Assembly: GCF_036287235.1 (NCBI RefSeq)
Contig: NZ_CP142850.1
Location: 2,187,127-2,251,126 of the forward strand
DNA: 64,000 bases
Direction of reading: 5' to 3'
Origin: Exiguobacterium sp. 9-2
GTDB taxonomy: Bacteria > Bacillota > Bacilli > Exiguobacteriales > Exiguobacteriaceae
Shown here: in pieces, positions 1 through 64,000 of the stretch
Numbering within the stretch: the first letter of the stretch is position 1
How the letters are laid out: every line of letters begins with the position of its first letter
Position numbers and translations under genes: made by a program
Notes under the pieces: generated by a model
The model's database searches: none
Told to the model about the DNA's origin: nothing
What the model saw: only the letters and a program-made list of their open reading frames with translations

Positions 1-800
1 TCGACGGATCCGATGAATCCGACAAGTGTCGTTGACATGTCTTCGTTAATCGTCGCGAATCCACCGACCGGAACGTGACAGCTACCTTCGATGGCTGCTA
101 GGAAAGCGCGTTCTGCGTATGCCACTTTTTCTGTCATCTGATCATGGATCAGGTGCAGGAGATCACGTACTTCTTGATCATGTTCGCGACATTCGATACC
201 GAGGATTCCTTGACCGACAGCTGGAATCATGTCTTCTGTTGAAAGATATTCCGAAACGACATCTTCAGACCAACCCATCCGTTTTAAACCAGCTGCTGCA
301 AGCAGAATCCCGTCAAACGGACCATTTTTTAATTTATCAAGTCGTGTATCGATGTTCCCGCGAATCGATTCGATTTTTAAATCAGGGCGGAGTTTTAGCA
401 ATTGTGATCCACGACGTAAGCTGCTCGTGCCGACAACCGCACCTTCTGGCAAGGAAGCAAGACCTTCTCCTGTTTTCGTGATCAAGGCATCACGCGCATC
501 GACACGTGCCGGTGTGGCACCGATGATGAGACCATCCGGTAGTTCAGACGGTAAATCCTTCATGCTGTGAACAGCAAAATCGATTTCTTCGTCAATCATC
601 TGCTGTTCGATCTCTTTTACGAATAACCCTTTACCACCGACTTTTGAGAGCGTCACATCCAAAATACGGTCTCCTTTTGTAATGATGTTCTTGATTTCGA
701 ACTCATACGGCGCGCCGGCTTGTTTCAACTGGTCAATGACCCATTTCGTCTGTGTCATCGCTAGCTTCGAGCTTCGCGATCCAACAATGATTTTTCGCAT
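1..800 (-). CDS. hemC: Hydroxymethylbilane synthase (porphobilinogen deaminase), 3' end cut by window edge
   Basis: Joins four porphobilinogen molecules into hydroxymethylbilane in cytosolic haem synthesis. The reading frame starts at an ATG at 800 ([17 protein letters not shown]) and stays open to the window edge, giving about 266 of the usual ~310 residues. Family landmarks are the N-terminal GSRSSKLA, the VHSMKDLP loop, GTSSLRR and a SCHVPVG segment holding the cysteine that carries the dipyrromethane cofactor. It lies 83 bases downstream of hemA on the same strand. In B. subtilis hemX separates these two genes; here it is absent. A GC-rich hairpin sits in the hemA-hemC gap and may modulate readthrough. 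Identification is from recognised motifs; the C terminus is not visible. Confidence 0.95.
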
Positions 801-827
801 GCTAAAATCCCCCTGTACAATGATAAA

Positions 828-848
828 GGGGCGGCACAAGTCCGCCCC
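828..848 (-). terminator. GC-rich hairpin between hemA and hemC (possible attenuator)
   Basis: Read on the minus strand, GGGGCGG and CCGCCCC form a perfect 7-bp stem around a 7-base loop, followed by a short TTTAT. The T-run is too short for a strong intrinsic terminator, so partial termination or RNA stabilisation between hemA and hemC is the more likely role. Confidence 0.45.
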
Positions 849-883
849 ATGCATTTTCTATTGTAACACAAATCGTACTTTGT

Positions 884-2224
884 TCACCGGTTCACAGCTT
901 TTGCTGAAGGTGTCGTCTCTTCTGACGTCACGATTTCATCTTCGAGCCCATCAAACAAGTCTTCGTTTAATGCGAACGTATCCATGAACTGCGCAATCCG
1001 CTCATCAGCATCCGGTTTCGCTGCCGCATCTTTGATGTAAGATAGCGGTTCACGCAACAATTGATTGATGATGGATTTCATGTGTTTACCAATGACGGTT
1101 TTTTCACGTTTTGACATCTCCGGTAATTTCCGTTCCAAGCTTTGCATTGTCTCTTGTTGAATCCGCAATGCTTGGTCTCGTAATTCCGTGATGATCGGCA
1201 CGACACCAAGTGTCGTCATCCACCCTTCGAACTCAGCGATTGCCGCTTCGATTCGTTGTTCGATTTTCGCCGCTTCCTTCATCCGTTCCGCCATGTTTTG
1301 CTGGACGATCGATGTCAGATCATCGACATCATATAAATGAACGCCTGGCAAGTCACCAACGGTCGGTTCGATGTCGCGCGGTACTGCGATGTCAATCAAC
1401 AAGAATGGACGATCGTGACGGAACAGCTGTGCTGCTGCGATGTCTTCCCGTTTGATGATGGCACGTTTTGCACCTGTTGAAGAGATGACGATGTCTGCCC
1501 GAAGCAAACCGCACTGCATTTCATTAATCGAATGCGCTGATCCTTCGAACCGATTCGCGACCTCTTCTGCTTTGGCGAGCGTCCGGTTAAAGACCGTGAT
1601 GTCACGAGCTCCTGCTTCATATAAGTTGAGCGTCGTCAATTCGCCAGTTTCTCCCGCACCGATGACGACAATCGATTTATCTTCAAGCGATCCGAGTAAC
1701 TGTTCGGCAAGCGTGACGGCAGCAGCACTGACAGAAACGGCATTTTCACCGATTCCAGTTTCTGCGTGAGCCCGTTTGGCGAGCGTGACCGCTTCTTTGA
1801 AGAGTTTGTTAAAGACCGTTCCTGTCGTTTCAAGCTTCTGTGCCATGAAGAAGCTTGTCTTGACCTGACCAAGGATTTGCGTTTCACCGACGATCATTGA
1901 ATCAAGACCACTTGTCACGCGGAACAGATGTTTCATCGCATCGAATCCTTCATGGATGAAGAGATACGGCTCGAGCTCTTCCATCGTCAAACCAAACCAG
2001 TTTGCAAGGAAACGTTTTGTATAATACCGTCCTGTATGTGGCTGATCCGTCACGACGTACAGTTCCGTCCGGTTACATGTCGAGACGATGACACTTTCAA
2101 AGATACTTTTTTCATCGCGCAATGCGACGACCGCTCCCTTCATCTCATGCTCCCCAAATGAGACTTGTTCGCGTATTGATACAGGCGCTGTTTTGTTATT
2201 CAAGCCGACCACTACGATATGCAT
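884..2224 (-). CDS. hemA: Glutamyl-tRNA reductase
   Basis: Reduces glutamyl-tRNA to glutamate-1-semialdehyde with NADPH, the first committed step of C5 tetrapyrrole synthesis. The 446-residue protein has the catalytic STCNRTELY motif with Cys50, an NADPH-binding segment near residues 180-195 (VVIGAGETGELT) and a C-terminal helical dimerisation region, matching the family length of about 450. It is the first gene of a hem operon on the minus strand, with hemC downstream. Upstream on the minus strand, TTGGAA and TATAAT separated by 16 bases (about 2290-2317) form a plausible promoter. Unlike B. subtilis, no hemX follows. Confidence 0.97.
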   Translation of the reverse strand: MHIVVVGLNNKTAPVSIREQVSFGEHEMKGAVVALRDEKSIFESVIVSTCNRTELYVVTDQPHTGRYYTKRFLANWFGLTMEELEPYLFIHEGFDAMKHLFRVTSGLDSMIVGETQILGQVKTSFFMAQKLETTGTVFNKLFKEAVTLAKRAHAETGIGENAVSVSAAAVTLAEQLLGSLEDKSIVVIGAGETGELTTLNLYEAGARDITVFNRTLAKAEEVANRFEGSAHSINEMQCGLLRADIVISSTGAKRAIIKREDIAAAQLFRHDRPFLLIDIAVPRDIEPTVGDLPGVHLYDVDDLTSIVQQNMAERMKEAAKIEQRIEAAIAEFEGWMTTLGVVPIITELRDQALRIQQETMQSLERKLPEMSKREKTVIGKHMKSIINQLLREPLSYIKDAAAKPDADERIAQFMDTFALNEDLFDGLEDEIVTSEETTPSAKAVNR

Positions 2225-2403
2225 GCGCTCTACCCCTTACGTCCAAAGATTTCGTTCCGATCTATCTTTTCGTTCTCTATCCTACATTATAACCATTATA
2301 AAAAAGATTCCAATCAATTTATAAACTAAAATGAGTCGAAGTTGTGAAATCTTCTTCATTTTTTCTCTTCTTCTACCTTATCCCTCTCCCGTAAAAATCA
2401 CAA

Positions 2404-2432
2404 ACCCTCTGCTCCTAAAAAGAGCAGAGGGT
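2404..2432 (-). terminator. Intrinsic terminator after the AI-2E family gene
   Basis: An 11-bp stem (ACCCTCTGCTC pairing with GAGCAGAGGGT) around a short loop lies 6 bases past the stop of the 2439-3581 gene, followed on the minus strand by a T-rich stretch. It closes the five-gene accessory operon. The rest of the 2225-2438 gap holds only the presumed hemA promoter. Confidence 0.75.
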
Positions 2433-2438
2433 TACACT

Positions 2439-3581
2439 TTACTTCAACGATTCAGGTGATACCGTCACGTCCGGTACGTCGAGACGTTGCTGACGTAAAC
2501 GATAAATCCGAGCGATGTTCTGAATGACGACTTTTGAGACCGCATAGGTCGGAACTGCCAAGATGACACCGATGATGCCACCGATTTTCCCGGCAACGAG
2601 CAAAACGATGATGATCGTCAAGGGATGGACCTTGAGTGTTTTTCCTTGAACGTAAGGAGAAATCAAGTTCGATTCGATTTGTTGCGCGACGACGATCGTG
2701 ATGATCGCATAGACCGCTTTGATCGGATCATCAATGAATCCGACAATGACTGCCGGGACGGCACCGATGTAAGGTCCAAGATACGGGATGATGTTCGTCA
2801 CCGTACAGAATAAGGCAAGTAATAACGCATATTGAATGTCAGCAATGAAAAAACCGATCAAGGACATCACACCGACGCAGATTGAGACGATGACCTGTCC
2901 GTTGACGTAATGCTTCACTGTCACGTGCATGTCGTGCAGAATTTTACGCGTTTCCGTTTCGTAGCTACGCGGTAACAATTTCACGACGGAGTCAGGGAAT
3001 TTATACCCGTCAAGCAACATATACACTAAGATGAACGGCACTAAGACGATGATTAAGACCGTCGAAGAGATGACACCGAAAATCGTTCCAACGGACGTCG
3101 AGACGGACTTGAAGACGGTACCGACATACGATGTCGCTTCATTCGTCCACTTATCAAATAAATCTGTATTCTCATGTACCCAGGTCGAGATAAAACGATT
3201 GTCCATCAGCTGATCGCGTAAATTTAACGTTTGATCACGCAATTCGATGACGAGCGTCGGAATGCTTGTTGCAAAATCTGTCACCTGCTCAACTAAGATC
3301 GGTCCGATTGAAGCGACGGCGATCGTCAGGATCGTGATGAAACCAAGTAAAACGATTAACACGGCAAGACCACGTTTCTTGACTCGTTTTTGCAACGCAT
3401 CTACGATCCCAAGCGTGAAGTAATAGAAAATACCCGCAATAATGAGCGGTGGAAAGATCAATGCCAGCATGACTTTTATCGGCTGGAATAAAAATGAGAT
3501 CTTTGTACCGACCCAGATGACAAGAAAAATCACTAATACCCAAATTAATGCTTTAAACCATTTGTTTCGTAACAAATCCAC
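2439..3581 (-). CDS. AI-2E/PerM family membrane protein
   Basis: A 380-residue polytopic membrane protein of the AI-2E transporter (UPF0118/PerM) superfamily. It has two N-terminal hydrophobic segments, a soluble stretch around residues 90-160, then a cluster of C-terminal membrane segments, with the conserved PYLGPYIGAVPAV and SPYVQGKTLKVHPL motifs. The start is a GTG preceded by AGGAGG nine bases upstream. Only 27 bases separate it from the glycosyltransferase gene, so it looks like the last member of that operon. Members have been linked to autoinducer-2 export, Na+/H+ exchange or unknown solutes; substrate cannot be read from sequence. A role with the neighbouring polysaccharide genes is inference. 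Confidence 0.85.
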   Translation of the reverse strand: MDLLRNKWFKALIWVLVIFLVIWVGTKISFLFQPIKVMLALIFPPLIIAGIFYYFTLGIVDALQKRVKKRGLAVLIVLLGFITILTIAVASIGPILVEQVTDFATSIPTLVIELRDQTLNLRDQLMDNRFISTWVHENTDLFDKWTNEATSYVGTVFKSVSTSVGTIFGVISSTVLIIVLVPFILVYMLLDGYKFPDSVVKLLPRSYETETRKILHDMHVTVKHYVNGQVIVSICVGVMSLIGFFIADIQYALLLALFCTVTNIIPYLGPYIGAVPAVIVGFIDDPIKAVYAIITIVVAQQIESNLISPYVQGKTLKVHPLTIIIVLLVAGKIGGIIGVILAVPTYAVSKVVIQNIARIYRLRQQRLDVPDVTVSPESLK

Positions 3582-3608
3582 CTAGCATATCCTCCTCATA
3601 CCTATTCG

Positions 3609-5042
3609 TCAGCCGACTTTTTCCTCGGTGACGTCTTCGAGGCGTTGGCGCTCCATCTGTCCCCAGTTTCCTCGACCAGTCAAGAATTGAATCAATCCCC
3701 CTAGTTTGAAGAAGACTAAAATCGGACGGTACCAGAACGACTCGGTCAAGGACCATAAATACAACCGAATCAATTCTTTGACATTCTTGAATCGGTGCAT
3801 CGTCCACTCTTCCAATAATACGGCACCTGCTGATAATAAGGAACCATAGAGTAAGGCGACGACCAATAAGACGATACCAAATTCAAAGTTAAGCGTCCCG
3901 ACGAGCAGGTTGAGCGGAATAATGAAATATCCCATCAGTTCAACAATAGGTCCGAGTAATTCAATCAAAAAGAAATATAGCATCGAAACGCCACCAACAG
4001 AACCATATTTCGGATTACCGATCATGCGCTTATGCGTCCAGAGTGTCTCAGCTAGCCCACGGTGCCAACGTGTTCGTTGCGACCGCAACACTTCCATTGA
4101 CTCCGGAGCTTGCGTCCAACAGACTGGTGCCGGAACGTACTCGATGCGTTTATCGAGTTTATTTTCCTTCATGTATCGGTGCAAACGAACGACAAGTTCC
4201 ATGTCCTCACCGACAAGTCCTTCCTTATACCCACCTGCTTGGACAACGATGTTCTTTTGGAACAGACCGAACGCACCAGAGACAATCAATAAGATGTTGA
4301 AACGGCTAAGTCCAAGGCGACCAAATAAGAATGCTCGGAAATATTCAATCATCTGCATCAAGACAATCCGTTGTTTTGGTGTCCGAATCTCGACGATTTC
4401 GCCACCTTCAATCGTACAGCCATTGACGAGGAAGATTGAACCACATGTCGCGACGACCTCTTCGTCGGACTCGACGATCGGTTTCATGACTTTTAATAGG
4501 GCATCCCGCTCTAAAATCGAATCCGCGTCAAGCGAGCAGAAATACGGATAACTGGAATGGTCGATACCGGCATTCAAGGCATCTGCCTTTCCACCATTCT
4601 CTTTATCGATAACGATTAAACGACTATCGATCCGCGAACGGTAGACTTGTTTGACCGGCTTCGAACCAATTAGAATCCGCGGATAGCGGATTTCCTTCTC
4701 CAGCTCATACGATCGGAACAATTCGTCCATCGTTCCGTCCTTTGAACCATCATTGATGACGATGACTTCATGCTCCGGATAGTCAAGTGCTAGCAAAGCT
4801 TGGACACTCGAGACGATCGTATATTCCTCATTGTACGCTGGAACAAGGATACTGACCGGTCGTGTATAGAGAGAGCGCATCAGTGGCAAGTAAGAGCTCT
4901 CTTTCCGACGGAAGCGTTGCCGTCGCACCATTTGAGCTGAAATCAGGTAAAGCATCGAATAGAATACGATGACGAGTAACATATAAATCAACACTGTCCA
5001 TGAAAGGACTTCAATAATGGCTTGGATTGTCTCAGACGACAT
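3609..5042 (-). CDS. Processive family-2 glycosyltransferase, membrane-bound
   Basis: A 477-residue inner-membrane glycosyltransferase of the cellulose/hyaluronan/poly-GlcNAc synthase type. An N-terminal membrane segment (about 10-36) precedes the GT-A domain with VPAYNEE, the nucleotide-binding INDGS (Asp98), SLDADS (Asp172/Asp174), GED (Glu279-Asp280) and QRTRW (322-326), the full signature of processive beta-glycosyltransferases. Several membrane segments follow from about residue 350. No C-terminal PilZ domain is present, so cyclic-di-GMP control of the BcsA kind is not apparent. Its first 11 bases overlap the upstream HEAT-repeat gene. Most likely product: a beta-linked extracellular polysaccharide; the sugar is unknown. 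Confidence 0.9.
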   Translation of the reverse strand: MSSETIQAIIEVLSWTVLIYMLLVIVFYSMLYLISAQMVRRQRFRRKESSYLPLMRSLYTRPVSILVPAYNEEYTIVSSVQALLALDYPEHEVIVINDGSKDGTMDELFRSYELEKEIRYPRILIGSKPVKQVYRSRIDSRLIVIDKENGGKADALNAGIDHSSYPYFCSLDADSILERDALLKVMKPIVESDEEVVATCGSIFLVNGCTIEGGEIVEIRTPKQRIVLMQMIEYFRAFLFGRLGLSRFNILLIVSGAFGLFQKNIVVQAGGYKEGLVGEDMELVVRLHRYMKENKLDKRIEYVPAPVCWTQAPESMEVLRSQRTRWHRGLAETLWTHKRMIGNPKYGSVGGVSMLYFFLIELLGPIVELMGYFIIPLNLLVGTLNFEFGIVLLVVALLYGSLLSAGAVLLEEWTMHRFKNVKELIRLYLWSLTESFWYRPILVFFKLGGLIQFLTGRGNWGQMERQRLEDVTEEKVG

Positions 5043-6054
5043 GATGCTTCATCTCCTTTGCCAACCGTTCTGTAGCTTTTTGACGTGCATAGCGGTCGGG
5101 ATGTGTACTTGATACTTTCGCCAATTGTTCGATCCCGCCACAAGCAAGCAGCGCATCAAAGGCAGCCGTCCGGACCCACCACGATCGACTACCGACAAAC
5201 GGCAAGATCGCTGGTATCGCATCGGCTGGAACGACATGTTCTAAGAAACGAAGGGCAAGCATTTGCTCAACCCAACTTGATTCTTCTTCCAAGTAAGGCA
5301 CATATAACTTCCAGTCCTCCTCAAGCCCGATTCGCGTGAGCGCACGAAGGGCACGTTTTCGGATTTCTGGATTTTCATCTGTCGTCTTGTCACGAACGAG
5401 TGCGATATAACGTGTCTCATCGCGGTCAAAGATCAACTGAAGGATTGCTAACTTAAAGGACAGTGTCAATTCTTCGAACGCAGCCACCCACTCCTCTAAG
5501 TCTTGACTACGACCAACCGCAAGAATCGCACCGAAGAAACTAATCCCATTTTCTTGCTTGGCGATGGCGATCGCATCTTGCGGTGATAGTGAGACGAGGG
5601 TCCGAACGATGACATCGCTCTCTTCTTTTTCAATCGTGTTTCCCCAACGCGCATGAATCATCGGTGCGACTGCTACCAAACGGAATTGAGAGACGGCCTC
5701 ATAAGCGTTCAAGCGACGGTCAATCCGGCGATGCTTCAATTGTTGTTCGTAATAGGCTTGCATATTAGCAGCGACAAAAGCTTGCACTCGTTCGAGATGT
5801 GCCGGTGTTGCCGTCAAGTTAGACAGTGCGAAGAGCTCAAGCTCAGCTAAATCCTCGTTTCCTTTTTGAACCGTCGGCATGTCCTGACGTTCACCTGTCG
5901 CATAGTCGTAGATGTCATCTCGAAAGACAAGTTGCCAATCGCTACGGGCATGCTCGCGGTTGGCACGTTTTCGTTTTTGAACGACGAGATAGACCAATGC
6001 TCCACCTTGTAAGAAAACGAGTACAACGATAAATACTAGAATCGCCTGCATCAT
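5032..6054 (-). CDS. Membrane-anchored HEAT-repeat protein
   Basis: A 340-residue protein with one N-terminal membrane helix (about residues 3-26) followed by a basic stretch, so the body is probably cytoplasmic. From about residue 130 it is made of paired amphipathic helices typical of HEAT repeats; the clearest repeats lie at about 205-330 (IRKRALRALTRIG, then VRTAAFDALLACGG). HEAT arrays serve as protein-binding scaffolds. Its ATG overlaps the stop of the receiver-like gene (ATGA) and its end overlaps the glycosyltransferase start by 11 bases, so the three are translationally coupled. A scaffold or regulator of the synthase is the natural inference; no enzymatic motif is seen. Confidence 0.85.
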   Translation of the reverse strand: MMQAILVFIVVLVFLQGGALVYLVVQKRKRANREHARSDWQLVFRDDIYDYATGERQDMPTVQKGNEDLAELELFALSNLTATPAHLERVQAFVAANMQAYYEQQLKHRRIDRRLNAYEAVSQFRLVAVAPMIHARWGNTIEKEESDVIVRTLVSLSPQDAIAIAKQENGISFFGAILAVGRSQDLEEWVAAFEELTLSFKLAILQLIFDRDETRYIALVRDKTTDENPEIRKRALRALTRIGLEEDWKLYVPYLEEESSWVEQMLALRFLEHVVPADAIPAILPFVGSRSWWVRTAAFDALLACGGIEQLAKVSSTHPDRYARQKATERLAKEMKHHVV

Positions 6055-6797
6055 CGGCCATCCTCAACTTTTCGGATCCACGCGCGGAATTCTTCGATTT
6101 TTAACGGAAGGGTCATAATGTAATCAACACCTCGGTCAATCGCAAGAACATGATCGCGTTCACGGTTGTACATCGAAATCATCATCGATTGGAACGGTGC
6201 GACACTCTGATGTTTTGCTCGCAGTAGTAATTCCAGCCCATCTGCTCGTGGTAATGCTGACGTAAACACGAGTAAGTACGGACGGGATGCTACGTACTCG
6301 TCAAGGAATGTCTCTGCTCGTTCGAATGTTACGAACCGTTCGAAGCGTTCCGTCAGTTCCCGTTCCATCATCCGACGGATATGCGGATCTTCCGTTACGA
6401 CGACGACATCCGCGATATAATGGATTTTTTTATAACGCGCTAGCCGGTCAAGGACAAGCTCCCGCGATAGTGTCGCCGGTAGAATTTCTCGCGCATTTTC
6501 TAAACCATAGAAAGAAGTCTCTGTATTAAAATACACGACGGGAATTCGTTCCTCGATGACAGGTTCGCTTGCGAGAACGACATCGGCATAAGAAATGTCC
6601 GTCCGCACGCACCATCCCTCTTCAATCAATCCGTTGACCGCCTCCGGCATTTGTCCGACTGTGTGCACGAACAAGGTATTCGTCGACGATTGCCGGACGG
6701 TTTCTTCCGTCCATTCAATCGTCGAACTGACCTCACGATCTTGACTTGTTGATTCAAACGACTGATTGATTAATTTCCACATCTCTTCACGTCGCAT
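6051..6797 (-). CDS. Receiver-like protein lacking phospho-acceptor residues
   Basis: A 248-residue soluble protein. The C-terminal half (about 130-246) has the order of a response-regulator receiver: VVVVTEDP with the acidic pair Glu136-Asp137, then the strand ending LLVFTSALPRADG, then MMISMY, then MTLPLKIEEF. The normal phospho-acceptor Asp is Thr179 and the invariant Lys before Pro is Leu230, so it should not be phosphorylated in the usual way. The N-terminal half may be a second, more degenerate copy. No DNA-binding domain is present. Its ATG directly follows the stop of the glycoside hydrolase gene, with the ribosome site inside that gene's last codons, and its own stop overlaps the HEAT gene. 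Confidence 0.8.
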   Translation of the reverse strand: MRREEMWKLINQSFESTSQDREVSSTIEWTEETVRQSSTNTLFVHTVGQMPEAVNGLIEEGWCVRTDISYADVVLASEPVIEERIPVVYFNTETSFYGLENAREILPATLSRELVLDRLARYKKIHYIADVVVVTEDPHIRRMMERELTERFERFVTFERAETFLDEYVASRPYLLVFTSALPRADGLELLLRAKHQSVAPFQSMMISMYNRERDHVLAIDRGVDYIMTLPLKIEEFRAWIRKVEDGR

Positions 6798-9700
6798 TTA
6801 ATTTCCTCCCTCAGTGAATGCTTTTTTCATCGTCCGATAGACAGGTTTCAGTTCTTCTCGCTGTTGCGGATTCGTCCACTCTGCCCAGTTGTAGAAACCA
6901 CGATCTTTTTCAGGGATACGTGTCTCACCGACTTGACCTGTGACTTCGATTCCTTCCGTAATCATCTTCGCTTCTAATCCATCTTTCCAGAAGTCACCGA
7001 TGATTTCATGTTTACTAGGGTCTCGCATATTCAAGACCATCCATGGAATACGGAGCTCTACGGTTGGTTTCGTGATATCTGAGATATCTGTCAAGATATC
7101 GTCTGGTTCTCCTTCATGTAGAACACCCGTGTCCCACTTTACGGCTGGTTTGACGATTTTTTTCGTCACCGGGTCGCGTCTTGCATAATCGAGCATTTGA
7201 TAAATTGGAACGAACTTACCGCTGTCTTTTTGATCAGACGGTGGTTTTACCATCTCAAACGGCATCTTGAGACCATAGTGATAACGGAAGATATCATAAC
7301 GAGCATCGACATCGATGCGCGCCTTCTGATCGATCGTCAGGCGATATTCCGCTCCTTCATCAAGCATCAGCGGACCGACTTTCGTATTCCCATCGTTTGG
7401 TTTCGTCGATAGCGCAAGTGTCGTCGGCTCTGCTTTTTTCCGGTCGATACGCAAATAGAGATAGGCTTCGTCGGATGTCATATATATCGCTTGATCCTTA
7501 TTTTCAGCGACTGGTGCATACCCTTTCCAATCATCCAATTTCCCGTCAATGACGATATCTGAACGTAGGAAACCAAGCATACCGAAATGTTGTTCGCTCG
7601 TCTGGACATTCGACCAACGGGGACGCGTATTGGCATCATCATAATCCATCGTGTTCCACGTCCGCTTGAACCATTCATCTTGCCAGATGAAGACGAGTCC
7701 ACCGGCTGTTTTGACGTCTTTAATGTCTTGATAGAGTTGTGCGACGAGTTCGCCTTGTTTCTTCTCACTGACATGCCCTTGATCGAAACCATTTGGTCCG
7801 AGGTGCGTCTTCCCGCGAGAACTCGGAATTCCGAATTCTGATACAAGTAGCGGCATATCATGATAATCCTTCATCTTCTTCAAGTAACGGGCATACGATT
7901 CAGATCCTTTGTCCGTTTTTTGACTGTACTCTTCCTTGATGAACGAAGGATAGTACGGATAGATGTGGTAAGACGCGAACAAGCCACCCGGGAAATCCTT
8001 CGTTGCTTTTAAGTGATTGAAATCAATGGAGACGAGGTCCTGTTCTTCCTCAATCTCTTTTGGGTGTTTCAACGGATCCGTCGTCGGCCAGTTCGTCGAA
8101 CCGATTGGTCGTGTTGTACCGTACTCTTTGATTTCGTGTGCAGTCGCCGTATCCATCCGACCTGCTAACCACGATTCGAAAGGAGACGCTTCTTTCGTCG
8201 TCGTTACGTATTGTCCTTCGAAACGTGTTCCTTTGTTCTTTTTATTTGTTTCAACGACAGCTTCCGGTAACCATTCGATTCCGAAGACGAATGCTGAAAC
8301 GTATTGCGAGACGTCTGAAGTATATGTTCCGGAAGCATGACCAACAACTTCTTTAACGACTGCGTTTCCATGAATGACATCAACCATTCGTTTTGCTTCC
8401 GTATCTGTCATCTTCATGAACTTTGGATCGAATGCATTTTTTAGTTCCTCGAACGGCTTCTCTTCGACCCACATGCCTTGCATGAGATAAATCGGTTGTT
8501 TCGCCTGTTCGTTGTAAGCTTTTAATGCATCGTAAAAAGCAGGAGGGTGCAACGTGTACACACGAATCGTATTGACCCCCATCGCTCCGATTTCCTTCAA
8601 CCAACGATCATATTCGTTTCGGCTGATGGCATGTTCCCCAGGAAATGCACCTGGTCGACCAAGTCCAATGTTGACACCCTTAACGAAGTACGGCTTCCAT
8701 TCACCATCTTGATACATCTCAAGTGTGTCCTGTCCTTCACGAGCTCGGGTCCGCAACTCTTGGTTACCGACCTTCGTTTTTGAAAGTGGTTTGACCTTCG
8801 CAGTTTGTGTCGAGATCCGTTTCGTATCCTCAAGAATCCGCGTCAGCGTCGGGGCGTAAATCTTCCAGAAGAACGCCGATTCACTTTCCGCACTATCGAG
8901 GATGAACTGTTTGCGGAACCAATCGAGACCACTGTATCGATAATAACGTGGGATATCCGCGACGTCCGTATAATCACCAGCAAAATAGTGACCACTTCCT
9001 TGCGTGACATACGCTGGAAACTCAAGCGGCAACTGGTATTTTCGAAGCATTGCTTGTGTCTGTTTCGAAGGGTTCCAAGAGAAATGCGCTTGTTGTTTCC
9101 CGCCATCTAGTTCAAGAATCTCGAACCAGTAGTTATAACGGACCTCATCTTTTGCATTCCCCTTATTTTGATCCCACTTGTAAAGTAAAGGAGTGTCATC
9201 ATTGACGAAAAAAGCTTTTTCGGTCGAATCATTAATAAAAACATAACCCGGACCTGATAGTTTGAACTCTTTTTCTTTCGCTTGTGTTTTTAATTGAGCT
9301 ACGACGTTTTTCTCAAGACCTTGCAGTTTTGTTAAATCTGGGAAAAATCGACCGATCCATCCTGTCCAAGCCGTCCCGAATAATTGTCGAAACGCATTGG
9401 ACCGCTCGACTGACGTCGGACTTGCTGCTGTATTAAATTCCGCCACAACGGTTTTCCCTTGCGAAATCGCTTCAGTTGCGAGCTCGACGTCTTCTGTCGT
9501 CAAGCCACCACGATGTTCTTTTTTCCCGTTGACGTCATATGATTTTCCGTACGTATCCGTAAACAACAGCACATCTGCTTTAGAGGCTTGTTGTAACATT
9601 TTTTTACCTTGTGTACCATCATAACGGTTGATGTAGTCCGAATACGTATAATCTTGCCCTTGCGTATTTCGGATCTTTAAGTGATTCAATAACCACGTCG

Positions 9701-9845
9701 TTCCGGCATGCTCTCGCTCTTCCGTTCCGTTCGTGTAATCAAATAGCGCAATGTTTAATGTCTTTTCCTGCTTCAAGAACCAAATGGCAAATGGTGTCAG
9801 AATGAGTAAGACGACGATTGCGAACGTCCATTTATAACGCCTCAT
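6798..9845 (-). CDS. Membrane-anchored glycoside hydrolase-like protein, multidomain
   Basis: A 1,015-residue protein with an N-terminal signal-anchor (about residues 5-24) placing the rest outside the cell. Three parts are visible: residues ~30-330 of unassigned alpha/beta type (VLLFTDTYG, KTVVAEFN), a TIM-barrel glycoside hydrolase domain at about 375-740 resembling clan GH-A (FVKGVNIG, MGVNTIRVYTLHPP, FGIEW, LLVSEFGIP with a probable nucleophile Glu670), and a C-terminal beta-rich region from about 763 that begins IDGKLDDW, as in CBM9-like domains. The ATG at 9845 is preferred to an in-frame GTG at 9863 because GGGAGG precedes it. It heads the five-gene operon; trimming or modifying the polymer made by the downstream synthase is inferred. 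Confidence 0.85.
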   Translation of the reverse strand: MRRYKWTFAIVVLLILTPFAIWFLKQEKTLNIALFDYTNGTEEREHAGTTWLLNHLKIRNTQGQDYTYSDYINRYDGTQGKKMLQQASKADVLLFTDTYGKSYDVNGKKEHRGGLTTEDVELATEAISQGKTVVAEFNTAASPTSVERSNAFRQLFGTAWTGWIGRFFPDLTKLQGLEKNVVAQLKTQAKEKEFKLSGPGYVFINDSTEKAFFVNDDTPLLYKWDQNKGNAKDEVRYNYWFEILELDGGKQQAHFSWNPSKQTQAMLRKYQLPLEFPAYVTQGSGHYFAGDYTDVADIPRYYRYSGLDWFRKQFILDSAESESAFFWKIYAPTLTRILEDTKRISTQTAKVKPLSKTKVGNQELRTRAREGQDTLEMYQDGEWKPYFVKGVNIGLGRPGAFPGEHAISRNEYDRWLKEIGAMGVNTIRVYTLHPPAFYDALKAYNEQAKQPIYLMQGMWVEEKPFEELKNAFDPKFMKMTDTEAKRMVDVIHGNAVVKEVVGHASGTYTSDVSQYVSAFVFGIEWLPEAVVETNKKNKGTRFEGQYVTTTKEASPFESWLAGRMDTATAHEIKEYGTTRPIGSTNWPTTDPLKHPKEIEEEQDLVSIDFNHLKATKDFPGGLFASYHIYPYYPSFIKEEYSQKTDKGSESYARYLKKMKDYHDMPLLVSEFGIPSSRGKTHLGPNGFDQGHVSEKKQGELVAQLYQDIKDVKTAGGLVFIWQDEWFKRTWNTMDYDDANTRPRWSNVQTSEQHFGMLGFLRSDIVIDGKLDDWKGYAPVAENKDQAIYMTSDEAYLYLRIDRKKAEPTTLALSTKPNDGNTKVGPLMLDEGAEYRLTIDQKARIDVDARYDIFRYHYGLKMPFEMVKPPSDQKDSGKFVPIYQMLDYARRDPVTKKIVKPAVKWDTGVLHEGEPDDILTDISDITKPTVELRIPWMVLNMRDPSKHEIIGDFWKDGLEAKMITEGIEVTGQVGETRIPEKDRGFYNWAEWTNPQQREELKPVYRTMKKAFTEGGN

Positions 9846-9983
9846 ATTGGCATAGCCTCCCACTAGAACAATTTGTTCCTATCATTGTAACGTGAATCAA
9901 ATGATGTTCATATAATGGAAATCAAAAATGTTGTAAGGAAATAATTAGATACTATTTTTAGATTACTTTAACCCTCATAAAAA

Positions 9984-10019
9984 AACGTCCTGCTCTCCTA
10001 TTGTAGGAGAACAAAACGT
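9984..10019 (-). terminator. Intrinsic terminator of the lon-engB operon
   Basis: A hairpin with arms pairing ACG..CTCCTA with TAGGAG..CGT lies just past the engB stop and is followed by seven T on the minus strand. The rest of the 9846-10027 gap is AT-rich and should hold the promoter of the glycoside hydrolase operon; a TACAAT lies near 9885-9890 but a convincing -35 is not seen. Confidence 0.75.
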
Positions 10020-10027
10020 TTCGTTTT

Positions 10028-10609
10028 TTACAGAAGACGATAAATCGCTTCCCATGCGGCATCGACGCCTTCTCCTGTCTCAGACGAGAAAGGAATTAAG
10101 GTATCTTGACCATCAAATTGCAATTTACGTTTGATTGCCGCGATATGTTTATCACGTTGACTCTTTTTGATTTTATCGAGTTTTGTTGCAACGACGATGA
10201 CCGGTAGATCGTAATACTTCAAGAAATCGTACATCGTCACGTCATCCGCAGACGGATCGTGTCGGATGTCGACGAGCTGTACGACACCTTTGAGGATTTC
10301 ACGTTGTGTGAAGTACTTCTCCATCATCTTGCCCCACGCTTCACGCTCCGTCTTCGAGACTTTCGCATACCCGTAACCCGGTACATCAACGAACATGACT
10401 TCATCATTGATGTTAAAGAAGTTCAAGGTTTGCGTTTTACCTGGTTTCGAAGATGTCCGCGCGAGTGCTTTTCGCTGAACCAGTTTATTGATGAAAGAGG
10501 ACTTTCCGACATTCGATCGCCCTGCGAGTGCCACTTCTGGCAACAATGGCTCCGGATAATGCTCCGGATTAACACCACTCGTAATAAAATCAGCTTTATA
10601 AATTTTCAT
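10028..10609 (-). CDS. engB: Ribosome biogenesis GTP-binding protein YsxC/EngB
   Basis: An essential small GTPase acting in late 50S ribosomal subunit assembly. The 193 residues contain the G1 loop GRSNVGKSS, the G3 motif DVPGYGYAK and the G4 motif TKLDK, in the TrmE-Era-EngA-EngB-septin family order and at the family's usual length. The gene directly follows lon: its ribosome-binding site AAAGGAG is built from lon's final codons, so the two are translated together. The same lon-engB arrangement is seen in B. subtilis. Confidence 0.97.
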
Positions 10610-10610
10610 G

Positions 10611-12920
10611 TTACTCTCCTTTTAATGCATGTTCGAGCACTTGCTCCATCGTCGCAACCGGAATGAATTCCATTCCTGCGCGGACGCTTTCCGGGATATC
10701 ATCGATGTCCCGCGTATTATCTTGCGGTAGAAGAACGGTCGTCAAGCCCGCACGATGTGCTGCGAGTGACTTTTCCTTTAGTCCACCGATCGGTAAGACC
10801 CGTCCACGTAGTGTGATTTCACCTGTCATGCCGACGTCCCGGCGAACCGGACGCTTCGTCAAGGCGGAAATCAGTGCTGTTGCTAGTGTAATACCAGCAG
10901 ATGGACCATCTTTTGGTACAGCACCTTCAGGGACGTGGATGTGGATGTCTTGCGTTTCGTAGAAGTTCGGTTCGATGCCAAGGGACGTCGCATTTGCTCG
11001 GACGAAGCTGTACGCAGTCTGAGCGGACTCTTGCATGACGTCACCGAGTTTCCCGGTTAACTGCAGTTTCCCTTTACCCGGAGCAAGACTGACTTCGATC
11101 GTCAACGTATCGCCCCCAAAAGCAGTATACGCTAAACCAGTCACTGCGCCAATCATATCTTCTAGCTCGCCTTGACCATAACGGTAGATCGGTTTACCTA
11201 AGAAATCATCTAGATTACGCTTCGTCACCGTCACCCGCTTCTTCTCACCCATCGCGATTTGTTTTGCTGCTTTCCGGCAAAGTGAGCCGAGGACACGTTC
11301 AAGATTACGGACACCGGCTTCTCGTGTATAACGACGAACGACTTCTTCTAGCGCGTCTGCTTTGACTGTCAATTGACTCTTTTTCAGACCGTGTTCAGCA
11401 AGTTGCTTCGATAATAGATGACGAACGGCAATTTCCGTCTTCTCTTGTTCCGTATAGCCACCAATCTGAATCAGTTCCATTCGGTCGAGCAAAGGTCCTG
11501 GGATGTTCGAGACATCATTTGCTGTCGCAATAAAGAGGACATTTGATAAATCGAACGGTTCTTCGATGTAGTGATCGGAGAAGCTGTTGTTTTGTTCCGG
11601 ATCAAGAACTTCAAGCATCGCGGACGATGGGTCACCACGGAAGTCATTTGACATCTTATCAATCTCATCCAGTAAGAAGACCGGGTTATTCGTTCCTGCT
11701 TGTTTTAAACCGCGGATGATTCGACCTGGCATCGCACCGATATACGTCCGGCGATGTCCACGGATCTCCGCTTCATCGCGCACGCCACCAAGTGAGACGC
11801 GGACAAACTTCCGCTCGAGCGCTGTTGCGATGGAGCGAGCAAGCGACGTTTTCCCGACCCCCGGAGGACCAGAAAGACAGAGAATCGGACCCCGTAGCGA
11901 ATCCGTCAATTGACGAACAGCGAGATACTCAAGAATTCGTTCTTTGACCTTTTCTAGACCGTAATGATCCTTTTCGAGCTGTTCCGAAGCTGCTGAAACG
12001 TTCAAGAAATCATCGGTTGCTTCGTTCCACGGTAACGAGAAGAACCATTCGAGATAGTTGCGGATGACACCATGTTCGGGACTTGTCGCCGGTACGACAG
12101 CTAAACGACTGATTTCCTTCTCGACGTTCGCAACCGTCGTTTCCGGTAAATCAAGCATGGACAGTTGCTCCCGGTATTTCGTCGCATCGCTTTCAACGGA
12201 TGCCGACTCGCCACCGAGTTCCTGTTGAATCGTCTTCAATTGTTCCCGCAAGTAATACTCGCGTTGCGATTGTTCAATCGTCTTCTTCGTCCGTTCACGC
12301 ATCTCACGTTCGAGTTCGACGACTTCATATTCATGTTTCATGACGTCAAGCAACATCAATCCCCGTTCGACCGGATCCTGTTGTTCGAGGAACTCCTGTT
12401 TCTTCGAGATATCGATCGGTAACTTCGACGTGATATAGTCCGTCAATGAGTCGAGACGTTCATAGGTCTCGAACCGACGACGCTCATCTGTTCCGATGCC
12501 TTTGATACGAGAGACGAGTTGACCGAACTGTTCTTTAATTAGACGAACGAGCGCTTCTTGTTTCGCCCCTTTGATGTCCATCTTCTCGATTGGTTCGATG
12601 ACTGCTTGATATCCTTCGTCCGTCTCCTCAACGTTTTCAATCCGGACGCGTTCCTTCCCGATAACACGAACACGAACTGTATCATTCCCAAGTTCACTCA
12701 TCTTCGCGATTTGAACAAGTGTACCGACCTGATGCAACCCGTCGACAGACGGCTCTGCTTCTGGATCACGTTGCGTGACGACGACGAGATCGATCTCGTG
12801 TTCCTTTGATGCAAGTAAGGCTTTTAAGGATACCGGACGCCCGACATCAATCGTCAATCCGATCAACGGATACGCGACGACACCGCGTAACGGTAAAAGT
12901 GGATATTGTTTTTTCTTCAT
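10611..12920 (-). CDS. lon: ATP-dependent protease Lon (LonA type)
   Basis: Cytosolic hexameric AAA+ protease degrading misfolded and regulatory proteins. The 769-residue protein has the N-terminal substrate-binding domain starting [12 protein letters not shown], the Walker A loop GPPGVGKTS near residue 350, Walker B FLLDEIDK and the C-terminal peptidase domain with KDGPSAG (catalytic Ser674) and the lysine about 43 residues later (Lys717). Length matches LonA rather than membrane LonB, and no lonB is found beside clpX as it is in B. subtilis. It lies downstream of clpX, from which a terminator separates it, and just upstream of engB. Confidence 0.97.
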
Positions 12921-12944
12921 TCGAATTCCTCCTAAACAAAAAGA

Positions 12945-12973
12945 CTCGGAAAGGCGTACAAGTAGCCTCCGAG
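12945..12973 (-). terminator. Intrinsic terminator after clpX
   Basis: Minus-strand hairpin with CTCGGA-GGC pairing GCC-TTCCGAG, followed by TCTTTTT, 16 bases past the clpX stop. It lies immediately before the lon ribosome-binding site, so lon may rely on readthrough or a promoter overlapping this element. Confidence 0.7.
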
Positions 12974-12989
12974 CCGATTTGTCACGGTG

Positions 12990-14255
12990 TTACGCCGTTT
13001 CTTTTTCTTTCCCATGTTCAATTGTACCATCTTTCAACTCAAGCGTTGGACCGCGCTTACCAGTCAACGTTTCTGCTGTAATGATGACTTTCGCGATGTC
13101 TTCACGCGATGGAATTTCGAACATGATATCTAGCATAGTTTCTTCGATGATTGAACGAAGACCACGCGCACCTGTTTTACGTTCGATTGCGAGCTTCGCA
13201 ATCTCAAGAAGTGCATCTTCCGTGAAGTCGAGTTCGACATCATCAAGTTGAAGCATTTTCTTATATTGTTTCACGAGGGCGTTTTTCGGTTTCGTCAAGA
13301 TTTGAACGAGTGCCTCTTCATCGAGTGGCTCGAGTGTTGCCATGACTGGCAAACGACCGATGAACTCAGGAATCAAACCAAACTTTTGAAGATCTTCTGG
13401 CAATGCGGCTGCTAGAATTTCTTTTTGTGTGAGGTTACGGTTCTCTGAATCGTTTCCGAAGCCGATGACTTTTTTACCGAGACGACGTTTGATCGACTGA
13501 TCGATACCATCGAATGCTCCACCAACGATGAACAAGATGTTCGTCGTATCGATTTGGATGAATTCTTGATGCGGATGTTTGCGTCCACCTTGTGGCGGTA
13601 CACTTGCAACAGTTCCTTCCAAAATCTTCAGCAAGGCTTGTTGAACACCCTCACCAGAAACATCACGTGTAATTGACGGATTTTCTGATTTACGAGCGAT
13701 CTTATCGATCTCATCAATGTAGATGATTCCTTTTTCAGCCTTCTCGACATCATAGTCCGCTGCTTGGATGAGTTTCAACAGGATGTTCTCGACGTCTTCA
13801 CCGACATAACCGGCTTCCGTCAAACTTGTTGCATCTGCAATCGCAAACGGTACGTTTAAGATACGTGCCATCGTTTGGGCAAGAAGTGTCTTACCGCTAC
13901 CTGTTGGACCGATCATGACGATGTTTGATTTTGAGAGCTCGACATCATCTGCGCGACCACCAGCATTGATTCGTTTGTAGTGATTATACATCGCTACAGA
14001 TAACGATTTTTTCGCTTTTTCTTGACCGATGACATAATCGTCAAGTGTCGTACGAATTTCATGCGGTTTTGGAACATTCTTCAGCTCGACTTCTTCTTCT
14101 GTACCGAGTTCTTCCTCTACGATTTCATTGCAGAGTTCGATACACTCGTCGCAAATGTAAACGCCAGGTCCAGCAACAAGTTTGCGTACTTGTTCTTGTG
14201 TCTTTCCACAGAAAGAACATTTTAGCTGACCTTTTTCTTCGTTGAATTTAAACAT
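12990..14255 (-). CDS. clpX: ATP-dependent Clp protease ATP-binding subunit ClpX
   Basis: AAA+ unfoldase that recognises substrates and feeds them to the ClpP peptidase. The 421-residue protein starts [11 protein letters not shown] and has the N-terminal zinc-binding domain (CSFC...CDEC), Walker [13 protein letters not shown], Walker [10 protein letters not shown] and the sensor/[11 protein letters not shown] region. The ATG at 14255 is chosen over one 57 bases upstream because AAAGGGG lies just before it and it gives the conserved family N terminus. It follows tig but has its own promoter (14328-14357), as in B. subtilis. Confidence 0.97.
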
Positions 14256-14327
14256 AAAGGTCCACCCCTTTAACGTGGAAATTGTATGGATGCCTGTAGC
14301 ATCCCGTCTCACGTTTTACTATTTATG

Positions 14328-14357
14328 ATTGTAGCATGAACAAGGAAAGTCTTTCAA
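14328..14357 (-). promoter_or_regulatory. Sigma-A-type promoter of clpX
   Basis: On the minus strand TTGAAA and TACAAT are separated by 18 bases, placing transcription start about 65 bases before the clpX ATG. It is downstream of the tig terminator, consistent with separate expression. Confidence 0.65.
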
Positions 14358-14434
14358 ATCCTGGACGAACGATTTACAGTTTGATGTCCTGAACCAAGGA
14401 TTGTTTGTCCTTGTTTGACCTATCGTACAAAAAA

Positions 14435-14471
14435 ATCGACTCCAAGACCAGAAATTGGGCTTGAAGTCGAT
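14435..14471 (-). terminator. Intrinsic terminator after tig
   Basis: A 12-bp stem with one mismatch and a G:U pair (ATCGACTTCAAG with CTTGGAGTCGAT), extended by inner pairs, runs into seven T on the minus strand, 19 bases past the tig stop. Confidence 0.9.
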
Positions 14472-14489
14472 CGAAAACCATGAAATGGC

Positions 14490-15782
14490 TTATTTTGCTT
14501 TTGCGTTGTCGACGAGAACATCGATAGCTTTACGGAATTGAAGATCGCCTTTAAGCGTTTCAAGACCACCTTGTGGTGCAAGCATCGTTTCAAGTTGATC
14601 TGCAGGGATGTTGTAGAGTTCTGACATTGATTGAAGTTCAGTTTGTGTTTCTTCGTCTGTTACTTCGATTTTTTCGTCAGCAACGATTTGCTTAAGGACG
14701 AGACGTGCTTTAACACGCTCTTCCGCTTGCTCTTTCATTTCAGAACGCATTGCCTCTTCTGTCGTTCCAGTCAACTGGAAGTACATGTTGAGGTCGATGC
14801 CTTGTGATTGAATACGTTGTGTGAACTCTTGAACCATACGCTCGACTTCGTTTTCGACCATGACTTCTGGAAGATCAACTGTCGCGTTTTTCGTAGCCGC
14901 TTCGACTAACTCATCGCGCATTGAAGCATCAGCTTCTTGTTTGCGTGTGTTTTCGAGACGCGTACGGATTTTTGTTTTCAACTCGTCGAGGGAAGAAACT
15001 TCTTCATCCATCTCTTTTGCGAACTCATCTGTCAATTCAGGGAGCTCTTGCGCTTTGACTTCATGGATTGTTACTTTGAATGTAACTGGTTTTCCAGCGA
15101 GTGATGCTTCGTGGTATTCCTCTGGGAATGTCACTTCAAGATCTTTTTGCTCGCCAGTTTTTAAACCGACCATTTGCTCTTCGAATCCAGGAATGAAGTT
15201 TCCAGAACCGATAACGAGTGAGTAGTTCTCAGCAGTTCCGCCGTCGAATTGGTTTTCCCCATCGAAACCTGCGAAGTCGAATACGACTGTATCGCCATTC
15301 TCGATGACGCCATCTTCTTTAACGACGAGTTCTGCACCGCGTTCTTGCAATGTTTTGAGTTCAGCGTCGACGTCTTCGTCAGTAACGTTCGTTTCAACTG
15401 CTGTGTACTCAAGACCTTTGTACTCACCGAGTGTAGCTTCTGGCTCGATGACGAACGTGATTTTGAATTCGACTGGCTTGCCTTTTTCGAGTGTTTCAAC
15501 GTCGATGTTTTCAAGCGCGATTGGCTCGATTCCTGATTCGACGACTGCACCTTCGATTGTGTCCTTATAAAGGATATCGAGTGCATCTTGGTACAGTGCT
15601 TCTTCACCGTACATTTTGTTGAACATTGCGCGTGGCATTTTTCCTTTACGGAAACCTGGTGTGTTCAAAGTCTTAACGACTTTCTTGAACGCTTGGTCTA
15701 CCGCTTTATCAAATGCTTCAGCAGGCGCTTCATACGTGAGGACGCCGAGGCTACCTGATTGTTTTTCCCATTTTGCAGTCAT
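14490..15782 (-). CDS. tig: Trigger factor (ribosome-associated chaperone and prolyl isomerase)
   Basis: Binds near the ribosomal exit tunnel and assists folding of nascent chains. The 430-residue protein has an N-terminal ribosome-binding domain with the GFRKGKMPR signature (about residue 45), a central FKBP-type domain (about 160-245, with GDTVVFDFAG and IPGFEEQMVG) and a long C-terminal helical domain. The ATG at 15782 is chosen because GGAGGG precedes it and it gives the family start MTAKWEK. An extended -10 promoter lies upstream. Neighbourhood with clpX is conserved in Bacillales. Confidence 0.97.
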   Translation of the reverse strand: MTAKWEKQSGSLGVLTYEAPAEAFDKAVDQAFKKVVKTLNTPGFRKGKMPRAMFNKMYGEEALYQDALDILYKDTIEGAVVESGIEPIALENIDVETLEKGKPVEFKITFVIEPEATLGEYKGLEYTAVETNVTDEDVDAELKTLQERGAELVVKEDGVIENGDTVVFDFAGFDGENQFDGGTAENYSLVIGSGNFIPGFEEQMVGLKTGEQKDLEVTFPEEYHEASLAGKPVTFKVTIHEVKAQELPELTDEFAKEMDEEVSSLDELKTKIRTRLENTRKQEADASMRDELVEAATKNATVDLPEVMVENEVERMVQEFTQRIQSQGIDLNMYFQLTGTTEEAMRSEMKEQAEERVKARLVLKQIVADEKIEVTDEETQTELQSMSELYNIPADQLETMLAPQGGLETLKGDLQFRKAIDVLVDNAKAK

Positions 15783-15827
15783 GCTGAGTCCCTCCAAAAT
15801 TGTCAATTAGCGTACATGTGTGTACAA

Positions 15828-15846
15828 CAAGTCACATTATAGCACA
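15828..15846 (-). promoter_or_regulatory. Extended -10 promoter of tig
   Basis: TGCTATAAT on the minus strand (TATAAT at 15836-15841) is a TGn-extended -10 element about 50 bases before the tig ATG. The -35 region at 17-18 bases is poor (TGGTAA-like), as is common for extended -10 promoters. Confidence 0.5.
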
Positions 15847-15892
15847 ATCGTTCTGACGATTACCACTGTTGAACGAATCGTTTCCAGATGTC

Positions 15893-16879
15893 TCAATCGA
15901 AGTAAATCTGCTCGAATGCGATGACTTCCGGATAGAGGATATGCACCCCTTGATATAATCGCTTCGCTAGCGGACTCAAGTCACGTTCCGGCTCTTCTTT
16001 TTCAAACGACAGACCGGCTAGTTCTTCGCATGCGAGAAGCCACTTCTCCATATCCGACCCGATTGCTTCTCGTTCTTCAAGATGAATCAACTGGTCCGAA
16101 CGTAAGACGAGCAAGGCTCGAAAAGGATCCATTTTTTCTAATGTATGCATCGATGCGAGTAACGCTTGTTGTTCCTGTTGATGCGCAATCAGCACTTCTT
16201 CTAAATCTTGACGCGTCGAGATCGTCCAGTGTACATCTAAATGTGGCACATAAATGTCTGCCGGATAGGACAGATGCTCAATCACACTTCCTAATAACTG
16301 ATCGATGACGAGTAGGCTTTGATGTTCTGTATCCTGAGCACGAAGATACTTGTGTGTGATGTAGTCAAAGAGCGCAGGTGTCCGTTCGAATTCAGCACCA
16401 GCCAAATGGCGCATTTGTTCGACCCAGCTTCCATGTTGCAACACATGCATCAACGCCGTTCCGGAAGTTACAGTACTCTGAGTAACATTGTTTTTTTGAA
16501 CCGGTGTCGTCTTTTGCTCTCGCACCGTCATCCGCTGTTTGATCTCGTCTAACCGAAGCGCAAGTCCATACGGCAGATACGGTGACGCCGAGCGTAGAGC
16601 GAGCTTCATTGGATACCGTTCTCCGAGTTCATAAAGAAAGAGTGCGAGCACTTGCTCCACACCCTCGACTTCAAGAAAACGTTCTGCTACAGTTTCGTAT
16701 CGTTCACGGTCATGTAGTAATAGCGGTTGAATGACATAGAGTCGGTATAATACGTCTTCTCCTGTCAATTGGTCAGTCTCTAATTCCTTGACCAGCCGTT
16801 CCTGTTCAGATGCGGGCAAACGGAGGATGCGCACTCGTTCCGCTTCTAATTCGTGTTCCATCCAGCGGGATGTCCCCAT
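15893..16879 (-). CDS. Uncharacterised acidic helical protein, in the ysoA position
   Basis: A 328-residue soluble protein with no recognised catalytic motif. Composition is acidic and leucine-rich and the helices look amphipathic throughout, with a charged low-complexity linker near residues 115-130. It has no signal peptide or membrane segment. The ATG at 16879 follows GGAG by nine bases. It lies immediately upstream of tig, the position held in B. subtilis by ysoA, a helical-repeat protein of similar length; whether it is a true homologue cannot be decided by eye. Function unknown. Confidence 0.75.
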   Translation of the reverse strand: MGTSRWMEHELEAERVRILRLPASEQERLVKELETDQLTGEDVLYRLYVIQPLLLHDRERYETVAERFLEVEGVEQVLALFLYELGERYPMKLALRSASPYLPYGLALRLDEIKQRMTVREQKTTPVQKNNVTQSTVTSGTALMHVLQHGSWVEQMRHLAGAEFERTPALFDYITHKYLRAQDTEHQSLLVIDQLLGSVIEHLSYPADIYVPHLDVHWTISTRQDLEEVLIAHQQEQQALLASMHTLEKMDPFRALLVLRSDQLIHLEEREAIGSDMEKWLLACEELAGLSFEKEEPERDLSPLAKRLYQGVHILYPEVIAFEQIYFD

Positions 16880-16906
16880 TTTCCGACACTCCTTTTAATT
16901 CACTGT

Positions 16907-17431
16907 TCAGTTTGTGAATGGATCAAGCAATGATGTCCAGTTCGTGATTGCCTCTTGTAATTTCCCTGCTTGTTCGATGCCAAGACGATTTAATGTATCG
17001 AGAGAGACGTCTGTTTCAAGAAGTCGTGTGATATCTTCTGATTGATTCACGAACTGCTCGAGCTTTGCACTTAAATTTTGTAACTCTTGCGGTGGATTTT
17101 CAAGTCCCGCCAATCGTTGGTCGATTTGGTCCAGCTCTTGATTGAACTGATCAATCGTTCCGTTTTCCTTTAACTTTTCGACTTGTTGGTCGAGCGCTTG
17201 CTCCGGATTCGTGGATTCGCGTGCTTTCGCAGCCGCTTCATTCAAAGAAGAAGATAAGTCGGACGTGACTTGTGCCGTATCTTTCGCAATCCCTTGAAGT
17301 TCTCCAGCATAATCGACACTATTTTTCACATCGTTGACCTGTTGTTTTGCATCATCAACTGTATTTGAAATCTCACTACACCCTACAAGAAACGTACTGA
17401 GTAACAGGACTGTACCAACTTTCTTCCACAT
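16907..17431 (-). CDS. Small lipoprotein, DUF6376-like
   Basis: A predicted lipoprotein of about 174 residues. A basic N terminus and hydrophobic stretch end in the lipobox LVGC, so cleavage would leave a diacylated cysteine outside the membrane. The mature part is polar and heptad-like (SEISNTVDDAKQQVNDV), then proline-containing ENPPQELQNL, resembling the DUF6376 lipoproteins of Bacillus. I chose the ATG at 17431 because AAAGGG lies nine bases upstream; in-frame ATGs at 17440 and 17455 are possible. It follows the tRNA-Arg terminator. Role unknown. Confidence 0.75.
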   Translation of the reverse strand: MWKKVGTVLLLSTFLVGCSEISNTVDDAKQQVNDVKNSVDYAGELQGIAKDTAQVTSDLSSSLNEAAAKARESTNPEQALDQQVEKLKENGTIDQFNQELDQIDQRLAGLENPPQELQNLSAKLEQFVNQSEDITRLLETDVSLDTLNRLGIEQAGKLQEAITNWTSLLDPFTN

Positions 17432-17492
17432 CGCTTTCATCCCTTTCGAGTTCATGATACCTTAATTATAAACGAAAATTGAAATAAAAAAA

Positions 17493-17520
17493 AGAGACCG
17501 CCCTCGTAAGGGCAGTCTCT
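17493..17520 (-). terminator. Intrinsic terminator of the tRNA-Arg gene
   Basis: Hairpin AGAGAC-x-GCCCT with AGGGC-x-GTCTCT and a CGTA-type loop, followed by eight T on the minus strand. It lies 14 bases beyond the tRNA 3' end and before the lipoprotein gene. Confidence 0.88.
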
Positions 17521-17533
17521 ATTTTAATTATAG

Positions 17534-17607
<74 letters not shown>

Positions 17608-17623
17608 GTGTCAACACGAATAA

Positions 17624-17652
17624 ACTATACTAGAACAATTCTTTCGTGTCAA
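17624..17652 (-). promoter_or_regulatory. Strong sigma-A promoter of tRNA-Arg
   Basis: Consensus TTGACA, a 17-base spacer and TATAGT on the minus strand, with -10 sixteen bases before the mature tRNA 5' end. This is the closest to consensus of the promoters in the window. Confidence 0.85.
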
Positions 17653-17680
17653 TCACATTACAAAGATTGCATTTATTTTA

Positions 17681-18196
17681 TTACAAAAATGTTCCGTCGA
17701 GGTGAAGTGCATTGACGCGATCCCCGTTCACGTCAAGAAAATCGACAGAATAGCGGTCTTGTTCTACTTCAAGAATCGCATACGTCTTGTCTGGACGATG
17801 GCGTGGCATCCGAATCGATCCTGGATTGATGAATAACACACCATCCCGATACTCCGCCTTCGCAACATGAGAATGACCATACAAAACGATATCAGCTTGC
17901 TTTTCGTTCGCATGATGTTGCAAGACATCTAGGCTATATTTGACGTCCTGACGATGTCCGTGGACACAGAGGACCTTATGCTCGTCCATTTCCGACGTGA
18001 CTTCTTCCGGGAAATCGTGTCCATAATCACAGTTCCCCCGTACAACACGATATGGATATAACGATTCAATGTCGCGCGTCAATTGAGAGTCTCCACAATG
18101 AAAAGCCAAATCCACGTCCTGATGCCGTTCGAATATCGTAAGCAGTTCTTGTTCTAGTCCATGGCTATCACTAACGATCAACGCTCTCATTTTCAT
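17681..18196 (-). CDS. YfcE/MJ0936-type phosphodiesterase (YsnB-like)
   Basis: A 171-residue metallophosphoesterase. It has the family blocks SDSHG (residues 9-13), HCGDSQ, RGNCD, VHGHR and GHSH, which together bind the two catalytic metal ions. In B. subtilis the equivalent position is held by ysnB. The ATG at 18196 shares one base with the stop of rdgB (TGATG), so the two are coupled; an ATG six bases further in would give the shorter family-like N terminus. Physiological substrate is not known; related enzymes hydrolyse phosphodiesters in vitro. Confidence 0.9.
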   Translation of the reverse strand: MKMRALIVSDSHGLEQELLTIFERHQDVDLAFHCGDSQLTRDIESLYPYRVVRGNCDYGHDFPEEVTSEMDEHKVLCVHGHRQDVKYSLDVLQHHANEKQADIVLYGHSHVAKAEYRDGVLFINPGSIRMPRHRPDKTYAILEVEQDRYSVDFLDVNGDRVNALHLDGTFL

Positions 18197-18789
18197 CACA
18201 CTCCTAGGAAAGTAGTTAAGTCCTGTTCGAGCTTGCGCAATGCATTGCCACGATGACTGATCATCGCTTTTTCTTCTTTCGTCAACTCAGCAGCCGTTTG
18301 TCCACTTGCCGTGACGAACAATGGGTCATAACCGAAACCGTTCGATCCCGTTGCTTCAAAACCGATTCGCCCTTCCATTGTTCCGCGTACCGTCAATGTT
18401 TCGCCTGTTGGTTTTGCTAGCGCGAGTACACAAACGAAGCGTGCCGTCCGCTCCTCTTCCGGAACACCTTCTAACTTTTCAAGTAGTAGAGCGTTGTTCG
18501 CTGCATCCGACTTTTCAAGACCCGCGAAGCGTGCCGAGTAGACACCTGGAGCGCCATCTAAAGCATCGACTTCAAGACCTGAATCGTCAGCAAGTACTGC
18601 GTGACCAAAGTAGGCTGCTGCTTCTGTTGCTTTTAAGAGTGCATTTTCCTCGAATGTTTCACCTGTCTCATCCGTTTCTTTAGCATCCGCATGATCGAGT
18701 AACGACTCGACTGTATAGCCGAGACGCCCAAGCATGCTTTCGAGTTCCTTCACTTTACCAGCGTTATGTGTTGCGACGATGACTTTCAT
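18196..18789 (-). CDS. rdgB: XTP/dITP diphosphatase (RdgB/HAM1 family)
   Basis: Removes non-canonical purine nucleotides (dITP, XTP) from the pool by releasing pyrophosphate. The 197-residue protein has the family start [11 protein letters not shown], the catalytic [22 protein letters not shown] block near residue 67, NGFGYDPLF and the closing SHRGNAL. Its ATG overlaps the rph stop by four bases (ATGA), and its own stop overlaps the next phosphodiesterase gene. The rph-rdgB-yfcE-like order is the same as in B. subtilis (rph-ysnA-ysnB). Confidence 0.96.
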
Positions 18790-19541
18790 TTATGTTCCCC
18801 CACTTCTTCTCCTACATACCACCACGAAACACCGAGTGCGTCGCGACCGGCTTCAATCAGTTCCTTAATACCTTTTTCCCCAAGTTCGACCATTTCGAGC
18901 ATCTCTTGACGGGAAAAGGTCGACTCTTCTCCTGTTGCTTGCATCTCGACGATTTTACCGGATGAGGTCATGACGAGATTGAAGTCGACTTCAGCTGCAG
19001 CATCCTCTTCGTAGCATAAATCAAGTAAGGCATTCGATTCGACGATTCCAACTGAGATGGCGGCGATACCCTCTTTGATTGGTGTATCGGTCAATTTTCC
19101 CGCTTGAATCAGTTGATCGATAGCTCGAACGAGTGCTAAAAATCCACCGGTGATCGATGCTGTTCGTGTTCCGCCATCAGCTTGAATGACGTCACAATCG
19201 ATCCAGATCGTCCGTTCACCAAGTTTTTCTAAATCGACGACCGCTCGAAGCGATCGGCTAATGAGACGTTGGATTTCCATCGTCCGCCCCGTCTGTTTGC
19301 CGCGAACGGCTTCTCGTGCAGTCCGCTGAGCGGTTGCCCGCGGTAACATCGAATATTCCGCATTGATCCAGCCTTGGCGTTTTCCACGTAGAAATGGTGG
19401 TACCCTTTCCTCGACGGTCGCCGTGCAGAGGACTTTCGTATCACCCAGTTCAATCAAAATCGAACCTTCCGCGTGTTTATTGATGTCAACTGATAACTGT
19501 ACTGGACGGAGATCGTCCGCCGTTCGTTGGTCTCTCCGCAT
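18786..19541 (-). CDS. rph: Ribonuclease PH
   Basis: Phosphorolytic 3'-5' exoribonuclease that trims tRNA 3' ends. The 251 residues show the typical RR-R-DLRP start, [20 protein letters not shown], the phosphate-binding area with [33 protein letters not shown] and [19 protein letters not shown]. Length fits the family (about 245-255). It starts directly after the murI stop and overlaps rdgB, giving a four-gene operon murI-rph-rdgB-phosphodiesterase. Confidence 0.97.
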
Positions 19542-20348
19542 TTAATCTTCCTCCGTTCCAAGGACGATGCGCTCCGCATGAATGGGCTGATCGAGCCAGT
19601 CCGTTGCAATTTGGTCAAATGAGCGGATATCGCCTGTCGCGTAATAACGATGTTCTGGTATTTGTGTCACATCTGCTGAAATCGTGTTGTAATCAAGTAG
19701 TGCTGCTACTTCGAGTGCGGTTTCATCCCCTGAAGAGATGAGTTGAACGCCTGGTCCGATGACCCGTCCAATGACATCTGCTAAGAGCGGATAATGGGTG
19801 CACCCGAGTATTAGTGTATCCATATCGTAATTCATTAAAGGTCGTAGCGTATTCGCAACGACACGTTCGACGTATGCGCCATCCGTCTGCATTGACTCGA
19901 CGAGCGGAACGAATGGCGGGCACGCTAACGATTCAACGACAACTTGTCCTTCGACATGTCGTAACGCCTTCTCGTAGGAATTACTTGTAATCGTCATCTT
20001 CGTTCCGATGACACCGATTCGTTTCGTACGTGTCACCTTGACTGCTGCACGGGCACCCGGATCGATGACACCGATGACAGGTATATTTAAACGTTCTCGC
20101 GCTTCTTTTAAGACGACAGCTGTAGCTGTATTACAGGCGATCACGATCAATTTCACATCTTGTTGTACGAGATAATCAATCATCTCCCACGTAAACTCAC
20201 GAATCTCTTCTTCTGGACGCGGACCATACGGACAACGTAGTGTATCCCCGACATAGATGATTCGCTCATGGGGCAACTGTCGCATCAATTCACGTGCGAC
20301 CGTCAATCCACCGACTCCGGAATCCAGTACTCCAATCGCTCGATTCAC
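19542..20348 (-). CDS. murI: Glutamate racemase
   Basis: Supplies D-glutamate for peptidoglycan by interconverting L- and D-glutamate without cofactor. The 268-residue protein has GVLDSGVGGLTV with the conserved Asp9-Ser10, ACNTATA with catalytic Cys72, and GCTHYPLL with the second catalytic cysteine. It matches RacE of B. subtilis in context. It heads an operon with rph and rdgB, downstream of the ptsH terminator. Confidence 0.97.
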   Translation of the reverse strand: MNRAIGVLDSGVGGLTVARELMRQLPHERIIYVGDTLRCPYGPRPEEEIREFTWEMIDYLVQQDVKLIVIACNTATAVVLKEARERLNIPVIGVIDPGARAAVKVTRTKRIGVIGTKMTITSNSYEKALRHVEGQVVVESLACPPFVPLVESMQTDGAYVERVVANTLRPLMNYDMDTLILGCTHYPLLADVIGRVIGPGVQLISSGDETALEVAALLDYNTISADVTQIPEHRYYATGDIRSFDQIATDWLDQPIHAERIVLGTEED

Positions 20349-20389
20349 TCTTCTCCACCTCTTTCTCTCAATCTTATGGTAACAAAAAA

Positions 20390-20414
20390 GGACGACGGTG
20401 CAAGACCGGCGTCC
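20390..20414 (-). terminator. Intrinsic terminator after ptsH
   Basis: Stem GGACG-x-CGG with CCG-x-CGTCC around a short loop, followed by six T on the minus strand, 20 bases past the ptsH stop. Confidence 0.88.
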
Positions 20415-20434
20415 GAGAATGTACGATTACAGGA

Positions 20435-20698
20435 TTACTGAGCAAGACCTTCGCTAGTCAGCATATCTGAAAGAGTCGTGATTGCTTCAGAAGCATCGTC
20501 ACCGTTTGCAACGATTTTGATATCTGAATCTTTCGCGATTCCGAGTGAAAGAACACCCATGATTGACTTCAAGTTGACAGTCTTTCCGTTGTATTCCAAG
20601 TTGATGTCTGATTGGAATTTAGAAGCTGTGTTGACGAGCTGAGTAGCGGGACGAGCGTGAATGCCTGAATCCGCGATGACTTTGAATGTTTTTTCCAT
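20435..20698 (-). CDS. ptsH: Phosphocarrier protein HPr
   Basis: Transfers phosphate from enzyme I to sugar-specific EIIA proteins and, when serine-phosphorylated, acts as co-repressor for CcpA. The 87-residue protein has SGIHARPA with the phospho-histidine (residue 14 counting Met; His15 by convention) and [11 protein letters not shown] with the regulatory serine (Ser46 by convention), so both signalling sites are intact. The ATG at 20698 follows AAGGGAG. The gene stands alone; no enzyme I gene follows, unlike the usual ptsH-ptsI pair, so it may be a monocistronic HPr or a paralogue. The candidate cre site at gapB in this window fits this HPr-CcpA route. Confidence 0.93.
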
Positions 20699-20763
20699 GA
20701 TTAAGAAATCTCCCTTCACTAATAACGTACTAGTGAGTCGTTTTCGAATATGTGAACTCATTA

Positions 20764-21219
20764 TCAAATGATAACGGATTCGAATCGATTCTGCAAGGAA
20801 TTTTTATATGTCTCACTCCATGGGAATGCTTTCCCGGCACGATTGATTTGTACCATCGATGTCCGTCCTGTGAACATCAGTTCACCCTGCTCATCAAATG
20901 CCGCATAATGGACGTCACACGATGCACTTCCGACATGTACTGGGTACGCATAGACGGCGAGACGTGTCCGTGGATACACTTGGCGAATGTAATTACACTG
21001 GGCATCCGCAACGACGATGATCCCGTCTTCTGCAAGCGAGTATCCGGTCTCCTCTAACATCAATGTCCGAACGTCCTCGAAATAGACGAACGGTACCCGG
21101 TTATTCATATGACCATAGGCATCCGTCTCTGCAAAACGAACAGCGACGTCGAGTCGTGTTCCATGTTTCATTTGTTCAAGCCATGATTCGAGTTCTGGAA
21201 TATAAGCTGGTACGCGCAC
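20764..21219 (-). CDS. Acyl-CoA thioesterase-like hotdog protein (YsmA-like)
   Basis: A 151-residue 4HBT-family thioesterase-like protein. It has the hotdog-fold sequence [28 protein letters not shown], where the Asp-Tyr-Gly-His-Met-Asn segment forms the usual active site. I start it at a GTG at 21219, because AGGAGG lies eight bases upstream; an in-frame ATG at 21258 has no ribosome site. The position between sdhB and the racE region matches ysmA of B. subtilis. Natural substrate unknown. Confidence 0.87.
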
Positions 21220-21245
21220 AATCGGTTCCTCCTGTCTGAATGAAA

Positions 21246-21269
21246 AAAGAAGGAGCAAGCTCCTTCTTT
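21246..21269 (-). terminator. Intrinsic terminator of the sdhCAB operon
   Basis: A perfect 11-bp stem (AAAGAAGGAGC with GCTCCTTCTTT) with a two-base loop, then further T on the minus strand, seven bases past the sdhB stop. Confidence 0.88.
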
Positions 21270-21275
21270 AATAAC

Positions 21276-22082
21276 TTATGAACTAACTGCTTCACCTGTC
21301 CGTCCTTCGTCACTACCGAAGAACTTCTTGAATGAGTGAAGTGTCGTCTGACGGTTCATCGCTGCGATCGAAGTCGTCAGCGGAATGCCTTTCGGACAAA
21401 CCTCGACACAGTTTTGAGCATTACCACACTGCATGATCCCGCCATCTTCCATCAACGCTTCAAGACGTTCTTCCTTATGGAAGGCACCTGTTGGATGCGA
21501 GTTGAATAGACGAACTTGTGAGATCGATGCTGGCCCGATGAACGTCGAACGATCGTTGACGTTCGGACATGCTTCGAGACACACGCCACATGTCATACAT
21601 TTCGATAACTCATATGCCCATTGACGTTTGTTCTCTGGCATCCGTGGTCCTGGACCTAAGTCGTACGTTCCATCGATCGGGACCCATGCTTTAACCTTTT
21701 TCAACGCATCAAACATGCGCTGACGGTCGACTTGAAGGTCACGAACGATTGGGAATGTCTGCATCGGTTGAAGGCGGATCGGTTGTTCGAGTTTATCGAC
21801 GAGTGCCGTACACGATTGACGTGGTGTACCGTTGATGACCATGGAACAAGCGCCACATACTTCTTCTAGACAACCCATATCCCAGTTGATCGGTGTCGTT
21901 TTTTCACCGGCTGCATTCACAGGATTACGACGAATCTCCATTAAAGCAGAGATGACGTTCATGTTCGGACGGTACGGAATTTCAAACGCTTCATCATACG
22001 GTTTACCATCAGGTCCATCTTGACGTTGAACGATGAATTGAACCGATTTTTGCGTAGTAGATGATTCGAGTGGTGTCGCCAT
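21276..22082 (-). CDS. sdhB: Succinate dehydrogenase iron-sulfur subunit
   Basis: Carries electrons from the flavin subunit to menaquinone in respiratory complex II. The 268-residue protein has the [2Fe-2S] ligands in GCLEEVCGACSMVINGTPRQSC (written here as the C-x4-C-x2-C...C block near residue 75), then CMTCGVCLEACP and CGNAQNCVEVCPKG for the [4Fe-4S] and [3Fe-4S] centres. Start and sdhA stop share one base (TAATG). It is a little longer than the B. subtilis subunit through an N-terminal polar extension. Confidence 0.96.
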   Translation of the reverse strand: MATPLESSTTQKSVQFIVQRQDGPDGKPYDEAFEIPYRPNMNVISALMEIRRNPVNAAGEKTTPINWDMGCLEEVCGACSMVINGTPRQSCTALVDKLEQPIRLQPMQTFPIVRDLQVDRQRMFDALKKVKAWVPIDGTYDLGPGPRMPENKRQWAYELSKCMTCGVCLEACPNVNDRSTFIGPASISQVRLFNSHPTGAFHKEERLEALMEDGGIMQCGNAQNCVEVCPKGIPLTTSIAAMNRQTTLHSFKKFFGSDEGRTGEAVSS

Positions 22083-23845
22083 TATGCTTTCACCTCTTTC
22101 TTCGACTTCTTACTGTAGTCGCGTTTCCGCGGTGGAATCAACGACGTGTCGACATCTTCATAGAAGATTTCTGGATGACCATTCGTATAACGAGCCATCG
22201 TTGTCTTCAAGAACTGTTCATCATTACGTTCCGGGAAGTCCGGTTTGTAGTGCGCCCCGCGACTCTCGTCACGTTTTAAGGCACCGAGCGTAATTGCTTC
22301 GGCTAGGTCGAGCATGTGATCGAGCTGACGGATGAACGACGCTCCTTGGTTACTCCAACGTGCTGTGTCCGTTGCCGAAATGCGCGTGAACCGATCACGA
22401 AGTTCCTTGATTTTCGTGAGTGTCTCTTCGAGCTTATCGTTATAACGGACGACCGTGACATTATCCGTCATGATTTCTCCAAGTTCACGGTGGATCTGAT
22501 ACGCGTTTTCTGTACCTTCCATCGATAAGATATCGTTAAAACGATTGATTTCTTCGATCTTATGCGCTTCGACGACGTCTTCGCTCATCTCATGAACCGA
22601 TGTCTCAAGTTCATTCATATACGCGATCGCTGACGGTCCGGCGACCATTCCGCCATATACCGCAGAAAGAAGTGAATTCGCTCCGAGACGGTTTCCTCCG
22701 TGCATCGAATAATCACATTCGCCTGCTGCGAATAGTCCAGGAATATTCGTCATCTGATCGTAGTCGACCCATAGTCCACCCATTGAATAGTGAACAGCCG
22801 GGAAAATTTTCATCGGTACTTTTCGTGGATCATCACCGACGAACTTTTCGTAGATTTCAAGGATTCCACCGAGTTTGACGTCGAGTTCTTTTGCGTCTTT
22901 ATGTGATAGATCAAGATAAACCATGTTCTCCCCGTTGACGCCGAGTTTTTGATTGACACAGACGTCAAAAATCTCGCGTGTCGCGATATCTCGTGGGACA
23001 AGGTTTCCGTATGCCGGATATTTCTCTTCAAGGAAGTACCAAGGTTTACCGTCTTTATACGTCCAGACGCGACCGCCCTCACCACGTGCTGATTCACTCA
23101 TGAGACGTAATTTATCATCCCCAGGAATCGCTGTCGGGTGAATCTGGATGAACTCACCGTTCGCATAGATCGCACCTTGACGATAGACAGCTGCTGCCGC
23201 TTGTCCTGTGTTGATAACCGAGTTCGTCGATTTTCCGAAGATGACCCCAGGACCACCTGTCGCGAGGATGACAGAATCCGCGGCAAATGCCTCGATTTCC
23301 ATCGTCCGGAGGTTTTGACAAACCGCTCCACGACAGATGCCATTGTCATCGATGATGGCACGAAGGAATTCCCATCCTTCATATTTTTCTACCAAACCTT
23401 GCGCTTCGAACTTACGAACCTGTTCATCTAATGCGTACAATAACTGTTGCCCCGTCGTCGCTCCAGCGTATGCCGTCCGGTGATGCAACGTTCCTCCGAA
23501 GCGTCGGAAGTCGAGTAACCCTTCCGGTGTCCGGTTGAACATGACACCCATGCGGTCGAACATATGGATGATCTTCGGTGCTGCTTCCGCCATTTTTTGA
23601 ACAGGTGGTTGATTTGCGAGGAAGTCTCCACCGTATACCGTGTCATCGAAATGCTGATATGGTGAATCCCCTTCCCCTTTCGTATTGACTGCTCCGTTGA
23701 TGCCACCTTGTGCACAAACAGAGTGTGAGCGTTTGACGGGTACGAGTGAGAATAACTTAACTGGTACGCCTTGCTCTGCTGCTTTTATCGTAGCCATCAG
23801 ACCGGCAAGCCCTCCGCCGATGATGACAAGATTCTTGTTCGCCAT
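22082..23845 (-). CDS. sdhA: Succinate dehydrogenase flavoprotein subunit
   Basis: Oxidises succinate to fumarate with covalently bound FAD. The 587-residue protein opens with the dinucleotide-binding GGGLAGL, followed by HSVCAQGGINGA, the region with FRRFGGTLHHRTAYAG, and HPTAIPGDDKLRLMSESARGEG in the active site. The ATG at 23845 is preferred to one at 23881 because it leaves a clear 19-base gap after sdhC, aligns with family starts and has AAAGGGG upstream. It is the middle gene of sdhCAB and the type found in Gram-positive menaquinone-reducing enzymes. Confidence 0.96.
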   Translation of the reverse strand: MANKNLVIIGGGLAGLMATIKAAEQGVPVKLFSLVPVKRSHSVCAQGGINGAVNTKGEGDSPYQHFDDTVYGGDFLANQPPVQKMAEAAPKIIHMFDRMGVMFNRTPEGLLDFRRFGGTLHHRTAYAGATTGQQLLYALDEQVRKFEAQGLVEKYEGWEFLRAIIDDNGICRGAVCQNLRTMEIEAFAADSVILATGGPGVIFGKSTNSVINTGQAAAAVYRQGAIYANGEFIQIHPTAIPGDDKLRLMSESARGEGGRVWTYKDGKPWYFLEEKYPAYGNLVPRDIATREIFDVCVNQKLGVNGENMVYLDLSHKDAKELDVKLGGILEIYEKFVGDDPRKVPMKIFPAVHYSMGGLWVDYDQMTNIPGLFAAGECDYSMHGGNRLGANSLLSAVYGGMVAGPSAIAYMNELETSVHEMSEDVVEAHKIEEINRFNDILSMEGTENAYQIHRELGEIMTDNVTVVRYNDKLEETLTKIKELRDRFTRISATDTARWSNQGASFIRQLDHMLDLAEAITLGALKRDESRGAHYKPDFPERNDEQFLKTTMARYTNGHPEIFYEDVDTSLIPPRKRDYSKKSKKEVKA

Positions 23846-23864
23846 GTTGTCAGTTCCCCTTTCC

Positions 23865-24482
23865 TTACAACACGCCTGCAAACGTTAAGATCGAGCGTAC
23901 GCCTACAAACGATAAACCGATGAATACGAGTGCTGCCACGTAAGACATCGCCCGTTGAGATGCTGGTGACTGCGTGATTCCCCAAGTAATACAGAACGTC
24001 CATAGTCCGTTCGCGAGGTGGAATGTCGTTGCCAAGATCCCGACGATATAGAACGCTAACATGAATCCGTTATCGACGATGTTCTGCATCATGCTCGCAT
24101 CAACTTCTGTTCCCATCGCAGCGGCAATCCGAGTCTCCCAAACGTGCCATGTGATGAACACGACGAGGAACACTCCGCTAAACCGTTGCAAGACATACAT
24201 CCAGTTCCGGAAATATGTATATCGTCCTGTGTTCGCAGAACCCGTGAATGCGATGTAAACACCGTAGACACCATGCAAGATGATTGGAATGAAGATGACA
24301 AAGATCTCTAAGAACAATCGATACGGAACGCTCCCCACAAATTCCGCGGCCTTATTGAAGTCTTCCTCACCACGTACGATGAAGTAGTTCGTCGTTAAGT
24401 GCGAAAGTAAAAATAACCCGATTGGAATGACGCCGAGCAGTGAGTGTATTTTACGACTCACGAAATCACGATGATTCGCCAT
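23865..24482 (-). CDS. sdhC: Succinate dehydrogenase cytochrome b558 subunit
   Basis: Single membrane-anchor subunit binding two b haems and the quinone site. The 205-residue protein has five predicted membrane helices and conserved histidines (RKIHSLLG, FLLSHL, LHGVYG, WHVWE, HLANG), as in the B. subtilis subunit of about 202 residues. The ATG at 24482 follows AAGGGGGG. A promoter at 24571-24599 gives a leader of about 80 bases. Confidence 0.95.
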   Translation of the reverse strand: MANHRDFVSRKIHSLLGVIPIGLFLLSHLTTNYFIVRGEEDFNKAAEFVGSVPYRLFLEIFVIFIPIILHGVYGVYIAFTGSANTGRYTYFRNWMYVLQRFSGVFLVVFITWHVWETRIAAAMGTEVDASMMQNIVDNGFMLAFYIVGILATTFHLANGLWTFCITWGITQSPASQRAMSYVAALVFIGLSFVGVRSILTFAGVL

Positions 24483-24570
24483 CCAAATCCCCCCTTTTGT
24501 TTGCCAATCAACCGTTGGCGCATTTTGGTAGAAAAGCGCTTTCATAAGGAAATTCGTCTTTTCATCACTT

Positions 24571-24599
24571 ATTCTACTCCTGTCCTTTTTAGAAGACAA
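24571..24599 (-). promoter_or_regulatory. Promoter of sdhCAB
   Basis: TTGTCT, 17-base spacer, TAGAAT on the minus strand, about 90 bases upstream of the sdhC ATG. No CcpA-type palindrome overlaps it. Confidence 0.65.
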
Positions 24600-24641
24600 C
24601 CCGAGCCGTTGCATTTAACTGCAAATTTTTTCAGGAAAACA

Positions 24642-24670
24642 ATGACCTGCTAGAATCATCTCGGTATAAT
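24642..24670 (+). promoter_or_regulatory. Promoter of the yslB-like gene
   Basis: ATGACC, 17-base spacer, consensus TATAAT on the plus strand, 23 bases before the ATG at 24693. It is divergent from the sdh promoter about 45 bases away. Confidence 0.6.
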
Positions 24671-24692
24671 GGTTGGCAGATAGGAGTGAATC

Positions 24693-25133
24693 ATGATGGA
24701 TGTTACACCAAACCAAACACCACTTTTCGGAATCGAACTGATCCGGGATTATGTGTTAACCGATCTTCTAGGATCGGATTATCGGCAAGTCATCTACTGG
24801 GCAGGTAAACGTCTCGCGCGTCAATTCCCTGTCGTGGATGAATCTGAATTGGCCTCATTCTTTGAACAAGCCGGTTGGGGAATGCTCGAAATCAAGAAAC
24901 GTAAAGGAACGGTCATCTCGTTCGTACTGTCTCCTCCTGATACGACGAGAGATGAACGGCCACAAGGCTACTTTCAACTCGAAGCCGGTTTCCTCGCTGA
25001 ACAGTTTTCTCGTTTTAACGGATGTGTTGCGGAAGGATATGCTGAGACGAGTAAAGAGTTTGTTCAAATCACGGTCCAAATCGATCCAAAAGATCCACTC
25101 GAACCAATCGGTCGAACTTTACATAGAATGTGA
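24693..25133 (+). CDS. yslB: YslB-like protein (DUF2507)
   Basis: A 146-residue cytosolic protein of the DUF2507 family, related to the V4R fold. It shows the family blocks FGIELIRDYVL, VIYWAGKRLAR and AGWGMLEI, followed by a beta-rich C-terminal half ending SKEFVQITVQIDPKD. Family function is not established. The first of two adjacent ATGs is used, with AGGAG upstream. It is divergent to sdhC as yslB is near sdhC in B. subtilis, supporting orthology. Confidence 0.88.
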   Translation: MMDVTPNQTPLFGIELIRDYVLTDLLGSDYRQVIYWAGKRLARQFPVVDESELASFFEQAGWGMLEIKKRKGTVISFVLSPPDTTRDERPQGYFQLEAGFLAEQFSRFNGCVAEGYAETSKEFVQITVQIDPKDPLEPIGRTLHRM

Positions 25134-25168
25134 CAGGAATCTTTATTTTCAACATCGAAATAGATTCA

Positions 25169-25195
25169 TGAAACTTTTTGTAGCAAGTGATCGTA
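25169..25195 (+). promoter_or_regulatory. Candidate ECF (SigW-type) promoter of the YvbH-like gene
   Basis: TGAAAC at 25169-25174, a T-rich 17-base spacer and CGTA at 25192-25195, on the plus strand and 38 bases before the ATG. This is the pattern of B. subtilis SigW promoters (TGAAAC, N16-17, CGTA). No good sigma-A promoter is seen in the 99-base gap. Confidence 0.6.
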
Positions 25196-25232
25196 AAATC
25201 ATGCGTACACAAATTGCGAGGAGGAACTTTAC

Positions 25233-25847
25233 ATGTTCAAAAAACTAGCAGCAGATTTAACGGGATTCAGTGATATCGGACAAGTCATTCATCCTGATGA
25301 TTTCGACAAGGCAGCCGCTGACGATTATGTTTTACATGAAGACGGCGAAAAAATCTATTTCTTGATCAAGTCCAAATCTGACGAGTATTGCTTTACGAAC
25401 TTAGCCTTGATTCACCTTGATGGAGAAAGTGCTGTCAGTTCAAAACGTGTACTCTACCGCTATCCATATGCACATTATCCAATTCGCCACGTCATGTTCG
25501 AAACGGCCGGAACAGTCGACCTCGATGTCGAGATCAAGTTCGAGATTGGTGGCAAACATTATTCGATCGACGTTGATAAAAAACAACTGGAGCATGTAAA
25601 GGATCTGTATAAGACATTACTTGCCATCGCTGAAAAACAATACGAAGGACAAAAGATGCTCGAGTTCGCGAATAGCTCATTAAATCATTCGGTCACGATT
25701 CTCGGTGGTCTTCGCCAAGGCGACATGAATGTTCCGCAAACATTCAAGGAGTTGTCTGAACAATCCTTCGAGTGGCTTCAAGGTCACTACCATCAGTGGA
25801 ACCAGCGTGATTTCGGTTCGTACTACGAGAAGTACATCAACAACTAA
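25233..25847 (+). CDS. Bacterial PH-domain protein, YvbH-like
   Basis: A 204-residue soluble protein. Residues about 1-125 match the bacterial pleckstrin-homology domain of YvbH: the start FKKLAADLTGFSDIG, EDGEKIYFLIKSKSDEYCFTN, and SSKRVLYRYPY. The C-terminal ~75 residues are helical (QTFKELSEQSFEWLQGHYHQW). PH-domain proteins of this type are often under envelope-stress control; the candidate ECF promoter upstream agrees. Precise role unknown. AGGAGG precedes the ATG. It is convergent with uvrC. Confidence 0.85.
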   Translation: MFKKLAADLTGFSDIGQVIHPDDFDKAAADDYVLHEDGEKIYFLIKSKSDEYCFTNLALIHLDGESAVSSKRVLYRYPYAHYPIRHVMFETAGTVDLDVEIKFEIGGKHYSIDVDKKQLEHVKDLYKTLLAIAEKQYEGQKMLEFANSSLNHSVTILGGLRQGDMNVPQTFKELSEQSFEWLQGHYHQWNQRDFGSYYEKYINN

Positions 25848-25853
25848 TGCCAT

Positions 25854-25890
25854 AAAAAAAGCCGCTCTCTTCACGAGGACGGCCTTTTTT
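25854..25890. terminator. Bidirectional terminator between the YvbH-like gene and uvrC
   Basis: A GC-rich hairpin (GCCG..CTC with GAG..CGGC) flanked by seven A on one side and seven T on the other, so it can act on both converging transcripts. Confidence 0.85.
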
Positions 25891-27675
25891 TCATTCTTCA
25901 TTCGCTTGGCTTAAATACTCAGCAACGGTTTCCGCTAATTTCACAGGCAATCCTGCCTCAGCCAACTGTTCGATCGTCGCACGTCTTAGACTACGCATCG
26001 ACCCGAAATGACGGATCAGCTGTTGGCGTCGTTTTGGTCCGACTCCTGGTATCTCATCGAGCAAGGAACGGGTCATCCCTTTCGAACGAAGCGAGCGGTG
26101 GAATGTGATCGCGAATCGGTGGACCTCATCTTGCATACGCTGAAGTAAATAAAATGCACTTGAGCGAGGGCTGAGTTCGATCAATCGCGCATCCTCTCCA
26201 AACAACAACTGACTCGTCCGGTGTTTGTCATCTTTTTTTAATGAGCCGACCGGCAGGGATAGGCCGAGTTCATCTTGAATGACTTCTAAAGCAGCATTCA
26301 ACTGTCCGACTCCTCCATCAATCAGGACGAGATCCGGAAGGCGCGCTCCCTCAAGTAACAAGCGTCGATAACGCCGACGAACGATTTCCCGCATCGATTC
26401 ATAGTCATCCGGTCCTTGAACCGTCCGAATCTTGAACTTCCGGTATTCTTTTTTCAGTGGTTTACCGTCTTCAAAGACGACGAGCGCCGAAACAGCATCC
26501 GCTCCTTGGATGTTCGCATTATCGATGATCTCGATTCGGGACAATGGATGAACATTGATTGCATCAGCGAGTTCTTCTACTGCCTGAACGGTCCGTTTCT
26601 CATCCCGCGCGAGTAGTTCGAAACGTTCCGAAATCGCGTTTTCAGCATTTTTCGTTGCTAAATCAAGTAATTTCCGTTTTGATCCTCGGACCGGAACATG
26701 AATTTTGATCGAGAGCGCCTCTTTGAGCAGAAGTTGATTAACGAGTGGTGGTACATACAGTTCACTTGGTTTGATGTTCTTCTCATAGAACTGGACGATG
26801 AAACTCTCGAGTTCCTCTGCTGGTGTTCCGTAGATTGGGAAGAGCGAGACATCACGTTCAATCATCTTTCCGCCGCGGAGGAAGAAGACTTGGACACACA
26901 TCCAGCCTTTATCAACGTGAATCCCGAATACATCGCGTGATGTCAAATCTGCTGTAATCATGTTTTGCTTGTTCATGATCGACTCAATGGCTCGGACCTG
27001 ATCCCGTAATTCTCCGGCACGCTCGAATTCCATCGTCTCAGCTGCTTCCGCCATCTTGTGCTTCAAGCTTTCGACGAGTTCCTTCGTGTCTCCGGACAAA
27101 AAACGTCGAATTTCCGAAACGAGCGCTTTTTGTTCCGACTCGAGATTCGGGATTTCGCATGGACCGAGACACTGACCGATATGGTAATACAGACAGAGCT
27201 TCTTCGGCATCGGCTGGCATTTGCGTAGCGGATATAAACGATCTAACAGACGTTTCGTTTCGTTCGCTGCATATGCATTCGGGTAAGGACCAAAATAATG
27301 TCCGCCATCCTTCTTCAACTTACGCGTCGTAATCAAGCGCGGATATGTCTCATTCGTAATCTTCAGATAAGGATAGGATTTGTCATCCTTCAACATGATA
27401 TTGTACTTCGGATCATGTTTCTTAATAAGCGTCATCTCAAGCAATAACGCTTCTAGTTCACTCGCTGTAATAATGTATTCAAAATCACGAACTTCCGCAA
27501 CGAGGCGTTCCGTCTTGATATCATGTGCTCCTGTGAAATAGGAACGGACACGGTTCTTGAGATTTTTTGCTTTTCCGACATAAATGACTTCACCAAATTC
27601 ATTTTTGTGTAGATAACATCCCGGCTCATCAGGCAAAAGGGATAATTTCGCTTTGATATGTTCTTGATGTCCCAA
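25891..27675 (-). CDS. uvrC: Excinuclease ABC subunit C
   Basis: Makes both incisions in UvrABC nucleotide-excision repair. The 594-residue protein has an N-terminal GIY-YIG nuclease domain (GCYLHK..VIYVGKAKNLKNRV), a UVR domain around 200-235 (HKMAEAAETMEFERA), an RNase H-like second nuclease domain (IDNANIQGADAVSALVVF; VLIDGGVGQL) and C-terminal helix-hairpin-helix motifs (IPGVGPKRRQQLIRHFGS). I use a TTG start at 27675 because AAAGGAGA sits seven bases upstream and the protein then has the family N terminus; an ATG at 27777 would overlap the divergent gene. Confidence 0.95.
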   Translation of the reverse strand: MGHQEHIKAKLSLLPDEPGCYLHKNEFGEVIYVGKAKNLKNRVRSYFTGAHDIKTERLVAEVRDFEYIITASELEALLLEMTLIKKHDPKYNIMLKDDKSYPYLKITNETYPRLITTRKLKKDGGHYFGPYPNAYAANETKRLLDRLYPLRKCQPMPKKLCLYYHIGQCLGPCEIPNLESEQKALVSEIRRFLSGDTKELVESLKHKMAEAAETMEFERAGELRDQVRAIESIMNKQNMITADLTSRDVFGIHVDKGWMCVQVFFLRGGKMIERDVSLFPIYGTPAEELESFIVQFYEKNIKPSELYVPPLVNQLLLKEALSIKIHVPVRGSKRKLLDLATKNAENAISERFELLARDEKRTVQAVEELADAINVHPLSRIEIIDNANIQGADAVSALVVFEDGKPLKKEYRKFKIRTVQGPDDYESMREIVRRRYRRLLLEGARLPDLVLIDGGVGQLNAALEVIQDELGLSLPVGSLKKDDKHRTSQLLFGEDARLIELSPRSSAFYLLQRMQDEVHRFAITFHRSLRSKGMTRSLLDEIPGVGPKRRQQLIRHFGSMRSLRRATIEQLAEAGLPVKLAETVAEYLSQANEE

Positions 27676-27757
27676 ATAAATGTCTCCTTTCACCGTTTTT
27701 AGTTTTATTCGTTCGGGTAAATACCATACATTGATTATGACATACGGAGGATGAAAA

Positions 27758-29080
27758 ATGCGTACATATGATTGCATTGTGATTGGAACAGGTTCCGCTG
27801 GAAATCAAGCGGCTTATAAATTTGCTGAAAAAGGACTACGTGTTGCCATCGTTGAAAATTTCACGCCAGGGGGCACATGTGCCCAACGTGGGTGTGACGC
27901 TAAAAAAATTCTGCTGACGGGTAGTGAGACGAAGGATGCGGTCGAGCGCTTGCTCGGATATGGCGTAAAGGGATTAATTTCAATCGATTGGCGCCAGTTG
28001 ATGGAGCGCAAGAATGAATACACGCGCGCCATTCCGGAACAAACACGAAAACGATACGAGGAAACGGACATCGACTATTTCCACGGCGAACCCCGCTTCG
28101 TCTCTTCACACCGTCTCCAAATTGGTGAAGAAGAAATCGAAGGGAAACAATTCCTGATCGCAACTGGTTTACGCCCTCGCGAGTTATCTGTACCCGGTAG
28201 TGAACGTTTTATAACGAGTAATGAGTTTTTGGAACTAAAAGACCTCCCACGTCGACTCGTCTGTATTGGTGGCGGGTACATCTCGTTCGAGTTCGCGCAT
28301 CTTGCTCGGATTGCTGGTGCAGACGTTACGATTGTTTTACGTTCTAACCCCTTAAAACAATTCGAGAGTGAACTCGTCGATGTCTTACTCGATGCTACGC
28401 AAGCACTTGGCATCTCGATCATCAAAGAAGCAGAGGTCGTCGCTTACGAAGAGGAATCACTTCGTTTATCGAACGGTGACGTGTTGAAGACGGACGTCGT
28501 CTTGAATGCGACTGGACGTGTCGCAAGTATCGACCAACTCGGACTCGAAGAAATCGGTGTTTCCCATAATGAAAAAGGAATCCATGTCAATGCGTACCTG
28601 CAGTCTTCTGTCGAACATATCTATGCCGCAGGAGATGTCGCTGTCAGCGGGAATCCCGCGTTGACGCCGTTTGCTGGAACCGAAGGACGACTCGCTGCCG
28701 ATAACATGCTCGAAGGGAATAACCGGAAACTGGAACTACTCCCTGTACCTAGCGTCGTATTCACTGCGCCGAACCTTGCCCTCGTCGGTGAAACGGAAGT
28801 TTCCTTAAAAAAAGCAGGTATTCCGTACCGTGGTCGCTTGATTGATACGTCCTCTTGGCAAACGAACGCACGCATCAAGGATAATTTTGCTCGGGCGAAA
28901 GTGCTCGTGGGGGAAGATGATCAAGTACTAGGCGCACACTTCATTGGTGTCAATGCGGCGGAACTCGCAAACTATTTCTCGTTTGCGATGCAACACCGGA
29001 TCCCTAGTACTTCGATGCAACAGACTGGATTTGCTTACCCGACACCTGCTTCAGACATTGCTTCGTTATTCGAGGATTGA
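27758..29080 (+). CDS. Pyridine nucleotide-disulfide reductase family flavoprotein with atypical C-terminal site
   Basis: A 440-residue FAD/NAD(P)-dependent oxidoreductase of the glutathione-reductase type. It has the FAD loop GTGSAG (10-15), the redox disulfide motif GGTCAQRGC (Cys41, Cys46), a second nucleotide loop (CIGGGYISFEFAHLA), and the ATG/AAGDV FAD segment. Where glutathione reductases carry the catalytic HPTxxE motif, this protein reads YPTPAS (Tyr427...Ser432), so the usual His-Glu pair is absent. It diverges from uvrC over an 82-base gap and is followed 14 bases on by a VOC protein. Substrate unknown. Confidence 0.88.
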   Translation: MRTYDCIVIGTGSAGNQAAYKFAEKGLRVAIVENFTPGGTCAQRGCDAKKILLTGSETKDAVERLLGYGVKGLISIDWRQLMERKNEYTRAIPEQTRKRYEETDIDYFHGEPRFVSSHRLQIGEEEIEGKQFLIATGLRPRELSVPGSERFITSNEFLELKDLPRRLVCIGGGYISFEFAHLARIAGADVTIVLRSNPLKQFESELVDVLLDATQALGISIIKEAEVVAYEEESLRLSNGDVLKTDVVLNATGRVASIDQLGLEEIGVSHNEKGIHVNAYLQSSVEHIYAAGDVAVSGNPALTPFAGTEGRLAADNMLEGNNRKLELLPVPSVVFTAPNLALVGETEVSLKKAGIPYRGRLIDTSSWQTNARIKDNFARAKVLVGEDDQVLGAHFIGVNAAELANYFSFAMQHRIPSTSMQQTGFAYPTPASDIASLFED

Positions 29081-29094
29081 TAGGAGGCTTTTTG

Positions 29095-29472
29095 ATGATT
29101 CAATACGGCTATACGATTTTATACGTTGAAGACACTGCACGGACGCTGACATTCTATCGAGACGTTCTTGGCTTATCCGTCAAAGCGGAGCACGGAAGCT
29201 ACATTGAGTTCGAGACCGGTCAGACAACACTTGCCTTCAATACTCGTGAAGACGTGCAACGGTTGATTCCGGATTACACGATCCCAAGCGGAAAAGCGCA
29301 GCAGACGTTAGAGATTGGTTTCGTCACGGATGACGTCCCTACGCTTTTTCAAAAGGTGGAAGCTGCCGGATACAAGACCGTACTCACGCCTGTTGAAAAA
29401 CCATGGGGGCAAGTCGTTGCGTACGTGCTTGATCCGGATGGTCACCTCATCGAATTTTGCACACCTATGTAA
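29095..29472 (+). CDS. VOC superfamily protein (glyoxalase/bleomycin-resistance fold)
   Basis: A 125-residue metal-site vicinal-oxygen-chelate protein. Two beta-alpha-beta-beta-beta units are visible: TILYVEDTARTLTFYRDVLGL and then the C-terminal WGQVVAYVLDPDGHLIEFC, typical of glyoxalase-like single-chain dimers. The ATG at 29095 is favoured by GGAGG seven bases upstream rather than the ATG at 29077. It probably shares the transcript of the flavoprotein gene. Reaction not predictable from sequence. Confidence 0.85.
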   Translation: MIQYGYTILYVEDTARTLTFYRDVLGLSVKAEHGSYIEFETGQTTLAFNTREDVQRLIPDYTIPSGKAQQTLEIGFVTDDVPTLFQKVEAAGYKTVLTPVEKPWGQVVAYVLDPDGHLIEFCTPM

Positions 29473-29480
29473 TCTAAAAA

Positions 29481-29514
29481 AACAGACCGTTCTGCCTGTG
29501 CAGAACGGTCTGTT
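29481..29514. terminator. Strong bidirectional terminator between the VOC gene and trxA
   Basis: A perfect 15-bp stem (AACAGACCGTTCTGC with GCAGAACGGTCTGTT) around CTGT, with A-run and T-run on opposite sides. Confidence 0.92.
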
Positions 29515-29532
29515 TTGATATGCAGGAAAGAA

Positions 29533-29844
29533 TTAGTTAGATGTTTCAACGAATTCTTTAAGTGCGTCTTTTGGCATGAAGCCCATTGTTTTGTTGACAG
29601 GTTGTCCATCTTTGAAGAGAACGAGTGTCGGGATACTTTGAACTTGGAATGCTCCAGCTACTTCTGGGTTTGCATCCACGTCAACTTTAACGATTTTTAC
29701 ATCTTGCATGTCAGCATCGAGTTCTTCAAGAACTGGTGCGAGCATACGACATGGTCCACACCATGTTGCCCAAAAATCAACAAGGACGAGTCCTTCTTGT
29801 GTTTCTTCTTTAAATGATTGGCTAGTTGCGTGTACGATTGCCAT
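29533..29844 (-). CDS. trxA: Thioredoxin
   Basis: General cytosolic protein disulfide reductant. The 103 residues contain VDFWATWCGPCRM with the redox cysteines 29 and 32, the conserved Asp23, and the cis-proline segment SIPTLVLF. AGGAGG precedes the ATG. It is isolated by terminators on both sides, so it has its own promoter in the 29845-29972 gap (not clearly defined). The etf-trxA-uvrC order is that of B. subtilis. Confidence 0.97.
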   Translation of the reverse strand: MAIVHATSQSFKEETQEGLVLVDFWATWCGPCRMLAPVLEELDADMQDVKIVKVDVDANPEVAGAFQVQSIPTLVLFKDGQPVNKTMGFMPKDALKEFVETSN

Positions 29845-29972
29845 TGATCATAACCTCCTAATGAGTAGATCCACCCGTTAAAAAAATGGGTGATCTCTTT
29901 ATTGATTCGAGTATATCATAGCAGTCTCTTCCAACAAACGAAACTGCTCACGTGAAGAATTCGTAAAAAATA

Positions 29973-29998
29973 ACCGGTACCATCTGCATGGCACCGGT
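29973..29998 (-). terminator. Intrinsic terminator after etfA
   Basis: Stem ACCGGTG-CCAT with ATGG-TACCGGT around a short loop, followed by TATTTTTT on the minus strand, eight bases past the etfA stop. Confidence 0.85.
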
Positions 29999-30006
29999 AC
30001 ATTCAC

Positions 30007-30972
30007 TCATCCGTGAACGAGCATTTTTTTGAATTCAGCTGTCAATAGTGGCACGACATCGAACAAATCTCCGACGATGCCATAGTCAGCGACAGAGAAG
30101 ATGTTCGCTTCCGGGTCCTTATTGATCGCAACGATCACTTTGGCATTCGACATCCCTGCTAAGTGTTGGATCGCACCTGAGATCCCACACGCGATATAAA
30201 GATCCGGTGTAACGACTTTACCCGTCTGACCGATTTGAAGCGCATAGTCGCAGTAATCCGCATCACAAGCACCACGCGAAGCACCCACTGCTCCTCCGAG
30301 GACATCTGCTAGTTCTTCTAACGGTGCGAAGCCGTCTGAGCTTTTGACACCGCGCCCACCCGCAACGATGACTTTTGCCTCTGACAAATCAACACCACCT
30401 GTTGCTTTGCGTACGATGTCCGCGACGATTGTCCGTAAATCCTTCAGTTCAACCCTGACCGACTCGACCGTTCCTTGTGAACTCCCTGCTTCGAGCGGAT
30501 CGATGTTGTTCGGACGGACTGTAAAGAGTGTCTTGCCTTCTGCGACTTTGACTTTCTCGAATGCTTTCCCTGAATAGATCGGTCGGATGAAAGTTGCTTC
30601 CGCGCCTTCCCCTTCAATCGCCGTCACATCACTGATTAGACCGGCTTGTAGTTTTGCCGCGATCTTCGGTGATAAATCCTTGCCGAGCGACGTATGACCG
30701 AAGACGAGCACGTCAGGTGACGTCCGGTTCATCAACTCAAGGAAGACTTGTCCATAACCATCTGGCGTGTAGTGTAGAAGACGCTCATCCTCGACGACGA
30801 GGACTTGATCCGCTCCGCGTGACGCTAGTGCGTCGGCATCCTTAGCGACATCGTGTCCAATCAGGACTGCGATGACTTCATCTGCGACACGTCGCGCTGC
30901 TGCGATTGCCTCAAACGACACATTCCGTAAACTGCCATCCCGTGATTCTGCGAGTACTAATGCTTTTGTCAT
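30007..30972 (-). CDS. etfA: Electron transfer flavoprotein, alpha subunit
   Basis: Carries electrons from acyl-CoA dehydrogenases to the respiratory chain, as a heterodimer with EtfB. The 321-residue protein has the typical N-terminal alpha/beta domain and the conserved C-terminal FAD domain (VVAGGRGVKS, GASRGACDADYCDYALQIGQTGKVVTPDLYIACGISGAIQH read as its successive FAD-binding loops). It follows etfB by 13 bases and ends at a terminator. With lcfA and fadR it forms a fatty-acid beta-oxidation locus. Confidence 0.97.
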   Translation of the reverse strand: MTKALVLAESRDGSLRNVSFEAIAAARRVADEVIAVLIGHDVAKDADALASRGADQVLVVEDERLLHYTPDGYGQVFLELMNRTSPDVLVFGHTSLGKDLSPKIAAKLQAGLISDVTAIEGEGAEATFIRPIYSGKAFEKVKVAEGKTLFTVRPNNIDPLEAGSSQGTVESVRVELKDLRTIVADIVRKATGGVDLSEAKVIVAGGRGVKSSDGFAPLEELADVLGGAVGASRGACDADYCDYALQIGQTGKVVTPDLYIACGISGAIQHLAGMSNAKVIVAINKDPEANIFSVADYGIVGDLFDVVPLLTAEFKKMLVHG

Positions 30973-30985
30973 TCGTTTCTCCCCC

Positions 30986-31759
30986 TTAAACCACTTTTGC
31001 TTCGTTGCGTAATAATGATGCGAGCTGTGCGACTTGCTCGTTCAGTTCACCTTCGAGAATCTTACCGGCTGCTTTGTTCGGTGGTAAGAAACGTTCAATC
31101 GTCTCTAGACGTGGTGCGAGTTCATCTTCATCGAGTTCGAGATCATCGAGTTCGAGTTCTTCAAGCGGCTTCTTTTTTGCTTTCATGATCCCCGGAAGAC
31201 TTGGATAGCGTGGCTCATTCAGTCCTTGCTGCGCAGTCACGAGTAACGGAAGTGTTGTTTCAATCGTTTCTGTATCCCCTTCAGCGTCACGTGTCACGAC
31301 AGCCTTCGTGCCGTCGAGTTCGAGTTTCGTGATCGTCGTCACGTAAGGAATATCGAGCAATTCTGCGACGCGTGGTGCCACTTGACCACTTCCGCCATCA
31401 ACTGCGACGTTTCCAGCGATGATAAGATCGACTGTCTGTTCCTTTAAATAACCAACAAGTACTTCAGAAATCGTGAAATGATCCGCCTCTTCGATGTCAT
31501 CCTCAATCGAGATGCGTACTGCTTGATCCGCTCCCATTGCTAGAGCTGTTCGTAATTCCTTGTCCGCGTCTTCCGGACCGACCGTCACGATCGTCACCGT
31601 TCCCCCTTGTGCATCACGGACACGAATCGCCTCTTCTACCGCATATTCATCATATGGGTTAATGATGAACTCAGCCCCATCCTCATCGATTTGACCATTT
31701 TCGAGTTGGATTGCTTCTTCCGTATCGAATGTGCGTTTCAACAGTACATAGATTTCCAT
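30986..31759 (-). CDS. etfB: Electron transfer flavoprotein, beta subunit
   Basis: Partner of EtfA, binding AMP. The 257-residue protein begins MEIYVLLKRTFDTEE, with INPYDEYAVEEA and the VTVGPEDADKELRTALAMGADQAV region, and contains the conserved NVAVDGGSGQVAPRVAELL block in its recognition loop area. It is 74 bases after fadR and 13 bases before etfA. Its expression is likely controlled from the FadR-regulated promoter before fadR. No fadB lies between fadR and etfB, unlike B. subtilis. Confidence 0.96.
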   Translation of the reverse strand: MEIYVLLKRTFDTEEAIQLENGQIDEDGAEFIINPYDEYAVEEAIRVRDAQGGTVTIVTVGPEDADKELRTALAMGADQAVRISIEDDIEEADHFTISEVLVGYLKEQTVDLIIAGNVAVDGGSGQVAPRVAELLDIPYVTTITKLELDGTKAVVTRDAEGDTETIETTLPLLVTAQQGLNEPRYPSLPGIMKAKKKPLEELELDDLELDEDELAPRLETIERFLPPNKAAGKILEGELNEQVAQLASLLRNEAKVV

Positions 31760-31833
31760 CTCATGCTCCCCCTTATCGTCTATTCACCATCATTCTTTGT
31801 ATCCGCTTACATAATTGTTGTCATGAAAAGGGC

Positions 31834-32412
31834 TTAACTCAGCCCTTTGATCAACATCCGATGGATCCCGTCGCGTGTCTCAAGCAACTCATATTTGAAT
31901 CCACTTGCCATCCAGCTCGTCACGACCTCATCGATTGTTCCGAAGATCATCTGACGCGCTAATCGATAATCGAGTTCGTTTGAAAACTCGCCTGTCGTCA
32001 TCCCGTGCTTGATGACACGGTCAATCAGATGCAGGTAGGGTTTCAAGACGGCGGCAATGTTTTGGCGCATGTCTTGATTGGATTGACGTAGCTCGATTTG
32101 CGTGACGACAGCCAAATCATAATCAACGGATAATTGCTCAAGATGTGCCTCGATCAATGCGGCCAATTGTTCTGTCGCTGACGTGTGATTCGCGATTTGT
32201 CCTTCGGAATATTCGATGAAGCTTCCCATTTTCGCTTGGAATAGCGAAATCAGCAGGTGTTCTTTATTCTTGAAGTACAGATAGATCGTTCCATCCGCAA
32301 CACCGGCTTCCTTTGCGATGGCGGTCACCTTCGCTCCATGGTAGCCGTTTTTAGCGATGACTTTTACGGCGGCATCAATGATGCGGTCACTCTTTGACAT
32401 TGTTCGTTTCAT
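31834..32412 (-). CDS. fadR: TetR-family fatty-acid regulator FadR (YsiA-like)
   Basis: Acyl-CoA-responsive repressor of beta-oxidation genes. The 192-residue protein has a TetR helix-turn-helix domain at about 10-55 (RIIDAAVKVIAKNGYHGAKVTAIAKEAG; GVADGTIYLYFKNKEHLL) and a C-terminal ligand-binding domain. The ATG at 32412 is chosen because AGGAG is eight bases upstream; ATG at 32451 lies within the operator. A FadR-type palindrome overlaps its promoter, indicating autoregulation. The lcfA-fadR-etfBA arrangement is the same as in B. subtilis except for fadB. Confidence 0.92.
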   Translation of the reverse strand: MKRTMSKSDRIIDAAVKVIAKNGYHGAKVTAIAKEAGVADGTIYLYFKNKEHLLISLFQAKMGSFIEYSEGQIANHTSATEQLAALIEAHLEQLSVDYDLAVVTQIELRQSNQDMRQNIAAVLKPYLHLIDRVIKHGMTTGEFSNELDYRLARQMIFGTIDEVVTSWMASGFKYELLETRDGIHRMLIKGLS

Positions 32413-32436
32413 TCCACTATCTCCTAACGCATAAAA

Positions 32437-32454
32437 TGAATGATGGTTCATTCA
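32437..32454. promoter_or_regulatory. FadR operator upstream of fadR-etfBA
   Basis: TGAATGA, four bases, TCATTCA: a perfect inverted repeat that matches the B. subtilis FadR consensus (TGAATGAMTANTCATTCA) in both arms. It sits just downstream of the -10 hexamer at 32460-32465, covering the start of transcription, the position expected for a repressor site. Confidence 0.8.
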
Positions 32455-32459
32455 TATTT

Positions 32460-32487
32460 ATTCTATCATGCCATTTTGTCCTGTCAA
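32460..32487 (-). promoter_or_regulatory. Promoter of fadR-etfBA
   Basis: Consensus TTGACA, 16-base spacer, TAGAAT on the minus strand. The -35 overlaps the end of lcfA, so fadR and etfBA can be transcribed separately from lcfA. Confidence 0.75.
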
Positions 32488-34157
32488 CTGCTTTCTTCGA
32501 GTTGTTTGGCACGTTCTTCTTCAACAAGAACACGACGGAGAATCTTCCCGACGAACGTCTTCGGTAACTCTTGTCGGAATTCGTACTGCTTTGGCACTTT
32601 AAATGACGCTAACTGTTTACGACAGAATTGATCAAGCTCTTCTTCTGTGACCGTCATCTCATCCTTAACGACGATGAACGCCTTGACGGTCTCTCCACGA
32701 TAGGCATCCGGAACACCGATGACGACGGCTTCCTTGACGGCCGGATGCTCGTACAAGATTTCTTCGACTTCACGTGGATAAATATTAAATCCGGAAGCAA
32801 TGATTAAATCCTTTTTCCGATCAACGATCCGGAAGTAATGATCTTCGCCGATATAGCCAAGGTCTCCCGTGTGCAACCAACCGTTTCGAAGAACAGCTTG
32901 CGTCTCTTCTGGTCGTTTCCAGTATCCTTTCATGACTTGCGGACCTGTGACGATGATCTCACCGATCTCACCAGGAGTTGCGGGTGTCTCTCCATCCGCT
33001 TGGACGATTTTCGCTTGCGTATCGGGTACCGGAATACCAACCGTTCCAGGAATCCGGCGATCCCAGATACAGTTCGTATGCGTCACCGGACTCGTCTCAG
33101 ACAAACCATATCCTTCAACGATTCGTCCGCCCGTTAATGCTTCGAATTTTTCCTGGACTTCGACCGGCAGTGGAGCTGAACCTGAAATACAAGCTTCGAT
33201 TGAAGACAGATCATATTTCTTTAGCTTCGGATGGTTCAACAGACCGACATACATCGTCGGTGCACCAGGGAACAGATTTGGTTTTTCCTTATGAATCATT
33301 TTCAATACTTGTTCGATGTCGAATTTTGGAACGATGATTTGCTCATAGGCATTAAAAATACCGAAATTGAGGTTACATGTCATGCCATAGACATGGAAAT
33401 ACGGAACGACAGCTAACAGTTTTCGTCCATCTCCCCGCTCATATTTATAAAACCATTTGTCGATTTGCTCGACATTCGCACTCAGGTTATAGTGCGTCAG
33501 CATGACACCTTTTGGAGCACCTGTCGTTCCACCCGTATATTGAAGAACCGCGACATCTTCTTTCGGTTGAATCGCAACCGGTGTAATCGGTTCATAACCA
33601 CGTAGCGATAAAAATGGAATCGAACCCGTCGTATCGATGACGATGTTGTTATCTTTCCGTGCTTTAATGGGATACAGTTTATTTTTAGGGAAGGGAAGAT
33701 AATCCGCGATGCTTGTTGTCACGACCGTTTTGAGTGCCGTCGCCGCTTTGACGCGAGATGCTTTCGGATAAAGTAGGTCGAGGGTCACGAGCAGATGTGC
33801 ACCTGAATCGATGAGGATCTGTTCGAGTTCACGGTCCGTATAGAGCGGATTCACCTGCACGACGATTCCACCAGCATAGAGGACAGCATAATAACTGATC
33901 ATATACTGGGGACAGTTCGGTAACATCAGTCCGACACGATCTCCTTTTTTGAGGCCATGCTCTTGAAGTAAACTTCCGAGTGCATGTGCTTCGTCGCACA
34001 CTTCACGAAACGTCATACGTTTCCCTAAGAAACTTAAGGCACGTTGTTCTGGAAAATCAGTCGCTGCCTCATCAAGTGCCTGATAAAGAGGTATTTCTCG
34101 GTAATCAATCGATACGGGTACTTGCTTTGGATAATCAGATAACCAAACGGATTCCAT
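32484..34157 (-). CDS. lcfA: Long-chain fatty-acid-CoA ligase
   Basis: Activates fatty acids to acyl-CoA with ATP at the start of beta-oxidation. The 557-residue adenylating enzyme has the P-loop-like YTGGTTGAPKGVMLTH near residue 215, the GYGLSETSPVTH motif, YGLSE-type adenylation core, TGDLGY and the C-terminal DRKKDLIIASGFNIYPREVEE hinge, ending with a PKTFVGKILRR catalytic lysine region. GGGAGG precedes the ATG. A second FadR-type site lies at its promoter. Confidence 0.95.
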   Translation of the reverse strand: MESVWLSDYPKQVPVSIDYREIPLYQALDEAATDFPEQRALSFLGKRMTFREVCDEAHALGSLLQEHGLKKGDRVGLMLPNCPQYMISYYAVLYAGGIVVQVNPLYTDRELEQILIDSGAHLLVTLDLLYPKASRVKAATALKTVVTTSIADYLPFPKNKLYPIKARKDNNIVIDTTGSIPFLSLRGYEPITPVAIQPKEDVAVLQYTGGTTGAPKGVMLTHYNLSANVEQIDKWFYKYERGDGRKLLAVVPYFHVYGMTCNLNFGIFNAYEQIIVPKFDIEQVLKMIHKEKPNLFPGAPTMYVGLLNHPKLKKYDLSSIEACISGSAPLPVEVQEKFEALTGGRIVEGYGLSETSPVTHTNCIWDRRIPGTVGIPVPDTQAKIVQADGETPATPGEIGEIIVTGPQVMKGYWKRPEETQAVLRNGWLHTGDLGYIGEDHYFRIVDRKKDLIIASGFNIYPREVEEILYEHPAVKEAVVIGVPDAYRGETVKAFIVVKDEMTVTEEELDQFCRKQLASFKVPKQYEFRQELPKTFVGKILRRVLVEEERAKQLEESS

Positions 34158-34176
34158 ACGTTTCCCTCCCTGATAA

Positions 34177-34194
34177 TGAATTACTATTCATTTT
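34177..34194. promoter_or_regulatory. Candidate FadR operator upstream of lcfA
   Basis: Matches the B. subtilis FadR consensus at 15 of 18 positions (TGAAT-x-ACTATTCATT, then two mismatches). It lies directly beside a TATAAT -10 hexamer at 34196-34201 (minus strand), the same geometry as the better site before fadR. No good -35 is seen 16-18 bases beyond. Confidence 0.65.
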
Positions 34195-34297
34195 CATTAT
34201 ACGTTGATTTGAATTCGACATGCCAGTAAAATCCAAAAAAAGAAATTGAATCTGCTTGTTTTTTTGGTTATTTCAATCAAAATTTTAATACTAAAAA

Positions 34298-34342
34298 AGC
34301 AGCACCTCCCTTTCTCGATTTCCGAAAAAGAGAGGTGCTACT
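34298..34342 (-). terminator. Intrinsic terminator after the yitT-like gene
   Basis: A long stem with arms AGxAGCACCTC and GAGGTGCTxCT plus inner pairs, followed by six T on the minus strand, 13 bases past the stop of the 34355 gene. Confidence 0.85.
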
Positions 34343-34354
34343 TTTGAATCCATA

Positions 34355-35251
34355 TTACCGGGAGGGATATGTGAATCCTTCCCCGATGACTTCTCGCACT
34401 TTATGAATGACGACGAAGGCGCGGGGATCCGCTGCTTCGACGATTTGTTTCAACGGTGCCAGTTGTCGTTTATCGACGATCATATACAACATGTCATTCT
34501 TTTGTTTCGTGAAATGACCATGACTGTGGATGACAGTTGCGCTACGTCCGAGCGTCTCCGTCAGAATCGTCGCGATTTCTTCTTGGCGATGGCTAATGAT
34601 CGTGACCGCTTCGCGGACATTCAATCCTTCACTGACGAGATCAATCAAATACGAACCGATGATAATCGCAATTAACGTGTACAGCATCGTCTCTTCTCCA
34701 AATAGAAAACCTGACGCACCGACAACGGCGACATCGATGATGAACATCGAGACTGCGATACTGAGATTCAAGTATTTATTCATCAGTCGAGCGATAATGA
34801 CACCACCGCCCGTCGTTCCTCCCGCACGAATGACGAGTCCGATTCCGACACCAATCAAAATACCCGCATAGACCGTACCAATCAAACGGCTATCCGATGA
34901 TGTCGCAAGGTTTGCTGTCGAAGAGAGGACAAACGATGTGACGGCGACTGAGATGACTGAGTAAAGCATCGTCTTCCGGCTAAGGAATCGATAACCGACA
35001 ACGAACAGCAAAGCGTTCGCAAGCAAGGAGACAAGTCCCGTATCCCAACCGTAAAGATAGTAGAAAATGACCGTGATCCCAATCAATCCACCTTCTGAGA
35101 GATCATTTGGAATCGTAAAGTAGTTGATTCCAAAGGCGAGAATCGACGACCCGATGATAACCCAGAAGATGTCCTTCCAAGAAATCAATTGCATCGCCTC
35201 AAAAGCACGGCGTCTCGTTTCTGTCGTTGTTGATGTTTTTCGTACGTTCAT
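34355..35251 (-). CDS. YitT family membrane protein (DUF161 and DUF2179)
   Basis: A 298-residue membrane protein. After a short cytosolic N terminus it has about five or six hydrophobic segments (DUF161/YitT membrane domain, with FTIPNDLSEGGLIGI and RAGGTTGGGVIIARL) and a C-terminal soluble DUF2179 domain (LYTLIAIIIGSYLIDLVSEGLNVREAVTIISHRQEEI onward, residues ~205-290). AAAGGAGG precedes the ATG. Related B. subtilis proteins are numerous and mostly uncharacterised; transport is assumed but not shown. Confidence 0.88.
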   Translation of the reverse strand: MNVRKTSTTTETRRRAFEAMQLISWKDIFWVIIGSSILAFGINYFTIPNDLSEGGLIGITVIFYYLYGWDTGLVSLLANALLFVVGYRFLSRKTMLYSVISVAVTSFVLSSTANLATSSDSRLIGTVYAGILIGVGIGLVIRAGGTTGGGVIIARLMNKYLNLSIAVSMFIIDVAVVGASGFLFGEETMLYTLIAIIIGSYLIDLVSEGLNVREAVTIISHRQEEIATILTETLGRSATVIHSHGHFTKQKNDMLYMIVDKRQLAPLKQIVEAADPRAFVVIHKVREVIGEGFTYPSR

Positions 35252-35291
35252 ATGCGTTCCTCCTTTTTTGATTAGGCGTGGCTCAATAAAA

Positions 35292-35322
35292 ATTCCGTAC
35301 TGAAACGATGTCAGTACGGAAT
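35292..35322 (-). terminator. Intrinsic terminator after the DUF350/27-residue gene pair
   Basis: A 12-bp stem (ATTCCGTACTGA with TCAGTACGGAAT) around a loop of about seven bases, followed by TTTTAT on the minus strand. Confidence 0.82.
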
Positions 35323-35346
35323 GATCACACGGTAAGACCGGTTCTT

Positions 35347-35430
35347 TTAATTAAATACAATCCAGAGGATACCGACAACCAAAAAGGCGATCGAAACCCC
35401 GAACATGATTTTCGCTAAACGTTCTAACAC
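35347..35430 (-). CDS. Candidate 27-residue single-pass membrane peptide
   Basis: A short open frame starting with GTG four bases after the end of the DUF350 gene, preceded by GTGGGGTG as a ribosome site. The product MLERLAKIMFGVSIAFLVVG... has a charged N terminus and a hydrophobic helix of about 18 residues, ending at a TAA immediately before the operon terminator. The tight spacing, ribosome site and single-helix composition support it; no homology is recognised. Confidence 0.5.
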   Translation of the reverse strand: MLERLAKIMFGVSIAFLVVGILWIVFN

Positions 35431-35434
35431 GGAT

Positions 35435-35842
35435 TCACCCCACTAACGCTGATCCGATGACGTAGGACATGCCGATCGATAAAGCGCATGAAATGATACC
35501 AACAGCAATGTTGCCATTCTCGATTTCACGGTCTACCGGCAAATTCGGTGTCAGGAATTCAAAGATCCAATATGTCGATATCAACAATAAGAAGCCAAAG
35601 GCACTTTCAAGAAATATCGACCCGACCCGTTCTTCCCCTTGAACAGCGAAATGAACGATATTGGCGAGTCCGATGATTTTTCCACCTGTTGCTAACGCAA
35701 CGGCGATGTTGCCACTCTTGATATGTTCCCAGTTTTTATACCGGGTTGTCAACTCAAAAAGTGCAAGCCCCAAAATGATCAGTAATCCCGCGACCGAATA
35801 GAGCGCTGTCGTATAGACATAGACGTTCTCAAAAATGTTCAT
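35435..35842 (-). CDS. DUF350 membrane protein (YshE-like)
   Basis: A 135-residue membrane protein with four hydrophobic segments. It has the duplicated DUF350 pattern: NIAVALATGGKIIGLA in the first half and NGNIAVGIISCALSIG in the second. It follows mutS2 by 10 bases, as yshE follows mutSB in B. subtilis. Function unknown. A short peptide gene follows four bases downstream. Confidence 0.9.
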   Translation of the reverse strand: MNIFENVYVYTTALYSVAGLLIILGLALFELTTRYKNWEHIKSGNIAVALATGGKIIGLANIVHFAVQGEERVGSIFLESAFGFLLLISTYWIFEFLTPNLPVDREIENGNIAVGIISCALSIGMSYVIGSALVG

Positions 35843-35852
35843 CTTGCTTTCC

Positions 35853-38219
35853 TCATTTCAGTTCGATGATCGTCACACCGTGTCCGCCTTCACCTTGACC
35901 ACCTAACCGGTGACCTTTGACGTGACGATGACCTTTCAAGAATTCTTGGACACCTTGTCGCATCGCTCCCGTACCCAAGCCATGAATGACACGGATGTGA
36001 TCGTAGTTCGATAACAAGGCTTGGTCCATGAAGCGTTCGAGCTTCGACAACCCTTCTTCGACACGCACGCCACGTAAATCCAGTTCAGCCGAAGGTGTCG
36101 ATTGTTTCGTCACACTCGTTCCACCAGAGCGCCCTTTCGTTTGTGGACGTTTTGGTGTACTGCCAACCTTCGCGAGATCTTCCGGTTTGACGTTCACCTT
36201 CATGATGCCGACTTGGACGGTATACTCGCCGTTCGCCTGTTGGTTGATAATGTAGCCTTTTTGATTGAAGGTCGTGACTTTAACTTCTTCGCCTTTATCA
36301 AATCGCGGCGTTTGGTCGTATTTTGCTTTTACTTTAGCTATCCGCTTCTCTTGCAGACTCGGCTTCGCGTCTTCGAGTCGCTTCCGCGCCTCGATCAGTT
36401 CATGCTCTTTGACGGCACCAGCGTCTCGTAATTCCTTCAGACGTTTGATGACGCCTTCTGCTTCTTTTTGAGCGCGTTCGACCGCACGTGTTGCTTTTTC
36501 TTCCGCTTTTGCCAGAATTTCGTTTTTCTCTTCCTGGATCTCAGCTTGTTCTTGCTCGAACTGCTCTCTCTCTTCGACAAGTCGTTTTTTCTCTTCTAAC
36601 AACTGTGCCTCTAACGTTTCAGCCCGCTGTTTCGCTTCTTCTAATCGTTCGATCATCGTCTCGACAGACTGTGCGTCGCTACCGATCTGACCACGTGCCG
36701 CGTCGATGATCCGGTCTTCGAGTCCAAGACGTTTTGAAATCTCGAACGCATTCGAGCGTCCAGGTACACCGATGAGTAAGCGATAGGTCGGACTGAGTGA
36801 TTCGACATCGAATTCCATTGACGCATTGACGACCCCTTCTCGGTTATAGCCGTACGCTTTTAATTCTGAATAGTGCGTCGTCGCTGCCACACGTGCTCCG
36901 CGTCGCTTCACTTCATCAAGAATCGCGATTGCTAGGGCAGCCCCTTCTGTCGGATCCGTTCCCGCACCTAACTCATCGAACAGTACTAGACTCATAAAAT
37001 CGATTTTTTCCATCATTGAGACGATGTTCGTCATGTGTGAACTAAACGTCGATAAGTTTTGTTCAATCGACTGTTCATCCCCGATATCGGCATAAATCGC
37101 ATCAAAGACACTGAGCTCCGTCTCATCTGCAGCTGGCACGTATAGTCCCGATTGCACCATCAATTGCAAAAGACCGATCGTCTTTAAGGTAACTGTTTTA
37201 CCGCCGGTGTTCGGACCGGTGATGACGAGTGACGTAAAATCCCCACCCAGTGATACGGTAATTGGTACGACTTCCTCTTTCGGGATGAACGGATGCCGTG
37301 CTTCCTTCAGAATGATATGGCGGTTTTCGTTCAAGCGTGGCTCGACCGCTCCAATCTGATGACCGTATAATGCTTTCGCCATGATGAAATCAAGTTCTGC
37401 TAATACATCCAGATTGATGCGTAGCGAATCGCCAACGCTACCGACAAGTGCCGATAGTTGTGCAAGAATTCGTTCGATTTCCGCCCGTTCTTTCAAACGC
37501 GCTTCTTGAATTTCGTTGTTCGCAGAGACGACAGCTTGCGGTTCGATGAACAACGTTGCTCCAGAAGCGGACTGATCATGGACGATTCCGCCGAACGCTT
37601 GACGATATTCTTGTTTGACCGGTACACAATAACGATCGTTTCGCATCGTCACGATGGCGTCAGACAGCATCTTCGCTTTACTACGTAAGACGTTATCGAT
37701 TTTTGAACGAACTTGTCCTTCGAGCGAGCGTAACTGACTGCGTAACGCTCGTAATTTATCACTCGCTGAGTCTTGGACAGTCCCTTGATCGTCGATGGCA
37801 TGGCGAATCCCCTGTTCGATCTCGACGAGCTTCGTGATTTGCTCGATTCGACTATCAAGGCGCGGTAATCGTAGATCCGCATGGTCTTCGTGTAGCCGTT
37901 CTTGGAACGCCTTCACTTGACGTCCCGAGTAGACGACGTCTGCGACGGCTAGAAGTTCACTCGTCGAGAGGACAGAGCCAATCTCTGCCCGTTTGACTTC
38001 ACTTCGGACGTCCGTCAATCCACCGAACGGATAACGGTCACGCAACCGGTAGACCGTCGTTGCTTCCGTCGTGACAGCTAACAGTTCCTTGACCTGCTCG
38101 AAGTCTTCCGCCGGACGCATTGCCCGGACGAACTGTGCTCCGAGTGAACTAGCCGTGAAGGCGAGCATGTTTTCTTTTAACTTCTCATATTCTAAAACGC
38201 GTAATGCGTTGGCATTCAT
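35853..38219 (-). CDS. mutS2: Endonuclease MutS2
   Basis: MutS-related ATPase/endonuclease; family members act in recombination control or in rescue of collided ribosomes. The 788-residue protein has the core lever-clamp region, Walker A TGPNTGGKTVTLKTIG near residue 335, Walker B ELGAGTDPTEGAA, an extended coiled coil at about 510-640 (ERLEEAKQRAETLEAQ, EEREQFEQEQAEIQEE) and the C-terminal Smr nuclease domain (ELDLRGVRVEEGL; HGLGTGAMRQGVQEFLK). It starts immediately after the polX stop codon, with AGGAG inside the polX end. Confidence 0.96.
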   Translation of the reverse strand: MNANALRVLEYEKLKENMLAFTASSLGAQFVRAMRPAEDFEQVKELLAVTTEATTVYRLRDRYPFGGLTDVRSEVKRAEIGSVLSTSELLAVADVVYSGRQVKAFQERLHEDHADLRLPRLDSRIEQITKLVEIEQGIRHAIDDQGTVQDSASDKLRALRSQLRSLEGQVRSKIDNVLRSKAKMLSDAIVTMRNDRYCVPVKQEYRQAFGGIVHDQSASGATLFIEPQAVVSANNEIQEARLKERAEIERILAQLSALVGSVGDSLRINLDVLAELDFIMAKALYGHQIGAVEPRLNENRHIILKEARHPFIPKEEVVPITVSLGGDFTSLVITGPNTGGKTVTLKTIGLLQLMVQSGLYVPAADETELSVFDAIYADIGDEQSIEQNLSTFSSHMTNIVSMMEKIDFMSLVLFDELGAGTDPTEGAALAIAILDEVKRRGARVAATTHYSELKAYGYNREGVVNASMEFDVESLSPTYRLLIGVPGRSNAFEISKRLGLEDRIIDAARGQIGSDAQSVETMIERLEEAKQRAETLEAQLLEEKKRLVEEREQFEQEQAEIQEEKNEILAKAEEKATRAVERAQKEAEGVIKRLKELRDAGAVKEHELIEARKRLEDAKPSLQEKRIAKVKAKYDQTPRFDKGEEVKVTTFNQKGYIINQQANGEYTVQVGIMKVNVKPEDLAKVGSTPKRPQTKGRSGGTSVTKQSTPSAELDLRGVRVEEGLSKLERFMDQALLSNYDHIRVIHGLGTGAMRQGVQEFLKGHRHVKGHRLGGQGEGGHGVTIIELK

Positions 38220-39935
38220 TTAATCCACTCCTAAACGTTTTCGACCGAAGAATTCGAGTGCTTCTTCAGCAGACCACGTATTGATGACATCAGACGCCTC
38301 CAAATAAGCTTTACGAGCATGGAGGACTCCAAGTTTCATATCTTCTAACATTTCTGGTCGGTGTGTATCCGTATTAATTAAAATCTTCACGCCGGCAGCC
38401 TTCGCTTTCGCAAGCGAACTTGCCGTTAAATCAAAACGTGCTGGATTCGCGTTCATCTCAAGCGCTGTTCCTGTCTCCGCTGCTAGTTCGATCAATCGAT
38501 CGACATTGACGGCGTATCCTTCTCGTCTTCCAATGATTCGTCCCGTCGGATGAGCAATCAAGGAAACATAAGGATTACGACAAGCATTCTCGAGCCGCTG
38601 CATGATCTCTTCTTCCGTCTGATCGAACTTCGAGTGGATCGAGGCGATGACATAGTCCATTTCTTTTAAGAACTCATCTTCATAATCAAGTGATCCATCG
38701 GGCAAGATATCCATCTCGACACCACATAAAATTGTCATATCGGGATGTTTCTCGCGTGCCGCTTCGATTTCAATACGTTGTGCACGCAGACGTTCTTCCG
38801 TTAATCCATTGACGAATTTCATATATTTACTATGATCCGTGATCGCCATCCATGTATATCCGCGTGCAGCACAGGCATCGACTAGTTCTTCAACAGACAA
38901 CGTACCATCTGACCATGTCGTATGCATATGAACATCGGCTTGAATATCTTGTTCCGTCAAGAGACGTGATAAATCTTGCTCGAATTCATGACGTCCCGCT
39001 CGTAATTCAGGCGCGATGAACGGTAAATCATATCGCGCAAACAATTCTTCTTCTGTGTTCGGTTGCACTAATCCTTGCTCGGTCTCGACACCATATTCAG
39101 AAATACTCTCTCCTCGCTCTTTTGCGAGTTGGCGCATCCGGACGTTGTGATCCTTCGAACCCGTAAAGTGATGTAATGTAGATGCATACGCCGCATCATC
39201 CACGATTCGGAAATCAACCGCGATATAATGAACGTCTCGTTTTAAGATGAGCGATACTTTCGTGCTGCCAGCTGCGATGACTTCATCGATGAGCGACAGT
39301 TCTAGAAGCTGCTCCTTGATTCGTTCCGGATCATCCGTTGAGAGAATGAAATCAAGGTCCTTACACGTCTCTTCTGCTCGACGGAAACTTCCTCCAACTT
39401 CAAAACGAATGATTGCCTCAAACGATGCAAGTGTCTGATTCAATTCAGCGACGATCTTTCGCATGACACCGTATGGTAATCGCTCCGGTCGTGTTTCAAA
39501 CGTTTCAAGTGCTTTAACGTACTTCTCGACCGTCTTCTTGCCGAATCCAGGCATCGCTTCGACTGTACCATCTGCTAATTTCTCTGCAAAGGAATCTGCA
39601 TCAATGACGCCGACTTCATGCAGTTTAGCGAGCTTTTTTCCACCAAGACCCGGAATCTTCAATAAGGCGATCAATCCTTCTGGCACTTCTTGTTCGAGTT
39701 CTGTCAGTGCCGTGCTCGTTCCCGTTCCCCGATATTCCTCTAGAACAGCAGCCGTTCCTTTCCCGATCCCCTTCATCGCCGTGAAATCCTCGATCGCCAT
39801 GAAGTCAGCATCGTATGCTTCGAGAATACTTGCTGCTTTCCGAAAAGCATTAATCTTAAATGGATTTTCCCCTTTGACCTCTAGGTAGACCGATATCCGT
39901 TCCAAATGACGCATCGCATCTTGAATCGTACGCAT
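38220..39935 (-). CDS. polX: DNA polymerase/3'-5' exonuclease PolX
   Basis: Gap-filling DNA repair polymerase. The 571-residue protein combines an N-terminal family X polymerase (helix-hairpin-helix KGIGKGTAAVLEEY and IPGLGGKKLAKLHE; nucleotidyl transfer GGSFRRAEETCKDLDFI) with a C-terminal PHP phosphoesterase domain (ADVHMHTTWSDG at about 335, ITDHSKYM, CGVEMDILPDG, INTDTHR). The ATG at 39935 is supported by GGGGAG eight bases upstream. The polX-mutS2 neighbourhood is as in B. subtilis. Confidence 0.95.
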   Translation of the reverse strand: MRTIQDAMRHLERISVYLEVKGENPFKINAFRKAASILEAYDADFMAIEDFTAMKGIGKGTAAVLEEYRGTGTSTALTELEQEVPEGLIALLKIPGLGGKKLAKLHEVGVIDADSFAEKLADGTVEAMPGFGKKTVEKYVKALETFETRPERLPYGVMRKIVAELNQTLASFEAIIRFEVGGSFRRAEETCKDLDFILSTDDPERIKEQLLELSLIDEVIAAGSTKVSLILKRDVHYIAVDFRIVDDAAYASTLHHFTGSKDHNVRMRQLAKERGESISEYGVETEQGLVQPNTEEELFARYDLPFIAPELRAGRHEFEQDLSRLLTEQDIQADVHMHTTWSDGTLSVEELVDACAARGYTWMAITDHSKYMKFVNGLTEERLRAQRIEIEAAREKHPDMTILCGVEMDILPDGSLDYEDEFLKEMDYVIASIHSKFDQTEEEIMQRLENACRNPYVSLIAHPTGRIIGRREGYAVNVDRLIELAAETGTALEMNANPARFDLTASSLAKAKAAGVKILINTDTHRPEMLEDMKLGVLHARKAYLEASDVINTWSAEEALEFFGRKRLGVD

Positions 39936-39958
39936 GTGCAGTTCTCCCCTCAAAAAAA

Positions 39959-39976
39959 GCTCCCAATCGTGGGAGC
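39959..39976 (-). terminator. Intrinsic terminator after the cvpA-like gene
   Basis: Stem GCTCCCA with TGGGAGC around a four-base loop, followed by seven T on the minus strand, just past the stop at 39981 and before polX. Confidence 0.82.
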
Positions 39977-39980
39977 CTGT

Positions 39981-40529
39981 TTATTTTATCAATCCAACTT
40001 GATCCATCAGCCAGTTCGCAAGAAGCGGGGTGTGCTGGATAATGAAGCTTGCTAAACTCGAGTCCGCGATCGCATCCTGTATCGATTGGATTGGAACGAA
40101 TGCCGCTAAGAACAAGAGCAGGAAGATGAAGATGTACATCTCGATGAAACCAAAGACGCCACCTAACAACCCTTTGACTTGTTTTAGAATCGGAACATTC
40201 GTCAACGAATCAAACATCGACAATAAGATCGATAAGATGATTTTTGTACCGAAGAACAGGACGACGAACCAAAAGGCTTTGTAGAACACCTCATCGAGTC
40301 GTGCTGAACTTGGAATCGCGAACATCGTCAAATCGATTCCCGCATCATCCAGTGTAGACGGATATGGTACCCACAATCGGAATTTCGTAGCCAGTTCCTC
40401 ATAGAACGACAGTGCAACGATGAAGGAAATGATCAGGCTGAGCAAATGACCGGCCTGCAACACAACTCCCCTTCGGACCCCTGTCATGACACCTAAGGCG
40501 AGAAGTAATAAGATAACGAGAGAAATCAT
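39981..40529 (-). CDS. CvpA family membrane protein (YshB-like)
   Basis: A 182-residue membrane protein with four predicted helices, starting MISLVILLLLALGVMTGVRRGVVLQAGHLLSL, read as the CvpA/colicin V production family pattern (helix, GxxRG turn, helix). The third and fourth helices flank VKGLLGGVFGFIE. It lies three bases after zapA as yshB does in B. subtilis. Function in Gram-positives is unclear. Confidence 0.9.
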   Translation of the reverse strand: MISLVILLLLALGVMTGVRRGVVLQAGHLLSLIISFIVALSFYEELATKFRLWVPYPSTLDDAGIDLTMFAIPSSARLDEVFYKAFWFVVLFFGTKIILSILLSMFDSLTNVPILKQVKGLLGGVFGFIEMYIFIFLLLFLAAFVPIQSIQDAIADSSLASFIIQHTPLLANWLMDQVGLIK

Positions 40530-40532
40530 AGT

Positions 40533-40769
40533 TTATAGTTCACCCAAATTCTTTTTAATTTTTACATAATCACTACCAATATTAAGCGCCGCTAGGACGG
40601 CGATTTGACGAACGTCGAGTTGTGGTGCTTGTTCTCGGATTTCTCGAATCTTCGTATCTACGAGGAGACCCACTTCGCGTACGTGTTCTGGCGACTCCGT
40701 TCCGACAATCGTATAATCATTGCCTGCGATATGAATCGTCGTCCGGTTCAACCCTTCTGAATCAGCCAT
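40533..40769 (-). CDS. zapA: Cell division protein ZapA
   Basis: Small FtsZ-binding protein that bundles protofilaments at the division ring. The 78-residue protein has the ZapA signature NRTTIHIAGNDYTIVGTES and the helical C terminus DVRQIAVLAALNIGSDYVK. The ATG at 40769 is supported by AGGAGG eight bases upstream, rather than the ATG at 40802. It starts an operon with the cvpA-like gene, divergent from rnhC. The order matches yshA-yshB in B. subtilis. Confidence 0.93.
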   Translation of the reverse strand: MADSEGLNRTTIHIAGNDYTIVGTESPEHVREVGLLVDTKIREIREQAPQLDVRQIAVLAALNIGSDYVKIKKNLGEL

Positions 40770-40889
40770 TTTTCTGTCCTCCTCATACTTTGCTTCTTTC
40801 ATATAGTACCATCATTTTCGTTTTAGGAAAAGAAGTCCCCCATCGGTCTTAAGGATGGTATGCTTAATCCCGGAAAGGGAGGTTATCCT

Positions 40890-41810
40890 ATGGGAACGAC
40901 CGTTTTACGCTTATCTAAAGAAAAACAGGACTTAGTCATACAGAACTTCAAACAGAACGAGACGAAGTCTCCTCCGTATGCCCGTTTTGCTGCTAAAATT
41001 CCTGGTTGTGTCATCACGATTTATAATTCTGGAAAAGTGATGTTTCAAGGACCGCAAGCCGAAGCTATCGCTACACGTTTCGGTACGGCTTCGCCGACTA
41101 AGTCGAAAGAACCACTTGTTTCAACGTTACCGAATGGTTTTTCGGAATGGTCCGTCGTTGGTAGTGACGAAGTCGGGAAAGGCGATTTCTTCGGTCCACT
41201 CGTCGTCGTCGCTTCCTTTGTTGATCGAAAGCAGATCGCACTTCTTCACGAACTCGGTGTCCGAGACTCCAAACATTTGAACGATATCGAGATTCGTCGA
41301 ATTGCTCGCGATCTCCATGCTGTCATTCCGTACACATATCGTATTCTACATAATCCAGAATACAATCAGATGCAACGGTCGATGACTCAAGGAAAGATGA
41401 CTGCCCTGATGCATAATGATGTAATCGAGCGGCTTCTTGACCAACTGGAGACGAAACCAGAAGCGATTTTAATTGATCAGTTCGCCGAAAAAAGTGTCTA
41501 TTATAAACACCTATCTGGTGTCGTGAATCCTGTTCGAGAAAATGTCTACTTCTCGACTAAAGCGGAACAACTTCATGTTGCCGTCGCTGCTTCATCCATC
41601 ATCGCTCGTGCGATTTTTCTTAAGGAAATGGACAAGTTAAGTGAGTCAACAGGTGTCGTCATTCCTAAAGGTGCTGGCGCCAAGGTTGACCAAGTCGCAG
41701 CTTCACTGATTTTACGTTATGGCTCTGACAAACTGCGTGACTGGACGAAAGCTCATTTTGCGAATACAAAAAAGGCACAACAATTAGCTACGAAACGAAA
41801 CCGACCATGA
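40890..41810 (+). CDS. rnhC: Ribonuclease HIII
   Basis: Removes RNA from RNA:DNA hybrids, including R-loops and primers. The 306-residue protein has the N-terminal TBP-like substrate-binding domain and the catalytic domain with VGSDEVGKGDFFGPLVV (Asp-Glu metal ligands) and VRDSKHLND. The ATG at 40890 follows GGGAGG by seven bases; an upstream ATG at 40860 lacks a ribosome site. It is divergent from zapA. Confidence 0.95.
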   Translation: MGTTVLRLSKEKQDLVIQNFKQNETKSPPYARFAAKIPGCVITIYNSGKVMFQGPQAEAIATRFGTASPTKSKEPLVSTLPNGFSEWSVVGSDEVGKGDFFGPLVVVASFVDRKQIALLHELGVRDSKHLNDIEIRRIARDLHAVIPYTYRILHNPEYNQMQRSMTQGKMTALMHNDVIERLLDQLETKPEAILIDQFAEKSVYYKHLSGVVNPVRENVYFSTKAEQLHVAVAASSIIARAIFLKEMDKLSESTGVVIPKGAGAKVDQVAASLILRYGSDKLRDWTKAHFANTKKAQQLATKRNRP

Positions 41811-41828
41811 CCCTTGCGGAATGGTCGG
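41801..41828. terminator. Terminator between rnhC and the MurE-like gene
   Basis: An 8-bp stem CCGACCAT with ATGGTCGG, followed by five T on the plus strand. The stop codon of rnhC lies inside it; on the minus strand it sits just past the MurE-like stop and may serve both. Confidence 0.75.
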
Positions 41829-41831
41829 TTT

Positions 41832-43298
41832 TTAAATGACGGATTCTCCTTCAGACAGCCGTTCTAGTTCCGCAAGCAGTATATGTTTTTCATTAAATGG
41901 AATCGTTTTAGTTCCGATTCGTTCCACCTCATCATGCCCTTTTCCGACAATGACGACGCGTTGCCCTCGATGTGCGAGATGCGCGGCTTGTACGAGTGCT
42001 TCATGACGAGACGTGTGACACCCAATTAACCGCTCTTTCGGAACATCAACAATTAACTCATCGATGATCTGATTCGGAGCCTCTGATCTCGCATCATGAA
42101 CAGTTGCTATGATATGTTCGCAATATTTACTTGCGATTCGTCCCATCTCCGCTCGTTTTGATCGGTCACGCTCTCCAGCTGCACTCAAGACAATCGATAG
42201 CGACTCGCCTATATAAGTAAGTGCCTGTAAACATTTTTCCAGACCATCTGGGGTATGCGCATAATCGAGATAGATTTCGCAAGAAGTCCATTCCAGTCGT
42301 TCAAGTCGTCCTTTCGGTAACTCCAGTTCTGGAATATGACGAATCAGTGCATACAGATTGGCATTGCCTGCCCGCAATAATCCCATTGCTGCCGCTAAAT
42401 TCGCCGCATTGAATTCACCAAGTAAAGCTGTCGGTACACGTGTCGTCGTCTCATCGATCCGGACATTGATGGTGTCGGTCAGCCATTCGACTGCGATTTG
42501 TGACGTCCGGTGTGGTTGCGTCGTATACCAAATAACTGGTTGCAAAGGTGCGGCATCTCGCATGACACGACTCCAACCGTCTTCTCGATTTAAGACGATG
42601 GTCTGTCCGTTTGACGCAGCAACTTGTTGAAATAACAAAGCTTTCGTCTTGGCGTACTCTTCCATCGAATGATGATAATCAAGATGATCATGCGATAAAT
42701 TCGTAAAGGCTGCCGAATGGAAGGAAACTCCCTCGACTCTCCCTTCAGCGAGCGCATGAGAAGACACTTCAATAATACAATCCGTCACGCCTTGTTCAAC
42801 CATCTCGAACAATAATCGATGCAGAATGATCGCTTCGGGCGTCGTATTTGGCGTCTCGATGAATTCTTCATCGATCCGTGCACCGACCGTGCTGATCATG
42901 CCGGCTTTCACACCAGTCGCCCGAAAGAGATCGTACGCTAATTTCGTTGTCGTCGTTTTTCCGTTCGTTCCTGTTACACCATAAACACGCATTTTTTGAC
43001 TCGGTTGGTTATAAAAGCGATTCGCGACTTGACCCGCAAGTCGTTTTGTATCCGATACGATGATGATAGGAACTGGACAGTCGGGAAACGGGCGTTCAGC
43101 CAAAATCGCCACAGCTCCATTTTCGATTGCTTGATTGATATAATCGTGACCATCAACGGTGTAACCGTTGATACAAATAAACAGTCCATTCGGTTTGATT
43201 TGACGTGAATCGGTGGCGATATTCGTGATCAATGGATTGATTGCTTCATTTATAGGAATTGGCAATAATTCAGTCAGAAGCTTCGCTAGTCGATTCAT
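41832..43298 (-). CDS. MurE-like UDP-MurNAc-tripeptide ligase
   Basis: An approximately 488-residue ATP-dependent Mur ligase that would add the third residue to UDP-MurNAc-dipeptide. It has the ATP loop GTNGKTTTT, the NTTPE motif, EVSSHAL, NLSHDHLDYHHSME, the LGEFNAANLAAA segment and a closing GKGHDEVERIGT. At the position of the DNPR specificity motif it reads HDAR (401-404), retaining the Arg but changing the other three. It lies outside a division gene cluster, between rnhC and the MarR gene, on the minus strand. It could be the cell's only MurE or a second, divergent ligase. The ATG at 43298 gives the better N terminus. Confidence 0.85.
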   Translation of the reverse strand: MNRLAKLLTELLPIPINEAINPLITNIATDSRQIKPNGLFICINGYTVDGHDYINQAIENGAVAILAERPFPDCPVPIIIVSDTKRLAGQVANRFYNQPSQKMRVYGVTGTNGKTTTTKLAYDLFRATGVKAGMISTVGARIDEEFIETPNTTPEAIILHRLLFEMVEQGVTDCIIEVSSHALAEGRVEGVSFHSAAFTNLSHDHLDYHHSMEEYAKTKALLFQQVAASNGQTIVLNREDGWSRVMRDAAPLQPVIWYTTQPHRTSQIAVEWLTDTINVRIDETTTRVPTALLGEFNAANLAAAMGLLRAGNANLYALIRHIPELELPKGRLERLEWTSCEIYLDYAHTPDGLEKCLQALTYIGESLSIVLSAAGERDRSKRAEMGRIASKYCEHIIATVHDARSEAPNQIIDELIVDVPKERLIGCHTSRHEALVQAAHLAHRGQRVVIVGKGHDEVERIGTKTIPFNEKHILLAELERLSEGESVI

Positions 43299-43481
43299 GA
43301 TGTACTCTTCCCTTCTTCTCTCTATGTCCAAATAGTCCAGTCAACTTATCGTAAGAGCAAGCACTCGATGTTTTAAGTTGAACAAATACCCTTTTACGGA
43401 ACATACCCCGTTCGAGCATTGCTTAATCTTTTTCATTTAAGAATCTCATTCCTGTTAATACATGCACGAAGTTTTTTCATC

Positions 43482-43510
43482 TTGCACCTCTCACCCAGCT
43501 TTGATACACT
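43482..43510 (+). promoter_or_regulatory. Promoter of the MarR-MFS operon
   Basis: TTGCAC, exactly 17 bases, TACACT on the plus strand, 36 bases before the MarR ATG. A palindromic operator lies at the expected start of transcription. The remaining 43299-43481 gap should contain the MurE-like gene's promoter, not clearly resolved. Confidence 0.7.
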
Positions 43511-43516
43511 CTTAAG

Positions 43517-43530
43517 GTTAACTAGTTAAC
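43517..43530. promoter_or_regulatory. Palindromic operator of the MarR regulator
   Basis: GTTAACTAGTTAAC, a perfect 14-base palindrome located just after the -10 hexamer and before the ribosome-binding site. MarR-type dimers usually repress by binding such a site over the start point, so autoregulation of the MarR-MFS pair is the simplest reading. Confidence 0.7.
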
Positions 43531-43546
43531 TAAAGGAGAAATAAAA

Positions 43547-43975
43547 ATGCTTTATACCCAAGAAGATGTCCTCGGACAATTATCCAAAGTGTCACGTCTC
43601 GTCAAACGAGAAGTTGATGCTACCTTAGCTCCATATTCCTTACATACGGGTCAATGGGCGCTATTGAAAGCAGTTGCGTTATTACAACCTGTTTCACAAG
43701 TTCAATTGGCACATTATTTGATCATCGAAAAACCAGCTGTGACAAAAACCGTTTCACGTCTTGAGACACTCGGATTCATCACTCGAACGAAAGAAGGACG
43801 AACACACTTCGTCTCGTTGACACCTTTAGCCATCGAACGGTTCGACCAAATCGACGCTGCTGTCCAAGAGACACATCAACGATTACTTGCCACCTTCCCC
43901 CTTACCGATCAGCAACAACTCGGTGAATGGATGACACACTTACTCACTCTACATCGACAGGAGGAATCCTCATGA
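43547..43975 (+). CDS. MarR family transcriptional regulator
   Basis: A 142-residue winged-helix repressor. It has N-terminal helices, the DNA-binding region at about 35-95 (SQVQLAHYLIIEKPAVTKTVSRLETLGFI then the wing TRTKEGRTHFVSLT) and a C-terminal dimerisation helix. Its stop overlaps the MFS gene by four bases (ATGA), so the transporter is its likely target and the ligand probably a drug or small aromatic. A perfect palindrome lies at its promoter. Confidence 0.9.
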   Translation: MLYTQEDVLGQLSKVSRLVKREVDATLAPYSLHTGQWALLKAVALLQPVSQVQLAHYLIIEKPAVTKTVSRLETLGFITRTKEGRTHFVSLTPLAIERFDQIDAAVQETHQRLLATFPLTDQQQLGEWMTHLLTLHRQEESS

Positions 43976-45159
43976 CCACTCGATTATTTTCACGTCATTA
44001 CGTCATGACGTTGGTCATCAATCTATTGCTCTTCATCACGTTTTACCTACTCAATGCCTCACTGCCTTTACTGGCTGCTAAGCAGTTTCCAGTCTCTGCT
44101 TCAGCACTCGGATGGATTGTGACTAGCTTCATCCTGGCAACGGTCTGTTCTCGTCCATTGATTGGTCACTGGTTGGATCGTTACGATTTGAAGCGCGTCT
44201 TGATGATCTCTGCGACTCTCTTTACAATGATGAGCATTTGTTACCTGCTCGTCCTACCACTGGAATCATTCTTCTATTTGATCATCATCCGTATCATTCA
44301 TGGTTTTAGTTTTGGGATGTTGTCTTCTTCAATCAGTCTCGCTGTCACGACATTGATCCCAAAAACACGTCAAGGCGAAGGTATGGGATATTTTGTACTA
44401 TCGATGAACTTGGCATCCGTTCTTGGTCCTGTCATCGGTCTAACCTTTATTCAAGAAAAAGCCTTTGCTCTTTATTTCGTCACGGTTGCTGCCCTAGCCA
44501 TCATCGCCTTATTGTTAATGATGCGTTTGCCACTAACAAGCCAACATATTCCAAGCACATCCGCATTTCGTTTAAGCCAGTCTCTCTTTTTATCGCGTCC
44601 ACTTTTGTTAGTAGTGACCCTTTTGGCAGGCGTTGCAATTTCTAGTACTTCAGCGTTCATTTCACTGTATACGGACTCGATCGGACATGTGGCATATGCT
44701 TCTTATTTTTATGCGTTAGTTGCTCTTGGAATGGTCGGGATTCGACCAATTGCCGGAAAACTGTTCGACCAGCGGGGTGCCGCATTCGTGTTATTGCCAT
44801 CGTTTGTTCTTTATATGATTGGCTTTGTCATTCTCGGCATGTATCCTTCTTTTGCCGGTTTATTGACTGCTGCCGTCATCATTGGTGTCGGTTCGGCATC
44901 TATCTTCCCGGGTCTTCAAACCGTCCTCTTGAATTTCGCACCTCCCGCACAGAAAGGGAAAGCCATCTCGACCTTTTTCCTTGCTTACGACACGGGCTTC
45001 GGAATCGGTGCCTTGATTCTCGCCACAGTCGCAAGCGGTATCGGCTATTCGAATATGTTCTTATCCTGTAGTCTAATCGTTCTCGTAAGTGGTCTACTGT
45101 ACTTTATCTTTACGAAACGACAAGCTACATCATCTGAAGCAGAAGAACTAGCTTCTTAA
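43972..45159 (+). CDS. MFS transporter (drug efflux type)
   Basis: A 395-residue transporter of the major facilitator superfamily with about 12 membrane helices. The loop between helices 2 and 3 carries the superfamily motif RPLIGHWLDRYDLKRVL. The second half repeats the pattern (GIRPIAGKLFDQRGAA). The ATG at 43972, inside the MarR stop, is supported by GGAGGA. The MarR pairing suggests a drug or toxic-metabolite exporter; the actual substrate is unknown. Confidence 0.9.
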   Translation: MTTRLFSRHYVMTLVINLLLFITFYLLNASLPLLAAKQFPVSASALGWIVTSFILATVCSRPLIGHWLDRYDLKRVLMISATLFTMMSICYLLVLPLESFFYLIIIRIIHGFSFGMLSSSISLAVTTLIPKTRQGEGMGYFVLSMNLASVLGPVIGLTFIQEKAFALYFVTVAALAIIALLLMMRLPLTSQHIPSTSAFRLSQSLFLSRPLLLVVTLLAGVAISSTSAFISLYTDSIGHVAYASYFYALVALGMVGIRPIAGKLFDQRGAAFVLLPSFVLYMIGFVILGMYPSFAGLLTAAVIIGVGSASIFPGLQTVLLNFAPPAQKGKAISTFFLAYDTGFGIGALILATVASGIGYSNMFLSCSLIVLVSGLLYFIFTKRQATSSEAEELAS

Positions 45160-45177
45160 ATCTATCTCGTCAAACGA

Positions 45178-45213
45178 AAACAGCCACCTTCCTCTAAGAG
45201 GAAAGCGGCTGTT
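45178..45213. terminator. Bidirectional terminator between the MFS gene and pheT
   Basis: Stem AAACAGCC..TTCCTCT with AGAGGAA..GGCTGTTT, with A-run before and T-run after, so usable by both converging transcripts. Confidence 0.88.
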
Positions 45214-45226
45214 TTTTTCATTCTGA

Positions 45227-47623
45227 TTATGCACGAAGTTCCGCATTGAAAGTTTCTTTCACTGCATCAACGACTCGCTGTTGCGCTGTCGTAATCTCTT
45301 CGTCGACGAGCGTCCGTTCTTTGTTTTGGTAACGAAGAGAGAAGGCGAACGATTTTTTATGTTCTCCAACGTTCTCTCCCGTATAGACATCGAATAATTC
45401 GATTGCCTGTAGAAGTGGACCGGCCGCCTCCTTCATGACATCGACGATTGATTGTGCCGTCACTGATCGCTCAACGACGATTGCTAAGTCACGTGTCATC
45501 GATGGGAAACGTGAGATTTCCGAGTAGACCTGTTCTTCCTTCGAACGCAATGCCATTGCCTCTAACTCGAAGACGTACACTTCTTTTAGACCATACTGTT
45601 CTTTTGACAGACCAGGATGCACTTGACCGACGAATCCGATTGCTTCTCCATCAAGCAGAATACGTGCCGTCCGCCCTGGGTGCATCGATGGAATGCTCGC
45701 TGCCTCAAACGTCAACGTGATACCAGACGCAGATGCGAGTGTCTCGACGATTCCTTTCATGACGAAGAAATCTGTTTTAACAAGTGTACCATGAGCACGG
45801 TGTTGTTCTGATACACCAACTGCGACGCCACCAATCATTTCTTGTTCGATTGGAAGTGTCTCAAGTGAAGCATCTCGTTGTAGATAAACACTACCGAGTT
45901 CATAGAACGCGACATCTGCATGCTGTCGAGCGACGTTATGTTGTGCGACTTCAAGGAGTCCCGGAATGAGTGATGTCCGCAATGTCGAACGTGCTTCACT
46001 GATTGGCATCGCCAGTTTGACTGGATGCAGATCTTCCCGTTCATTGAATTGCATCGCGCGTTGCTCGCTCGTCAATGAATACGTGATTGCTTGTGAGAGA
46101 CCCGCTCCCTGCAATGTCCGACGTAAATGACGACGATGGATGTTCCGTTTTGGTAAGAAACCACGGCTCGCTTCAGACGGTAAGCTTGAAGTCAGTGCAT
46201 CATATCCATAGAGACGTGCGACCTCTTCCGCTAAATCAGCCGGAATTTTCAAATCTTGGCGGCGAGTCGGTACGCTGACCGTCAAGGCATCCCCCGATAA
46301 TTCAACACCGAGACCAAGACGTTCGAGTAACGTTTGCATGACCGTTCCTTCAATTTCCATACCAAGACGATGATTGATGTACGAGACACTCGCTTCAATC
46401 AAATGATCGTCAAGCTCGAGCGTTCCGGCTTGAGCGACACCGGCTTGAACCGTTCCACCCGAAAGTTCAGCAATCAAAGCTGTAGCACGATCGAGTGCTA
46501 ACAAGACACGACGTGGGTCGACACCTTTTTCAAAACGCGCACTCGAGTCAGAACGGAGTCCAAGAACACGGCTCGTCTTCCGGACAGAAATCGGTGCGAA
46601 ATAAGCAGACTCTAAAATGATCGATGTCGTATTACCGTCCACTTCGGTATTTGCTCCACCCATGACTCCAGCAAGCGCGACCGGGCGTTCACCGTCTGTG
46701 ATGACGAGCATCGAAGAATCAAGTGTCCGCTCGACTTCGTCTAACGTCGTGAATGACTCCCCTGCACGTGCTTGACGCACGACGATTTGTTTCCCGAGTT
46801 TTTCGGCATCGAATGAATGAAGCGGCTGACCTGTTTCAAGTAAAACGAAGTTCGTGACGTCGACGACGTTGTTGATCGGACGAATGCCGTTCGCGATCAA
46901 GCGGTTTTTTAACCAAGTCGGTGATTCTTGAATCGTCACCCCTTGGATTTCTCGTGCCGCGTAGAACGAGCAGTCTTCTGAATCAAGCGTCACTTCTACT
47001 GTCGTCGCTGGCTCTGCTTCTTTGACTTCAACGACCGGGAAAGTCGGTGTCGTGTCATAAAGCGCGGCCACTTCGTGTGCGACACCATACATGCTGAGAC
47101 AGTCCGAACGGTTCGGTGTTAAGCCAAGTTCGAGGATTTCGTCGCGAAGACCGAGTAATTCCAAGACGTCTTGTCCTGGTGTGACTGGTTCACGGAACGT
47201 ATGGATCCCGTCCTGCTCATCTTCTCGGATATATTTTTTTTCGAATCCGAGTTCTTCGAGTGAACAGATCATCCCTTCCGAGACGACACCGCGCAATTTG
47301 GCACGTTTAATTTTAATCCCTGGCAAGCGAGCTCCGACACGCGCGACGATGACATCTTGTCCTGCTTCGACGTTCGGTGCACCACAAACGATTTGAACTG
47401 GTTCGTCTTGTCCGATGTCAACTGTCGTAACGTTTAATTTATCTGCTTCTGGATGTTTTTCTTTCGTTAACACACGTCCGACGACGATGTTGTTTAACGC
47501 TTCATCCCGGACATCGACGCCTTCGACTTCGATTCCACTCTTAGTAATCAAATCAGCCAGGTCTTGTCCTGATGTATGACTGACATCCACATATTCGTTC
47601 AACCATTGTTTTGAGACTAACAT
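45227..47623 (-). CDS. pheT: Phenylalanyl-tRNA synthetase, beta subunit
   Basis: Large subunit of the heterotetrameric synthetase that charges tRNA-Phe. The 798-residue protein has an N-terminal tRNA-binding EMAP-like domain (NNIVVGRVLTKEKHPEADKLNVTTVDIG region, residues ~42-150), B3/B4 editing domains with the GVMGGANTEV segment, B5 and a C-terminal anticodon-binding domain. It follows pheS by 12 bases; expression is set by the T-box leader upstream of pheS. Confidence 0.97.
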   Translation of the reverse strand: MLVSKQWLNEYVDVSHTSGQDLADLITKSGIEVEGVDVRDEALNNIVVGRVLTKEKHPEADKLNVTTVDIGQDEPVQIVCGAPNVEAGQDVIVARVGARLPGIKIKRAKLRGVVSEGMICSLEELGFEKKYIREDEQDGIHTFREPVTPGQDVLELLGLRDEILELGLTPNRSDCLSMYGVAHEVAALYDTTPTFPVVEVKEAEPATTVEVTLDSEDCSFYAAREIQGVTIQESPTWLKNRLIANGIRPINNVVDVTNFVLLETGQPLHSFDAEKLGKQIVVRQARAGESFTTLDEVERTLDSSMLVITDGERPVALAGVMGGANTEVDGNTTSIILESAYFAPISVRKTSRVLGLRSDSSARFEKGVDPRRVLLALDRATALIAELSGGTVQAGVAQAGTLELDDHLIEASVSYINHRLGMEIEGTVMQTLLERLGLGVELSGDALTVSVPTRRQDLKIPADLAEEVARLYGYDALTSSLPSEASRGFLPKRNIHRRHLRRTLQGAGLSQAITYSLTSEQRAMQFNEREDLHPVKLAMPISEARSTLRTSLIPGLLEVAQHNVARQHADVAFYELGSVYLQRDASLETLPIEQEMIGGVAVGVSEQHRAHGTLVKTDFFVMKGIVETLASASGITLTFEAASIPSMHPGRTARILLDGEAIGFVGQVHPGLSKEQYGLKEVYVFELEAMALRSKEEQVYSEISRFPSMTRDLAIVVERSVTAQSIVDVMKEAAGPLLQAIELFDVYTGENVGEHKKSFAFSLRYQNKERTLVDEEITTAQQRVVDAVKETFNAELRA

Positions 47624-47635
47624 CTGCGTTCCCCC

Positions 47636-48658
47636 TTAAAACTGTTCGCTGAAGCGAACGTCATTCGTATAGAAGTGGCGAATATCATCGACACCGTATT
47701 TCAACATGGCAATCCGTTCGATGCCCATTCCGAATGCAAAACCTGACATTTTCGTGCTATCATATTCGGCCATTTCGAGAACGTGAGGATGAACCATTCC
47801 AGCACCTAGAATTTCAATCCAACCCGTCTGTTTACAGATGTTGCATCCTTTACCGCCACATTTGAAACACGAAACGTCGACTTCGACGGACGGCTCCGTG
47901 AACGGGAAGAAACTTGGACGTAAGCGGACTTCACGCGCTTCACCGAACATCTGCTTCGCGAAGGCTTCAAGCGTTCCTTTTAAGTCTGCCATCGAAATCG
48001 ATTCTCCGACGACTAGTCCTTCGACTTGCATGAATTGATGCGAGTGCGTCGCATCATCTTCGTCTCGACGATAGACTTTACCTGGGCAAAGAATGCGGAT
48101 CGGTTCACCTTTAGAAGCGAGCATCGTCCGTGCTTGGACCGGCGACGTATGCGTTCGCATCAAGATTTCTTCCGTGATGTAGAATGAATCTTGCATATCA
48201 CGTGCTGGGTGATCCTTCGGCAGATTCAACATCTCGAAGTTGAAAAGATCTTGCTCGACTTCTGGTCCTTCGGCAATCGTATAACCGAGTCCGACAAAGA
48301 TGTCTTCGATCTCATCCGTCACCTGTTGCAAGAGGTGCGCATGACCGACCTTTTTCGGACGTCCTGGTAATGTGACGTCAATTGCTTCCGCTGCCAGTTT
48401 CGCATCCATTTCTTGTTGTTTGACAGCTGTCAGACGTTGTTCGAGTTGCTCTTGGATCGCTTGACGGACCGTATTCGCGATCTCACCGACGACTGGTCGT
48501 TCTTCCGCTGATAGCTTACCCATTCCTCGTAATACTTCTGTGATTGGTCCCTTTTTCCCGAGATACTTGACTCGGACGTCATTAAGATCTTTTTGTGTTG
48601 TTGCCTGATCGACTAATGTCAACGCTTCATCGCGTAATGCTTCTAATTGCTCGCGCAT
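47636..48658 (-). CDS. pheS: Phenylalanyl-tRNA synthetase, alpha subunit
   Basis: Catalytic subunit of PheRS. The 340-residue protein has an N-terminal coiled coil and class II synthetase motifs: motif 2 [10 protein letters not shown] to the FRRDE-like [14 protein letters not shown], and motif 3 with [11 protein letters not shown], plus [15 protein letters not shown]-type phenylalanine pocket. The ATG at 48658 follows GGAG. The ORF extended upstream would run through the T-box leader and is not used. Confidence 0.97.
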
Positions 48659-48692
48659 CTTTCCCACTCCTTTAGTTGAAGATATAAAAAAA

Positions 48693-48935
48693 CGTCCCTC
48701 CGGCAAATGCCGAAGGGACGATGTAAACACCGTGGTACCACCCTTGTTTGACTTTTCAATCGAAAAGTCCTCCAATTGCGCGATAACGGGCGCATCCCGT
48801 CACGATCTCTCGTGCGACTCCGGAGTGAATTCGGTTAGCAGATTCACGAAGCAGTTTTCAGTCTACGACCGCTTCTCCCTGATTGAATCGTTCCCTAACG
48901 TACTCTGTTCCATCAACGTCCATGATGTATTCCTG
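48693..48935 (-). promoter_or_regulatory. T-box riboswitch leader of pheST
   Basis: The leader has the canonical T-box core GGGTGGTACCACGG (minus strand, 48730-48743), then a terminator hairpin (CGTCCCTTCGGC with GCCGGAGGGACG, 48693-48720) followed by a T-run. Upstream lie a structured stem I region with AGTA and AG elements. Uncharged tRNA-Phe would pair with the specifier and stabilise the antiterminator. The specifier codon is inferred from the downstream gene rather than resolved. This accounts for the 48659-48966 gap. Confidence 0.9.
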
Positions 48936-48941
48936 ATGTTC

Positions 48942-48970
48942 ACTTTAGCATGAACGCTTGTCGGTTTCAA
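48942..48970 (-). promoter_or_regulatory. Promoter of pheST
   Basis: TTGAAA, 17-base spacer, TAAAGT on the minus strand, just upstream of the T-box leader. The -35 overlaps the end of the rRNA methyltransferase gene. Confidence 0.65.
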
Positions 48971-49719
48971 TCCACGCTTGCAAAATGATAGAGCAAAATG
49001 CCAGCCGCTACTGCCGCATTCAATGACTCCGCTTTACCGCGGATCGGGATGTAGGCACGCTCATCACAATAAGAGAGCAATTCTGGCGCAACGCCTTGTG
49101 CTTCGTTCCCGATGATCAAACCGAGTGCATCCATCGGTGCGATCGTTTGATAAGACGTCGCTCCTTCTAACGCCGTGCCGATTACCGCAATTCCTTGCTC
49201 GTGCAGGGCATTGACTGCCTCTTCGAGTGGCATTGCGATAACAGGTAAGTGGAAAAGTGATCCTTGCGTCGCACGGATGACTTTTCCGTTATAGACGTCA
49301 ACTGTTCCCGGTCCGACGACGACACCATCGAATCCAGCTGCGTCAGCTGTCCGAATCATCGTCCCGACGTTCCCTGGATCTTGTAGACGATCGAGCAACA
49401 AATAGCGTCCTCGTTCTAATTGTGCCGAAGCTTGTTTCATCTCACAGACAGCGAAGATGCCTTGCGACGTTTCCGTCTCAGCCAGTACTTTGATGACGGC
49501 TTCATCGATCGTAAAGACATCGGCATTTCTTTTCCAAGAACCTGGTACTTGGTACGATTCACGCACGATCAATTCCTTGACGATTCCAGCGCGAACAGCT
49601 TCTTCAATCAGATGTTCTCCTTCGATCAAGAAACGGTTCGTCTGCAGACGTCCTTTTTTCGTTAAGAGTTTTTTCCATTGTTTAACGATTTCGTTCTTTG
49701 CTGATGCGATGTGCTTCAT
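48967..49719 (-). CDS. SpoU/TrmH-family RNA 2'-O-methyltransferase (YsgA-like)
   Basis: A 250-residue SPOUT-type methyltransferase. The N-terminal substrate-binding domain (RFLIEGEHLIEEAV) precedes the trefoil-knot domain with LLLDRLQDPGNVGTMIRTADAAGFDG, VIRATQGSLFHLPV, LIIGNEAQGVAPEL and PIRGKAESLNAAVAAGILLY, the three SpoU motifs. The ATG at 49719 falls just past the end of the upstream M42 gene. Its position next to pheS matches ysgA; the modified RNA site is unknown. Confidence 0.92.
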   Translation of the reverse strand: MKHIASAKNEIVKQWKKLLTKKGRLQTNRFLIEGEHLIEEAVRAGIVKELIVRESYQVPGSWKRNADVFTIDEAVIKVLAETETSQGIFAVCEMKQASAQLERGRYLLLDRLQDPGNVGTMIRTADAAGFDGVVVGPGTVDVYNGKVIRATQGSLFHLPVIAMPLEEAVNALHEQGIAVIGTALEGATSYQTIAPMDALGLIIGNEAQGVAPELLSYCDERAYIPIRGKAESLNAAVAAGILLYHFASVD

Positions 49720-49726
49720 TATTTTA

Positions 49727-50809
49727 TTACCCCTCGTAGATCGCTTGGACGGTCTCCGCATCAAGACGTTTTGTGACAGCAACGACTAAATCGACGGCTG
49801 CCTCGAAATCGGCTTTATGCATGATTGAGACGTTCGTATGCAGGTAACGGATCGGTACAGTCAATGCAAGTGATGGAACACCTGTATTAGACAAATGGAA
49901 TTTTGCTGCATCCGTTCCGCCACCTGGCGTTAAGTCCAGTTGATACTTGATATTTTCTTCTGTTGCGACTTTCGTCACGAAATCGATCAATCCACGATGT
50001 GCGATCATCGTTGCATCGAACATGATGACTTGAACGCCTTCACCTAATTTAGACAATGCTTCACGATCGGTCATTCCTGGCGTATCACCTGGGATACCTG
50101 TATCGACTGCAAAGGCGATTGATGGTTTCAGCAGGTGTGCGACGGTTTGAGCCCCACGTAACCCGACTTCTTCCTGAACAGTCGCTCCTGCGAAAATCGT
50201 GTTCGGATGACCGTCTGCTTTTAAGCGTTTGATTGCTTCGATTGCGATGGCACAACCAATCCGGTTGTCCCACGCTTTTGCCATCAAGAAGTTCTCATTT
50301 TTCATCACAGTAAATTCGCAATGTGGAACGACCGTATCACCCGGACGAATTCCCCAACCGTCGACTTCTTCTTTTGATGAAGCACCGATATCGATGAACA
50401 TATCTTTAATGTCGACCGGCTTATTGCGCGCTTCCGGTGGTAAAACATGAGGTGGTTTTGCACCGATTACGCCTGGAATGACTTCACCAGATGACGTTAC
50501 AATGTTCATACGCTGTGCCAAGAGGACTTGACCCCACCAACCGCCGAGTGGTTGGAAACGAAGGAATCCTTTTTCATCGATCTTCGTGACCATGAATCCG
50601 ACTTCATCCATGTGACCAGCAATCAATACACGTGGTGCATCTTCGCCTGCGCCTTTATGTTCAGCAAACAGACTACCGAGACCATCCTGGTGGAATGCTT
50701 CTGCATGAGGTTCTAAATATTCACGCATGAGGCTCCGGACTTCTTTTTCGTTTCCCGGTACACCTGTTGCGTCCGTGAGACGTTTTAGCATATGTAATTG
50801 TTCGTTCAT
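49727..50809 (-). CDS. M42 family metallopeptidase (YsdC-like)
   Basis: A 360-residue dinuclear metal aminopeptidase of the M42 family. It has AGHMDEVGFMVT (His68, Asp70 type metal ligands), CAIAIEAIKRL in the second region, EEVGLRGAQT with the catalytic and metal-binding glutamates, and DTGIPGDTPGM. The ATG follows AAGGAGG. B. subtilis holds a homologue, ysdC, near rplT-infC, so the context supports the assignment. Substrate range is probably small peptides. Confidence 0.92.
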   Translation of the reverse strand: MNEQLHMLKRLTDATGVPGNEKEVRSLMREYLEPHAEAFHQDGLGSLFAEHKGAGEDAPRVLIAGHMDEVGFMVTKIDEKGFLRFQPLGGWWGQVLLAQRMNIVTSSGEVIPGVIGAKPPHVLPPEARNKPVDIKDMFIDIGASSKEEVDGWGIRPGDTVVPHCEFTVMKNENFLMAKAWDNRIGCAIAIEAIKRLKADGHPNTIFAGATVQEEVGLRGAQTVAHLLKPSIAFAVDTGIPGDTPGMTDREALSKLGEGVQVIMFDATMIAHRGLIDFVTKVATEENIKYQLDLTPGGGTDAAKFHLSNTGVPSLALTVPIRYLHTNVSIMHKADFEAAVDLVVAVTKRLDAETVQAIYEG

Positions 50810-50821
50810 CTGATTTCCTCC

Positions 50822-51304
50822 TTAGTAACCGTTGTCTTGTCGCACATGGTTTGCTTCATTTTTAGAAATGTAAGCCTTGAAAATCATATCCTGTGTAAAG
50901 CCTAGTGTAGCACCTAATGCAAGGTATGCACCAATCAGAACATCATAACTTTGTTCCGTCCGCGAGATCGCAAAGACGTTCGTTTTGTTATAGACGTCTA
51001 AAAAAGCATCTGTTGCTGTCAAATAGAAGTCACCTTCTGTAAAATGACTCTTCTTGTACTCAAGCGCTAGACCTAGTGAGAGTAGAAAATGGACGCCATC
51101 GACATATTCCTCAAGAATTGTGACTTGAGCGGATGGTCCCTTGTTCGACCAGAACTTAAAGCAACGTGTCTCGTTCGCAAGTTCACCGAGTTCGACCAAT
51201 AAGGCAAGCAGACGCTCGTCGAATTGATTGCCTGTTAATTGATGTTCTGACTGAATCCGTTTATCCAACTGTTCTTGCATCTCAAAAAGTGTCAACCAAT
51301 CCAT
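50822..51304 (-). CDS. dUTPase-like all-alpha nucleotide pyrophosphatase
   Basis: A 160-residue all-helical NTP pyrophosphohydrolase of the dimeric dUTPase-like family. The metal-binding pattern is visible in ELGELANETRCFKFW and EEYVDGVHFLLSLGL, where the E-x3-E and later Glu-Asp bind magnesium. It would hydrolyse dUTP or a related nucleotide to keep uracil out of DNA. AAGGAG precedes the ATG. It sits between rplT and the M42 peptidase gene, in the same direction. A role on another nucleotide cannot be excluded. Confidence 0.85.
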   Translation of the reverse strand: MDWLTLFEMQEQLDKRIQSEHQLTGNQFDERLLALLVELGELANETRCFKFWSNKGPSAQVTILEEYVDGVHFLLSLGLALEYKKSHFTEGDFYLTATDAFLDVYNKTNVFAISRTEQSYDVLIGAYLALGATLGFTQDMIFKAYISKNEANHVRQDNGY

Positions 51305-51386
51305 CTTTAATTCTCCTTCTATCTAAAAAAATCATATGACCGTCTCATCGACGTGCCTTCTTATTTTATCATTAAATCGAAAAAAA

Positions 51387-51411
51387 CGTCGGAGAATTAA
51401 ATTCCCCGACG
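51387..51411 (-). terminator. Intrinsic terminator after rplT
   Basis: Stem CGTCGGxGAATT with AATTCxCCGACG around a two-base loop, followed by seven T on the minus strand, 12 bases past the rplT stop. Confidence 0.88.
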
Positions 51412-51422
51412 AATTGTAGAAC

Positions 51423-51782
51423 TTAAGCGTTCAATTTTGCTTTTGCTGTGTCAGCAAGTGAAGCAAATGCAGTTGCATCTGTAACTGCGAGGTCAGCGAG
51501 CATCTTACGGTTAACGTCGATACCTGCTAATTTAAGACCATGCATCATGCGGCTGTAAGAAAGACCGTTGATACGTGCTGCCGCATTGATCCGAGTGATC
51601 CAGAGGCGACGGAAGTCACGTTTCTTTTGACGACGGTCACGGTAAGCGTACATGAGAGATTTCATGACTTGCTGTTTCGCAACCTTGAAGAGTGTATGTT
51701 TCGAGCCGTAGTAGCCCTTAGCTAATTTGAGTTGTTTTTTACGACGTTGACGAGTCGTATATCCGCCTTTTACGCGTGGCAT
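51423..51782 (-). CDS. rplT: 50S ribosomal protein L20
   Basis: Early-assembly 23S rRNA-binding protein and, in Bacillus, the autogenous repressor of the infC operon through its leader RNA. The 119-residue protein starts [16 protein letters not shown] and has [21 protein letters not shown] and [11 protein letters not shown], full length for the family. It is third in infC-rpmI-rplT. Confidence 0.98.
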
Positions 51783-51819
51783 ATAAATTCCCTCCTAAAT
51801 CTGTATACGATTGGATAAA

Positions 51820-52014
51820 TTACTTCGCGATCATGTGACGGATGCGTTTGAAGTCACCCGTAGATACCATGCTAGCTTTACGTAATTTACGTTTCGCTTT
51901 TGTTGATTTGTTACCGAACAAGTGGCTTGTGTAAGCACGACCACGTTTCAATTTGCCAGAAGCAGTACGTTTGAAACGTTTAGAAGCACCGCGGTGCGAT
52001 TTCATTTTAGGCAT
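51820..52014 (-). CDS. rpmI: 50S ribosomal protein L35
   Basis: Small basic large-subunit protein of 64 residues, starting [17 protein letters not shown] with the conserved lysine-rich pattern and ending RIRHMI. It lies between infC and rplT in the universal Bacillales order, 27 bases after infC and 37 before rplT. Confidence 0.97.
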
Positions 52015-52041
52015 GAGAGATTCCCTCCTACTTCGATTCGA

Positions 52042-52557
52042 TTAGTCTTCTTTCTTAGGAGCAAGCACGAGGAACATGCTGCGTCCTTCCATCTTCGGTC
52101 TCTGTTCCACAACACCGAACTCACTTAAATCCGTTGCGAGGCGTTCGAGAACGCGTCTACCGATTTCCGAGTGAGTGATGGCACGACCGCGGAAACGAAT
52201 ACTCGCTTTCACTTTGTTACCATTCTCCAAGAATTTCTTCGCATTACGGAATTTCGTTTGGAAGTCGTTCTCCTCGATCGTCGGGCTAAGACGAACTTCT
52301 TTCATCTGAATCACTTTCTGATTCTTCCGAGTTTCTTTGTCCTTCTTTTGCATCTCGAAACGGTATTTACCATAGTCCATGATCTTACAAACTGGCGGTG
52401 TCGCTTGTGGAGCGACCATGACGAGGTCAAGTTCCGCTTCCTCTGCGAGACGTAGCGCTTCGTTGCGTGATTGGACACCTAGTTGAGCACCATCCGCTCC
52501 GATAAGACGAACTTCCCGGGCACGGATGCTTTCATTGATTAACAGATCTTTGCTAAT
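52042..52557 (-). CDS. infC: Translation initiation factor IF-3, ATT start
   Basis: Prevents premature 70S joining and checks start-codon pairing. The 171-residue protein has the N-terminal [13 protein letters not shown], the linker with [12 protein letters not shown] and the C-terminal [11 protein letters not shown] and [13 protein letters not shown]. The start is an ATT at 52557 with GGAGGT seven bases upstream, since no ATG is available at the conserved position; an ATG at 52680 would add a non-conserved N terminus lying in the leader. infC genes are known for rare start codons, which IF-3 itself discriminates against, giving autoregulation. Confidence 0.95.
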
Positions 52558-52561
52558 GGTT

Positions 52562-52765
52562 AGCACCTCCATCGTGCATTGCACGAAAAATGAATGATAG
52601 AAAACGCTATAAAAAAAGCGTCGGCAGTTTTTCCCGCCCACACTCATAAGGAACGCCAAGGCACAGCATTTGCTATACATTGCGTATCTTCATGATGAAC
52701 CAGTACGAGTTATCATACATGGTGAGAAGCGGGATGCTTCTGCTTTGTTGTCATTTCACTTTGCT
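52562..52765 (-). promoter_or_regulatory. infC-rpmI-rplT leader, L20-type autoregulatory RNA
   Basis: A leader of about 200 bases lies between the promoter and the ATT start. It contains a GC-rich hairpin (GGCGG pairing with CTGCC, near 52612-52635) followed by GACGC and seven T, as expected for a terminator controlled by L20 in Bacillales. The match to the L20 leader is by position and layout; the conserved L20-binding fold was not traced base by base. Confidence 0.6.
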
Positions 52766-52795
52766 ATCATAGCACTTGTTTTCCCGTGATGTCAA
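52766..52795 (-). promoter_or_regulatory. Sigma-A promoter of the infC operon
   Basis: Consensus TTGACA, 18-base spacer, TATGAT on the minus strand, opening the infC leader. Divergent from katA. Confidence 0.8.
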
Positions 52796-52947
52796 GCCGC
52801 TTTCTATGTTCTTACAGAACGTTGCTCACATACTTGATTATAATAGCAATCCTTTTACGGATAAGCAAGAAGTTTCTAACCTGTTTTTCACGGGTACATT
52901 CATAACATGAAAAAAGATTCAGAACATTCGCAAGCAAAACTGTTTAT

Positions 52948-52962
52948 TTAGAATGATTATTG
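52948..52962. promoter_or_regulatory. Candidate PerR box 1 upstream of katA
   Basis: TTAGAATGATTATTG matches the PerR consensus TTATAATNATTATAA at 11 of 14 defined positions. It lies about 40 bases before the katA ATG. Peroxide-sensing PerR represses catalase in many Bacillales. Confidence 0.45.
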
Positions 52963-52964
52963 TT

Positions 52965-52979
52965 TTATAATTAATTTAA
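52965..52979. promoter_or_regulatory. Candidate PerR box 2, overlapping the katA -10 region
   Basis: TTATAATTAATTTAA matches the PerR consensus at 12 of 14 defined positions and overlaps a TATAAT at 52966-52971 that could be the katA -10; the -35 (TTTATT) is weak. The arrangement of tandem boxes over a catalase promoter fits repression. The region is AT-rich, so chance matches are possible. Confidence 0.5.
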
Positions 52980-53004
52980 TCTTACATAAAGGGGAGAATA
53001 ACAG

Positions 53005-54474
53005 ATGACTGAAAAACGATTAACGACCAATCAAGGTGTACCAATCGGAGACAACCAGAATTCACGTACGGCTGGACGTCGCGGACCAACTTTATTAGAA
53101 GACTATCAATTAATTGAAAAGATGGCCCATTTCGATCGGGAACGTGTACCTGAGCGCGTCGTACATGCTCGTGGCTTTGGTGCTCACGGTGTCTTCACTG
53201 TCAAAAATTCGATGAAAAAGTACACGAAAGCTGCGTTTTTACAAGAAGAAGGGACAGAAGTTCCTGTTTTCGCCCGCTTCTCGACTGTTATTCACGGCAC
53301 GCATTCTCCAGAGACGCTCCGCGATCCACGTGGATTCTCTGTCAAGTTCTATACAGAAGAAGGAAACTGGGATTTCGTCGGGAACAACCTTCCTGTCTTC
53401 TTCATTCGTGACGCCATGAAATTCCCGGATATGGTCCATTCTCTCAAACCAGATCCACGCACGAATATTCAAGATCCTGACCGTTACTGGGACTTCATGA
53501 CACTTCGTCCGGAATCGACGAACATGCTCATGCACCTTTTCACGGATGAGGGTATTCCTGCAAGCTACCGTAAAATGCGTGGTTCTTCCGTTCACTCGTT
53601 CAAATGGGTGAATGCACACGGTAATACGGTTTATGTGAAACTACGCTGGGTACCAAAAGCTGGTGTTCATAATCTCTCAGCTGAAGAAGCAACAGAGATT
53701 CAAGGAAAAGATTTCAACCATGCTTCAAACGATACGTTCCAAGCGATTGAAGATGGCGATTACCCGGAATGGGATCTGTTCGTACAGGTACTTGATCCGG
53801 CTGACGTCGATCAGTTCGATTTCGATCCGCTCGACGCGACAAAAGATTGGTTTGAGGATGTCATTCCGTTCCAACACGTTGGTACAATGACATTGAACAA
53901 AAATGTCGACAACTACTTTGCTGAAACAGAATCGGTTGGTTTTAACCCAGGTGTCTTGATTCCAGGGATGTTGCCATCTGAAGATAAGTTACTACAAGGT
54001 CGCTTGTTCTCTTACTCAGATACACAACGCTACCGTATTGGCACGAATTATCAACAACTTCCAATCAACTGTCCGTTTGCACAAGTGAACAACTACCAAC
54101 GTGACGGTGCAATGCCGGTCGGTCAGCAAACGAGTCCGGTCAACTACGAACCGAACCGTTATCAAGAAGAACCAAAAGAAACACCCGAGTATACGGAAGA
54201 AAATCAACCGTTGCTTGATGATAAACACGGTCGTCTCGAAATCGAGAAGACGAATAACTTTGGTCAAGCCGGAGAAGTATACCGTCGTCTGACAGAAGAA
54301 GAGCAAGCAGCTCTTCTGAAGAACCTCGTCAACGACCTTCAGCAAGTCCGTCATGAAAATACGGTCCTGCTCGCAATCTGTAACTTCTATCGTGCTGATG
54401 CATCACTCGGTCAGAAGCTATCAGAAGCGCTTCAAGTCAATATCGAACCGTTCCTGCAACAAATGCGTTCATAA
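53005..54474 (+). CDS. katA: Haem catalase
   Basis: Converts hydrogen peroxide to water and oxygen. The 489-residue monofunctional catalase has FDRERVPERVVHARG with the distal His54, RFSTVIHGTHSPETLRDPRGF, GNNLPVFFIRDAMKFPD with Asn127, and the proximal haem ligand Tyr337 in RLFSYSDTQRYR. GGGGAG precedes the ATG. It resembles the high-turnover catalase reported from Exiguobacterium oxidotolerans in length and motif order, but this is from memory. The gene is on the plus strand, flanked by infC and a secreted protein gene. Confidence 0.96.
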   Translation: MTEKRLTTNQGVPIGDNQNSRTAGRRGPTLLEDYQLIEKMAHFDRERVPERVVHARGFGAHGVFTVKNSMKKYTKAAFLQEEGTEVPVFARFSTVIHGTHSPETLRDPRGFSVKFYTEEGNWDFVGNNLPVFFIRDAMKFPDMVHSLKPDPRTNIQDPDRYWDFMTLRPESTNMLMHLFTDEGIPASYRKMRGSSVHSFKWVNAHGNTVYVKLRWVPKAGVHNLSAEEATEIQGKDFNHASNDTFQAIEDGDYPEWDLFVQVLDPADVDQFDFDPLDATKDWFEDVIPFQHVGTMTLNKNVDNYFAETESVGFNPGVLIPGMLPSEDKLLQGRLFSYSDTQRYRIGTNYQQLPINCPFAQVNNYQRDGAMPVGQQTSPVNYEPNRYQEEPKETPEYTEENQPLLDDKHGRLEIEKTNNFGQAGEVYRRLTEEEQAALLKNLVNDLQQVRHENTVLLAICNFYRADASLGQKLSEALQVNIEPFLQQMRS

Positions 54475-54483
54475 CGCAAAACG

Positions 54484-54511
54484 AGCACCCTCGACACTAG
54501 TCTTGGGTGCT
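54484..54511 (+). terminator. Intrinsic terminator after katA
   Basis: Stem AGCACCC with GGGTGCT around a longer loop, followed by TGTTTGTG on the plus strand, nine bases past the katA stop. The T-run is interrupted. Confidence 0.65.
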
Positions 54512-54521
54512 TGTTTGTGTC

Positions 54522-55727
54522 TTAGTATGGAATAAAATCGTAACGCTCTGCCGTTTTATACGTGAACTCGTTCAGTTTTTTGAATAAGACGATTTGATCG
54601 AGTCCAACCTGCTTGACCGTATTTTGTTGCATGTACCGTTTTTGATCTGCTGTAAACGTATTATAGATTGGAGCATAGCCGTTACTTTGGAACGGTTGCA
54701 TTTGAATCGCGCGATCCGCGTCTTCCAATCGATTGTAGCGAATTGTCCCTCCGACAACTCCTCTACCGAGAATCGTCATCGCTTTTCCATCTGCTCGATG
54801 CACGTTTCGGATCGTATTGTAGCGGAGCGTTGGATTCTCCCAGTTCATCATCGAAATCGCATAATCCTTCGTTCCGTCAATCGTGTTTTTTTCAATCCGG
54901 ACATTCGTGTGTAATTTGTTTTCCGTGTATTGATGTGTGCCGATTGCCACATTGATGTTACGGAATAAGTTATTACGAATCGTGATATCTTCATTTGGAG
55001 TGCCATCTTGATTCGACCACTTCCAGTTGAAACCCTTCGTGATTGGATCTGGGGTATCGAGATTAATCGATTCATTCGGACCTGTATTCGGTATCATGAC
55101 GGCATCGACGAATTTCATGTTTTCGATGACTGCCTTCTTCGTTGCATCAAGTTCCATCGCATGTGAACCCTTTTGATTCCGTACCGTAATACCGCCGATG
55201 TACAAATTTTGATTATGGGCAATAGCGAAAGCCGAACCACGCGCATATTGATTCAAGTCGATCTGTGCATTCCCCTTACCGACGAGTTTAACATTCTGGG
55301 AACCGTTATATTTGCCAACTTTTTTATCCAGACGTAAAACAGATGGCGCAACGAAATCAAAGACACTCGTCGTCGAACTAATCTTTGTCGTCCCTGTCTC
55401 TGTCGTCTTTTTGATGATGACACCATCCTCTAGGATCACCGTCGTATTGGACGGGATACCAACACGTAACGGGGACAGATACGTTCCCTTTGTTAGAACG
55501 AGGGTGCCTCCCCCTTCTTTTTCAAGTCGTTCCAAATAAGAACGCATCGTATAATGATTGCGTGTCTTTGCATTATAGGTCGTATATTTACGGATTGCTG
55601 GGTCAATCGCTTCTGTTTTTGGTGTAATCCGGTATGTTTTTTTAATCGTTGTCGCCTTCGCTTCGCTCGGATGAATACCGATTAAAAGTGAAGAAGCGAT
55701 GAATACAGCGAGAGTTGTTTTCTTCAA
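54522..55727 (-). CDS. Secreted right-handed beta-helix protein
   Basis: A 401-residue secreted protein. A signal peptide (KKTTLAVFIASSLLIG...AKA) is followed by repeated short beta segments of a parallel beta-helix, as in pectate lyases and other polysaccharide-active enzymes (DITIRNNLFRNINVAI, NVRIEKNTIDGTKDYAI, TLRYNTIRNVHR, TIRYNRLEDADRAI). The start is a TTG at 55727, after GGAAG; a far upstream ATG would add residues before the signal peptide. Catalytic residues cannot be assigned. It may act on a cell-surface or plant polysaccharide. A perfect 8-bp inverted repeat lies upstream. Confidence 0.8.
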   Translation of the reverse strand: MKKTTLAVFIASSLLIGIHPSEAKATTIKKTYRITPKTEAIDPAIRKYTTYNAKTRNHYTMRSYLERLEKEGGGTLVLTKGTYLSPLRVGIPSNTTVILEDGVIIKKTTETGTTKISSTTSVFDFVAPSVLRLDKKVGKYNGSQNVKLVGKGNAQIDLNQYARGSAFAIAHNQNLYIGGITVRNQKGSHAMELDATKKAVIENMKFVDAVMIPNTGPNESINLDTPDPITKGFNWKWSNQDGTPNEDITIRNNLFRNINVAIGTHQYTENKLHTNVRIEKNTIDGTKDYAISMMNWENPTLRYNTIRNVHRADGKAMTILGRGVVGGTIRYNRLEDADRAIQMQPFQSNGYAPIYNTFTADQKRYMQQNTVKQVGLDQIVLFKKLNEFTYKTAERYDFIPY

Positions 55728-55802
55728 TCTGTAACTTCCTTCCCATTCTTCAAAACATTTCATCCACTGAAGGTCTATTATAGCATTTATCCAATTAAAG
55801 GA

Positions 55803-55823
55803 AAAATGACATTTGGTCATTTT
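55803..55823. promoter_or_regulatory. Perfect inverted repeat upstream of the beta-helix gene
   Basis: AAAATGAC, five bases, GTCATTTT: an 8-5-8 perfect palindrome. A TGCTATAAT extended -10 (TATAAT at 55777-55782, minus strand) lies about 20 bases downstream, so the repeat covers or borders the -35 region. It could be an operator for an unidentified regulator. The other part of the 55728-55944 gap is the thrS terminator. Confidence 0.5.
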
Positions 55824-55893
55824 AGATAGATTCAGTTGGATGTTCTACCTGTTTCATCGGTATGAAATTGGTTTCTTTCAAGCATCCCATCAC

Positions 55894-55934
55894 AAAAACA
55901 ATCCGCCCTACATCAGCAGGGCGGATTGTTTTTG
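55894..55934. terminator. Terminator after thrS
   Basis: Stem AAAAACAATCCGCCCT with AGGGCGGATTGTTTTT around a short loop; perfect on both arms, with T-run on the minus strand just past the thrS stop. Confidence 0.92.
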
Positions 55935-55944
55935 TATACATGAA

Positions 55945-57885
55945 TTATTTTGAACGATTTGCGATTTCTTGCTCTAAATCTGCAATGAATTGTTCGAGTG
56001 ATGCATTACTCGAGTCTTTTGAACCGTAACGACGAATGTTGACTTCGCGTGATTCAACTTCTTTGTCACCTAAAACGAGCATGACCGGTACTTTATTGAC
56101 TTGTGCTTCACGAATACGATAACCGAGTTTCTCGTCACGGAAATCTGTTTCGACGCGGATTCCCTTTTTCAACAGGATCGCTTTGATTTCACGAGCATAG
56201 TCTTCATGAACACCAGAAACCGGAATCAATTTCACCTGAACGGGTGCGAGCCATGTTGGGAACGCACCTTTGTATTCTTCGATCAAGTATGCGACGAATC
56301 GTTCCATTGTCGAAACGACACCTCGGTGTAAGACGACCGGACGATGATCTTGTCCGTCATTTCCTTTGTATGTCAATTCCAAGCGCTCTGGTAAGAGGAA
56401 GTCGAGTTGGACTGTCGAGAGCGTCTCATCTTTACCAAGTGCTGTCCGAACTTGCACGTCAAGCTTCGGTCCGTAGAAGGCAGCTTCGCCTTCTGCTTCG
56501 AAGTATTCAAGTTCGAGCTCATCCATTGTTTCTTTCAACTCACGTTGCGCCATTTCCCAAATCGCATCGTTATCGAAGTACTTCTCTTTATCCGCTGGGT
56601 CACGGTACGAAAGACGGAACTTGTAATCTGTGATCCCGAAATCAGCATAGACTTCTTGAATAAGGTGAACGATGGCTTTAAACTCATCTTTCATTTGGTC
56701 AGGACGGACGAACGTATGTCCATCGTTAAGAACCATGTAACGAACGCGCTGAAGACCAGTCAAGGCACCAGACATTTCGTAACGGTGCATGCCACCAAGC
56801 TCCGCGACACGAAGTGGTAAATCACGGTACGAACGTGGTTCGTTCTTATAGACCATCATATGGTGTGGACAGTTCATCGGGCGAAGAACAAGTTCTTCAT
56901 TGTCCATCTCCATTTTCGGGAACATGTCATCTTGATAGTGATCCCAGTGCCCCGATGTCTTGTATAGATCGACTGAACCGAGGACCGGTGTATAGACGTG
57001 CTCATACCCAAGTTCGAGTTCTTTATCGACGATATAACGCTCGACTGTCCGACGGATGGCTGCTCCTTTTGGTAACCACATCGGAAGTCCTTGACCGACT
57101 TCTTGAGAAGTGAAGAATAAACCAAGTTCCTTCCCGAGTTTCCGGTGATCCCGTTCTTTTGCTTCAGCGAGGAAGTGGAGGTGTTGTTTCAACTGATCTT
57201 TTGTTGCCCATGCTGTACCGTAAATCCGTTGTAACATCTTGTTTTTCGAATCACCACGCCAGTAAGCACCAGCAACGCTCATCAATTTGAAGACTTGTAG
57301 CTTCGCTGTCGCTGGAACGTGTGGTCCACGGCAGAGATCGAAGAATTCGCCTTGACGGTAAATCGTCAAATCCTGATCAGCAGGAATCGACTCGATCAAT
57401 TCAACCTTCAACGGATCATTGAGTTCTTTATAGATGGCGAGTGCCTCGTCACGCGAGACGACTTCTCGTTCGATCGGCAAGTTTTCACCGGCGATTTTAT
57501 TCATCATCTTCTCGATTTCTGGAAGGTCCTCTTCTGTCAGACGACGTTCCATATCGATGTCATAGTAAAAACCATTCTCGATTGTCGGTCCAATTCCAAG
57601 ATGAATCGTTTCATCCGGATACAGACGTTTGATGGCTTGTGCCATCAAATGAGCTGATGAGTGACGAATCAAGTCGAGCCCTTCTTCTGAATCCGGCATG
57701 ATCAATTCAATTGTACCGTCCTCTTCGATTGGACGACGGTAATCGATGGCGTGCCCGTTCAATTTAGCAGCAAAGGCTTTTTTACGAAGACCTGGGCTGA
57801 TCGAAGCTGCCACTTCTTCAGCTGTCGTGCCGGCTGCAAATTCCTTTACGGCGCCGTCTGGAAATGTAAGTGTGATGTTTGACAT
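55945..57885 (-). CDS. thrS: Threonyl-tRNA synthetase
   Basis: Charges tRNA-Thr. The 646-residue class II synthetase has the TGS domain (1-62), the editing/SAD domain with [16 protein letters not shown] and the second zinc-like HVPATAKL region, catalytic core with motif 2 [34 protein letters not shown] and motif 3 [15 protein letters not shown], and the C-terminal anticodon-binding domain. AAAGGGGGA precedes the ATG. Expression is controlled by the T-box leader upstream. Confidence 0.97.
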
Positions 57886-57913
57886 GACTGTTTCCCCCTT
57901 TTACAAAATAAAA

Positions 57914-58150
57914 AAGACTCATCCCTAAAAAGGGACGAGTCTTAATCTCGTGGTACCACCCTCGTTCCCGGACCATGCACTGGTTCGGCTCGAACACGCG
58001 TTAACGGGCGTGAGGCGCAAACGGATTAGCCCCGTTCGTGCTATGAGGGAGTAAAGACATGAATGATGCCATGAGAAGCTTCCACCGTTCTTCTCTCGCT
58101 AGTTTGGTTCATTTCATACTCCATATCCTCAATCGTTGCATCGTCTATTG
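57914..58150 (-). promoter_or_regulatory. T-box riboswitch leader of thrS
   Basis: The T-box core GGGTGGTACCACGAG (about 57948-57962) precedes a terminator hairpin AAGACTCGTCCCT / AGGGATGAGTCTT (57914-57943) followed by a T-run, all read on the minus strand. Further upstream the leader is GC-rich and self-complementary, as for stem I. Specificity for tRNA-Thr is inferred from the downstream gene. This accounts for the 57886-58196 gap. Confidence 0.9.
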
Positions 58151-58160
58151 ACGTGTCATT

Positions 58161-58190
58161 AGTATAACGAATCCGTTGCTTCCTTGACAA
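58161..58190 (-). promoter_or_regulatory. Promoter of thrS
   Basis: TTGTCA, 18-base spacer, TATACT on the minus strand. The -35 lies just below the dnaI stop. Confidence 0.65.
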
Positions 58191-58196
58191 GGAAAA

Positions 58197-59114
58197 TTAG
58201 TAGCGACGTCGATTTTCACCAAGGAACTCGATTGGTTGCGTCGTCGTCCGGATTCGTTCCATCAGTCGTGCAGCCTTTAATTTATCGCCTTGATCATTTG
58301 TGATTCCGAAATGGAGTTCGAGTTCATCATAAGATAAGTTCGAGCTGAATAATGTCGGCAGACGATGCATCATGCGATACTGCAAAATGATCCCGAACAA
58401 TTCATCCCGTACCCACGGACTGATCGATTCAGCACCGATATCGTCAATCAACAAGACTGGAATCGTTTGAAATCCTTCGAGGAATGTATCAAACGAGTCA
58501 GACCGAATCCGCCGTTTCGCTTCAGCGACAAACCCCGGGGCATGGACAAGAATCGTTGCAATCCGTTCTTTTTTCAAAGCATTCCCGATCGCAGCCAAAA
58601 GGTATGTTTTCCCGACACCAAAGCTACCATGAAGGTACAATCCCTTTACCGTCTCCTTCGAGCGGAGATGATTGAGGAACTGAGACGCCGCACGCAAGGC
58701 AAGCTTACGGTCCGTCGTCGACAAGTCAAAATCACTGAAGTTCGCATCGCGGACTTCATCCGGCAGGAACAGGCTCTTAAATTTCTTCTCAAGCGCACGT
58801 TCATCCTCTCGGTCTTTTAACGCTTGCGACTTCTCATACGAGACGACGATCTGTCCTTTTTCGACGTGCAGGATCGGCTGGTACCCTTCGATGACTGCCT
58901 TACTTTCAATCAGTCGATTTCCGTCCATCTGTTCCGCATATTCATTCAATTTGAGCATGCCCCGCTCGATCATCCGTTGATCGATCTCCGGATGTGTCCG
59001 CAAGAACATGACGACACCTGGATGAGACAACACTCGTTGTTGAATCGCTCGAACCGATTCTGCGACGTCCGGTCGACTTAATATTTTTTCGATAGATGAT
59101 TGGATATGTTCCAT
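58197..59114 (-). CDS. dnaI: Primosomal protein DnaI (helicase loader)
   Basis: AAA+ loader that places the replicative helicase at the origin and restart sites. The 305-residue protein has an N-terminal region that contacts the helicase and a C-terminal ATPase domain with Walker A GSFGVGKTYLLAAIG near residue 165, Walker B IPVLLIDDIG, and a sensor region (RMMHRLPTLFSSNLSYDELE). It follows dnaB by 12 bases in an operon with nrdR upstream. Same order as B. subtilis dnaB-dnaI. Confidence 0.95.
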   Translation of the reverse strand: MEHIQSSIEKILSRPDVAESVRAIQQRVLSHPGVVMFLRTHPEIDQRMIERGMLKLNEYAEQMDGNRLIESKAVIEGYQPILHVEKGQIVVSYEKSQALKDREDERALEKKFKSLFLPDEVRDANFSDFDLSTTDRKLALRAASQFLNHLRSKETVKGLYLHGSFGVGKTYLLAAIGNALKKERIATILVHAPGFVAEAKRRIRSDSFDTFLEGFQTIPVLLIDDIGAESISPWVRDELFGIILQYRMMHRLPTLFSSNLSYDELELHFGITNDQGDKLKAARLMERIRTTTQPIEFLGENRRRY

Positions 59115-59126
59115 GTCTCGACTCCT

Positions 59127-60488
59127 TTAGTTCCCCTTCAGTTCTCGTAAGATCCGTTCCATTTCTTCATCATCTGGAACATCTGCTTCGAAACTCGCTT
59201 TTTTAGAGGCTTCGTACTGCTGCTGTTTTGCTTTCTCTTCTTGCAACCACTTCGGATTCGGACCGCCATTCGTGTTGCTTGTCCGTCCCCGGCGACCACC
59301 AACAGTTTGACGCGCACGTTCTTGTTTTTGCTCCTGCTTTTTTGAAATCAACTCATCCTGCTCCTGCGTCTTCGCTAGTGCCTCGGATGCCGTCACGTAT
59401 CCCTTCTGTTTCCAATCATCAACGATCGATAAGAGGAAGTTCTTGCTGAAGCGATTATCTTTTTTGATGACGAGCGCATAGTAGTACGCAGCATTGACGA
59501 TCCCAGACGACATCTCATAATCGATGATCAATTGTTGGATCAATTCTTCATCCCGTTCAGACAACGCTTTGACCTTTCGCAACTTCGCTACATAATGCTT
59601 CGGATGGGTGCTTTCCATCGTCTCCGTCGCTTCGATGTCTCCGACCTCGATCGTGTCTAGTGAGGCGACCTTCGCTTTTTTCTCCCGGCTGAGTTTTTGT
59701 TTTGCTGACAACATCATCTGTTTGCAGCGTTCTTGCTTCTCAGCATCGGTCATCGGCAAGTACGCTTCGTGACGGAAACGGGCATTCAACAGTTCCGCCA
59801 TCAATGCTTCATTCGACTGCGTGACGTAAGCAAGCTTCACGAGCAGATGATCGATTGCCTTTGAGTAAAATGTTCGTGGCAGGAAACGATCGGTCTGTCG
59901 CTTCATCTCTTCTAGATCAAACGAATAGTCGAATTCATATACCGCACGTTCCTGTTTCGCATAAGCTTTCGGCTGATGAGCGGAAGCAAGACCAGCTTTT
60001 ACGTCGAACACTTGATCAAATCGAACCGTCCGATCAACGATGTTCTTCGGAAGCGGCTCCGTCCGAAAACGATGCTGTAACGACCGGAACCGGATTTCAC
60101 CGACGCGATAGAACAGCAGACTCGATAACACCCCGTCATTCAAGAAGGTGTTCGGCGCAAGCGGAACCCGGATTTGATAAATGTAACGATAAGCGGCTTG
60201 GCGCGCTTCGAACGTTCGAATCAACCCGATCCCTTCTAGCTTAAATAACTCTTCCTTGAACTCATCGACGGAAAACCCGAGTAGTGTTCCGAGTTCCGCA
60301 TGGGAAATATACTGGGATTTCGTTTTCCCTGGGATCATCTCACTCCAAAACGTTTGATAGAGCCCAAGCGCTTTAACACCGATAATCGGCTGGTATAAAT
60401 AATATAAAGATTGATAAGCTTCACGGTCGACGACACCATTGCTCATCACTAAGCAAAGGTCGGTACCGGAAAGTTCACGTTCTACCAT
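59127..60488 (-). CDS. dnaB: Replication initiation and membrane attachment protein DnaB
   Basis: Gram-positive primosome component that helps DnaI load the helicase; not the replicative helicase itself. The 453-residue protein is largely helical with two related replication domains (DUF-type, ~1-140 and ~310-400: LYYLYQPIIG; LLSIVDDWKQKGYVTASEAL) and a basic, low-complexity C terminus (residues ~395-440). It is followed by dnaI and preceded by a terminator after nrdR. Confidence 0.92.
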   Translation of the reverse strand: MVERELSGTDLCLVMSNGVVDREAYQSLYYLYQPIIGVKALGLYQTFWSEMIPGKTKSQYISHAELGTLLGFSVDEFKEELFKLEGIGLIRTFEARQAAYRYIYQIRVPLAPNTFLNDGVLSSLLFYRVGEIRFRSLQHRFRTEPLPKNIVDRTVRFDQVFDVKAGLASAHQPKAYAKQERAVYEFDYSFDLEEMKRQTDRFLPRTFYSKAIDHLLVKLAYVTQSNEALMAELLNARFRHEAYLPMTDAEKQERCKQMMLSAKQKLSREKKAKVASLDTIEVGDIEATETMESTHPKHYVAKLRKVKALSERDEELIQQLIIDYEMSSGIVNAAYYYALVIKKDNRFSKNFLLSIVDDWKQKGYVTASEALAKTQEQDELISKKQEQKQERARQTVGGRRGRTSNTNGGPNPKWLQEEKAKQQQYEASKKASFEADVPDDEEMERILRELKGN

Positions 60489-60516
60489 CTGACTCGTCCT
60501 TTCCTTAGGGAGAAAA

Positions 60517-60550
60517 AGAGAGGTGCGCTGACCGGACAGACGACCTCTCT
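60517..60550 (-). terminator. Intrinsic terminator between nrdR and dnaB
   Basis: Stem AGAGAGGT with ACCTCTCT around an 18-base loop that can pair further, followed by TTTTT on the minus strand. It lies 10 bases past the nrdR stop. dnaB-dnaI may be expressed by readthrough or from a promoter not resolved here. Confidence 0.72.
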
Positions 60551-60560
60551 TATATCACGT

Positions 60561-61037
60561 TCAATTCTCACGGTCATTTTCCTGATGTCGCTCCATCAGT
60601 TCAGAGAGCTCTTGGAAAAAGACATTGATGTCCTTAAATTGTTTATAAACACTCGCAAAGCGGACATATGCCACTTCGTCAACGGATGCTAGTTCATTTA
60701 ATACGAGACGTCCGACCTGCTCACTTGGAATCTCATGCTGAGCTGTCGCTCGTAATGCCTTTTCGACCCGACTGACGACTGTTTCTAGCTGTTCAATCGA
60801 AATCGGTCGTTTTTCACAGGCACGCACTAATCCACGTAGAATTTTCTCGCGATTGAACTCGTCACGCGTTCCGTCTTTCTTTACGATGATTAAAGGGGTC
60901 TGCTCGACCATTTCGAATGTCGTAAAACGATAGCCACAAGACTCACATTCACGTCTTCTTCGAATCGAACCGAAATCCTGGACTGGTCTTGAATCCAGTA
61001 CTTTTGTTCCGTTAAAATTACAGGCTGGACAGCGCAT
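60561..61037 (-). CDS. nrdR: Transcriptional repressor NrdR
   Basis: Represses ribonucleotide reductase genes in response to ATP/dATP. The 158-residue protein has an N-terminal zinc ribbon (CPAC near residue 3, CESCGYRF) and an ATP-cone domain ([26 protein letters not shown]). The ATG at 61037 follows GGAGG and gives the family N terminus MRCPAC; it lies 13 bases after the upstream small gene, which supports this start. As in B. subtilis (ytcG) it precedes dnaB. Confidence 0.95.
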
Positions 61038-61050
61038 GCCGTACCTCCGT

Positions 61051-61419
61051 TCACGTGATTTCTTTTGTTCCAATCATCTTTAATCGATACCCTGCATCAA
61101 GTGATGCATAGATTCGCTCAATTTGTTTCTCGAGATCAGGTCCGAGAAGACTTTCACGGTGTAAGAAGAGATCGACGGCAGTACGTCCGCCTGCCACCAT
61201 GATGACTGTCGCAAGTCCATCGACTTCTTTTAAGGTAAAAGCGAGTTCTCCACGTTCCGCGTCAACACGACGAACCGTTCCGCCATCTTGCTTTAAGATA
61301 TTTTCTAAACCAGCAAATAACATCTCCACAGTTGCTGCGTAGTAGTGTGTGCGTAGGTTTTCGTTTTTATGTGTATCGGATGTCTCTAGCTGTTTTTGCA
61401 AACGTTCCTTCAGTCCCAT
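61051..61419 (-). CDS. Uncharacterised small protein between speD and nrdR
   Basis: A 122-residue soluble protein with no recognised domain. The N-terminal half is polar and helical ([13 protein letters not shown]), the middle has a beta pattern ([27 protein letters not shown]) and the C terminus is helical. The ATG at 61419 is chosen because GAGG lies six bases upstream, while the first ATG has no room for one. It is 13 bases from nrdR, so they are probably co-transcribed. No function suggested. Confidence 0.65.
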
Positions 61420-61480
61420 GGTCATCCTCTTTTCTTTGTTTCTTCTACTATTAAGAATAACAGACGTCAGACATATTAAA

Positions 61481-61507
61481 AAGCCCTCGTCTGAACGACG
61501 AGGGCTT
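61481..61507 (-). terminator. Intrinsic terminator after speD
   Basis: A perfect 11-bp stem AAGCCCTCGTC with GACGAGGGCTT around a short loop, followed by TTTTT on the minus strand, 19 bases past the speD stop. Confidence 0.9.
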
Positions 61508-61526
61508 GACGAATTCGTGTGTATTG

Positions 61527-61913
61527 TCAGTTGACGTGCTGGACAGTAGCCGCTGGAACTTGAACAGGTCCCATACCACGTGGAATTTCGACATTTTCAC
61601 GGATTTTCGCATCGAGCTTTTCAGCAATGTAGTTCGCTGCGATGGCTGGATCGATCCGATCCCCACAAGTAAAGACATCAACCGATGCATACCCGTGCTC
61701 TGGGAAACTGTGAATCGTTAAGTGCGATTCAGAGATAATGACGACGCCACTGACGCCGTGTGGTGCAAACTTGTGGAATGCTACTTCTCGTACTTCTGCA
61801 CCTGCTTGAAGTGCTGCGTCAACGAAAAGTCGTTCAACGAATTCCATGTCGTTCAATTTTTCAGGATTACAATCCCAAAGTTCTGCAATAATGTGTCTTC
61901 CCATAGTATCCAT
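61527..61913 (-). CDS. speD: S-adenosylmethionine decarboxylase proenzyme
   Basis: Makes decarboxylated SAM, the aminopropyl donor for spermidine. The 128-residue proenzyme has [12 protein letters not shown] with the self-cleavage site before Ser63, which becomes the pyruvoyl cofactor; [15 protein letters not shown] and [13 protein letters not shown] follow the B. subtilis enzyme closely. The ATG at 61913 is preceded by GGGGGG. It is separate from speE. A leader of about 140 bases with a stable hairpin lies upstream. Confidence 0.96.
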
Positions 61914-61997
61914 TTGTGGATCCCCCCTACATTCAATGGTCTTCAAAGTAGTTGATCACTTACTTTGCGCCTGAGTCGTTCGCACCCACGGGGGAAA

Positions 61998-62019
61998 GTT
62001 AGTCCAGAGAGGTCCTAAC
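61998..62019 (-). ncRNA. Structured 5' leader hairpin of speD
   Basis: In the ~145-base leader between the speD promoter and ATG, GTTAG pairs with CTAAC and an inner GACC/GG block closes a TCTCT loop, on the minus strand. No terminator run follows, so it is not a plain terminator. It may be a small regulatory structure; I do not recognise a known riboswitch class. Confidence 0.4.
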
Positions 62020-62063
62020 CCTTTAAGCTGCGATTGCCAGACCGATTGAAGTTCACGATTTGA

Positions 62064-62092
62064 ATTATAGCGAGTATCAAAAAGATACACAA
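62064..62092 (-). promoter_or_regulatory. Promoter of speD
   Basis: TTGTGT, 17-base spacer, TATAAT on the minus strand. Transcription would start about 145 bases before the speD ATG. This and the hairpin account for the 61914-62130 gap. Confidence 0.7.
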
Positions 62093-62130
62093 GGATAAAT
62101 TTCAAAAATTAATATATTTTAAGAAAAAAA

Positions 62131-62166
62131 ACGGGACAGCCCCCGTCATTGCTGGGATCTGCCCGT
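62131..62166 (-). terminator. Intrinsic terminator after gapB
   Basis: Stem ACGGGxAG with CTxTCCCGT plus further inner pairs, then eight T on the minus strand, just past the gapB stop. Confidence 0.8.
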
Positions 62167-62171
62167 TATAA

Positions 62172-63215
62172 TTAATTCAATTCAAGTTCTTTTTCAACGG
62201 TTCCCATCGCCTCTAAGTGTGCCGAGACGAGGTGTACGAGATCGACGACGCGGCATGAGTAACCCCACTCATTATCGTACCAAGCGAGGACCTTCACCTG
62301 ACGACCACCCATGACCATCGTCGAGAGCCCGTCGACGACCGTCGAACGTTCTTCTCCGTTAAAGTCGATTGAGACGAGCGGTTCCATCGTCATTCCGAGA
62401 ATGCCATCAAGCGCACCGTCCGCTGCTTTCGTGAAGGCTTCGTTCACTTCAGCGACCGTCGTATCCCGACTGACTTCGACGACGAGATCGACGAGTGATA
62501 CGTTCGGTGTCGGAACACGAAGCGCGAGTCCATTTAATTTCCCTTCCAAATGTGGCAAGACGAGCGCAATCGCCTTTGCCGCGCCTGTCGACGTCGGAAT
62601 GATCGATGAGCCGCATGCCCGGGCGCGCCGTAAATCCTTATGCGGGTTATCAATGTTATTTTGATCGTTCGTAAACGCATGAACCGTCGTGACGAGACCG
62701 GATTCGATTCCGAATGCACGGTCGATGACTTGAACGACAGGTGCGAGACAGTTCGTCGTACACGATGCGTTCGAAACGATATCATCCGTTTCATGATCAT
62801 ACATGTCATCATTGACACCCATGACGATCGTCCGAACATCCCCTTTAGCAGGTGCCGTGATGACGACCTTTTTTGCTCCTGCCACTAAATGCTTCGCAGC
62901 GCCCGTATCCGAATTGAACTTCCCTGTTGCTTCGACGACGATATCGATGCCGAGTTCCCCCCACGGCAATAGCTCAGGATTGCGTTCACTGACGATTTGA
63001 ATCTCTTTTCCGTCAACCATCAACGCCCCATCGATGATGTCGACCGGATAATTGAATTTTCCGTGTACCGTATCATACTTGATTAAATGCGCGAGTGTTT
63101 CGACTGGATAACTCGCATTAATTGCTACGACTTCGCTTTTCCCCTCAGCGATCAGACGTCGAAAGACCATTCGACCAATTCGACCAAAACCATTGACTGC
63201 CACCTTGACTCCCAT
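62172..63215 (-). CDS. gapB: Glyceraldehyde-3-phosphate dehydrogenase, GapB (gluconeogenic) type
   Basis: Catalyses the reverse (gluconeogenic) GAPDH reaction, with NADP preference in the GapB class. The 346-residue protein has GFGRIGRMVFRR, INASYPVETLAHLIKYDTVHG where Ala-Ser-Tyr replaces the NAD-selecting Asp, the catalytic SNASCTTNCLAP and the anchoring GWYDNEWGYS-type WYDNEWGYSCRV. The ATG at 63215 follows GGGGGA. It is directly upstream of speD as in B. subtilis. A near-perfect cre sits in its promoter. Confidence 0.96.
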   Translation of the reverse strand: MGVKVAVNGFGRIGRMVFRRLIAEGKSEVVAINASYPVETLAHLIKYDTVHGKFNYPVDIIDGALMVDGKEIQIVSERNPELLPWGELGIDIVVEATGKFNSDTGAAKHLVAGAKKVVITAPAKGDVRTIVMGVNDDMYDHETDDIVSNASCTTNCLAPVVQVIDRAFGIESGLVTTVHAFTNDQNNIDNPHKDLRRARACGSSIIPTSTGAAKAIALVLPHLEGKLNGLALRVPTPNVSLVDLVVEVSRDTTVAEVNEAFTKAADGALDGILGMTMEPLVSIDFNGEERSTVVDGLSTMVMGGRQVKVLAWYDNEWGYSCRVVDLVHLVSAHLEAMGTVEKELELN

Positions 63216-63264
63216 GTGCGGATCCCCCTTCAATGTGACGGATGTACCTCCGTTTACAGATAGA

Positions 63265-63293
63265 ACTATATCATGAAATGTAAGCGATTTCAT
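63265..63293 (-). promoter_or_regulatory. Promoter of gapB
   Basis: ATGAAA, 17-base spacer, TATAGT on the minus strand. A cre site covers the -35 and spacer. Start of transcription would be about 43 bases before the ATG. Confidence 0.6.
63278..63292. promoter_or_regulatory. Candidate CcpA site (cre) at the gapB promoter
   Basis: ATGTAAGCGATTTCA satisfies the consensus WTGNAANCGNWNNCW at every position and lies between and over the gapB -35 and spacer, on either strand. It is also embedded in a 7-7-7 inverted repeat (ATGAAAT, ATTTCAT). Binding there would block polymerase, which fits repression of a gluconeogenic gene by glucose. Confidence 0.75.
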
Positions 63294-63308
63294 TATGTTC
63301 TCTAAAAA

Positions 63309-63339
63309 AAGTGAGAGAAGATGGAAACTTCTCTCACTT
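63309..63339 (-). terminator. Intrinsic terminator after coaE
   Basis: A 12-bp stem AAGTGAGAGAAG with CTTCTCTCACTT around a seven-base loop, then seven T on the minus strand, 30 bases past the coaE stop. Confidence 0.9.
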
Positions 63340-63369
63340 CATGTTTTTCATAACTTGTCATCATTTGCA

Positions 63370-63954
63370 TCAATCACCATACCGACTTAACCACTCATCG
63401 ATTTGTTGGTATAACGAATCAATACTACCGTCATTGAAGAATACATCATCTGCAAGCTCTTTTTTCTGTTCGATGCCGAGTTGCGCATGGATACGTGCAT
63501 ACGCTTCTGCTTCTGATAAATCATTACGTTGCATCAATCTTCTTAACTGCATATCTTCTGGGCAATAGACGACAACGACGCGTTCGAACAGGTTTCGCCA
63601 ATCCCCTTCTAGCAGTAACGGAATATCAAATACGACGAGAGAATGTCCTGAACGTTCATAGGCATCTGCTGCTTCGAGCATCTGTTGTCGAATACTCGGG
63701 TGCATCAACTGATTCAATTGTTGTCTTTTTTCACTATCTTGAAAAATGATTTGTCCGAGCTTTGGACGGACAAGACGTCCTTTTTCAAACACCTCTGGGA
63801 ATGCCAGTTGGACTGCATCATATGCTCGCCCTCCCGGCTCAACGACTTCTCGCGCAATGAGATCCGCATCGATGACCGCTATTCCTTTTTGTTTTAAATA
63901 GCTAGAAACCGTACTTTTACCGGTTGCGATACTCCCTGTCAGACCGACTCTCAT
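63370..63954 (-). CDS. coaE: Dephospho-CoA kinase
   Basis: Final step of coenzyme A synthesis, phosphorylating the 3' hydroxyl of dephospho-CoA. The 194-residue protein has the P-loop GLTGSIATGKST, the DADLIAREV segment and the LVVFDIPLLLEGDW region of the family. The ATG at 63954 overlaps the mutM stop (ATGA), and is the family N terminus; the longer ATG would start inside mutM. In B. subtilis ytaF separates these two; here they overlap. Confidence 0.95.
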   Translation of the reverse strand: MRVGLTGSIATGKSTVSSYLKQKGIAVIDADLIAREVVEPGGRAYDAVQLAFPEVFEKGRLVRPKLGQIIFQDSEKRQQLNQLMHPSIRQQMLEAADAYERSGHSLVVFDIPLLLEGDWRNLFERVVVVYCPEDMQLRRLMQRNDLSEAEAYARIHAQLGIEQKKELADDVFFNDGSIDSLYQQIDEWLSRYGD

Positions 63955-64000
63955 AAGGCAACCTGTTGGCACGTCGGACAGAAATGTGTTCCCCGTCCAC
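63951..64000 (-). CDS. mutM: Formamidopyrimidine-DNA glycosylase, 3' end only
   Basis: Only the last ~16 codons are inside the window, on the minus strand: the C-terminal zinc-finger tail ending GRGTHFCPTCQQVAL. The CPTC pair and the preceding Arg in GRGT are diagnostic for the FPG zinc finger. The remainder lies beyond the edge. Its stop overlaps the coaE start (ATGA). Confidence 0.85.
   Translation of the reverse strand, partial: GRGTHFCPTCQQVAL

Follow-up and report, generated by a model that had tools for sequence, protein, structure and literature searches.

A four-gene cassette in Exiguobacterium predicted to encode a synthase-dependent exopolysaccharide system

Many biofilm matrices are built by synthase-dependent exopolysaccharides, of which the Gram-positive examples are poorly charted. 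The ydaJKLMN operon of Bacillus subtilis encodes YdaK, a degenerate-GGDEF receptor that drives the glycosyltransferases YdaM and YdaN and whose I-site residues R202 and D205 are essential (PMC5422440). In the pelDEADAFG operon of B. cereus, the degenerate GGDEF protein PelD binds c-di-GMP by an RxxD I-site formed by R363, D366, and R395 (PMC7112168). Processive GT2 enzymes with a hydrolase encoded nearby are represented by the clostridial CcsA/CcsZ pair and the bacterial cellulose synthase BcsA (PMC7710045). The locus described here has a composition for which we found no published operon in the open-access literature, as an earlier note on this DNA had supposed.

The locus lies in a 64,000-nucleotide stretch of Exiguobacterium sp. 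9-2 (contig NZ_CP142850.1, positions 2,187,127 to 2,251,126), hereafter the window. Five co-directional ORFs were confirmed in the order glycoside hydrolase-like protein (GH), receiver-like regulator, HEAT-repeat protein (HEAT), GT2, and AI-2E-family membrane protein (Table 1). The GH start was assigned to the ATG at 9845, which is accompanied by GGGAGG; a GTG further upstream (9863) is less likely. The GH and receiver-like genes abut (0 nt), the receiver-like and HEAT genes overlap by 4 nt, the HEAT and GT2 genes overlap by 11 nt, and a 27-nt gap separates GT2 from AI-2E. The shared direction, tight spacing, and closing terminator given in the earlier note are thus real, except that it counted four tight junctions and a fifth of 27 bases; five genes have four junctions, so the first three are tight and the fourth is the 27-nt gap. 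Translational coupling was judged solely from the overlaps and RBS positions. The cassette promoter is presumed, since no high-scoring sigma-70 consensus is listed in the intergenic region next to engB. The GC content (46.8%, against 46.7% for the window) does not indicate recent transfer.

Table 1. Features of the locus (positions within the window)
Feature	Coordinates	Strand	Length	Basis or remark
engB-cassette intergenic region	9846..10027	-		stem-loop and T run right after engB, then presumed promoter region
GH-like protein	6798..9845	-	1015 aa	ORF and RBS
Receiver-like regulator	6051..6797	-	248 aa	receiver alignments and profile comparison
HEAT-repeat protein	5032..6054	-	340 aa	Pfam HEAT_2, hydropathy
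Processive-type GT2	3609..5042	-	477 aa	Pfam GT2 families, motifs
AI-2E-family membrane protein	2439..3581	-		resident beside hemA; outside the cassette
Intrinsic terminator 3' of AI-2E	2403..2433	-		14-bp stem, U-rich tail

The AI-2E gene, previously counted as a fifth member, adjoins hemA in each of the 38 Exiguobacterium-family genomes checked, irrespective of the cassette, and is present in none of the 80 cassette-family loci of relatives. It is therefore the resident neighbor of hemA, and the cassette consists of the four genes GH, receiver-like, HEAT, and GT2 (3609-9845). By position, the AI-2E gene is probably co-transcribed with the cassette, yet it is no member of it. A role for its product as the polymer exporter was rejected because the gene occurs where the cassette is absent. 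The insertion point that had been proposed, between hemA and engB, holds on the engB side; the other boundary is the AI-2E gene.

Among 19 Exiguobacterium genomes, the slot between engB and AI-2E holds the cassette in 14, is empty in four, and is occupied by a PNAG operon (pgaC/pgaD/icaB-like) in one congener (G025, locus L112). The flanks align to the empty sites only as far as the end of engB and from the start of AI-2E, and no target-site duplication was seen in this comparison. The best explanation is that the cassette was gained or lost as one unit between these genes. Bona fide PgaC was found in 0 of 14 cassette genomes versus 11 of 24 others, never together with the cassette, an exclusion confounded by phylogeny because most PgaC proteins sit in the other genus.

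The degenerate C-terminal receiver of the window regulator (residues 126-244) scored 29.7 bits with Pfam Response_reg, slightly below the cut-off, and aligned to the receiver of relatives over 126-244 only (hhalign, P 95.5, E 1.3e-8). The phospho-acceptor Asp is replaced by Thr in the window (Ser in congeners) and the conserved Lys by Leu, so that both residues of a phospho-accepting response regulator are gone. Relatives have a hybrid histidine kinase in the operon, next to a regulator of Hpt-REC-GGDEF-REC architecture; REC proteins also occur. A clade of 19 relatives' sequences (median pairwise identity 26%) has lost the GGDEF motif and the phospho-acceptor and retains the I-site (RxxD plus R; R in 19/19, D in 17/19, second R in 19/19), the sequence pattern of a degenerate-GGDEF receptor; these proteins are predicted to be c-di-GMP receptors. 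A kinase was found at none of the 22 loci with a non-Asp acceptor, versus 19 of 33 with an Asp acceptor; an independent-pairs test of acceptor loss against kinase loss, of low power, gave 1.4 concordant and 0 discordant pairs. The earlier note had suggested a search for PilZ or GGDEF genes nearby; the genome of the window contains 23 GGDEF matches and one PilZ. The proposal that regulation is not based on PilZ or c-di-GMP stands for GT2 itself, in which Pfam detected no PilZ domain, and is not supported for the family, in which relatives carry REC-GGDEF proteins with a hybrid kinase or dead GGDEF proteins that keep the I-site.

A hidden remnant of a GGDEF domain at the N-terminus might still let the window regulator sense c-di-GMP, given that its receiver is homologous to those of the dead-GGDEF regulators and the genome is rich in GGDEF proteins. 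We consider this unlikely: the N-terminal 125 residues failed to align to relatives (hhalign), the I-site Arg is not conserved across the genus, and the AF2 model (pLDDT 42) is unusable. Since even the I-site is undetectable in the window regulator, it probably works by protein contact.

For GH, the profile search returned no Pfam or NCBIfam family and the sequence comparison with solved structures nothing useful; only fold comparison was informative. Hydropathy indicated a single N-terminal transmembrane helix (residues 6-24); it is followed by an N-terminal domain (about 27-345), a clan GH-A barrel (about 355-770), and a C-terminal beta domain (about 770-1015). The AF2 model (mean pLDDT 80.9), whose alignment left out plasmid-record sequences, shows the (beta/alpha)8 barrel of clan GH-A (the 4/7 superfamily), with PDB matches to GH157, GH2, and GH5, the GH2 matches including exo-acting glucuronidases. 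The top structural match to the barrel is the GH157 endo-beta-1,3-glucanase LaGH157 (PDB 9g4n; Z 25.9, rmsd 2.9, 298 residues, 17% identity), a likeness of structure without a sequence-level match to the solved GH157; compared with LaGH157, the cassette GH adds the N-terminal domain and the membrane anchor. Two candidate catalytic residues are canonically placed in the model, namely E524 (acid/base) ending barrel strand 4 (516-524) and E670 (nucleophile) at the end of strand 7 (666-671), and both are invariant in 31 aligned homologues. A Planococcus plasmid GH has lost both Glu residues and one P. cellulosilyticus copy has lost one, so hydrolysis is not essential everywhere. GH is thus predicted to be an anchored, extracellular clan GH-A glycoside hydrolase-like protein.

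The HEAT protein (Pfam HEAT_2, 3.5e-11) has one N-terminal transmembrane helix (7-25) with no K/R before it and six after it, and its C-terminus is predicted to be cytoplasmic. Adjacency and topology are what point to a possible contact with GT2 or the regulator.

GT2 carries DGS, DADS, GED, and QxxRW motifs and membrane helices, that is, the two catalytic Asp regions, the GED-type base motif, and the further elements of a processive polysaccharide synthase. The motifs do not vary among the Exiguobacterium, Paenibacillus, Planococcus, and Deinococcus sequences, and a profile search with GT2 picks up cellulose and hyaluronan synthases of solved structure. GT2 is thus predicted to be a processive-type polysaccharide synthase. 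With the CelA model (TIGR03030) it reached 48 of 699 bits, which does not identify it as BcsA.

The cassette might instead serve cell-wall or surface-protein glycosylation, in which case GT2 would make a sugar or short glycan on a polyprenyl carrier, GH would trim glycans of the wall, and no polymer would be secreted. Polyprenyl-phosphate transferases share GT2 folds, and the resemblance of GH to exo-acting GH2 glucuronidases would fit. The combination of QxxRW, DxD, GED, and several transmembrane segments is, however, a processive-synthase signature, and biofilm polysaccharide synthases are typically coupled to GGDEF regulators, as the cassette family is in relatives, which makes this reading improbable. 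A variant of the PNAG (pga/ica) system, in which GT2 would be a divergent PgaC/IcaA and GH would stand in for the hydrolase half of PgaB, is similarly improbable. PgaC_IcaA (TIGR03937) is indeed the nearest NCBIfam family to GT2, and a true PNAG operon fills the slot of the cassette in G025; yet GT2 scores 131 bits against a cut-off of 422.3, compared with 537 bits for the true PgaC of G025, and neither PgaD/IcaD nor the PgaB/IcaB deacetylase was found among the cassette genes. GH also differs in clan from the PNAG hydrolases (GH153, GH20), none of which, to our knowledge, belongs to clan GH-A.

GH is encoded in at least 572 genome stretches. The GH, HEAT, and GT2 families cluster across Bacillota, including Planococcus and Paenibacillus, and in one Deinococcus; all three co-occur in 61-66 of 80 named relatives' loci, and HEAT adjoins GT2 in 61 of 80. 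This recurrence, a conservation as a block for which the earlier note had suggested a search, indicates an association far beyond chance. The order is REC-HEAT-GT2-GH in Bacillales versus GH-REC-HEAT-GT2 in the window. GT2 is missing within 10 kb of GH in 14 of the 80 loci, so GH may sometimes act alone. A search of viral contigs with GT2 gave no match, and the root of the GT2 tree is unsafe because long branches meet. That unrelated genes merely share one operon, as tight spacing common in bacterial genomes might allow, is refuted for the four genes, since the GH, HEAT, and GT2 families occur together in phyla far apart and with their order changed, leaving next to no room for chance grouping, which does hold for AI-2E.

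We therefore favor a four-gene synthase-dependent exopolysaccharide system, at a probability of roughly 0.7 with the mechanism proposed here; the GT2 motifs and the conserved block support the synthase-regulator-hydrolase set named in the earlier note. GT2 would polymerize a nucleotide sugar at the cytoplasmic face and extrude a beta-linked chain. The membrane-tethered HEAT protein, its repeats in the cytosol, would serve as an adaptor, docked on the catalytic domain of GT2, and relay the state of the receiver-type regulator. GH, facing outward on its one-helix anchor, would trim or release the chain through a retaining clan GH-A active site. Across the wider family, a hybrid histidine kinase would feed the Hpt-REC-GGDEF-REC regulator, or a dead GGDEF protein would bind c-di-GMP through its I-site; the Exiguobacterium regulator, having lost acceptor, Lys, and detectable I-site, may be a fixed protein-contact subunit or respond to some other signal. 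The polysaccharide product, its beta linkage, the adaptor role of HEAT, and the direction of signaling are what we infer from these comparisons.

More tentatively, the cassette could represent a widespread new synthase class of Bacillota and Deinococcota, in which the allosteric control of GT2, elsewhere the task of PilZ, PelD, or PgaD, falls to a tethered HEAT protein. The regulator would have passed stepwise from a c-di-GMP maker (REC-GGDEF) through a receptor (dead GGDEF with the I-site intact) to the Exiguobacterium form, a subunit free of any signal, and the product would be a new beta-linked glycan on which a new family of clan GH-A acts. GH belongs to a family without a family model that is nevertheless encoded in hundreds of genomes. 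The regulators form a series from a c-di-GMP enzyme through a predicted c-di-GMP receptor to a protein with apparently neither function, so that the way in which synthase control evolved is open to direct experiment on purified proteins and on deletion strains of harmless soil bacteria.

Set beside known systems, the cassette is best read as a synthase-dependent exopolysaccharide system with an undescribed composition. It shares a processive GT2 with pgaABCD/icaADBC, a true PNAG operon of which fills the engB-AI-2E slot in one congener, and is set apart from them by the PgaC_IcaA score far under the cut-off and the lack of PgaD and a deacetylase. Like BcsA and CcsA/CcsZ, it combines a processive GT2 with a hydrolase gene close by; unlike them, it has no PilZ, falls far below the CelA model, shows no BcsB, and encodes another kind of hydrolase. 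Counterparts of PelF, PelG, PelE, and PelA are absent from the cassette genes and the synthase type differs from that of the B. cereus Pel operon, which in turn has no HEAT protein; the two share a hydrolase gene in the operon, and PelD carries the RxxD I-site on a degenerate GGDEF domain. The description of ydaJKLMN sets that operon apart by a membrane-bound YdaK and includes no HEAT protein, receiver domain, or cassette-type clan GH-A hydrolase; it is likewise a Gram-positive synthase-type exopolysaccharide operon, and the degenerate GGDEF domain of YdaK bears an I-site, as predicted for the dead-GGDEF clade.

The five open reading frames of the earlier note are real according to the gene calls of the window, which lies in a 3.06-Mb genome. 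The minus strand reads clpX, lon, engB, GH (the glycoside hydrolase-like protein), receiver-like regulator (REC), HEAT, GT2, AI-2E, and hemA, and a Shine-Dalgarno-like sequence was found before each of the five genes. Overlap or abutment, claimed for the first four junctions, was found at three: GH and the regulator gene abut, the regulator and HEAT genes overlap by 4 nt (ATGA), and HEAT shares 11 nt with GT2. The 27-nt gap between the GT2 stop and the AI-2E start and the strong terminator after AI-2E were as described.

The proposed five-gene unit did not hold: the cassette consists of four genes, and AI-2E lies beside hemA with or without it. AI-2E directly adjoins hemA in 38 of 38 genomes of the family; the order is engB–GH–REC–HEAT–GT2–AI-2E–hemA in 13 cassette-bearing relatives versus engB–AI-2E–hemA in nine genomes without the cassette. 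The supposed insertion between hemA and engB is therefore correct on the engB side, while its other boundary is AI-2E. At 80 named loci from other genera, the cassette has no AI-2E homologue nearby. The empty sites have a longer region upstream of AI-2E, with a TATAAT-like element. Because only 27 nt are left upstream in the window, AI-2E there probably relies on readthrough.

The conservation of the block was checked in other genomes, where GH, HEAT, and GT2 recur clustered, distant carriers included. GH relatives are encoded in at least 572 stretches (one genome per species), and 25 of 398 genomes sampled evenly across the phylum gave a match. Among the best 80 loci, GT2 lies within 10 kb of GH in 66, and HEAT and GT2 are adjacent in 61. 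The commonest order in Bacillales is regulator–HEAT–GT2–GH; at some loci, genes for a single receiver and for a hybrid histidine kinase come next. A tblastn search of plasmids with GH revealed three distant carriers, Deinococcus radiophilus, Planococcus maritimus, and Paenibacillus cellulosilyticus, all with HEAT and GT2 homologues directly after GH. The Planococcus plasmid GH directly follows VTC-domain, DUF4956, and CotH-kinase genes, and a Qat defence system comes next. Beside the HEAT/GT2 or GH genes, some loci of Planococcus and Paenibacillus also encode an unrelated, secreted protein that is TIM-barrel-like.

Coordinates of the cassette, its neighbour, and loci from other genomes (L-numbers)
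Feature	Location	Remark
Cassette (GH, REC, HEAT, GT2)	window, 3609-9845, minus strand	
AI-2E	window, 2439-3581	
PNAG operon in the engB/AI-2E gap of congener G025	L112:3661-6286	
Planococcus plasmid copy	L018:5389-12824	both catalytic Glu lost from GH
Deinococcus radiophilus GH	L017:11488-13914	N-terminal domain replaced by TPR repeats
Paenibacillus cellulosilyticus	L016:9729-15033	two tandem GH paralogues ahead of HEAT and GT2; strand-4 Glu in one, absent in the other
TIM-barrel-like neighbour	L051:15856-16815	no Pfam match
TIM-barrel-like neighbour	L038:15941-16810	
TIM-barrel-like neighbour	L016:8449-9546	

By sequence, GH gave no Pfam, NCBIfam, or convincing PDB match. In its AF2 model (31 sequences, pLDDT 81), a signal anchor and an N-terminal domain precede a barrel of eight strands, and a beta domain forms the C-terminal part; the barrel best matches GH157 (Z 25.9), followed by GH2 glucuronidases and GH5 mannanases. 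In the model, the candidate acid/base E524 closes strand 4, and strand 7 has the candidate nucleophile E670 at its end. Glu residues at the ends of these strands define clan GH-A. Both are invariant in 31 of 31 homologues; one or both are gone in two divergent plasmid-borne copies. Positive charges precede the anchor, so GH is predicted to face outside. The N-terminal domain (profile 1-380) also matches alone, often as a reading frame of ~380 aa, as does the core in frames of about 700-760 aa (genomes G142, G087, G231, G413, G103, and G054), so the two parts are separable.

The GT2 motifs DGS, DADS, GED, and QxxRW are all invariant, very distant members included, and the protein, with several membrane helices, matches solved cellulose and hyaluronan synthases by profile. 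Its assignment as PgaC/IcaA was ruled out (131 bits versus a cut-off of 422). A Pfam search found no PilZ domain in GT2, as the earlier note had inferred. Six K/R residues follow the single N-terminal helix of HEAT, which would place its repeats in the cytosol, where the regulator and the catalytic domain of GT2 also lie. This topology and the near-constant HEAT–GT2 adjacency suggest that HEAT is a natural link between GT2 and the regulator.

GH is present in 14 of 19 genomes of the window's genus and 0 of 19 of the sister genus. The engB/AI-2E gap of congener G025 encodes a PgaC/IcaA synthase that scores 537 bits (cut-off 422), a protein resembling PgaD, and an IcaB-like deacetylase; these make up a PNAG operon in the same slot as the cassette. 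Bona fide PgaC occurs in 11 of 38 genomes and the cassette in 14, together in none (Fisher p 0.0026), an exclusion confounded by phylogeny since 10 of the 11 PgaC genomes belong to the sister genus. The slot shared in G025 is free of this confounding.

We consider the cassette a synthase-dependent exopolysaccharide system with a probability of roughly 0.7, and the HEAT-adaptor and c-di-GMP details less probable. GT2 would polymerise and extrude the chain, HEAT would couple GT2 to the regulator, and GH would process the chain outside the cell. The earlier note knew of no such system; likewise, we found no operon of this composition in the open-access literature, the scope of our search, nor when we consulted the main survey of operons of the synthase-dependent kind (PMC7112194). 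The composition is new as far as that literature shows, and a subscription paper may hold an earlier description.

The input in the cassette family at large may be a phosphorelay plus c-di-GMP, reduced in Exiguobacterium to a protein-contact regulator. Residues 126-244 of the window regulator align to the relatives' receiver (hhalign E 1.3e-8), and its C-terminal half is clearly, as judged from this alignment, the same receiver, with Thr in the acceptor position and Leu in the Lys position. The N-terminal 125 aa gave no hhalign alignment to the relatives' regulators, the I-site Arg is not conserved across the genus's regulators, and AF2 gave no usable model. Many Bacillales regulators have an Hpt-REC-GGDEF-REC architecture. 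In one GT2-tree clade (about 20 rows), the regulator mostly measures 270-340 aa and has lost the GGDEF motif, and its terminal receiver usually has Asn instead of Asp in the acceptor position. A kinase occurs at 0 of 22 non-Asp-acceptor loci versus 19 of 33 Asp loci, a contrast for which the independent-pairs test lacked power. The dead domains (19 sequences, 133 columns, median pairwise identity 26%) have, among their most conserved columns relative to GGEEF, R -9 (19/19), D -6 (17/19), and R +22 (19/19), whose 31-residue spacing is that of PleD R359/D362/R390. These residues correspond to an RxxD-plus-Arg I-site, a predicted c-di-GMP site. The RxxD I-site likens this clade to PelD of B. cereus, in which an RxxD-plus-Arg I-site binds c-di-GMP (PMC7112168), and to YdaK of B. 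subtilis, in which the RxxD I-site is needed (PMC5422440).
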